Source of the DNA: Bolinopsis microptera
Taxonomy: Eukaryota; Ctenophora; Tentaculata; Lobata; Bolinopsidae
Reading direction: 5' to 3'
Assembly (NCBI RefSeq): GCF_026151205.1
Contig: NW_026971798.1
Span: 1 to 48,537 of the forward strand
Length of the DNA: 48,537 nucleotides
Numbering within the stretch: position 1 is the stretch's first letter; every line of letters starts with the position of its first letter. Of the stretch, positions 1 through 48,537 are shown piece after piece. The translations under genes were made by a program, and so were the position numbers. The notes under the pieces are model-generated. The model made no database searches. It was not told the origin of the DNA and saw only the letters and a program-made list of their open reading frames with translations.

Positions 1-2200
1 AATTTTTAAAGGAAAGTTGAAAAATTTTTTTAAAAAAAGAAAAAAATTCAGTTTTCACCCCGTTAAAATTAAGGTTTTTTTTAAAAACCGGCCCCTAAAA
101 GTTTATTGAGTGCACAGTTTCTCTTGCCAATTAAAAGTTTTTGGTTTTTCCCGTCAGATTTTACGACGGGGCCAAAGTTTTATTCGAAATTCTATTTGAT
201 TTCGTTATAATTGCCCTAAAGTTCCTATCAATTGAAAAGTATTTAATACAAAAATGGGAATCAAAATTTAAATTCCCCAAAGACCACTCGGAGAATGGTT
301 ACAAGAGGGTAAAAAAGAAAAACCACGAAAAACTCAGTCAGAAACTCAGGACTTGTCGTCCGAATTTAGAGGTTTTCGCTTTGCGCTAACAACTACCTTA
401 AATCTCCTCAAAACACAGATTCCCCGCAGGTGTTTTTGGGGTTTTTTTAAACCTTTTATCAAGTTAATTGTGTGCTTCTATCCCCAATTTCCCCAATTTT
501 TGCATTCTACATAACAAGGGACACCCACAAACCTGGGAGGGGATAAGACAAGAAAAATTGGGGCCCCCTTGAAATTTTGCCAAAATATCACGAGCAGAAA
601 CCTGTAAAAAGGCAAAACCATCAAAAAAAATAAACCCCCAAAACTGGTTTACTTGATGTTTTGAACGATTCTTTTGTAAACAAGTTATGTTTCGTGGTGG
701 TGTAAATCTTTGGATCCCCAGTAAAAATGATTTAACCCAAACTAATTCTCCTGAAACCAAATCAGCGTTAACCAATTTCCCTTATCCCAAGTTTTGCCAT
801 CACAAACTGGAATTACTCATTGCAAACAAGCCGGGAAAAAGCCCCGGGGCGGTAATCCGGAAAAAAAACCAGATTTGAGCTCCAGCCGATAACCCTGTCA
901 CCAACCTTCCAAAATTTCATCCAATTTTCCTGTCCAAACCTTTTTTACGTTTTATTTACGCATATCTTGGGGAAAAAAGATTTGCCGCGCCTTCCTTTAT
1001 ATACAAAAATTATCTTTCAAAACCCATTTTACAGCAAAAGACTTGGGTGAACCCCTTAGTGGTTAATTTTTAAACGCTAAGGTGATTGATTCCAGGTGAA
1101 TGGGATAACCCACATAAAATTTTTTTCCTCACATACAACCCCCATCTTTTGTTTTTTGCAGGGTTAAAAAGAAAGACGGGGGAAAATAGAGCTTAAAAGA
1201 CGAAGCAAGGGGTGCCGCCTAAAAGTAGGAATTATCCCCCGAAAAAACTGCCTCCCCATCAGAAAACCCAACGAAGACAAAAATATGCTTCCCCCATGTT
1301 TCAAAACAGCCCGTACGTGCGTTTTCATGAACGAAAAACGGAGCAGGGATACAATTGGGAAAAGCAAACCCTCCCCTTTGAGTACAGGGGGCCATTTCAT
1401 CCCGGCTAAAAAACTAAACAACAAATTCTATAGGCTTAAACTTTAAACCTCACTTTTTTGTGATATAATTCAATTGCTTTGTAGGGCCCATCCTGGAGTT
1501 TTTTACTGTCCCTGCTCTTTGGCCCCAAAAGGCCCCCTGCAAATTTGGTCCCAAACGATTAATTCCGTGGTTTAAAAAAAATCTGCATTTTTTAAAATCT
1601 TTTCTAATAAACCCAGAACAATTTCACGGTACTCCCCCAGATCAAGAAAAGGGAAACATACCAAAAATATCAAAAGGGAAAAAATCCCCAAAACCCAAAA
1701 AGTTTGTGAACCCAACAAAATACAAACAGCAAATTCCCCTACTTAAAAAATTTGCTCCCATAAAACAAAAAAAAGAAATCTGCATGAACAGATGAAAAAG
1801 CACCCCCACATGAAAATAACAAATTCACCCCACGGAACAACCTACATCGGTTTTTTGCTTAATAATTTGGGGCCCCCCCCAAAAATTTTGAAATAATTCG
1901 GCTTATAACGTTAACATCACCAGGCAAACAATAAATACTCAAAGTTTAAATTTTTCCCTAACTGGCAGCACATCAACCCATCCAAATAAATATACCAAAA
2001 TAACTCGTTTTTTGACATACCAAGTACTCGCTCATAACAACCGGAACTCGTATAAAAATAATTATCTAAAAACAACAGACTAATGGGATGACAAAAACAG
2101 GTTGATGACGTCATGGATGAATGACGTACGAAAATCATGACGAAAAACAGTCGTTGAATATTCAAAAAAATTATCCATTTTTAGGCAACAATTAGTATAA
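1..2200. other. Noisy sequence, no gene recognised
   Basis: This stretch is AT-rich with many A, T and C homopolymers. Open frames are under 90 codons and their translations are low-complexity, without domain motifs or splice-bounded coding blocks. I see no RNA gene or clear repeat. The texture is that of unpolished long-read sequence, so a real gene here would be broken by indels and could be missed. Confidence 0.6.
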
Positions 2201-3560
2201 TGGAATTTCTTAGAAATCTTAAGTTGCTATAACAGTATACACGACAGGCCAGTAGTTTAAGCGCAATGAAAATGTTTCGTAAGCACGGTTAGTCTTTTAG
2301 TTGAAATTGCCTATACGTTGTTAGGTTTTAATGTTTTTCTGTTCAGACGATGTCCCTCTGGTAGCTCTGATCGGGAGGGTCGGCATCAATCCTGGGTCCA
2401 GCTTGACAAGGCTAGTCATATGGTCCCGAGCTCCAGGTGACAAATGACAATGCCGTCCTGGTCCACCTGAGATCGGGCTTCAGGTGGCGTCTGTTGGGTT
2501 TTTGGTGGAGAAGGTTCCTGCCACCTTATCGACCCTTATTTGAGTATTTGGAAGGTCCTTAATAAGGGCCGTGTAGCCCATTTTACTAATAAATAAGGCC
2601 GTTTTAGACAGTAGGTGTTTAAATAGGCTCTATCAAAAGTTGCTAAATATATTGCTATAGTTTTTGAATCTAATTCTATGTGTAAATGGAAATAATTACA
2701 TTAAATTATATAATTATTAATAGATTATGTTTTCAAAATGAACTGTTTTAACTCCTACTTATCTCGGTTTCATCTGAATTTGTAACTTCAGCGAATCAAG
2801 TAAAAGTGCAGCATCTAATGACACCTTTTCAAAAAAAGGCCCGTTCAGAGAAAAGGGGCCTGGCCAAATTTAAGTCCACTCAAACTAGGGCCGAAAGGTA
2901 ATTCCCAGTCTAAAGTTCGTTAGGGTCTGAAGTGAAATGTCCCTTGCAGCATCCCATCCGGAGAGCTCGGTGGTAGGGCTGCGGGATAACCATGGTGGTC
3001 CCCAGTCTGTGAACTAGAGTTTTCGTCCCTGTGGTCCATCTCCACTTCACCACTCTAAAAAGTTGGATCATTTTTTCAGACTTGTGCTTGAAACTTGAAA
3101 GAAGGGGTCCCCCACGTTGAAGGCATAATGTCCGTCACGTGTCAAGAAAGAATTGTAAACACTTACGAAACTGAGTTACTCAAAAAAGTTAGATACTGCC
3201 ATGCTTTGTGTCCGGTCCCAAGAGAAGGAGAGTTTTATATGAGCAAGGTACCATGATACAAAGATAGTTAAAGAGAGAGTCTGTAAAAGAATTGAATGAA
3301 GAATTAGTCCGCAAATCTGTCCAATAATATCCCCGAGAATTAACAACACTCCGTCTCAAACCCTTGTTGTAAGGGATAACAATTCATGGCTGCTATCTCC
3401 GTGCTCACCACTCCACATTATCTCCTATCTCAATTTATGTGTGTTGCACGATCTGAAAAACTCACATTAATCATTATCTTCGTCCTGATCAACTATCTCA
3501 TCCAGCTCTTCCTCTTCGTCCCCTCATCTGCTTCCTTGTTCGTGGGAACTGGATTGTTCC
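2201..3560. other. Cleaner island, possibly repeat-derived, no intact ORF
   Basis: Homopolymer inflation is much lower here than on either side, and base composition is more balanced. No long frame is open on either strand. The block at 2340-2620 has the look of the non-coding part of a dispersed element, and it holds a perfect 8-base inverted repeat at 2463-2488. I recognise no family. Assigning it to a transposon is inference from texture only. Confidence 0.3.
2463..2488. repeat. Perfect inverted repeat (hairpin)
   Basis: The arms CCACCTGA and TCAGGTGG are exact reverse complements separated by about nine bases (GATCGGGCT). They could form a short stem-loop in RNA or single-stranded DNA. 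It may simply be part of the element-like block around it; no function can be assigned. Confidence 0.5.
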
Positions 3561-6500
3561 CCCCCGGAAGCCCCCAGAAAATATCAGCTTGAACTTCTTA
3601 AGCTTGGTTTGTTGCATCCCTGAAATTTTCCTTCTGTAAACTAGAACGTACATGGTGTCCTTAAATGTTAGAATTTCATCAAACTGTACTTTAATTTTGG
3701 CTTGTATTTGGTTTTTTAATTTCAAGACTTGATCGTAAACATGTTTCCATGATAAAAAACTTAACGAGGTAATCGTAATAAATTCCCAGTCCCCTATTCA
3801 TCTATGTTTAGTACTCACTGAGTATGTTTTATGGGTTTGGGTTTTCCATTCGCATTGATGAATCTGTAATTGCCACCATCCTAGGGTTCTTCGTCCCAAA
3901 AATTAAACAGTCATAAAGCCCCCAATTCTTAAAGCCAGACCTGTATTGTAGAAACCTGTAAGGTGCCGGGTTGTCCTAAAGGATTATACCAAGCCTGTCC
4001 TCCGTTTGTTAAATTTCAAATCAAAAATCTAATAAAGAAAAATTCATTCTGAAATCAAACGAAGGTGCTACGTACCTGGAAACTGGGAATTCTGCGTTTT
4101 GGGCTTCAGCCCTCAAAGCTGGAAAGTTTTTGCTGGTTTGTTCCCACCTTGGGAGAAAAATAAAACTTTAGCAAGAGGTCCCCCCCCCCGGTGGGCGTAC
4201 TTATCGTCAGGAACAGTTTGCAACGTGCCTCGAAACTTGCTCAGGTGGTTCCCCTACCAAATCTGCCAGTCCGACTTTTCCATGCAGTCCTTCGGGTGGA
4301 AAGGGTTTGTCCTCATGTTTTGAAGTAATCCCGTACGGTGGTACCACCCCTGGGGGACGATAAAATTGGAGAAACCCGTTCCCCCACAACCCGTTTTTTA
4401 AAATTTGGTCAACCCTAAAGATTATCCATTGCCCCGTGGACCAAGGTTGAAACGTTTAGGAAAAATGAGAAAAAATTTTTATGCCCTTACTTTTTTGTTG
4501 TGGGTTTTTGGAAACCACTTTTGAAGGTCCCCCCATGGCACACTGCTTTTCGCCTGGCTGGGGAAACTGGGGTCGATCCAAGTTTTTTTTTTTTTTTTTC
4601 CCGCCGCCATGGTTTTTACCATCTTTGGTCTTTTTGCGTCCCCACCCCCTGGAAAAAAGCCAAAGTGGGGCCCCAGGTTAAGTCAATTCAATATTAACCT
4701 CATAATATTGTTCAACAGTTTTGACCTGCTTTCGCGTTCGCGCATAAATCAAAAGTATTTTTCCCAATTCAAAAAGAGCTTAGTCTAAAAATTTTTTAAT
4801 GATTTTTTTGAAAATTTTACCAAGAAAACCCTCCGAAAGCCGAGTTTATTTAATGTTAGGAATGGTAAAAAAAACTCCGTGGAACCGTCCTTTCCTAACC
4901 GTTTTTCCCCGGGGTCCCCCCCCCTATTTGACCTGTACCCCCCCCCCCTGTCCATTGGAAGACCCCTGCTGGGCTGTTCCCCCGGACACTATATCAAGTG
5001 GGTGTTTTGCCAATATCCCTCCAACGGGTTTCACCCAAAGTTCGGGAAAAAACTGCAGTTATATGGAATTTAAAAACACCCCCTCCCATTCTAAAGCTCG
5101 GAAATAATGTTTCCAACAAATTTTGAAACCCGAAATATTTAATCTCCAAATTGGTTGGTTTTAAAGTTTGGGGGTTAAAAAAACCCTTCGGTCCTAACTA
5201 AATGAAATATCAAAGTAAAGGATTAATATTCGTAAAAAAACAACACCTTTTAAGGCTAAAATATCTCACCTTAGCCCTGAAAAAGAACTAGAGGGCGAGC
5301 AACGCCCCCCCAACAGCTCTGCTAAGATGGGGTTTGCTGCAGCGGAAAAGGTGCCTGTTGGTGTTTTGCCCATTCCGTGGTGCAAGTAATTGTGGAAAAC
5401 AATCTTTTCCCCGCTCCCCCCCAGGATCTTAATTCCCACATATTCCTCCAAAACCCCGGACGAGTAAAAAAAAGCGAGGCGAAAGGGTGCCCCCTAGGGG
5501 ACCCCCCACAGGAAACTCACCATGCTAACCAAGGGCGGGAGACCACTGTCCCCTTTTTTTTATTATTCCGAAAATGAAAAGATTGGGGCAACAAAGGCGA
5601 TGGTGGTTAGAACATTTATACTCGACACGGTAAAACCCCCGACCCTAGGTGTATGGCCCAGTCCCCCCCCTCGTCGTTTTTTTGCTTTCCCCCCCTTCCC
5701 GCCCCGGTTTTTGCCGCGACGGCCCAATGAACGAAAGATGGAAACCTTTGTTGCCCACGTGTCCCCACCCACCCCCTTCCCTGAGAGTTTTTTTAACTTA
5801 GCAGTCCTTTGATGTAAATAAACTTTTCAACAAGTTTAAATAAGAAAGGGCGTCCACCCCCTTATTCGGAGAAAATTATTTCCCTCAACTAACCCTTTTA
5901 TGGGGCACAAACGACTTTTATCAACTATAAATGTTTAATAAGAACTAAAAAAATTTCTACATTTAAATTCTTTTCTTCATTTTTCAATTTGAATATTAAA
6001 AAAAGGGTACCTTTTCCCTTGCCCAAACCTTCCCCTTAAGAAGCCCAGCAGTCCCACACCCCCTTTTTGGTGCATCCTACCATGTCCCCTTGAAAAAACC
6101 CGTCCACAAGTTTTTTTTTTTTCCCATCCCCATCGGACCACCTGGCCCCCAAAGGACATGCCCCATTTTATAAGATATTCAATGTTAGTAGTTTTTTATT
6201 CCGTTGTTAAAAAGCCGAATGGAAATCACAACTCTTTACCCTCGTTTCGGAAAATTTTCTACCATCCCCAGCACATCCCTAATAACCTGGAAATTTTTTA
6301 TACAATAGGGTTTTCTAAAGGAGCAGGAATTACAGTATAGGACCCCTGGGTGCTTTTTTTATTACCATATTTATTAGGGCGCAAAAAATTTTGTAACCCA
6401 ATCCTGAAAAACAATTACAGGATACTTGCAAGTTTTATTTTGTTATTATGTTTTTAGTAAAAAAATGAAAGCCGTTTTTTTAAACATAAAACGGCCAATT

Positions 6501-9500
6501 TCCCCCTTCATCATTTATTAATAAAATTGTATGCCAGCGGAAACGTGACCTCCAAATGTTTTTGCTTCGAAAGCCCGGGGCCGGCCCCCACCTCCCACAT
6601 TTTTTTAGTGGGTTGTTTAAGCCGAGGCTGCCTAACTTTGTCCCCCGCCTGCCAACAACCCTGCTTTATCCGTGGGCGCCCCTGTTAACATGAGAGAAAT
6701 ATAACCTAAAATAAGCCAATTAGTCCCCCCCCCCCCTCCAAGTGAAAGGTTGAAAAGGTGAAAAGTTGGAAAAGTGTTGGAAAAGGCTTTTCCCCCCAGC
6801 CACACCATAATTAGCCCTATAAAGTTGTGTAGGAGAATGGAGGTTGAGCGTACACCTATGGAGTGTAGGATGCCTATAGACGATGCTGATTCCTCGTTGG
6901 TCTCCCCCCTATGGAGGGTGGACCATAAAACCGCTGGGGGGCTTATCGTTAGAATAAATAGAACTGCTTGGGGTTGTATTTATAAAAAAAACCTATATAA
7001 CAAATTATTTTATCCCATTTCAAACCGGATAAAAACGTCCCTTCTTTTTAAATGATTTTTTAAGTAAAAGTGGGCCCTTTAAAATTAAAGTGGGTAAAAA
7101 AAAAACCGCGCCGGGCTTTACTAAATTTTATATTTCAATTTGTTCCCAGTTTTTTAAAAAGTATTTACCTCTTTATTTTAACAATTATAAGTAATGCATC
7201 TTAGCTTTTAAAGTTAAATTATTAGAAGCCTTTCACAAGTTAGTGGGTGGGTTATTTGCCCTCGACTAAAAATGGAAGAATCGTTCCACATCCATATTCC
7301 AGAAACAACTATATATTTTTTTAAAACACTGCCTCCCACAGAGCGCAATCCTGGTTATTGTTATATTTATTTAAAGTAACCACTAATCCCCTTAATTTGG
7401 CTTCTAAATTATGCCAACGCGGGCCCAACGGCGGAAAATTTTGTTTTTATTACGAAAAAGAACCTCATTTGGGCAAATGGCACAATTGCAATTTGTACTT
7501 GAAAAGCTAATACGGAAATAGTAAATTGCCTCAAGTTTGAGGGTAAACCGGCAGAACAATAAAGATGGTGGGCGTTTGAAAGGGCCCCCTAAGGGTTATT
7601 GGGGGGCGGTTTAGATTGGGTATAAATAAAGTTCCCCCCCAGAGGTAATGTTTGAAAAATGGGTCCCCCCCCCCATTCAATCGGAGCATCATACACCTTT
7701 TTGTAAGAAAATTGCTCTCCCCCGCTTTATTCCCTTAAAGTTTAATTCCCACAAATCTACTACCCGTTACCGTGGGGGTTTTATTAATGGGAGAATGCTT
7801 TAAAAGGTGCCCCTTATTCTGGCTTAATTTTTAAAAAAAAATGTTCAAAAGTTAAATGCACAAGTGCCTTATCACTATATTGCTGCCGGGGAAATAAAAG
7901 TGACCCAATAAATGAAGAATTGAATTTATACCCTTTGACATTTTCAAAAAATTCTTTGGGCATTTAAAAGGTCCCCTCTACTTCAAGTAGGCATCATTTT
8001 AGGTTCCCCCAGTAATTGGGGAGAAACCAGAGATCCCCCTTGAATGGAATACCTAAAACACTCCAAAGAAATTTAAACAATTAAACCAGCATTAAAAAAA
8101 AAAAAAAAAACAATCATTCAGGGTTCAAACACCTATTTGATGAGAACCCCCCCCCCCCTTAAACTTATTACTTTCAGAATTGAATCGGAAATTTTTCCTC
8201 GAATGCGTTTACGTTATTGATGGTATTTTTTTAAAGGAAAATAGTGTGGTTTTAAAAAAAAGAGGGAAAAGGGATAAACGGTGGAAAAAAAAAGGAATTT
8301 CTAACCAACACTTTCATATTTTCCCCCTCTGAGTTCCCCCCGTCTGTGCAAGTCATGACTAGGGAAAGGATCCCCAAAAAAATCCGATATTTTTTTTTAT
8401 CGTATTGAAAATCAATAAGCCTGGCCAAAATCCCCACCTGGGCGGTACCCCCCCCTCCCAATATTTATCCTCCCAGGTACCATCGTGCGTTTATATTTCT
8501 TCACCCTTACACCTGTTTGGATTTTAAATTGGAAACCCCAGTCCAGGCAACATGTCCCACAAAGTTTTTAAATTTGATTAAGTAATTTACTGTAAATATA
8601 ATATAATAATTAAAAAAAAATTGGTAAGGGTAAATAAAACCGTGAAAATAACAACTAAAACAATTACAGTAGATAATGGGGGTATGGGCCCCTTGCATGA
8701 ACGTCCACCCCCCATGCCTCCCCCTCTCATTAAGGCTTAAAGAAAAATCTTCTGCCCCCCTTTTTAGTTTGAATTATCCCCCTTAGAAAATACTTATTTC
8801 AGTTGTACTTTTATTTTTATCCATTTTTAAAAATTATAATTTTGGGTAAGGTATTTTTAAAAAAAGCTGATTGTTTCCAGAAATCGACACAAGACCCCTT
8901 TAAGTTTTATACTGTCAAAAATGTTTTTCCATTAGGTAATAAATGTTACCTGTTTGTTTTTTTGTAACCTAACCCACCCGTCCCCCGCCCCACAAAATCT
9001 AGAAATTTGTAATAACTTACCTCCTCTTTCCCAGTAATCCCCTTGTTTATTTTCCCCCCCACGCCTCCCCCCCTCCAATGGTGGTTTTTCCCATGGTCCC
9101 CCCACAAGCCTCAGAGATTTTGTTTACGCATTGAAAATAAAAACCAAAAGAAAATTGTAACGATAATCCTTCAGGAAAAACTAGATATGACCAGCCTAGT
9201 TTTTTTTTATGACCAATAATTTTTGTCGCTTCCGCCACAAAAACCATTTATTACAGGTATTTTTTGAAATAATTTTGGGCCTTCCAGTGGTTTCGGTAAA
9301 CAAAAGTATTTTTTAATCTGTCCCCCCCCCCCCTGAAAACCCCGTCCCCCGGTTGGAATGTTTTTCATCTTTTTTATAAAACCGTAAAAACCGGACCCGA
9401 AATCAAGGCCTGGCCCCCGCACAATAAGATAGTGTTTCTGTGAGTGTTATAAACTGGGTATCAGACAGAGATGAGGGTTATAATAAAACAGCCTAAGCCT

Positions 9501-9860
9501 AGTAGTGTGATAAAATATCCCCCCCTTAACTAAGAAATTGAAATTCCCCCCCTTACGCACCGGTTAAAATAACCACAAACGAAAAAATGAGAAAAGCTCG
9601 GTTTTTGGTGATACGAAAAAATAAAAAGCCATGTTTTACCCGGCCGCCTTTTTGGGTCAAAATCCCTAAACCAATGTTTTTTTTTAAGGTAAGGTCCCAC
9701 GGCCCCCCCTCACTCTGTCCAAGGAACCGGTGCCCTAAGCGATGTCCTATCTCCAATGAAAGGAGATGGAAAAAAAAATTGAAATGTTATTGCTAACCCC
9801 GTGTGTCCACGGCCTAGGATTTAAACCCTGCGCCCTTGGTAAAATTAGCCTAAGTTAATT
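3561..9860. other. Noisy sequence, no gene recognised
   Basis: C homopolymers are frequent (for example near 4180, 4940, 6727, 7668 and 9321), alternating with T- and A-rich runs. The short open frames are proline-, phenylalanine- or glycine-rich translations of homopolymers. A small GAAAAGTTG-like repetition is visible near 6741-6790. Nothing else can be supported. Confidence 0.6.
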
Positions 9861-9863
9861 ATG

Positions 9864-10195
9864 TAAACGTCACTAGTATTAAATGACGTTCCCACCCCAC
9901 TAGTATTAATTAACCCCCGTCACAACAATTATTATGGGATAACGTTTTCCCACAAGTATTATGAACGTCCCCCCACTAGTATTAAAGAACGCCCCCCCAC
10001 TATGATGAGACGTTCCACCCCCCCACTAAGTTTTGTTTTTTTAATGAAACGTTTCACACTTATACGACCAATATGATGACGTTCCAAATCCCCACCAGAT
10101 AAACGGTCGCCACAAAAGTATTTTAAATGGACGGCCCCCCCCCCACTATAATTTATGGACCGTCAAACCATGAATGTGACTCGTCGCTTTATTAT
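9864..10195. repeat. Degenerate tandem repeat, unit about 26 bases
   Basis: Variants of ACGTCCCCCCACTAGTATTA recur about ten times, with unequal C-run lengths and small deletions. CACTAGTATTAA is the best conserved core. The irregular spacing is what an ordinary minisatellite would look like after homopolymer miscalling, but true divergence between units cannot be excluded. No coding frame runs through it. Confidence 0.7.
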
Positions 10196-12890
10196 GAGGT
10201 ATATTGAAAAAAAAAGAATAAATTTTAATAAAACCTTAAAAAAAGGGATAAATCAATTCATCTAAGTTTTCAAACCGGCCCTTAGGGCCCTCCGGCGTGT
10301 CTAGAAAAAATCCCTGGGAATGGGAGCAACCGTTATTAATTCCCCATCCCTTTTTGGATACTATTTAGGAACAATTTTAGCTGTATTTTTATCAAGCTGG
10401 TACAGTAAGTTTCTAACAGTTACTTGTGGCTTGAAATTATTAAGACCCCAACCACCGGAAAAATAAGTGGCCGGACAAGAGACTATTTTTTTAATTTAGC
10501 TTAATTGAATTCCTGAAAAACCTATTAAACCCGGATTAAACCCCCCGTAATTAATTTGTAATAGTAATGTGGGTCAAAAACCGGCGAGAATTTTCTCGAC
10601 CAACAATGGCCAAAAATTAAAGGGGTCCAAATCACCTAAATGGCCCCAAAACTAAATAAACCAAAGGTTTTAAAAAGGTTCACTGTGTCCAGGTTCCACC
10701 TGTCCCCCACCAGAAAGGTAAAAGAGTAAAAGACCTCCGAAAACTATTTTTGTCGCCAAATGTGGGTCCCCCGGGAGGAAATGCAGCAAAAAAAGGGGAG
10801 TTTTTTACTAATGTTGGTGGCCAAGGCCCCCCACTCGCCAACCCGGACTAGGCAGGGAAGACCTGTTTCAAGTAACCAAGTAAAGTAAGTAAGATAACCT
10901 GTCCCCCCCCAGAAAGAAAGAAACCCTACTTACATAATATCCACTGCTTATTATATAACTCCCCCGGAAATCCCGTATAAAAAATCACAAAAAGCACTAT
11001 CCCGTCAGGTTTTTGAACGCACCTCTACGTGTGGGGTCGCCCCACTGGGACCCTCCCCCCCCCTCCCCGGTCCCCTTCCTTCGAAGTCCCAGGATGGTTA
11101 AAACAAATAGTCCTCGTACTTTATTCCTGCTCAGGTTTTTTCCCTGCCCCTGTAAACCTCGGCAAATTACCAACACTTTTTTTTTTTCGTGGGAGAAAGA
11201 ATCATATTTGTATAATGTCCCCCCCATTCTGGGTAATCATTTCAATCTCTACATTTTCCTGTAGGGAAGATGATGTATCCCTTCCCGTCTAACTTTCTAA
11301 AAGTCCCCCCCCGTCAGAACTTCCGTTTCGGAGGAAGAAAAATATGTGTTCCCCCGTAAGACCCAACCTCCCCTCCCAGAAAAACATGATCCCAAAATCC
11401 CCCTAAGAGGGGTATCCCCCTTTTTAAGATGGTCCCCCCCCCCCCCTTTTTAAATGTTGTCCCCCCCAAAAGTTAATTTAACTTTTATCTTTCCCTCCTC
11501 CTTTTTTTATTTACTGAGGGACAGTTTAATATTTAAAATAAAAATTCCTGACCTTATTTTGTAAAAATATGGACGATTTTTGTCCCCAAAAAACATAATG
11601 ATGGATTGGGATCTAAACGGCAAAAATTAAACAGTAATCCGAAACTTGCTCCCCCCGGGCTCATATTAAAAGTTTAAGAACCGAATAATTTTAAATGAAA
11701 ACCGAGAAACCAAAAAAAAATTTAAGAATTCCAATGTATAAAAGTAAAGAATTTAACTTTTACAATTTCCCTCCTTATTAAACAACAGGTCTTTTAATTT
11801 TATATAATTTTATTGGGCGATTATGTTAGCAAGCAGAGCCCTGTGGCCCCGCCGAGGGGTTTTTTTTAGGTACCCAAGATGAGGCCCCCAACCCGAAATC
11901 GAACCAAACAGAAAAAAAAAAGATACAAAATTTACATTAATAAAATAAAAAACAGCCAAAAATACTCGAACAATACCTAAAAGCCTAATTTCAAAACCTG
12001 TTAAAGAAGCAATATAGTATTTTAGTTAAATTTACCGGAAATACTAAAATTTAAGGTTTAAGTTTTAAAAACTCTACTACAAAAACTTTATAATATAAAT
12101 GGAAAAAATGCAAGAAGAGAATTAAATACGAAAAATCCGGGCTTGGTTTTTTTTTTTTTGGAAATGCCCAATAACAGTAAAGTATAAAATTGCCCCCAGA
12201 TCTCCCAAAATTTCAAATATTGTTACGGAGGTTTTTGGTTGTTGTATAAACAGGAAACCCAATGTAAACAGAGGTCCGATAATATGTGTAATGTTTTTGC
12301 CAATGGGGGTTTGGCAACATGCATGTCCCCCCCCCCCCCCCCCATACATCCGTGGGACCCCCGTTAGGTTCATTTGCGTCCCCCCCCCTAAATATAATAC
12401 AAACAGAAAAAAATTAACACAGCTAGCTTAAGAAAATGAAGGTGATATACTACTAAATACGGCCTTTGGGGCAAAAAAAGTCCCAAATAGCGGAGTGAGC
12501 GAAACAAAGTTGGGCAAAGGGTTGTGGAAAAGGCAGGGGAAAGATAAGAGACACGCCCAAAAGGAACTGGCCTAAGTAATCCTTTTGAAAAGTAAGAAAA
12601 CACGGGTAATCGAAAAAGCCGTTCCTATCTATGCGTGTTGGGGGTGGGCAACTGTCCACCACCCGACCCAACCTTAATTTAATTGAAACTATCCGTCCTC
12701 CCGATTTTTTATGGTACAAGTCCACCTTTTAAAGGCGCACAAATCGTTCCAACAATGGGAGAATTTTCCATTTGGCAAAATTTTGCCCCCGGAACTGGGT
12801 AAAGTCCAAACTTGTACAAGTTGGTCTATTGTGGGGGTTTCCTTTGGCCCTGCTGTGATATAGGGAAAAGCAAAGTTAGTTTTAAAGGAG
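10196..12890. other. Noisy sequence, no gene recognised
   Basis: No domain-like translation or structured RNA is visible. The block ends in very C-rich sequence that includes a run of 17 C at 12327-12343. Open frames near 11.0 kb and 12.1-12.7 kb overlap each other on both strands, have no start or splice context, and translate homopolymers. Confidence 0.55.
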
Positions 12891-12891
12891 T

Positions 12892-13260
12892 CCGGTAACC
12901 TAATTTTCAAAACTTTCAATGATGTAGAAAATTCACCAAAAGTGCGGGGTTGAGCCTTTATAGTTGATCCGGTAACTTTCCATGTTGGGAAAATTCCACA
13001 CAAGTGGGCGGGGGGGGAAAGGCATAAAATAGTTTGGGGGTAAGGTGGGGAATGCCGTAACTTTCATGTTGATAAAATTCCACCAAAAAAGTTTGGGCGG
13101 GGGAGCTAATAAGTTGGTAAAGGATTCCGGAAAAACCTTCAATGTTTGGAAAATTCCAAAACAAAAGTGGCGGGGGACTTATAGTATTGGGTAAAGGATC
13201 CCCGGTAACCTTCCAAATTGTTGAATTCCCACCACAAGTGGGCGGGGTAAAAAGTGCCGG
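12892..13260. repeat. Degenerate tandem repeat, unit about 70-85 bases
   Basis: About five copies follow the order CCGGTAACTTTC, then AAAATTCCACC, then ACAAGTGGGCGGGG, then a T/A-rich spacer with TTGGTAAAGGAT. Further decayed copies may extend to about 12,740 on the left. Indels mostly fall in G and C runs, as expected for uncorrected reads of a regular minisatellite. Confidence 0.7.
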
Positions 13261-16200
13261 AAAGTGGAAAGGGTTTTTAATAAAGGTGGTGCAATTAATT
13301 TTCCAATTTTTAAAGGTCCCTCTTCTGGAGAAAGTTTGGATAACAAGAAATTATGTATCCCCCTTTCCCTCGTGAAAAATTGGGAAGAATTTTTTGGGTG
13401 CCTGGGTTATTCAGAAACGAGAATCAGCTTTTTTTTGTTTTGAAAACTAATGTAAAAGATCCTGGCATTAAGAACTGACGGCCTTGGAATCAAACATCAA
13501 TATTTTGCAGAATTTTTTCCCCATGAAAACGGAAAGACTGGGCACACCTTTGAACTGTGAAACTTATTTTAACAAAAAATTTCTAAAATGAATCAAAAAA
13601 AAAAAGGAAGTTGAAAAAGAAATAGGTCCCCCCACCATTGAATACTTAAAAACCCTGGCGAAATTGTTTGTGTATGTATTGTACACGAACCCCCCCAAAT
13701 TTAGAATATTTTCGGGTGTTAAAGGTTTACCATTGGAGAAGAGTCCAACACCCGTTTTCCTGCAGAAGGTGGGAAAGGAATACCCAAGTACCAATAAGAG
13801 ACGGACCCCGAACAAATTTCGAAAAATTCAAAAATCCTTTGGAATATTTGCGGCTTTGTGGGGAGTTAAGCCCACGGAGCCCGCCTAAGAAATATTCGGA
13901 GATGGTGGGGATTTTTGGTTAAAAAGCGTAAATACCGGGGGGCCCGGTCAACGCAACAAATTAATTTGTTCCTTAATTCTCACCTAGAAAAATTTCGCCG
14001 GCCCATTTCTTTTTTATAGATAAAAGCCCCCGCAGCTTTTCGACAACCCTGGTTTTGGGCCGAAAGTAGCAAACAAGGAAGAATCAATTTTCCATTTATT
14101 TCCAGCTTTCAGGTGAAACGTCCTAACGGCCCAACCCTCTTATAAATCCCCGGCTTTATCCGGAGAGTGGGGGGTTAAGTAATTTTGGGTGAAGTTTTAT
14201 ATCTCCAAAATAACGTGGGTCCCCCCCATTTCTTTCCGCGACAGTTGGTTAAAGGATCGCCCTCACCCTTTTTTACCCCCCTTCCCGTGCATTGTTCCCT
14301 CACTGGGAGTTTCCCTGATTTCAAACGATGCCCCCCGATGTTTTATTGTTCCTCGTTTGTAGAAATGTCAGGTGGGAGAAATAAAACCGGCAGACATGAT
14401 TTTGATCCAAGCGAGGGGCATCCCATCTGCAAGGTGGTCCTCCAATGCTCTCCTCCCCTTCCTCCTTAAACCCCATGGGGTGGTGGCAAATTAAGTTTAT
14501 TTATTAAACTTTCCCCACCCCACCCCATTCCAACCAACAAACTTTGAACAAACTTCCCCCTTTTAGTCCGTCTAAATTTAATGAATCACCATGGAAAAAA
14601 AGTTAAAATTTTAGCCCTCAGAAAACGGCCGGTGCGTAAAAGTAGGACCCGAATAAATCCCACAAGAGTTTAAAACGAAGTTAAAGCTAGGAAGTCCCAC
14701 GTACCGTCCCACGGGAGTTTTCCCCGTACCGGATAAACGAACAAAGGGCCATAGAGCTGCGGTAAAAATAATACTTCCCAAAACTCGCTATCAAACAAAT
14801 TAAGTCCCATCCAATACAAAATCATTTTATACCAGTATATTGAAAAACGAAAAAACGAACGGGTTGCCAACCCCATATTTTAAGATTAAAGCCCCACGAG
14901 GATAAAACCAACCACGTTTGACCCATGCTTTGAACAATCCGTGCCAGTCAATACTTCGTGGATTAACTTGCAAAGTCCCCCCCACCCTGCTTTTCATAAT
15001 CTTTCAATCCTTTCTAGAAAGCTTCCCTGGTTTTTATTTTACTATTACGACAACACGAAAAAAAAAAGGTAAACCCAGGCCTGCATGGATAGGCTACGTC
15101 CCCCCCAAAGAGGCTTTTTAAGAAAGTGCACATTTTTCCTTAACTTTTAAACGGATAATGTTCCCCCTTCCTATGCCCAGTCAGCTATTAAGTGCCTTTT
15201 AAGTTCAGACCCCACAAGCCCCCCCCTTTCAAATTCACAAACCAGCCACCACCCCCACCAATATTAATTTGGTGCTTTGAAGTATTTTGTACGTAGGGCA
15301 AATTCAAATGGTCCCACTTAGTAAAGTGATGGGCCCGTGCTCACTATGGGCCCCAAAAATGAATAACCTTTTGAAAGCCCTGAAAATAATCGGCCTCAAT
15401 AATCCACTTTAACTATTATGCGAAAAAATGTCGAGTACTCGGGCTGTGGGTTTAAAAATGGTAAAGTGATAAAAATTAAATTATTTTTTTCTCTCAGAAC
15501 CTGGGAAAAATCCCGTGGAGGTTAAAAACGTCCGTGGGGGGGAAACCCTCATAAACTGATTAATAATTGGATTTTTTTTTCGAATGAAAAAGAAAAAAAA
15601 GAAACCAAGATCGGCAACTTTTTTTTTTTTCTAGTGAAGGGTGTCCACCTAGTAATTGCCAGCCACACCCATCCCCAGGGTGGTCCCAACCATTCCCACT
15701 TAAACCCAAAAAAGGTCCTGCTTCCCGAAGAAAATAAAGGGGGAAAGGCCCCCCAACAAAACTGACGGAAAAATGTCCTGCCCATCATAAACGCAAAAAA
15801 GTACCCCCCCCCAGACCTAAAGGCGAGCTAAACATGAAATTCGGATCGGGGCAATTGTAAATACCGGACCGGAAAATAAAAAGGGTGTGGCGCAGAGAAA
15901 AAACCACGAACGAGTATAATGCGCCCAAAAATTTTGTGTTTCTGAAACATTAACCCCACTCCCCTAAACCGTACAACAAAACTATTTTCGAGCACAGTGC
16001 CAATACACTAGGCGACAATAATCAAAATTTTAACAAACCCAAAAAGTAACGTTTTTTTTTGGTTTGGTTAATAAATATATAAAAATAGCACAAAACACAA
16101 AACTATGAAAACCGCCAAACACTATTATATAAATGGCTGCCCCCTCGGCCTGGGGTAAAACTTCCTACATCTAATTTAAGATATTTTTTTGGTTTTTGTC

Positions 16201-18060
16201 TTCTGGAAGACCCAAACCTACTGATAGCGGGGATTAATCAGCGTTTGGGGCCGGAATTTGAATTGCACTAATGACGTTGTCCCCACGTGAACCCCCAATA
16301 AAAAACTTTAGGAAGAAAGAATTTGAGGGAGGTTTGTTGTGTCGCCTGCAGGGTCCCCTAGGTTACAGAAACCTATGAAGTTCACGGGTAAAAAAAAGTA
16401 AAAAGGAAAGTTTATATGCAAAAGAGCCTAAACAATACACCGGGGTGGATTATAGTTAAGAGTTTTTTTCAGAACAATAGTAAATAAAGTAAAACATAGC
16501 AAATAGTAAAGTAAGTTAAAAGTACCACCTACATGTTTGAATGTACTGAAGAAGATTTCCCTTTAGTTGGGATTTTTTTTCCTTTGGCAGGACCCCCGCC
16601 CCAGTCATTTTAAACCCCTGAATCCAACGGTTCCCTTCCGAGTGCATTTCGGCCCCCTTGATCAAACCGAAGGGTATACATTAACACAAAACAAAATGTG
16701 TAAAAAACTTCGGAATAGATCCAACGATTCCTTAAGCCTAACTCCCCCCTAGATTAGATGAACAACGGGCCTTCGAACCCCTGGACCCTTACTCTGTCTT
16801 AACTTGCGCAAAAGGCGGAAAAGGCTCCTAACCGACTACAGCCCAAACCCCTAAAGCCCCGCTGGCGAAATGGTTTGGCAGATATTACGTCCCCATCCAC
16901 AGAAATATTGTTCACCCCCCCACCCCCCACCCGACACCCATCGAAATCTGGGAAATTTTTTAGAAATAAAATGAAGGCCCTTAGATTTGTTTGGAATACT
17001 TATGAATGGCCTTGAACGCCCCCCATCATCAAAAACAATATGTTCGTAAAAACACCGCCAAAATTACGAAATAATCAAAAATAGAGTCAGTTTTTTTTTG
17101 ACCTTAGGAAAGGAAATAGGGGAATATCCATATCCTTCATATATTAGAAAAGGCGAGCCCCATTAATTTTCCTTTAAACTTTTAAGAAAAATTAGGGAAC
17201 AACCAACCCTGTGGCTCCCTACCAAAAAATTTGAAAAAAAAAGGGGTTCTTATCCTTCAACGGTTAATGAAAAGTTGAGTTTTTGAAAACCAAATGTGCC
17301 ATGGTGGTCGCCCCCGGCATCAAGAATTATTTTCCCGCCACTTGCGAGGATAAAGGTTAAACATATTTTGAATTAAGCGCTTTAATTTTTCCCATAAAAA
17401 TAAAAATAAGAATTCCTTCTGAGTTTTTGTCAATACGGGGCGCCCGTATTTGAAAGCTATTATTGACAAATTAGTATAAAACAGCGTTACAAACTATTAA
17501 ATTAAGATTGAACGTCCAAAGTTATAAATTAATAAAAAATGAAGGGTGTATAAATAAATAAAAAAGTGGCATATAGAAAGAATTTGCTACAATTAAAAAT
17601 GAAGGATACCTCGTTCCTTAAGCAAATGATTTTTGGTACTGGCGGAGGGCCTATCAATTAAGTCATGAAGCATGACAGTTTTTTTTTTATGTATTTGTAT
17701 ATACTATTTGTGTTTCCATATCATATCCATTCCAAATGCAATTGTGTCCGTAAATAAAAATTACTATTGTTTGAAAATTACGGTTTATTCCCCCAATACG
17801 AGTTTATCAATTTATCAAAATCCGGATAACCTTTTATCAAAAAAGTTTTTAACTAAATGGTAAAAATACTTCCCCACATATTTTTTAATTGAAGGAAGGG
17901 AACAACCACCTTTTTCCAGTTGACTCCGTTCCCTGGCAAAATTTGGTGTTTTCGGGCGAAAAAAAGAAAATCTGGGGTACGATATCCCATCTTTCAATAA
18001 AATCGTAGTACGATTTAAAATGAATTGATAAATTTTAACTCGAGAATTATAGTTTTATTT
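13261..18060. other. Noisy sequence, no gene recognised
   Basis: This is mixed AT-rich and C-rich sequence without recognisable protein, RNA or long repeat. Frames of 60 to 94 codons at 13.6-14.5 kb lie on both strands over the same bases and show no conserved motif, so they are treated as chance. Confidence 0.55.
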
Positions 18061-18061
18061 T

Positions 18062-18618
18062 TTTACCGCTGGAGGATATAGTTGGTTACCCCTGGCGGAT
18101 ATTGTTAGCCCTGGGAAGTTTTATTTGTTAAAACCGGGGGGGTATATATATATATATATTATATGGGGGGTTGGGGGGAGGACGGGGGCTGGGAGATATT
18201 GGTTTTACCCGGGAGTTGTTTTTTTTTTTTATTGGTTACCCTGAAATATTTGTTTTACCCTCTCTGGGAGATATTGGTTATACCCCTGGAAGAAATTCGT
18301 TTAACCCCTGGTATTAGTTGTTATTTACCCGGGCGGAACCCTGGAAGAAATATTGTTTTACCGCTGGGAGATTATTGGGGGGTAATCCTCTGGAGAATAT
18401 TGTTAACCCTGGGGATAATATTGGTTAACCCTGGAAGGAGAATTGGTTTATTCCTGGAGATATTGTTTGTTTACCCTGAAGAAGAAATTAAAATTGTTAT
18501 CCTGAAAAGATTGATTTGTTTTTTACCCCTCGAGATAATGGTTTACCCCTGGAAAGATAATTTGTTTATACTCTGGTAAAGATATTGTTTAACCCTGGGA
18601 GTTTTTCCAGACCCCGGG
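18062..18618. repeat. Degenerate tandem repeat, unit about 18-22 bases
   Basis: GTTTACCCTGGGAGATATT-like units recur about 25 times with variable numbers of T, C and G. A (TA)n run sits inside at about 18145-18160. A 138-codon open frame across it only translates the repeat (recurring LPLGDY- or NPG-like blocks) and is not a gene. Confidence 0.75.
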
Positions 18619-21145
18619 GTGAAGGGTTTTTGGCAATACTTTTTGGTTTAAAAATGAAATCGACTTCATTTATTAAGCCCCGCTTAGTTTTTGCCCTTCA
18701 ATGGAAAATGTTTCAAACAGACTTACAAATCTGCCAAATAATAGTGCATTTAAAAAGTAATCCAATCTTTAAAAATCCTCAACAGCTTAATCATAACAGA
18801 GAAAAAGTCCCCCCCCTGCAAGTCCAAGAAACGGGCCCGGGACGAATAAGAAGGGAATTTTGTGGAAGAATGGTATCCAAAATGTAACAGATTTTTCCCT
18901 TTAACAGATAACGAATTCGCTGGGGTGTAAACATCCAATTGCCGCACAGTTAACCCCTACGTAATTCTGGTTTGAACCGAAAGTACACAAGTTTTCCTCT
19001 CCCTGCACATTTGTTTGCACGGAACTAGGATCAGACAAAACCGCCATTTTATGTTAAACACCCCCGAATCTGAAGACCCCCCCATCTTGGAACGCTTTCC
19101 AGTTTTGTTTGCAATAATATTATTCCCTAGAATTCCTAAATTCCAAGTTAGGAGTTTGATACCCTCCGCATAAATTATGTAAAATAAGAGGAGCCAAGGT
19201 ATTTGTTTCCTGGCGTGGTTTTTGGTTCTACTTAATTTAAACAATGTATCAATCAGTATACTAAATACAATTAGTAATATAATATAATATATAATAAGTA
19301 ATACATTAAAACAGGGGGGGAACCCACAACGCCATCCACTTCTGCCAAATTAAAAGCGTAAATCACAACAAAACAAAAATGTTTATGCCCCCTTAATTCT
19401 ATAGAAACAGCACCCCTTTTTGGGGAAAAAGTATGTTTGAGAACACGAACAAAGAAGCAGTGAGAAAAAAGTTAAGAAACAAAACAAGTTGATTGACTTG
19501 AAAAGACAACGATCAATGGAGCTGTTTTTTTTGAAAAGGACATACAGGAAGGTGGGTTATAGAAAGTTGGGGAGCACTAATAGGGGACCCCTCCCCCAAC
19601 CCCCCCCCCTCCCATTATCCCTTCCCCTCCAATTGAAAAATTCTCATAGCTCCAACATCCGAAAATTCCCGGTGCTAAATCAAACCCGACCACCACCCTT
19701 CCCCCTGCTTGGGCCCACCCCTACATGTGGGATCTTATTAAAAAGTTATTTTTGGAGGCCTTTTAATTTTTGTTTGGTAGGGTCCCCACCACAGCTACCC
19801 AATAAAACCAAAGCCCGCCCGGGATCAGTGGTTTCCGAAAAAACTGGTTGGGGGAGGTTTTACATGGGCAGTGTTTGTTTTATTAAGCGGATCAGGATTG
19901 AGGGTGAGAAAACACCAAGGATAAAATGCCAAAACAATTTGGGAAAATACAGCGGCGGGGGCCTCCTCTAACACCAGCACCCCCAACTTGAAAAATCTAG
20001 GGAACCCCCAGGGGGAACACTGGAACCAGGGTAGCTCCGTTGGATCGCTTTCTGCTCCCCATTTTCCTGGCTTCACAGTTTCCGACCGGTGAAATAGAAC
20101 CCTTTATTTGGTCGTATATAAACTTCTGCCAAAAGCCACCAAACCAATAGGACTAAAAAATGGAGCACCCTGGTTTTAAAAGGAAGTTTTTTTTTCTAAA
20201 GTTTTTTTGGAAAATTGTTTTTGCAGAATCAATTTTAAAAAGAATTAACAACATTGTGAAACCACCTTTATTTTTTTCTGCCAAACATAATTATAGACCC
20301 CCCCACCGCATCCGCTTACTAGCTGTTTTAAAAAATCCTCTTAAATTTGAACGGATGCCAAGTTGTGGTTTTAAAATCGACCACCCCACCCGGTATTCCA
20401 CCCGGGTGGACAAAATATCTTTTTGAGTAAGAACCAATTTGGAACTTTTAAGGGTCCGGGGACCGTTTGGGTGCCAAACCATTATTGAAAAACATTATAA
20501 AATTTCAAAGAAAATTAGAGACATTTGGTTTTTAACTACCCGATTAATAACTGCTTCGAAAGGATGGACCTACGTTGGTTACAACTTTTAAATAAACTAC
20601 CCTAGCTTTGTTTGTTTTGGCCGTAGAAAAAAAAACCGAATGGAAAACCTCAAAAATTGAGGGTTCCGTTCCTGTGCCTGAACTGTATCCTTACGAGTAT
20701 CAAGTAACCCAAATTTTGTTTTAAATATCTAAAAGTAAATGTCCAAAACTAAATTATTCGGGGACCTAAAAAACAATTGAAAAAATATTGAGCCTCACAT
20801 CCAACCCTATGACCATCGACCATCTTAGCCAGGAGCCTTGAAGAAAGGCAAGCAAAACGGTTTTTGTCACTGTGGGAACAAAAAAAAAGTTTATGTTGTT
20901 ACACGTTACTAGTCAATGGGTCCCCCCGCCCCCCTTTGGGGGGGTTGGAAATAAAGGAAACCCATGAAAAATTTTGGGGCAGTAATCCAAATTCAAGCCC
21001 CGACCAGGTGTGGGTTTTTATTTATTCGGATTATGTTTTTGCCCCGAACAGGTGTTGTTTTAGGTTTTAAGTGGTTTTTAATCCTAACCGTTGTGCCCCT
21101 TAATCGTACCCACCTATCTGAAATCCGTAAAAAACCCTTTTATAT
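18619..21145. other. Noisy sequence, no gene recognised
   Basis: No convincing coding or RNA feature. An AT microsatellite lies near 19262-19300. The longest frame (19489-19971, 160 codons) is proline-rich, crosses several C runs and has no recognisable domain. Confidence 0.5.
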
Positions 21146-21146
21146 C

Positions 21147-21385
21147 CGTAACCCCATTATCCCCGTGAACCCCCTAACCATAACCCATAAAGCCATACCA
21201 ATAACCAAATACAAACCATAAGACCATAACCAATAACCCAATAACCCCATAACCATAAACCATGAACCATAACACCCATAACCCCCAATAACCCCCCATA
21301 ACCAATAGGCCCACAAAACCATAACCCCCATAAAACCCATAACCCAATGAACCGATAACCCAATAAACCCACTAAAACCCGGTCC
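21147..21385. repeat. Short tandem repeat, (CCCATAA)n-like
   Basis: Variants of AACCCATAACC repeat for about 240 bases with unit lengths of 6 to 9. Its - strand reads TTATGGG-like, which resembles a telomere-type repeat, but it is interstitial, impure and not a standard animal TTAGGG sequence. A simple satellite blurred by homopolymer errors is the likelier reading. Confidence 0.75.
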
Positions 21386-22254
21386 CGTAAAACACCCCTT
21401 GTATTTGTCGTGGGAAAACACCCCCCTGTCGGGCTACTTTGGATACTGGCCGTGAACTGTTTAACCGATGAGTAAAAAATAAGCTTAGCCATGAACGAGC
21501 AGTTACCCAATGAAACGATTTTTGAAATCAGGTTTAAATAAAAAATGATAAACAGTAAGCCTTGGCCCCCCTTGGCTAGTTAATGTTTTTACAAAAGTGT
21601 AACAAAAATTCTGTGGTGTTAAAACGACTACTAACTAAAAATTAAACCAAGAATATTGACTTTACATAAATATGAAAAAATAATTGAACCAGAAAAAAAA
21701 CAACACCTGCCCACATTTTATTCCCGAAAATAACCCCATTTCGGATTTGAGTACTCCCTCCGAATAATTTAGAAGCTGTTAGAAAAAGGTGTAAAAAAAA
21801 AAACTGTCCCCCACATTGGTTTTCTTCTCCCTGGAGTATAAAAAGTGGTTTAGCTCCCCTTATGTCCCCCCTTTAGAAAGGTAAACACTTCAACCCTAGC
21901 CGGTCATCAATGCCTAAGAACCCCTAACCAACACTCTTAAACTACCCTCTGACATACCTTTCCCTCCATTAATGGGTTAAAAATGAGTAAAAAAGGGGGG
22001 CCCAATCCTACTTAGGGAACGGTCCCGGGCAAAAAAATGGGGAGGAGGGGACTGGTTTTGAATTGTTTTCCCGGACAAATCCCTTGAAATAGAGGTGAGG
22101 CCCAGGAAAAAGAAAAGGGGTGCGGGTGGGGTTTTTGTTTTTTCCCCTGAAAATCCCGGGAACGGTTGTAGTTCCCGTTCCCCGGATAAAATAATTTTTT
22201 GGTATAAATATAGAACGAAAAAAGTTTTACTGATCCCATTTTTTTATAGGTTAC
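21386..22254. other. Noisy sequence, no gene recognised
   Basis: Poly-A, poly-C and poly-G stretches alternate. No repeat, RNA or coding feature is supportable. Confidence 0.5.
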
Positions 22255-22858
22255 TTATTGTAAATAAAATTAATATTTAATTGTTATTATATTTAATATT
22301 TTATTTATTTTTTTAATTTATTTATAAATTTATTTAAATTTAATAATATTAATTTAATAAATTTAATATTTATTTTTTATTATTATTTTAGTAATTTTAT
22401 AAAATTTATTTTATAAAAATTTTGTATATTTATTTTTTGTATAGTTTTAATATAATTATTTATGTTTTATGTTTTATATAGTTTATTATTTTTTTTTTAT
22501 TTTAAATTTAAGTAAATATAAATTGTATGTGTTTATTTATTTTAGTTTTGTTTATATAAGTTATATTTTATGTTTTTTATATTAAATTTTATTTTTTTTA
22601 TTATATTTTATTAATTATATTTAATTTTTTTATTATAAATTATTTTTTTAGAAATTTATTTTTTATTTTAATTGTTTTATTTTTTATATTTATTATGTTA
22701 TATTTTTTTTTTATTATTTTTATAATTTATTTTAATTATTTTAATTTTTTTTATTGTTTGATGATAATATTTGTTTATTATTTTTATGTTTTTTAGAAAT
22801 TGTGTATTATTTATTAATTATGTTAATATGGTTTTTAATAATTATTTGTTTATTTTTT
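22255..22858. repeat. AT tract with no C on the + strand
   Basis: For 604 consecutive bases the + strand has no cytosine, about 30 guanines, and T clearly in excess of A. It is flanked by ordinary mixed sequence (the last C before it is at 22254, the first after it at 22859). It has no stable period and no meaningful open frame. It may be an AT-rich low-complexity region, perhaps exaggerated by base-calling failure. Confidence 0.85.
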
Positions 22859-25800
22859 CACAAAAACTTCCCCCAAACTGTTTTAGAAAAAAATATTCAT
22901 TTTTCAACTCTTTTGAATTTTGTTAACAATGTGAATTTGGAAGTTTTGGTTTTTTTATTTTTGGGTTACAACTTTTAAAAAGTTTGGCCTTGGGAATATG
23001 CCCCCGGACCGTGCCCCCCCGGGGGAGGGGTGGGTTTGTTTTTGGGGAAAAAATCGGAAACACACCCGGGACGGGGGAGGGGAGAATCGTCCCTTTGGAA
23101 AATCCTGCGATTTTTTTTGTTTGGGGCGGACCGGGCCCTAAAATATATGGCCCCCCCCAAGAATTGAATGGAAAAAATTTTTTTTAGATACCGGATTAAA
23201 CTATTTAAAATAGAATGTGGCTGCGACTTTGTGTGGGTAACAGAGTTAAATGGCTAGTGAGAGAAAAAAAGAAGATGCCAATGTGGGAAATGCTAGCTTG
23301 AAATTTTAGTTTTAGTGAACTTAAGTTTTGGGACAATGTAATGCTGTAATTTTTACAATGAAGAATGTTGTGGGGGGGGATCGGAAGTGTGCCACAAATC
23401 TTAAGGCACTAAATTGTTTTTTTACATAATGTCGCAATAATGAATAATGAGTCCCCCCCGGTCTAAATTTTAATTGCCAAGTTCCATTTCCCTAAAAAAA
23501 TTTAAGTATTACTTTGGGCCGCGTTTTTGTGAAATAAGACCGGAGGGCCAAACGGACTTATTGAACAATTTGAAGTTATTACATAATTAATTTGGTAAAA
23601 TCCAATTTTTTAATACATTATATGGGTGAATGCCAGGGAAATAAATTTTAAAGCTCCGTTCCCCCGTGTTTTTTTTCATACGCTGGCAATTTAATTTAAA
23701 CTTGGAAAATAAAATGCTACAAATAAAATTTGTATTGTATGGCCAAATGGGCTGAATAGTCCCCCCACCCCTTTGATTACAACAACTGGAAGGTTTCAAC
23801 CTGAAAGTTCTCCTTAATCGTCCCGTTACCTTTTAAAATTGGCAACCATTTTTATAACCAAAATAAATAATTTTAACATTCCGAATAAATGACTGCTTTA
23901 AGTTAGCACAAAAAATTTTATTGAAGAAATGAAAATAAACAATGAAATATAAACGAATGATATAAATGGCCCAAATGGCAAACCAGTTTTATAGTTAAAA
24001 TAAGGAACCATTGGTTTGTGGAACGAGGCCCTTGGAAAAAATAACCTTTTAATAAAATTTCGGTCCCCCCCCCCCACCCACTGCCGTCCCTACTAGGGAT
24101 CCTCCATCTCCGACGACTATTTAAAAATATGTTTGACTAAAATATTAATCCCCCTAGAAAATAGAAACACATTACAAAAGAGTTCCCCACTTATTGAAAA
24201 TGATCAGGGCATTTGCGAATTGCGGAAAAGAATGGAAGTTAAAAAAGATGAAAATTATGGAAAGAAGAATTGCCCAAAAGAAAGTGTTTTTCATGTGAAC
24301 TAAACCTTCTAAATTTTCAATAATATAACCCATTTTTGGAGGTTTTTGTCCCTAAACCCCATTTTGTGAGGGGGCCTATAAATTGGGTTATTTATTTTAG
24401 GGCTTTCTCCCCCCTTTTTTCCAAATATGTATTTTTGTCAAAACGGATTCTACTGCTTGACCAAAACAAGCAAAAGAACACCATTTTAAGGCATCCCCTA
24501 AAGCCCTGGTTCCACCAACCATCCACAATTGCCCGACCAAATCTATAATTTAGATATGAGGTTTTTCCCATTCGAAGTTTCCTGGAATGGTAAAATTCAA
24601 AACCCTTCCCCCCTCCCGGTTTTTTTTCAGACAAATATAACAATCGGATTTAACTGTTTTTGATGAACGAAATTATTAGCCGGAATGGGTTTTAGACAAA
24701 ACTGAGAGTAAAAGACGAACGGTTGAATTTTATGTAAATGACCCACCGAAAAGGAAAAAAAAAAAAACCAGGAAAGAAAAAAAACAAAAACAAAAGCAAA
24801 GCAAACAAAACCGGCCCGTGGCCTACAATAACCAACAGAGCCTTGATAAATAACAGAAAAAAAATAATTGCGACAACCGTCCCGGCCCCCCCCGGGTAGA
24901 TACAACTCTACCAGACTGCCACTTTAAAAACCACCAAAACTTTTGAATAATGTCACATAGGAAAAAAAGGAAAAGATTAACAGACTAATTTAGAAAACCA
25001 AAATGTTGTATGAAATTGCGGGTTTTTCATATGCCCCTAAATTCGGGGACTTTCCGTTCCCAGCACCATTAACCCAATTTTGAATCCTGAGTATATTTTT
25101 CCTCATGCTAAAATACTATTGAAATGGATAAAAATTTTCCAACCTCCCTATAACTAATTGGTAACTGAAGACCCACCAAAAATCGAATTCGGGATATTGG
25201 AAAGATGAATAAAATTTTAAAAGATGTCCGCGAGGTCCACGCCTTTTTGTTCATCGATTTTTTAATGTCAAGTAGGGGCCCCATGAGTTAAACAGCCGGC
25301 CTTAATTTTTTTTCTCTTGCTATTCCAGATATTAAGTAAATAACCAGGGGGCGCCCTTGCCCCCGCGGCCGGGTAAATTAAACGGGACCCCCCACCCCCG
25401 TCCCCACGTGCCAAAAAATTTAATAATCATAAACCATCCTGTACATGGTTGTAAGGCGGAAAACCCTCACTGGCTTCAAGCCCTTCCAAGCGAACCCCCC
25501 ATGACCTGAACTTTGATTATCAAAATTCTCCAAACCAAAATACAAATAGTTTTTTGGGAATAAATAATGGAATTGAAATTGAGGTTCCCCAAAAGTTTTT
25601 TTAAATGTAAATAAACATCGGAAAAATTGAAAAAAGGGAAACGAAAAAAAAAAAATAAAAAAAAAATAAGAAAAATATTTCCCTTCTAAAAAGACCATAG
25701 GGTTTTCCACATCCGGGGTATTTAACTAATCGGAGAAAGGACAAACACCTTGAAAATAAGTCAAAATAAAAAAAATGCAAGTAAATGAAAAAATAATGGA

Positions 25801-28608
25801 GAGCAGTCCAAAAGGCTTGGAGGGGCTTCTGGGTAGAAGGGTGGCCGGTTAAACATGTTGTGGGGGGTGGTCAGTCCCCTGTTTCGTTTGTTTTGGTTTT
25901 TTGTTTCTGCACGTGGTTTGTGCAACCTTATATAAGATAAGTTTTTTTTTTTTTGCATCACTGTCGTAGGCCCATCCAATTCAAAGTGGGCGGGTAGAAA
26001 TAACCGAAGGGCCCGGCTGACCCCCCCACCCTGGTTAACTGCAACGTTTACGGCGCCCAACCTTCATCTGGCATCAAAGTTTCTTGGCTAGCCATGTTAT
26101 TTAACGGGTTTGTAAATTTTTTTTTTGGTTGTTTAGTAAACCTAAGGTGTTCAAAATCAAATCTGGTTGGGAAGACGGAACCGGAGAACCCCGAACCGCT
26201 AAAATAAAAAAAAACCACGAGAACTCCAGTGTTTTTGCCTGTGGTGAGAAGGAAAAAACCCCCTCCGGGCATAGTACGGGATGACCCCCCCCCTTCTAAT
26301 TGTGGGGGGCGCACTAATCCTGAAAATTTAAGGAATTGGAATAAAGTTTGTTAGTTCGAAAACGGCCCCCTGGAGAGCGGGATCTACCATTATAACCATA
26401 CGACCCGCGGCTCTAATTAAATAATTGGAGATTAATAGGAAAGACACCCGGCCAAAAAATAATTTTATTTAACAAATTTGTTTTCTTTTATCATTATGGG
26501 GAACTTGATTGATAAATTAAGGGCACCTCAGGGAAAGTAACATAGAAGAAACCCGGGTTCTGAAGCGGGGGCGTCAAATGAACTTTTTTACAAAATTCCT
26601 TAACAAGGTTTTTTAGCAGTTATATTAAAGGTTATTTTAAAAAAAGAATTAAGTAAAGTGGGTTGTAATATTTTATTTGATTAAGTTTTTTAAACTTGTT
26701 GGAATTTCACAAGTTTATTTATGTTCAGGTTCCCTCTTCCCTTTTTTTTGAGTGGAGGAAAGTTGGCTTTTGCTACTTGGAACCCAGCCACAAAGCGCTA
26801 AGTGGTTACAAATTCCGAATTAAAGGAGGGGGGACTAACCGTATATACCTGCTATTTATTTTTATCATCGTTATCCCTTGGGGGTTTACTGTCTACAACA
26901 ACAGAATGCATTCAGAAAATTGAGAATTAAATTAAATGTCTTGTGGTACCCCCCCCATGGTAAAAAACCTTGTTGTGTCCCACCCCCCCCCCTTTGTTTT
27001 TAGTTTTTCTTGTTTAAAACTTTAATTTTTGTGGTTTTCTGTTGAACTGGCGTTGTGGCCCTTCGCATTTTTAAGGGTTTTATCCTACTTATTTGGGGTT
27101 TTTATTTTTGAGTATGGCCAACAAAATTTTCTAAAACCCAATATCAGCGGATAAGAAAAATCCAGACGATTTTAGAAGTCACTCCAACTTTTTTTTTTAC
27201 ATTTTCTACCGGGCCCCAAAGTCAGTGGACAGCAGAATCTTGTTTTGGCCCCAATGGTGGGAGATAAGCAGTTGACACAATTCCCCTACACTAAGTTTTT
27301 ACTAATTTAATTTTTGTACTTCTATTAGGTTTTTAGCTAAAAATCTAAAGTAAAAACGTTTTAAAAATTGGTGAAAACTGGACCATGACCCCTAATGATT
27401 AATGGTGACACAATACTGATCGCCTAAATAAAGGGGCAAAACAGTGGAAAAGTTTTTACAAGTGGTGCCTTCAAATGGAATGAAATTTTCTTCCCGTTAT
27501 GTTCGGTTTTTTTGTTTTCCAGTCGGGTTGGTCTTAGGCATAAATATGTTTTTTGAAAATGCCCCTTGTAATATAATTAAGAGCAGATTTATACTCCATG
27601 TAAGCCTATATTGTCTATTGAAAGCGTGGAAATTATTGAATCATAGAGAATGAATGGCCCCCCCAAAGAGTTTTGAAAATGCCTTCTTGATAAGGGTAAC
27701 CAGGTGGTCGTTTTTTTTTGTTCAAATAGGCGGTTGAGTTGCCCCAGCTGCTTCCCCCGGCCCACTACACTTTAGGAATTTTTGGTGGAAACTGGTGGAA
27801 CTGCAAAAATCCCACCCTCGATTCCCAATGTACGCCTGAGGGGAAACGGTTATTTCCCCCATATTTCTGGGGCCCATATTTGCTGCAAAATCTTTTTGCA
27901 GACACATTCCTATTATTTCCCCACCCCTTGGGTTAACCCCCACAAATTTCCCGTCATTCCCTTTACCCCACAATGACCCTTTTTTCCTTCGACTGAATTT
28001 GTTCCCCACATTTGGACAGTTTCCTCCGTTTTTTTCTTGTTTTGAATAATTTTTTTGATTAACTTTTTAAACGCCCGAAATATGAGGGGTTGGGGATAAT
28101 CTGTACTGTGTACCCTGGTCCTGGTTAGTTTGAAGTACACGAAAAAGGTATGATAAAAAAGTTTTTTGGGGGGTTGGAACCTTGCCGTCTCCAATGAAAG
28201 CACAAAGGGTTTTTAATTGCCTTAAAAAAAAACCTGTCCCCGGGGACCTTCAATAAAAGTGGCCCCCCCTTTATAAAAAATATCCGTATATGTGTTAATT
28301 GGCCCCTTTATCAGCAACGTTGAAACTTATTGTTTGGCCCCCCCCATTTTATAATTGTTGGAAAAAATGGATTCCATTTTGTGGGTTTTGTTTTGGATGA
28401 ATTGTTCCAATGTTACGGTCCCACCCAATCTCTTGTTTTAAACAGGACGCAATTTTTTATCTTGGATCCTCCTCCCGAAAATCCCTAAATAGTATGATTT
28501 TTGTTTACTGTGATTTCCGACTTAAAGGGAGCCCTTTAAATCCCACCTTTTTGATGCACATTCCACAATTAATACTAAAAATCAAATTTTCCCTTTAGAG
28601 CCCGAGGA
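22859..28608. other. Noisy sequence, no gene recognised
   Basis: Indel-rich sequence with numerous homopolymers. Frames of up to about 100 codons are phenylalanine-, glycine- or lysine-rich and lack domain signatures. No structured RNA or clear repeat array was seen. Confidence 0.55.
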
Positions 28609-28990
28609 GGGACTGGACTTGGGCCCTCGGGCCCAAATCCAATTCAACAATTTTTACTGGCTCACCTTTGGGCTGACTGACCTCGACTGGTGCCCCCCCG
28701 TTTGGACCTGAGAACTCAAACTGGCCTGGACTGGACCTTCACTGGCTTACCTGGCCAGGACTGGGGCCTTTGCAACCTGGCCCTTGACTCACTGACCTCC
28801 CCTACTTGGACTCAACTGACCTCCACTGAGCTCCAACTGAACTCACTGGAACTCCACTGACTCCCACTGCAACCCCTCACTGTACATCACTTGAAAACTC
28901 CCCACTGGACCCTTTCACTGGACGTCAACTGACCACTCCCAACTGTAACTCTGCCTGACTCCCGTACTCCCCACTGAAACCTTCACTTTT
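28609..28990. repeat. Degenerate tandem repeat, unit about 10 bases
   Basis: CTCCACTGA / CACTGGACTT-like units recur throughout, often as ACTGGACT, TCCACTGA and CTGACCTC. The unit is close to ten bases but varies with the number of C. It resembles an old or badly sequenced minisatellite. No coding frame persists. Confidence 0.7.
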
Positions 28991-29951
28991 GTGTCACAAA
29001 TCCTCCGAAGAGATGGAATGTAAATTTGGGGATTGGAGTAAAATGGGCGAAAATATAAATCATTCACCTTGTTACTACGTTTAAGGTGCAGGTGAAATAT
29101 CTGATCACGGGACCCAGTGTTAAAATTAAACTTTAAATATCGGTACCCATGGGGCCCACCCCGGTTTTATGGAGTGAGACGTTGGTTGGGGGCTCCGCGG
29201 GGCCGGCGCCGCCCGGATTGTGTAAGGTTAAAATAAGCCGCGGGTGTGGTGGCCATCTTGGTTCACCGGGGGGGGGGGGGGGGGTGGGTCACCCCTTGGA
29301 ATCCCGCCGCTCCTTAGCTAGAACCATTTAGTTTTTTTCTTCCTTTTGAATTCGATAGCCAACGTCACCCCCCCCCCCCCCCTACATTATGGCTAAAATT
29401 ATGAACTCCCCCTCGTGAGGGTGGGCCCATAAAAATGCCTTATTATCTTTCCCCGACTGATAAAAGATAAGGGTTTATTGGATTTCATTTTCCGGTGATA
29501 ATGTTTTTTATTGGGAACCCCAGGTTTTTTTCGGTGGGAATATTGTTTTTTTATCCGATCCGGGCCTATTCAATATTCATTTTGAAACAGTGGTTTTACC
29601 GTTTTGGCTTCGATTGGGACCAAAATTTTTTTTTAATGGTTTTCTCCCTGGTTTTAAAACCCATGAAAACCAACAACCCAGTAATGCCTTCCCAATGATC
29701 AAACATCAATGAAAGCCCAGCCGGTGTTTATTGAAAATTTGATCCTCCTTTTTTAACATGAATAGTCCCTCCTCCTTTTATTCGTGGATCCACTGTCCCG
29801 TCAATTTGGTCCCCCCCCCCCCCCCCAGTTTTTTTTTTACAAAACTGGAATACAAAGTAGTCCCCATTACCCCCTGTGCCCCACCACGAGGTTTATTCCC
29901 ATGTGGTAGAATTTACTAAGAGTTGGGGGGTGTGAAAATACTGGCTCTGGC
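28991..29951. other. Noisy sequence with extreme homopolymers
   Basis: Contains a 17-base G run (29268-29284) and C runs of 15 and 16 (29368-29382, 29811-29826). Runs of this length on both strands within 600 bases suggest base-calling artefact. No gene is seen. Confidence 0.55.
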
Positions 29952-30752
29952 GCCTCCCCCACCCATCTCCTCCGCCTCCTCACTCACTCCCCCCCCCCTC
30001 TCCTCCCCCCTCGCTCCCCTCTCTCTGTCCAGTCTTCCCCCGTCCCATTCCGTCCATCACACGTCTCACTCCCTCCCCCCCACCTCTCCCTCGTCTCCCC
30101 TCCCCCCGTCGGTTCTCTCCTCTCCCTCCCGCTACCTCCACCCCTCATCCCTCCGGATCTCTCCCACTCCCCACCCCTACCATCTCTCCCCCTCCGTCCT
30201 CCCCCCTGTCCCATCCCCTCCCTCTCCCCTCTCATCCTCCTCTCCTCCCGCTCATCTCTTCCCTTCCCCTCTCTCTCCTCCCTCTCCCCCCCTACCCGTC
30301 TACTCCTCGCTCTCCTCTCGTCCCGTCCCCCTCCTCCTCTCATCCCCCCTCCTCCCTCCCTTGTCCGTATCCCTCTCCTCCTCTCTCTCTCCCTCCCTCC
30401 CCCTCACCTCCCTCCCTCTCCCTCCTCCCCTCTCATCTTTCCTCACTCTCCACTCCTCCCTCTTTCTCCCCTCTCTCTACTCCCCTCTCTCCACCCTCCT
30501 CACTCTCTCTCTCTCTCCATTTCTCTTCGCCCCCTCATCTCTTCCTCGCTCCCTCCTCGCTCTCTCCCCTCCTCTACTCCTTTAGGTCCCTCCCCCACCC
30601 TTCCTCCCTCCCTCCCTACCCTCCTCCTTCCTTATCCTTCCCCTTCCCTCATTCTCTCGCTTCCTCCTTCTCTCCCCTCTCCCTCCTCCTCCCTCCTCCC
30701 CCTCTCCTCTCCTCCCCTCTCCCTCCCTCTATCTACTCCCATCCATCTCCCC
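29952..30752. repeat. Long polypyrimidine (CT-rich) tract
   Basis: About 800 bases are almost entirely C and T on the + strand in CTCC, CCCTCT and CTCTCT mixtures, with only scattered A or G. A 220-codon Ser/Pro/Leu frame on + and an Arg/Gly/Glu frame on - are translations of this simple sequence, not proteins. Tracts of this kind can form triplex (H-DNA) structures. Confidence 0.9.
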
Positions 30753-32890
30753 ACATTAGTAAATACAATAACGAAAACCCTCCCTTGCCCATGGTAGAAA
30801 TACCAGATTTGCCTAAAGCATTGCCTAATTCCCTAACAAAATTCTTCTACCTCTACTAACGCCTCACCTTCCCCCCCTCTTGAGCCCGATCCCCCTTCCC
30901 AGGTACAGAAGGCCTTGGCAGTATACTGTTTTTTTTCTTCACTGCTTGACTTTTTCAATCTGTTTTTTGTTTTATTAATTAGTAAAGTGTTTGTAATTGT
31001 TAGTAGTCTTTGTTGTGCCTGGAATTGGAATTTAGTGGGACCGACTAAGAGACCCCGCCTGCGTCCCTGTTTGTTAAGTTGCGCTAAAGGATAAAGTGGA
31101 TAAAGTTTGTTTTTTAGCTTAAGTGTTAACTCTGGCAACCAAACAAGTAAAAAAATTATCCGCTTAGTCTCTGTTTTTAATAAAATAAAGTGGCTTTTTT
31201 GTCGCCTTATTGGTAACCAACTTTTTTTATTTATATTGCAAACATGCCTTTACGGAATTCATATTGAAATGGCGTTAATTGTAAATGATCTTCCGATTAA
31301 TTAATAGATCAGCATTTACGGTAAAAATGGTTTATGTTTTCAATTGTTTTAAAAATAAAGGCCAGGTAATTTTTATGTCTTACGGTTTTGTTTCCCTCCT
31401 CTGTACATTAGGACCAGAAAGAGCTGTTGGATTGATAATCAGTTAGAAGAAAAGTAAGGGGTTTTTTAAGTTGGTTTGCCCCCAATTTTTGCCATTAACC
31501 CTGGCAACCACCCTCGCCGCCTCAACCCTCCCTTCCCACAAACCTCCCCAAACACTCTCCCAACAACAACAAGGGGGTGAACTAGGTCAAGCTTTCAATT
31601 AACCATAATGGTGGTTCCACCTCTTTCCTTTAAAGAATTTATTTTTTACATTCCCCATAACTAATATTTCGTCTTTGATTTTTTTTCCTCGCTATATTTT
31701 CACACTATCGAATTAAACTTCCATATGAAGCAAATCCTCCAAACAGGAATTTTCCAATAAAAGGGGGAAAATGGATTTATTCTTGAAAGCGATGGAGTGT
31801 AAAGAGTGGGGGAGTCACTTTAAAAACAAACCTCCCTCCCAACCCACCTCCCTTCCACTCCCCCCCCGCATCCCAGCCTTGCTAGACGTGAGGGAAGGGG
31901 GCCCTCTTTTGAGGGGAGCAGCAAGAGCAAAGGGAGTCCCAAGGGGAAGGAGGGGGGTTACTCCCGGGGACCATCAGGAGCCCGTAATCCTGGTGCGACC
32001 TGCAAAAGTTTTGGTTTATTTTGTCCCCGGGAGATTAGGTTCAGGGATTCCCTTGTAAAAGTATAAAATAAATTTCATCTGTTGTTTAGTTAGTCATTAT
32101 TCCCTTCCTAACCGGTTTTGTATGAACGTGGAATTTTTAAGTATTTTAACGTCCCCATTAAACTACACAAAGGAAAGGTCCAGGTGTGAATGTCCCGCCG
32201 GGGTCCCCCCTTCAGTGTGGGGGGCTATGGAAGGGGGGGGGAGGTAAAAGCCTTGATTCTTTTCCTACTGTGAAACTTACCCGGGAAACCCAAAGGAATT
32301 ACAATGCTCCATAGGGCAGGACAACAAATCATGCGGAAGTCCCCAGCAACATCCAAAGAACCGGTGTGGAGAACAATTTTTCCAGAATAATAGCAGAAAA
32401 TTATTTTTAACAAAGAGTTTAAACTCATTTCTCTCAACCCCCTGTTTCCACTAAGTAAATTAAATATAAATAAACTCCTATGAAAAACCGAAATATTCCC
32501 GCCCCCTGAATCAGTTTTTAACCCCCCCTAAATTTTTTACATATTTTTTCTTGTTTCGATTTGCCCCAAATTTCTCCTTCAGAAGCAAAAATTTCACTCA
32601 AACATATTTTTGCCCCTCCCAAGATCTCCACGAAAATTGAATTTTTTGAAGATTTGGCCCCTGAACCCTGGTGTTGGGTGCCCTGTCTGTCCATGTCCAC
32701 AAGTGTTGTGGCAAATAGATTTTAATGGTGGTTGGGTTGGAAACCAGTTGTAGGGTCACCATTTTGGTTTTTCTGGCCAAATTTTTTAAAACCAAAAGTG
32801 AAGGAATAAATTTGGGTGTGGGATTAAGAAACTCGTACAGTTTTTTTATGGAAAAGCATTCAGGAGTCACTGGTACCCGATTAGTTTTAT
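30753..32890. other. Noisy sequence, no gene recognised
   Basis: No reading frame, RNA or repeat can be supported. A C-rich patch lies at about 31,500-31,570. Confidence 0.5.
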
Positions 32891-33010
32891 GGTAAGTAAG
32901 GTTGTCCCCAGTTTTAATCCCTTGGTTGGCTAAAAGTAAGGTGTCCCAGTTTTATCAATGTGTTTGGTAAAGTTAAGGTTGGTCCCAGTGTCAAAGTTGT
33001 CCCCCAGTGG
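32891..33010. repeat. Tandem repeat, about three units of 40 bases
   Basis: Three consecutive copies run from TAAGGTTGTCCCAGTTTT to TTGGTTGGTAAAG, differing in C- and T-run length. Short and imperfect, without coding content. Confidence 0.6.
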
Positions 33011-33186
33011 GGAGTAAGCCATATAACAAGGGAAACCTAATGTTTTTCCTAAAGGTAGATGTTTATGGCCAGGCATAGTAAAATCCCAGGAAAGGAAAAC
33101 TGTCCAGGGCCCCCACCCCCCCCCCCCACCCGTTGTTACAAAAGAAGTGTTGGGGCCTTGCAAGGTCCCCACCCTCCTGTCCGGTT

Positions 33187-33295
33187 AAAGTTTTTTAACC
33201 AGGTCCTATAAAAACAGTAAACCCCCCGAAGTTTTTATTGGGGGTAATTTTTAACCAGGTCCTTTTACTGTAAACCCCGAAAGTTTTTTGGGGAA
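33187..33295. repeat. Tandem duplication, two units of about 50-55 bases
   Basis: TTTTTTAACCAGGTCCT, AGTAAACCCC and GAAGTTTTT with a G run occur in the same order twice. The copies differ mainly by small deletions. Confidence 0.65.
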
Positions 33296-35458
33296 ACCAG
33301 GAAATTAGGCTCCGCTGGTTAAAAAATGGGGTATTTTTTTTAACTGAAAAATTAAATAGAGGAAAAACATAGTATCAGCTATAGGAAATAAGAAATTTAA
33401 CAATTCTGAACAATGACTGATGACAAAATTGGGCGAATTTATTGCCCGAATTGGCTAGTTAAATATACAGCCCCATTTCCTTTCAAGAAATTGAGCCCCT
33501 GAAAATGTCCCCAGAGGACTCCTTAGAAGGCACTGAGGTGGGGGGTCCCCCAGAAAAGAGTGGGGACCCCAATAACAGAAACAGCAGCCGCCTCCCCCAG
33601 CCAGGAGCTTTTTTCCTCTCAGGACATCCCCCGTCCCCACCCCCTCCACCAAGCCAACCTGCCTACACACCCCGGGGCATATCACGTGGAAGCACACCCC
33701 CATCCAGTGATCACATAATTGAGGGGTCCCCACGCCCCCCACCAGGTCCCCTTGTTAAACAAAACGCCCTCCCCTCCCCGGGCCCCGCCACACTTGCCTT
33801 CTAGCATCGTGATCCCTGCTTACGTCCCCCCGGCCTTGTAGATTGGCCATTATTCCCAATGGTAAAAAATGAAAAGGTTTCACATTTATCGAAATGGGGT
33901 AAATTAATTTTGTAAGGAAACACTTTGACATTAAATGACCCCTGGGACTTTTCCCGACAGCGCGGCGGGTCCCCCCTGTTCGTCCTCCACCCAGGAAGGT
34001 TCGGTGTCCGCGTTCCCCCGAGGTGGGTTCCTCCAATCCAGGAAGCGAAAACCCCGCCACTCCGGGCACCGGTGTAACCCCTGTAAAACCACCCCGGAAA
34101 ACAGGGCTTTCTCAAACCGAAATAAGGGTGAGAGCCTACTTTAGCTAGCCAAGGGCACAAAGTCCCCCGCCCGGGGAGGTGGGCAAATGACGTGGGCCCA
34201 AGAAAACAAAAGGAAGCGTTTTTTTTTGACCCTTAACAGAAGAAAATCCCCCCCCCCCCCCCTTATCGGAAAAACCGGGATATTCCCTTCCTACCCCCCT
34301 CACCCGCCTGGTCCCCGAAAAGCCCAGGGTCTCGTCGTAAGTTCAACTCTATTATTTCCTTGCAAATTTTTTTGAAGCCGTTGTGGGTAACCCTGCCCCC
34401 CAATTTTGTTAGGGAAAAAATTGTGGGGAAATTGTCCCCATTTTATAGCGGGAGTACTGCTGCTGTTGGCGAAAATTTACTGAAATGTAGTACCCCAAAA
34501 AATTAGAGCAGTGGAAAGAGTAAATGGTTTTTAACGTTTTTGAACAACCCTTCACGTAATCCCCTTGCAAAAAATTCGCAACCAACACCAACAATCGTTT
34601 TCTTTATGAAATTGAAAAATTATAAAGTTAATGAAAACCACGTGTTCCAACTTTTTCCATCGAAAATCTAAGAAAACCATTTGACTTTGTCCCCATATTT
34701 TGTGGGTCAAGAGTAAAAAAAATTCCCTCAGGTTAAAACAACCAAATTACATTAACAGAAAAACATTCCCAATAACCACAAGGCAATCTTGAAATTGGAA
34801 TTTTTAAAAAGTGGTCCCCGTAACAGAAATTATTATAAAATACTGGTCTTTGGGTCCACCCGATGTGCACCCCGTAAAGAAATGACAAAAAGTAGTAATT
34901 GGCTCCTTGTAACCAATATAAAAAATACCAAATTAATATAACAAGTTTTAAAATACAAAATAATTTATAATACCCCAAGGTGTACGACAAAGTTTTATCC
35001 AAGAAGTCAAGTTTCCGAGGTTTGCGAGAATGTCCTGAAATGTCAGCTCTTATTTTCCTCAAACGATATTTACCCAGGATAGCCTATTTCACCAACTTGA
35101 AAAACAAGTACCCACACCCCCCAATAAAGACAGAAGGAAACGAACCATTGGTAGAAAAGAAACAATATCACCACAATATTTCAGTTGTACCGTATTATTT
35201 CCTTTCAGGTCGTCACCGTTCAGAAAATGGTTCCAGAATCAGTTTTTAAAAATTACGTACCCTGTGTAAAATTAATATTCCATTGGTCCCTCTGCCGTTT
35301 TTTTAGCTAAAGTGTAGTATTTACAAAAATCCAACAAGTTTTTAGACCTTGTTCCCCAAGCATAAAACAGCCTTGGGTTAACACAAGGGTTTTTTAACAA
35401 AGCCTTCTCACCAAAAATTGGAAAATCTTATTGCCCCCCACAAAGAAAACATACCCTT
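33296..35458. other. Noisy sequence, no gene recognised
   Basis: The block 33.5-34.2 kb is GC-rich and has overlapping 95 to 119 codon frames on both strands. Their translations are Gly/Pro/Arg-rich, have no conserved motif and are interrupted by C runs (15 C at 34248-34262). I could not support a gene. Confidence 0.5.
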
Positions 35459-35459
35459 G

Positions 35460-35983
35460 ATTAGAGTCCCCCTACTTTAGAGTCCCCTAACTTTTAGAGT
35501 TCCCCCATACTATTTTAAAGAGTCTAGACTGTAGAGAGTTCCTAACTTTTAGAGTCCTACCTTTAGAGTCCTTTTAACTTTTAAGAAGGTCCTACTTTTA
35601 AAGGGTACCCACTTTTTAGGAGTACCTACTTTTTAGGAGTCCCCACCTACTTAAAGAGTTCCCATACTATTTTTAACAACTTTGATAGAGTTCCCTACGT
35701 TTTGAGTCCCCACTTTGTTTAGAGTCCCCCCCACTTTAAGAGTCCCCCCGAACTTAGAGTCCTACTTTTTTAGAGCCATACCTTTAGAGTCCCCCTACCC
35801 TTAGATTTCTTACTTTTACTTGATAAAGTAGTTCCCCCTACGTTAGAGTTCCCCCTAGCCGCTTTTAGAAGTCCTTACCTTTAGAGTCCCCCCCATTACC
35901 TATTTAGAAGATCCCCCCCTACCTTTAGGAGTCCCTACATTTTAGAGTCCCCCCCATACTTTAACTTGAATAGGAGTTCCCCA
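35460..35983. repeat. Tandem repeat, unit about 15 bases
   Basis: CTACTTTTAGAGTCCC-like units recur about 30 times. TTAGAGT is the most constant part and the C run varies from two to seven. The array ends just before the transition into readable sequence. Confidence 0.8.
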
Positions 35984-36829
35984 CCAGGGACCGGGCAAGC
36001 AAAGCCTGTCCGGACCAAGTAAATCTTCAGCCCAGCGTCCAAGTGAATTTCCCCTGAAAAGATATCAAGTCCACCACCACGTGTTATCCCCTCTATATTA
36101 TCCGCGGGCCTAATCCTGCGCCGGATAACTGTTTCAACTACCCCCTACAAACATATTTTGTCCCCCCCCCTTAACTGGAAAGATTATTCATCCGAGGAAA
36201 ACGTCACCGTAAATTGTACTTTTGACCCACCTCCCTGGTTGTACCACCCCATAGTTTTTTACCATGGATGGTCACCCGGGGGGGTTGATCCCTTGCCCGT
36301 TGTTTATTTTTTGTTTGGGCCAGAAAATTCAGGCGACACGGTGATTAGTTGTTTATGTTTTCTACCCAAAGAAAAGCTGCTTTTGGGAATAAAAGGAAAT
36401 GTTCATTATGGTTTTAGCCTACTAAAAATTCCTTTCTGTCTCCGAGGGTGTTCGCAGGGTCCACAACTTTTAAAGCAAATCCCTAAACACAAAAGTCCCT
36501 TCATGTGAAACCCTTAACTCGTCCTTTCCCCGGCCCCCCCCAACCAGAGGCAGCCCATTTCTCTAAAAAACCTCTCAAACTCAACGCCTCCCCGCCGCCA
36601 ACAACCATGGGAAAAATTTAATCCCCTCTTGTTCGCCTGCGTATTAAAACCCTAAGTTTTGAAGGTTTGATTCCTGAGCCCACGTGAAATTATATCCATT
36701 TTCAGGGTTTGGTAGGTCCGTAATCGACAAGACTGGTTCCCACCCCGCCTGTCCCGGATAGTTTTACACAGCGCCTTTCCAGAGCCATGAAATCTTTTTG
36801 GATTTGGGGGTTCCCCGGCCATTTTGCAG
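35984..36829. other. Transition from noisy to clean sequence
   Basis: Homopolymer inflation continues to about 36.6 kb and fades toward 36.8 kb, where the first clean exon begins. Upstream exons of the EF-hand gene may lie here but cannot be read. The 116-codon frame at 36158-36508 has no recognisable domain. Confidence 0.5.
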
Positions 36830-36896
36830 ACATTGCTGAGGCACGACTCTTCGCTCAGCTCCACTCTGACTTTGTGGACGTTCTTGACAATTTCAG
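36830..36896 (+). CDS. EF-hand protein, exon A (internal, 5' part of gene not readable)
   Basis: TTTTGCAG precedes the exon and GTATTT follows it, matching acceptor and donor consensus. It enters in mid-codon and reads IAEARLFAQLHSDFVDVLDNF, with the last two bases AG completed by the next exon to Arg. The pattern of hydrophobic residues leading into the calcium loop of the next exon is that of the entering helix of an EF-hand. The start of the gene must lie upstream in the unreadable region. The - strand frame over the same bases is a shadow. Confidence 0.6.
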
Positions 36897-37104
36897 GTAT
36901 TTCGCCGGAGAATTTTGTTGGTAAAAAACGTTTTTTACCTTTTGTAGGCAAATAATTAATAAATTGAACTCCAAATGTTGCTTAACCTTATTTACGCTGC
37001 AGAGTTGTTTCTATATTGTCCAATCCATACTCCGATGTATCTGGGTGGTTGAGGGGCTAATTTGACTGACCAAGAATAAGATTACTATTATTACCCATGT
37101 TCAG

Positions 37105-37248
37105 GTCTTTAGATAAAGACGAGACAGGCTGCGTGCCGTACTCTGACTTCAAGAACATCATGTCAGACTACGGGTTACAGATTCCAGGTCCACAACATGA
37201 GGATGACGTTGTTAATTATGTGGATTATCTCAACTCTGTCGCCCTTCT
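37105..37248 (+). CDS. EF-hand protein, exon B with calcium-binding loop
   Basis: Bounded by TTCAG and GTGAGT. It is 144 bases long and joins exon A in phase to give NFRSLDKDETGCVPYSDFK. The 12-residue loop DKDETGCVPYSD has Asp at positions 1 and 3, Thr at 5, Gly at 6, Val at 8 and Asp at 12 (Glu is more usual at 12), followed by a helix (FKNIM). This is a near-canonical EF-hand. The rest of the exon (HEDDVVNYVDYLNSVAL) resembles the second, loop-poor half found in multi-EF-hand animal proteins. Calcium binding is expected from the family. The specific protein cannot be named; an EFCAB-type protein is a guess. Confidence 0.75.
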
Positions 37249-37438
37249 GTGAGTATCAGTTGATCGTAATTCGTATATTTCTCTTGGTTATCTTTTGTGC
37301 GGTCAAAATTTCCAGTGACTGATAGTCATTTCAAAAGGATTTGTCTTTTTCATTTTGATTAAAACTAAAGCGTTAAAATTAAACGCAGTAAAAACTATGT
37401 AAATATTGATATTACCGTAACTAAAATCTGTTTTTCAG

Positions 37439-37499
37439 ACCTCCGGAAACTCCAGCTACTAGAGAGAAAACACGACCACAGACCGCTCCTCCAGCCATG
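37439..37499 (+). CDS. EF-hand protein, exon C (linker), ending at the repeat array
   Basis: CTGTTTTTCAG precedes the exon. The first A completes a Leu codon from exon B, and 20 codons follow: a Pro/Thr-rich linker (PPETPATREKTRPQTAPPAM). The likely donor is CCATG|GTAACT, which leaves phase 0. The donor sequence is also the core of the 45-base array that begins here. If the donor is not used, the frame continues for 12 codons into the first repeat and stops at TAA (37533-37535), making this the last exon. Both readings are possible. Confidence 0.6.
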
Positions 37500-40400
37500 G
37501 TAACTAGCACTACATTACTTTATCAGCCATGGTAACTAGCCATGGTAACTAGCACTACATTACTTTATCAGCCATGGTAACTAGCCATGGTAACTAGCAC
37601 TACATTACTTTATCAGCCATGGTAACTCCAGCCATGGTAACAAGCACTACATTACTTTATCAACCATGGTAACTAGCCATGGTAACTAGCACTACATTAC
37701 TTTATCAACCATGGTAACTAGCCATAGTAACTAGCACTACATTACTTTATCAGCCATGGTAACTAGCCATGGTAAATAGCACTACATTACTTTATCAGCC
37801 ATGGTAACTAGCCATGGTAACTAGCACTACATTACTTTATCAGCCATGGTAACTAGCCATGGTAACTAGCACTACATTACTTTATCAGCCATGGTAACTA
37901 GCCATGGTAACTAGCACTACATTACTTTATCAGCCATGGTAACTAGCCATGGTAACTAGCACTACATTACTTTATCAGCCATGGTAACTAGCCATGGTAA
38001 CTAGCACTACATTACTTTATCAGCCATGGTAACTAGCCATGGTAACTAGCCATGGTAACTAGCACTACATTACTTTATCAGCCATGGTAACTAGCCATGG
38101 TAACTCCAGCCATGGTAACTAGCACTACATTACTTTATCAGCCATGGTAACTAGCCATAGTAACTAGCACTACATTACTTTATCAGCCATGGTAACTAGC
38201 CATAGTAACTAGCACTACATTACTTTATCAGCCATGGTAACTAGCCATAGTAACTAGCACTACATTACTTTATCAGCCATGGTAACTAGCCATGGTAACT
38301 CCAGCCATGGTAACTAGCACTACATTACTTTATCAGCCATGGTAACTAGCCATGGTAACTCCAGCCATGGTAACTAGCACTACATTACTTTATCAGCCAT
38401 GGTAACTAGCCATGGTAACTAGCACTACATTACTTTATCAGCCATGGTAACTAGCCATGGTAACTAGCACCACATTACTTTATCAGCCATGGTAACTAGC
38501 CATGGTAACTAGCCATGGTAACTAGACTAAATTACTTTATCAGCCATGGTAACTCCAGCCATGGTAACTAGCACTACATTACTTTATCAGCCATGGTTAC
38601 TAGCCATGGTAACTAGCACTATATTACTTTATCAGCCATGGTAACTAGCCATGGTAACTAGCCATGGTAACTAGCCATGGTAACTAGCCATGGTAACTCC
38701 AGCCATGGTAACTAGCACTACATTACTTTATCAGCCATGGTAACTAGCACTACATTACTTTATCAGCCATGGTAACTCCAGCCATGATAACTAGCACTAC
38801 ATTACTTTATCAGCCAGGTAACTAGCCATGGTAAATAGCACTACATTACTTTATCAGCCATGGTAACTAGCCATGGTAACTAGCACTACATTACTTTATC
38901 AGCCATGGTAACTAGCCATGGTAAATAGCACTACATTACTTTATCAGCCATGGTAACTAGCCATGGTAACTGGCACTACATTACTTTATTAGCCATGGTA
39001 ACTAGCCATGGTTACCAGCCATGGTAACTAGCACTACATTACTTTTTCAGCCATGGTAACTAGCCATGGTAACTAGCACTACATTACTTTATCAGCCATG
39101 GTAACTAGCCATGGTAACTAGCACTACATTACTTTATCAGCCATGGTAACTAGCCATGGTAACTAGCACTACATTACTTTATCAGCCAGGTAACTAGCCA
39201 TGGTAAATAGCACTACATTACTTTATCGGCCATGGTAACTAGCCATGGTAACTAGCACTACATTACTTTATCAGCCATGGTAACTAGCCATGGTAACTAG
39301 CACTACATTACTTTATCAGCCATGGTAACTAGCCATGGTAACTAGCACTACATTACTTTATCAGCCAGGTAACTAGCCATGGTAACTAGCACTACATTAC
39401 TTTATCAGCCATGGTAACTAGCCATGGTAACTAGCACTACATTACTTTATCAGCCATGGTAACTAGCCATGGTAACTAGCACTACATTACTTTATCAGCC
39501 ATGGTAACTAGCCATGGTAACTAGCCATGGTAACTCCAGCCATGGTAACTAGCACTACATTACTTTATCAGCCATGGTTACTAGCCATGGTAACTAGCTA
39601 TGGTAACTAGCACTACATTACTTTATCAGCCATAGTTACTAGCCATGGTAACTAGCACTACATTACTTTATCAGCCATGGTTACTAGCCATGGTAACTAG
39701 CACTACATTACTTTATCAGCCATGGTAACTAGCCATGGTAACTAGCACTACATTACTTTATCAGCCATGGTAACTAGCCATGGTAACTAGCACTACATTA
39801 CTCTATCAGCCATGGTTACTAGCCATGGTAACTAGCACTACATTACTTTATCAGCCACGGTAACTAGCCATGGTAACTAGCACTACATTACTTTATCAGC
39901 CATGGTAACTAGCCATGGTAACTAGCACTACATTACTTTATCAGCCATGGTTACTAGCCATGGTAACTAGCTATGGTAACTAGCACTACATTACTTTATC
40001 AGCCATGGTAACTAGCCATGGTAACTAGCACTACATTACTTTATCAGCCATGGTTACTAGCCATGGTAACTAGCTATGGTAACTAGCACTACATTACTTT
40101 ATCAGCCATGGTAACTAGCCATGGTAACTAGCACTACATTACTTTATCAGCCATGGTAACTAGCCATGGTAACTAGCACTACATTACTTTATCAGCCAGG
40201 TAACTAGCCATGGTAACTAGCACTACATTACTCTATCAGCCATGGTAACTAGCCATGGTAACTAGCACTACATTACTTTATCAGCCATGGTTACTAGCCA
40301 TGGTAACTAGCTATGGTAACTAGCACTACATTACTTTATCAGCCATGGTTACTAGCCATGGTAAATAGCACTACATTACTTTATCAGCCATGGTAACTAG

Positions 40401-43400
40401 CCATGGTAACTAGCACTACATTACTTTATCAGCCATGGTAACTAGCCATGGTAACTAGCCATGGTAACTAGCACTACATTACTTTATCAGCCATGGTAAC
40501 TAGCCATGGTAACTAGCACTACATTACTTTATCAGCCATGGTAACTAGCCATGGTAACTAGCACTACATTACTTTATCAGCCATGGTTACTAGCCATGGT
40601 AACTAGCCATGGTAACTAGCACTACATTACTTTATCAGCCATGGTAACTAGCCATGGTAACTAGCACTACATTACTTTATCAGCCAGGTAACTAGCCATG
40701 GTAACTAGCACTACATTACTTTATCAGCCATGGTAACTAGCCATAGTAACTAGCACTACATTACTTTATCAGCCATGGTAACTAGCCATGGTAACTAGCA
40801 CTACATTACTTTATCAGCCATGGTTACTAGCCATGGTAAATAGCACTACATTACTTTATCAGCCATGGTAACTAGCCATGGTAACTAGCACTACATTACT
40901 TTATCAGCCATGGTAACTAGCCATGGTAACTAGCACTACATTACTTTATCAGCCATGGTAACTAGCCATGGTAACTAGCACTACATTACTTTATCAGCCA
41001 TGGTAACTAGCCATGGTAACTAGCCATGGTAACTAGCACTACATTACTTTATCAGCCATGGTAACTAGCCATGGTAACTAGCCATGGTAACTCCAGCCAT
41101 GATAACTAGCACTACATTACATTATCAGCCAGGTAACTAGCCATGGTAACTAGCACTACATTACTCTATCAGCCATGGTAACTAGCCATGGTAACTAGCA
41201 CTACATTACTTTATCAGCCATGGTTACTAGCCATGGTAACTAGCCATGGTAACTAGCACTACATTACTTTATCAGCCATGGTAACTAGCCATGGTAACTA
41301 GCACTAAATTACTTTATCAGCCATGGTAACTAGCCATGGTAACTAGCACATTATTACTTTATCAGCCATGGTAACTAGCCATGGTAACTAGCCATGGTAA
41401 CTCCAGCCATGATAACTAGCACTACATTACTTTATCAGCCAGGTAACTAGCCATGGTAACTAGCACTACATTACTCTATCAGCCATGGTAACTAGCCATG
41501 GTAACTAGCACTACATTACTTTATCAGCCATGGTTACTAGCCATGGTAACTAGCTATGGTAACTAGCACTACATTACTTTATCAGCCATGGTTACTAGCC
41601 ATGGTAACTCCAGCCATGATAACTAGCACTACATTACTTTATCAGCCATGGTTACTAGCCATGGTAACTCCAGCCATGGTAACTAGCACTACATTACTTT
41701 ATCAGCCATGGTTACTAGCCATGGTAACTCCAGCCATGATAACTAGCACTACATTACTTTATCAGCCATGGTTACTAGCCATGGTAACTAGCACTACATT
41801 ACTTTATCAGCCATGGTAACTAGCCATGGTAACTAGCACTACATTACTTTATCAGCCATGGTAACTAGCCATGGTAACTAGCACTACATTACTTTATCAG
41901 CCATGGTAACTAGCCATGGTAACTCCAGCCATGGTAACTAGCACTACATTACTTTATCAGCCATGGTTACTAGCCATGGTAACTAGCACTACATTACTTT
42001 ATCAGCCATGGTAACTAGCCATGGTAACTAGCCATGGTAACTAGCACTACATTACTTTATCAGCCATGGTAACTAGCCATGGTAACTCCAGCCATGGTAA
42101 CTAGCACTACATTACTTTATCAGCCATGGTTACTAGCCATGGTAACTAGCCATGGTAACTAGCACTACATTACTTTATCAGCCATGGTTACTAGCCATGG
42201 TAACTCCAGCCATGGTAACTAGCACTACATTACTTTATCAGCCATGGTAACTAGCCATGGTAACTAGCACTACATTACTTTATCAGCCATGGTAACTAGC
42301 CATGGTAACTAGCACTACATTACTTTATCAGCCATGGTAACTAGCCATGGTAACTAGCCATGGTAACTCCAGCCATGGTAACTAGCACTACATTACTTTA
42401 TCAGCCATGGTTACTAGCCATGGTAACTAGCCATGGTAACTAGCACTACATTACTTTATCAGCCATGGTTACTAGCCATGGTAACTCCAGCCATGGTAAC
42501 TAGCACTACATTACTTTATCAGCCATGGTTACTAGCCATGGTAACTAGCACTACATTACTTTATCAGCCATGGTAACTAGCCATGGTAACTAGCACTACA
42601 TTACTTTATCAGCCATGGTAACTAGCCATGGTAACTAGCACTACATTACTTTATCAGCCATGGTAACTAGCCATGGTAACTAGCAATACATTACTTTATC
42701 AGCCATGGTAACTAGCCATGGTAACTAGCACTACATTACTTTATCAGCCATGGTAACTAGCCATGGTAACTAGCACTACATTACTTTATCAGCCATGGTA
42801 ACTAGCCATGGTAACTAGCCATGGTAACTAGCCATGGTAACTAGCCATGGTAACTAGCCATGGTAACTAGCACTACATTACTTTATCAGCCATGGTAACT
42901 AGCCATGGTAACTAGCACTACATTACTTTATCAGCCATGGTAACTAGCCATGGTAACTCCAGCCATGGTAACTTCAGCCATGGTAACTAGCACTACATTA
43001 CTTTATCAGCCATGGTAACTAGCCATGGTAACTAGCACTACATTACTTTATCAGCCATGGTAACTAGCCATGGTAACTAGCCATGGTAACTAGCACTACA
43101 TTACTTTATCAGCCATGGTAACTAGCCATGGTAACTAGCACTACATTACTTTATCAGCCATGGTAACTAGCCATGGTAACTAGCCATGGTAAATAGCACT
43201 ACATTACTTTATCAGCCATGGTAACTAGCCATGGTAACTAGCACTACATTACTTTATCAGCCATGGTAACTAGCCATAGTAACTAGCACTACATTACTTT
43301 ATCAGCCATGGTAACTAGCCATGGTAACTAGCACTACATTACTTTATCAGCCATGGTAACTAGCCATGGTAACTAGCACTACATTACTTTATCAGCCATG

Positions 43401-43424
43401 GTAACTAGCCATGGTAACTAGAAT
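37494..43424. repeat. Large minisatellite, 45-base unit, about 5.9 kb
   Basis: The main unit is a 32-base block (CTAGCACTACATTACTTTAT then CAGCCATGGTAA) plus a 13-base block CTAGCCATGGTAA. Variants add extra 13-base blocks or a 15-base CTCCAGCCATGGTAA block. Length corresponds to roughly 125 to 130 units. Recurrent point variants are GGTTAC for GGTAAC, CCATAG for CCATGG, TAAATAG for TAACTAG and CCAGGTAA lacking two bases. The array begins at the 3' end of exon C and every unit repeats that junction's GCCATGGTAACTAG. A short frame at 41556-41819 stays open only where the GGTTAC variant removes the stop. Confidence 0.95.
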
Positions 43425-43862
43425 AAATTACTTTATTACTGTTTTATCCCGTTTTACCGACCATCAAAACCTTGGTGATCCCAATTTCATGTAGCTGTCA
43501 AGTAACTTCACATTACCTGCACACCTGCAGCAGGTTGAAAAATAATGAATTAGTTGTGGTGGTAAACACGCGGTATTGTAGTCGTCATGGTAACCTGTTG
43601 TGAGAGTGCTGCACTGACAAGCTGCTGCTTCCTTCGTGGGAAGATGTTCGAGATCTCGCATTTTAACCAATCAGGGCTGATGATGAGGATCACGTTACTT
43701 ACCGACAGCCAATCAGATGATTTGTTGGTCTTCTCTGATTTATTAGTACAGCTGGACTGGAGATAGTGCAGTTTGAATAGTTTCAATTAAGACAGCGGAC
43801 GCTGAGTGCGAAAACTTGTGCACTGAGCTACTGTTGTCTCGTTGTTTTGACTCTGCAAAGCC
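43425..43862. other. Spacer after the array; possible promoter and 5' UTR
   Basis: Unique, clean sequence without a convincing open frame. It includes two CCAATCAG motifs and a stretch leading into an ATG in strong context. Short - strand frames (43464-43786) have no recognisable similarity. Confidence 0.4.
43667..43716 (+). promoter_or_regulatory. Two CCAAT boxes
   Basis: CCAATCAG occurs at 43667-43674 and again at 43709-43716, in the same orientation and 42 bases apart, about 150 to 195 bases upstream of the ATG at 43863. Paired CCAAT boxes (NF-Y sites) are typical of TATA-less animal promoters. No TATA box is seen. Promoter function is inferred from motif and position. Confidence 0.45.
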
Positions 43863-43886
43863 ATGGCTTTCTTGCACTTGACTAAG
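43863..43886 (+). CDS. Possible first coding exon (MAFLHLTK)
   Basis: GCAAAGCCATGG gives an optimal translation-start context. Eight codons follow and end AAG|GTATAC, a plausible donor, in phase 0. This phase matches the exon at 44650, giving MAFLHLTK joined to ALSHAY. It could be an alternative first exon of the EF-hand gene or the start of a separate gene. The evidence is only start context, phase and the upstream CCAAT boxes. Confidence 0.4.
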
Positions 43887-44548
43887 GTATACCAGTCTCT
43901 TCCACACCTCTACAATTTCAATCTATTTTCTAGAAATATTAACGTTTTCTTCAATGATCATTATTATCAGTGCTGCAAAGGAAGTGTTAACTGACTCGCG
44001 TTCGTATTGATTTTAAAATTAAATGAATTTCCGCTTTGCTATTCTTCGGGGCATTGAAATTGAAATGAATTTAAAGGTCCTTTGTGAGAAAAGCCTGGAG
44101 GGTGTACCCACTTATGTACATTATACATAGAATTATGCGCCTGCATGGTACATCATGATATCCTAAACCAATAAAATCATAATGATTCCTGTGATACGAA
44201 AACTTTCTAAAAGTTGATGGCATGCATTCAATGCTCTTGCGGGTAATTTGAATTTGGGACGTTGGGAGGTCGATTTGTTATCAACTCTTGTTTAGTTACG
44301 GTCTTATTTGCTGATTAGAATTAAGTAAGCTGGCTGTCATACCCATATTACCCAAGCAGTCACAAATCTGAACTTTTTATAAATACAATCCTCCCCCTGT
44401 GGTGTCCTAATTTACGGAGTGGATGAAAATTTTTGAGCGCTGTTCTTTCAAATCAACCAAGTTCAAAAGATTGTGTGGGGTCATTAATCATAACATTCAA
44501 TCGTTATCAATTGTCAATTAAAAGATTTTAAATGATGGCCCTACATCG

Positions 44549-44650
44549 CTCCGTTAAAGTTTATGAACCCTATATCTGCAGGCGTTGTTAAAGTTTATGA
44601 ACCCTATATCTGCAGGCGTCGTTAAAGTTTATGAACCCTATATCTGCAGG
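44549..44650 (+). repeat. Three tandem 34-base copies of a splice acceptor region
   Basis: Copies at 44549-44582, 44583-44616 and 44617-44650 share GTTAAAGTTTATGAACCC followed by TATATCTGCAGG. They differ only in the first few bases. Each copy carries the same CTGCAG|G acceptor, so three equivalent candidate 3' splice sites lie in tandem, and the last one abuts the coding exon. Confidence 0.9.
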
Positions 44651-44784
44651 CGTTGTCCCACGCTTACACGACAGCGGAGGAGGACCCTGACATGCAGTTT
44701 CAACAGCTGAGTTTGAACCTGCAACCGGTTCACAAGGATCCGAGACATAAGGCTCTTGTTAAGATTGAGAACTGTAAACTTCTG
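44650..44784 (+). CDS. Coding exon D, degenerate EF-hand-like
   Basis: Acceptor CTGCAG and donor CTG|GTAAGA enclose 135 bases (45 codons), open in one frame, beginning ALSHAYTTAEEDPDMQF. The end, DPRHKALVKIENCKLL, lines up with the calcium loop of exon B (Asp at 1, Val at 8, then a hydrophobic helix), but the other ligands are missing, so it would be a non-binding EF-hand. Entry phase 0 fits both exon C (37499) and the ATG exon at 43863. I favour it as part of the EF-hand gene, but a separate small gene is possible. Confidence 0.55.
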
Positions 44785-44809
44785 GTAAGATATTTGCTGT
44801 CGGCACTTA

Positions 44810-44941
44810 TACAGCATGTTTACTGCATGTTTACCAGCATGTTTACAGCATGTTAACAGCATGTTTACAGCATGTTTACAGCATGTTTACAGCATGTTTA
44901 CAGCATGTTTACAGCATGTTTACAGCATGTTTACAGCATGG
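44810..44941 (+). repeat. Tandem repeat, 11-base unit TTTACAGCATG
   Basis: About eleven units, nearly identical toward the right end, begin some 25 bases after the donor of exon D. Each contains TTTACAG, which resembles a 3' splice acceptor. Confidence 0.9.
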
Positions 44942-44990
44942 ATATTAGCATTTTAGAAGACAATTAGGTGACATCCTGTTTTTTTATTAG

Positions 44991-45075
44991 TTCTCATAAA
45001 GCATAGATTTATCAAGCGTGTAAAAACTAAACAGTCATATAGCTGCAACAAATTAAAAACAATTAATCAACAAAT
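44991..45075 (+). other. Possible terminal exon with ATTAAA polyadenylation signal
   Basis: TTTTTTTATTAG at the 44990 boundary is a fair acceptor. In phase with exon D it adds Phe-Ser and then a TAA stop (44997-44999), and ATTAAA at 45052-45057 could be the polyadenylation signal. This would end the + strand gene just before the 3' end of the convergent dehydrogenase gene. There is no coding conservation to support it. Confidence 0.25.
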
Positions 45076-45289
45076 TCACTAAATCACGATTTTACTAGAT
45101 TAGATGAAACAGGAATAGAAGTTTATAAGCTGAATTCAAAAGAAATATTTACGAGTATATTTACCAATACAAAATTTAAACAAAAAGAATCATTTAAAAA
45201 TCTAAATTTTCTACTTGAACGATCAACTGTTTCTTTAACACGGAGAATGTTCTGGAGCCACATAACTGCTACTGTTACAGAGAAGCTTA

Positions 45290-47244
45290 TTATTTGGTCG
45301 TCTCCAGACTCTTTTTGATATCCAGCACGTACCTGACCGCCGCACTGTTGTTGTCCTGAAGCTCAGTGTATATTTTATTCAGCTGCCCTGCTTCTACAAG
45401 CTCTATGTCCGGGTATATCTCGTTTTTAAAGCAGAAATCGACCACCTCCTGCGTGGCGGGGATTCCGCCGATCAGAGAACCAGCAATGGATATCCTCTTC
45501 AATATTAGCATAAACTGATTGTATTGCATGGGTGCTGCAATGCAGCCCAGTTGGACGAGAGTACCGTCAGTCTTCAGCATGGAGATGTACGGAGCTATGT
45601 CGTGTGGAGCGGAGACAGTGTTAATGATCAGGTCTAACTTTCCTCGCTCCTTCCTCACTGAGTCAGCATCTTTGGACACCACATAATCCTCCGCTCCTTT
45701 AGATTTTGCTACATCGATCTTCTTGTCGCTGCTGGAAATGGCCACAACTCGGTGTCCCAGAGCGGCCGCTAACTTGATGCCCATTGTGCCCAGTCCCCCG
45801 ATCCCGACTATCCCGATATTCAGCTTCTTTTCCGTGTTTGTTGCTCCCCAGTGATTCAGTGGAGACCACATTGTGATCCCTGCACACAGGATAGGTCCTG
45901 CCTTTTCCAGTGGCATCCCCTCTGGTATCTTGATTATGAAGTGTTCGTGGACCACGTCAAACTCAGAGTAACCTCCCCAGTTCTGTACCTCCGGGTTTCC
46001 TCCTATGTGGCAGTTTTCCTGTGGTATATGAACATAATAAAGATAGCATACATTTGTATTGCGCTCAAGAATAATTTAAAGAAAAGTTTCAATTTGACAT
46101 TTTTGTAACACAAAAAAGAAAAGCCCACCTTCTTCTTAGGAGTATTGTAAGTGTGTGTAAAGCCATTAACACAGTAGCACTCCTCACCCCTGTGACACAC
46201 CTCACAGATCAGGCAGCTATCCCTGATGCAACCCACCCCCACATTGTCCCCCACCTTTACTCGGCTCACTTTCTCTCCCACCTCCACCACTGTCCCCACC
46301 AACTCGTGACCCGGTACAATTGGGTACGTTGATCCTGGCAAGTAATAGTGGGTTAAGAACTTGTTGGAACACGGTAAGTAGTAGTGGGTTAAGAACTTGT
46401 TGGAACACGGTAAGTAGTAGTGGGTTAAGAACTTGTTGGAACACGGTAAGTAGTAGTGGGTTAAGAACTTGTTGGAACACGGTAAGTAGTAGTGGGTTAA
46501 GAACTTGTTGGAACACGGTAGTAGTAGTGGGTTAAGAACTTGTTGGAACACGGTAAGTAGTAGTGGGTTAAGAACTTGTTGGAACACGGTAAGTAGTAGT
46601 GGGTTAAGAACTTGTTGGAACACGGTAAGTAGTAGTGGGTTAAGAACTTGTTGGAACACGGTAAGTAGTAGTGGGTTAAGAACTTGTTGGAACACGGTAA
46701 GTAGTAGTGGGTTAAGAACTTGTTGGAACACGGTAAGTAGTAGTGGGTTAAGAACTTGTTGGAACACGGTAAGTAGTAGTGGGTTAAGAACTTGTTGGAA
46801 CACGGTAAGTAGTAGTGGGTTAAGAACTTGTTGGAACACGGTAAGTAGTAGTGGGTTAAGAACTTGTTGGAACACGGTAAGTAGTAGTGGGTTAAGAACT
46901 TGTTGGAACACGGTAAGTAGTAGTGGGTTAAGAACTTGTTGGAACATGGCACACAACACGGTTCACAAAATGTATATTTAATTGCCATAAAGATAACAAT
47001 CATCAATCATCTTACCCCATTTTTCAGACATCTCATTGAGCACATTGTGGACATCAGAATGACAAATTCCACAGAACTTTAGCTCGAACTTGACATCGTG
47101 GAGGCCTACTTGAGGCCGGTAGATAGTTAACTGTTTGAAACTCTCCCCACACTGGTCCACACCCCACGCTGTGACCGGGTACTCAGTGTCCAGGGGCGCC
47201 GGGATCGGCTTGTGGACTGCTATGTCAGGGTTACTGAACTTCAT
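45290..47244 (-). CDS. Zinc-dependent alcohol dehydrogenase, cinnamyl-alcohol-dehydrogenase type
   Basis: Three exons on the - strand, 47244-47016, 46334-46129 and 46018-45290 (229, 206 and 729 bases), with introns GTAAGA...CCAG and GTGGGC...CACAG. They join in frame to 387 residues. The family reduces aldehydes and oxidises alcohols with NADP(H), usually in the cytosol. Catalytic zinc ligands are visible as Cys61 (CGICHSD), His86 with Glu87 (PGHE) and Cys190 (LCAGIT). Structural zinc ligands are Cys117, Cys120, Cys123 and Cys131. The Rossmann motif GIGGLG is at 217-222, and SSSDKK at 240-245 fits NADP(H) preference. The family usually has 340-380 residues; this one has about twelve extra residues around 143-158, at the exon 2/3 junction. 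The ATG at 47244 has A at -3 and gives the normal N-terminus (AWGVD at 26-30). No stop or frameshift interrupts it, so it looks functional. Its physiological substrate is not known. Confidence 0.92.
46339..46947. repeat. Minisatellite of 17 units of 36 bases in dehydrogenase intron 1
   Basis: The + strand unit begins GTAAGTAGTAGTGGGTTAAG and ends AACTTGTTGGAACACG. There are 17 copies, almost identical; one near 46520 lacks a single A. The array ends about four bases before the acceptor of exon 2, and the last unit itself forms the acceptor region. The unit is a multiple of three, so frames stay open on both strands (recurring FQQVLNPLLLTV on -, SSGLRTCWNTV on +). These are translations of the repeat, not proteins. 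Confidence 0.95.
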
Positions 47245-48085
47245 GCTTTCTTGCTATGTGGAGGCTGTCAGGGGTTTGGTTCTACTATCGTTCAGAATAT
47301 AAAATAACCATAAAGTTAAGAATCAAATGAAACTGATTTGAGTGTGAAATATTCGGTTTAATGATAATCTACCGTAACAAACCTACCGGGAGTATGCTTT
47401 GATCTGAGTGGCATTCTCCCTATGGCTTAGACACTAAACAGGATTCAACAGGAATAAGTATAAATTTGTCAATGAGAGTTCGAACACTCCCGTCTTGACT
47501 ATAATACAAAAATACAAAATAAATAAAAACTATGGCATATTATAGGTTATATAACTATGACAACAAGGCTTCGTCCTCTAGGAGCATTCATCTGAACTTG
47601 GCCCAGAACATAGTTCAGTTATATAGCTCATCCTTGCATCAGAGGGACCCCATGAAACGTCAGTTCTTAAGCCTATGGTTAACTTAGCCTCCTTAGTCCT
47701 TACCTCTGTACGTGGTAGAGTGGGAGTCTCACAACCAAACGATATACCGCATTAGAAATCGGAGAAAATATGAAAATTTTAACGTTGCTGTCTCTGCATA
47801 TCCTATCAAATTGTTGCTAGACGTTATTTGATACCCACGATAATGATCTACTTCCGTGCCAATGGCGACGCCCGCGACTAGTACTACCAAGAATGAATGA
47901 GATAATGCGCATAAATCTTTCTTAATTTTAATTTGCACTACCCAACGTAAAAGATCGTAATCTTTGTTTTAAAACTCTATATTATAAAGTTTAGGCTAAA
48001 ATGGAGCGAAATCGATGGAAAATGCTTGGTCGAGTTGCATTTGATATTCTTTCTGTTATCCTTACTTGTACTTGATTAGGTCTCC
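47245..48085. other. Upstream region of the dehydrogenase gene and spacer to the LINE
   Basis: Clean, AT-moderate sequence without a supportable gene. The proximal part should contain the promoter and 5' UTR of the - strand dehydrogenase, but I see no clear TATA or CCAAT box on that strand. A 69-codon frame at 47729-47938 (-) has a hydrophobic stretch but no recognisable family or start context. Confidence 0.45.
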
Positions 48086-48537
48086 TCAATCATTCGAGTG
48101 GCCTGCACCAATGAACTCCCGTTTGTGACGTATCATCTCCCTCCAAAGTTTTCGGTCACTAGCCATCTCGCTCGCTCCTTCTAGGTCTATGTCAGTGTTT
48201 CCTGTAAACGATGCAGCATCTTCCAGCAAACATTTCCTCCAGTTCTTTCTTGGACGGCCCCTAGATCTTCTCCCATGGGCAGGGGTCCAGTTAAGCAGGT
48301 ACTTAGGAAGCCTAGTGTCTGGCATTCTGGTGACATGGCCAAACCAACGCAGGCGGTTTGCTCCTATGTACGTCTCTACTGGATTTATCTTTGCACGCTC
48401 CAGCACTTCAGTGTTTCTAACCCGATCGAGCCATCTTATCCTAAGTATTCTCCTCAAGCAACGCTGATGGAACACCTCAAAGCGATGTAGCTGCTTTTTG
48501 GTTGTGTTCCAAACCTCACTACCATATAACAATATTG
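48086..48537 (-). CDS. C-terminal end of a LINE (non-LTR retrotransposon) reverse-transcriptase polyprotein, partial
   Basis: The frame is open from the window edge to a TGA at 48086 and gives about 150 residues. Hallmarks of the region after the RT domain are, in order: YGSEVW, a FHQRCLRRIL block with R-WLDRVRN, LRWFGHVTRM, GRRSRGRPRKNW and DRKLWREMI. This is shared by many animal non-LTR elements; the clade cannot be fixed from this part alone. The element continues outside the window. No in-frame stop is seen in this portion, so the copy may be fairly young. Confidence 0.88.
   Translation of the reverse strand, partial: ILLYGSEVWNTTKKQLHRFEVFHQRCLRRILRIRWLDRVRNTEVLERAKINPVETYIGANRLRWFGHVTRMPDTRLPKYLLNWTPAHGRRSRGRPRKNWRKCLLEDAASFTGNTDIDLEGASEMASDRKLWREMIRHKREFIGAGHSND

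Follow-up and report, generated by a model that had tools for sequence, protein, structure and literature searches.

Minisatellites spanning exon-intron junctions in the ctenophore Bolinopsis microptera

Genes and tandem arrays of the window

The stretch of DNA analyzed here (the window; 48,537 nucleotides) is the whole of an unplaced contig, C39, of the 264.65-Mb assembly of Bolinopsis microptera, in which 97.5% of the bases lie in the 13 largest contigs (15-26 Mb) and the following contig is 198 kb long. Tandem arrays were located with TRF, and junctions by reading the sequence and by PWMs trained on the introns of this genome. The features are as follows (a slash marks the exon-intron border; differences are counted against the counterpart on contig C5, described below).

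37105..37248, forward strand: exon B of an EF-hand-like gene (left end approximate); open frame, donor TCT/GTGAGT; 2 of 144 bases differ
37439..37499, forward strand: exon C; acceptor score 7.1, donor ATG/GTAACT with score 6.5 and its GT at 37500
37493..43436, forward strand: 45-bp minisatellite (TRF), taking in the last 7 bases of exon C
43863..43886, forward strand: possible alternative first exon (MAFLHLTK) in the same phase as exon D; donor AAG/GTATAC with score 5.1; 0 of 24 bases differ
44553..44656, forward strand: 34-bp array of 3.1 copies (TRF), every copy with the acceptor TATATCTGCAG/GCGTT
44650..44784, forward strand: exon D; open frame, acceptor score 7.3, donor score 8.2, GT at 44785
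44810..44940, forward strand: 11-bp array of TACAGCATGTT, 11.8 copies (TRF), beginning 25 bp past the exon D donor, which lies outside it
45290..46018, reverse strand: exon 3 of a zinc alcohol dehydrogenase of the cinnamyl-alcohol-dehydrogenase type (homology and splice signals)
46129..46334, reverse strand: dehydrogenase exon 2, starting at 46334 (homology and splice signals)
46340..46946, reverse strand: 36-bp array of 16.9 copies (TRF) in dehydrogenase intron 1, ending 5 bp before exon 2
47016..47244, reverse strand: coding part of dehydrogenase exon 1, ATG at 47244 (homology and splice signals)

The dehydrogenase model (387 amino acids; E 2.1e-89 against 1uuf) can be aligned over its full length with relatives of solved structure, with no insert at the junction of exons 1 and 2. 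Exon B matches Pfam EF-hand_6 with an E value of 0.00081 and 19.4 bits, under the 25-bit cut-off. Exons C and D have no homologs (exon D yields no Pfam match) and are proposed on the basis of splice signals, an open frame and close agreement of the two haplotypes, with 1 of 61 aligned bases differing in exon C and 1 of 130, a synonymous change, in exon D. The short open segment at 43863..43886 might serve as an alternative first exon, as its donor and phase suggest.

The first-pass annotation had placed four tandem arrays on or beside splice junctions, and all four proved to be real and located where it had put them, including the 11-bp array some 25 bases past the exon D donor. Its statement that the repeat unit includes the splice signal at two junctions also holds. 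The 45-bp array covers the end of exon C together with the donor, which is the first in a long series of identical donors, and the 34-bp array contains three identical acceptors at 34-bp spacing, with exon starts at 44582, 44616 and 44650, the last being that of exon D. Thus, in these two arrays the unit spans the exon-intron border along with the splice site. The 36-bp and 11-bp arrays lie merely beside their junctions. In particular, the 36-bp array, which was said to end at the acceptor of dehydrogenase exon 2, does adjoin it but stops short by 5 bp, and its unit, a copy of the stretch directly upstream of the AG, lacks the AG itself.

The four arrays are unequally informative and were chosen post hoc. 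When every array is slid inside its own intron, the chance of lying no more than 30 bp from a junction is 0.92 for the 36-bp array because it fills most of intron 1 (607 of 681 bases). For the others, this chance amounts to 0.11 (45-bp array), 0.02 (34-bp array) and 0.03-0.32 (11-bp array), the range reflecting that the place of the next exon is not fixed.

The counterpart of the window on contig C5

Between 36.8 and about 48.06 kb, the window corresponds to positions 12424985-12434769 of the chromosome-size contig C5 with 94-99% identity, and C5 is the sole other long match to this part; the unplaced contig therefore looks like the second haplotype of this locus. The preceding 28.0-36.8 kb can be aligned to C5 as well, mostly at 65-67% and with many gaps, and, judged by this alignment, the window before 36.8 kb is poor sequence and no separate locus. 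Between the window and C5, 28 of 1517 exon bases differ vs 87 of 1880 in non-exon DNA (Fisher p 6e-6), the exon bounds in these counts being 1-3 bases off the final gene model.

All four arrays are present on C5, three of them with clearly different copy numbers. The exact donor motif of the 45-bp array, CCATGGTAACT (CCATG/GTAACT), occurs 225 times in the window vs 98 times on C5; the acceptor of the 34-bp array occurs 3 vs 7 times; and the core of the 36-bp array 17 vs 26 times (TRF: 16.9 vs 27.9 copies). The 11-bp array has 11 cores on both contigs (TRF: 11.8 and 13.0).

Additional arrays were observed in the flanks on C5. A 42-bp array of 3 copies extends from the donor CG/GTAAGT onward, and a 32-bp array of 7 copies runs up to TTTGCAG/GG, which is followed by an EF-hand-like last exon; the translations of the exons at these two arrays have no Pfam match, and their proposal is based on signals and frame. 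For two further arrays on C5, with units of 13 and 43 bp, no junction could be placed.

Arrays in introns of conserved gene families

For a broader survey, introns were picked regardless of repeats, between neighboring exon matches of conserved domains (Myosin_head, Kinesin, DHC_N2, Pkinase, SNF2, UCH, ABC_membrane and PI3/4-kinase). The junctions were resolved exactly in 166 of 185 introns (137 of 147, 17 of 26 and 12 of 12); the unresolved introns (10 of the 147 and 9 of the 26) were left out before the counts, as were 4 near-duplicate introns and 1 further intron. The Pkinase set used 16 of 136 rows and the UCH set 30 of 45. The 12 introns of the ABC and PI3K sets were selected manually, with one ABC intron and duplicate loci left out and the overlap rule loosened for two. 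An array was counted if it had a TRF score of at least 100 and a period of at least 10, and in the null model each array was slid in its own intron with 40 exon bases allowed.

The 166 introns contain 34 arrays, located in 26 introns. Sixteen of these arrays lie no more than 30 bp from a junction vs 9.31 expected (p=0.0015), 12 lie within 10 bp vs 6.77 expected (p=0.011) and 7 carry the junction vs 5.18 expected (p=0.23), and with 20 exon bases allowed the expectations become 8.04 (p=0.00013), 4.99 (p=0.0004) and 3.06 (p=0.02), respectively; these pooled p-values span several thresholds and overlap settings, the 30-bp test alone having been named beforehand, and arrays that share a gene are not independent. 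The excess comes from the kinesins, where, among 18 arrays in 56 introns, 11 are located within 30 bp of a junction vs 4.99 expected (p=0.0004) and 7 carry it vs 2.74 expected (p=0.0065). The other families (110 introns, 16 arrays) show no excess within 30 bp (5 vs 4.32 expected, p=0.43), and none of their arrays carries a junction vs 2.44 expected, as against 7 of 18 in kinesins (Fisher p 0.008). Within the small sets, the SNF2 and UCH introns contain 2 arrays scoring at least 100, neither near a junction, and the ABC and PI3K introns a single array, which lies within 30 bp of one. Enrichment within about 30 bases of splice sites, which the first-pass annotation had named as support for its idea, is accordingly seen in the pooled introns but does not hold generally across the sampled families.

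The kinesin arrays at junctions are the following.

C12:14428274: 33 bp, 52 copies, donor; the exon ends ...TATAAACACATCACTCAGCGAACTTG/GTAAGT and is followed by copies of the same
C2:22504384: 35 bp, 25 copies, donor
C2:22511844: 49 bp, about 26 copies, acceptor CAG and the start of the exon coding for FSFIDLAGS
C13:6734959: 21 bp, 24 copies, acceptor
C2:16577963: 53 bp, 8 copies, donor
C5:9864314: 53 bp, 2 copies, donor
C13:6732404: 38 bp, 2 copies, donor
C12:14833418: 13 bp, 21.7 copies, starting exactly at the donor

In seven kinesin arrays, the unit spans the border together with the splice site, reaching 11-30 bases into the exon. For example, the unit at C12:14428274 includes the last 26 exon bases, which encode the conserved INTSLSELG, and GTAAGT. 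The exon segments present in the units encode kinesin sequence, and this sequence runs on correctly past the junction; the exon edge must therefore be the source of the unit and the intron the place of its growth.

Origin of the junction arrays

Arrays of this anatomy have been described in lancelets (amphioxus) under the name of mirages, in the genes for Adh3, the globins BflGb6 and BflGb9, troponin C and PGBD5 (PMC3087553, PMC3902484). According to these reports, mirages are minisatellite-like tandem copies of the 5' or 3' exon-intron border, many of their units include AG/GT, haplotypes differ in copy number, the Adh3 units measure 10-72 bp, RT-PCR demonstrated regular splicing, and the Adh3 arrays show somatic instability (PMC3087553, PMC3902484). 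The 45-bp, 34-bp and kinesin arrays share with the mirages the tandem copies of a border including the splice signal, and the haplotypes of the window locus differ in copy number. The differences are that the host is a ctenophore and not a cephalochordate, that copy numbers are as high as 52 in a kinesin intron, with 225 donor motifs in the window, and that regular splicing, observed by RT-PCR for the lancelet genes, is predicted here from the DNA sequence. The cephalochordate host is where mirages were seen and not part of their definition. In the literature searched, mirages are reported from lancelets only, with no report for ctenophores; the available text on the Hormiphora genome, where tandem repeats make up 13% of the genome, does not mention splice-junction arrays (PMC8527503).

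We consider it likely (probability of roughly 0.7) that these arrays belong with the lancelet mirages, as minisatellites across a junction that arose by ordinary tandem duplication tolerated there. A short duplication, produced by replication slippage or unequal exchange, would by chance take in the exon edge and the splice site. The spliceosome would stay with the exon-proximal site, leaving the mRNA and protein unchanged, and the array could then expand and contract neutrally within the intron. A duplication at the junction would keep the exon intact in either direction of growth if the outermost site is used, whereas one deeper in the exon would alter the protein; such one-sided tolerance would account for arrays that extend 11-30 bases into exons and no further. 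The 36-bp and 11-bp arrays would have arisen in this way too, from a breakpoint located slightly within the intron. Likewise, arrays that multiply the stretch before the AG, namely the 36-bp array and a 26-bp dynein array, may stem from a breakpoint a few bases aside. In a related scheme (Rogers and subsequent studies, cited in PMC3087553), introns are gained when AG/GT proto-splice sites undergo internal tandem duplication; this too involves tandem duplication that includes splice-like signals, but there a new intron appears within an exon, whereas here an existing intron is merely lengthened. The variable internal tandem repeats of human paralogs, minisatellites with units of about 30 bp that alter gene structure, are similar in these respects, whereas no statement that their units span splice sites was found in the available text (PMC2812944).

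Two observations count against ordinary tolerated duplication. Having 16 of 34 arrays near junctions vs 9.3 expected goes beyond pure indifference, and the excess is confined to kinesins; and the signal positions are unvaried in three of the four large kinesin arrays, where other positions vary (chance about 0.1 by hand arithmetic, most unit positions being unvaried).

The first of these would be expected if a mutational mechanism favoring splice junctions, such as R-loops or stalled replication at borders in transcribed genes, duplicated junction DNA more often, and the kinesin excess agrees with this possibility, as does a 21.9-kb stretch of C5, selected on account of the finding, in which 6 of 8 arrays that reach a TRF score of 100 and a period of 10 are found on a proposed junction or close to one. 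We nevertheless regard such a mechanism as unlikely, given the lack of any excess in the other families, the absence of a link between the arrays and R-loops, and an annotation-free test on 8 (80 kb) of 12 random 10-kb pieces fixed in advance, where splice-like motifs occur in 3 of 18 array units vs 4.7 expected, no excess at low power. Thus, the observation made by the first-pass annotation is confirmed, and its interpretation is partly supported, the dedicated local mechanism finding no backing in the non-kinesin introns and random pieces. It is conceivable, if rather doubtful, that in ctenophores, or in a gene class such as kinesins, a recurrent border-favoring process amplifies junction DNA into fast-changing arrays with 20-200 tandem splice sites, feeding new exons and introns.

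Selection that retains repeated splice signals, for example because they secure splicing or produce length variants, was the other cause suggested at first and appears very improbable. The unvaried signal positions of the large kinesin arrays are what it would predict. However, 4 of 12 junction arrays have units divisible by 3 in length, as by chance, so the use of inner sites is not kept in frame; copy number swings between haplotypes; and, in the 45-bp array, variation per base is higher in the donor block than in the spacer in the window (0.0152 vs 0.0085) and lower on C5 (0.0216 vs 0.0539), with no consistent pattern.

Slightly less credible still is creation or inflation of the arrays by long-read consensus, which the 65-67% identity of much of the first 36.8 kb might bring to mind: the four arrays lie within the part with 94-99% identity and are found again on C5, a separate contig, although exact copy numbers may be off. 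Insertion at junctions of introners or another dispersed element with its own splice sites can practically be dismissed because, although introners are likewise repeated sequence with splice sites and weakly related sequence (63-67%) to the 45-bp array occurs at two places, on C3 and C7, introners are described as copies dispersed across many genes (PMC9860276), whereas the arrays here are local and do not share a unit, the 12 junction arrays have gene-specific units that contain host coding sequence, and similar copies at many unrelated junctions were not found.

The occurrence of this anatomy in a comb jelly as well as in lancelets suggests that minisatellites across junctions form repeatedly in animals with large, variable genomes. 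Such arrays offer natural experiments in spliceosomal choice among dozens of identical sites and might give rise to new exons and introns, and they raise the question why kinesins are affected rather than the other families sampled.

Two minor observations concern individual arrays. The 45-bp unit contains CCATGGTAAC, which we take to be a half-site of the X-box; an RFX box was considered on this account, but the full X-box palindrome is absent from the array. In a dynein intron, the 26-bp array comprises 86 copies and ends 1 bp ahead of the acceptor.

Comparison of the window with the C5 haplotype

Alignment of the window with the chromosome-size contig C5, which seems to carry the other haplotype of this locus, gives identity of mostly 65-67% and about 30% gap columns over window positions 28015-36826, with an abrupt rise to 97% at 36823. 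The low-identity stretch looks like unpolished long-read sequence. Opposite window position 37397, C5 contains a 1.56-kb insertion that is absent from the window. The ends of this insertion, which is sited at a TA, are near-identical inverted repeats of approximately 60 bp beginning with CAGGGTGGCCC, features of a mariner-like element. Its presence is polymorphic between the haplotypes.

Repeated motif of the 45-bp array

The motif CCATGGTAAC was counted 225 times within the window's 45-bp array (37505-43436), and random genomic pieces (L091-L098) totalling 80 kb contain 7 instances of its looser form, CCATRGYAAC, compared to 1.0 expected. The motif resembles half of the RFX X-box.

Arrays in dynein and kinesin genes

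A dynein intron (L072, C4:10056029) holds an array in which a 26-bp unit is repeated 86 times, stopping 1 bp short of the acceptor; like the 36-bp array in dehydrogenase intron 1 of the window (46340-46946), this array multiplies the stretch preceding the AG. A kinesin intron (L032, C2:22505928) contains two head-to-head 35-bp arrays of 19.5 and 18.7 copies, which form an inverted repeat within the intron, with arms of about 0.65 kb each. Downstream of a kinesin motor domain (L121, C6:12412000-12418918), there is an array containing long runs of G, in which a 34-bp unit is repeated 89 times.
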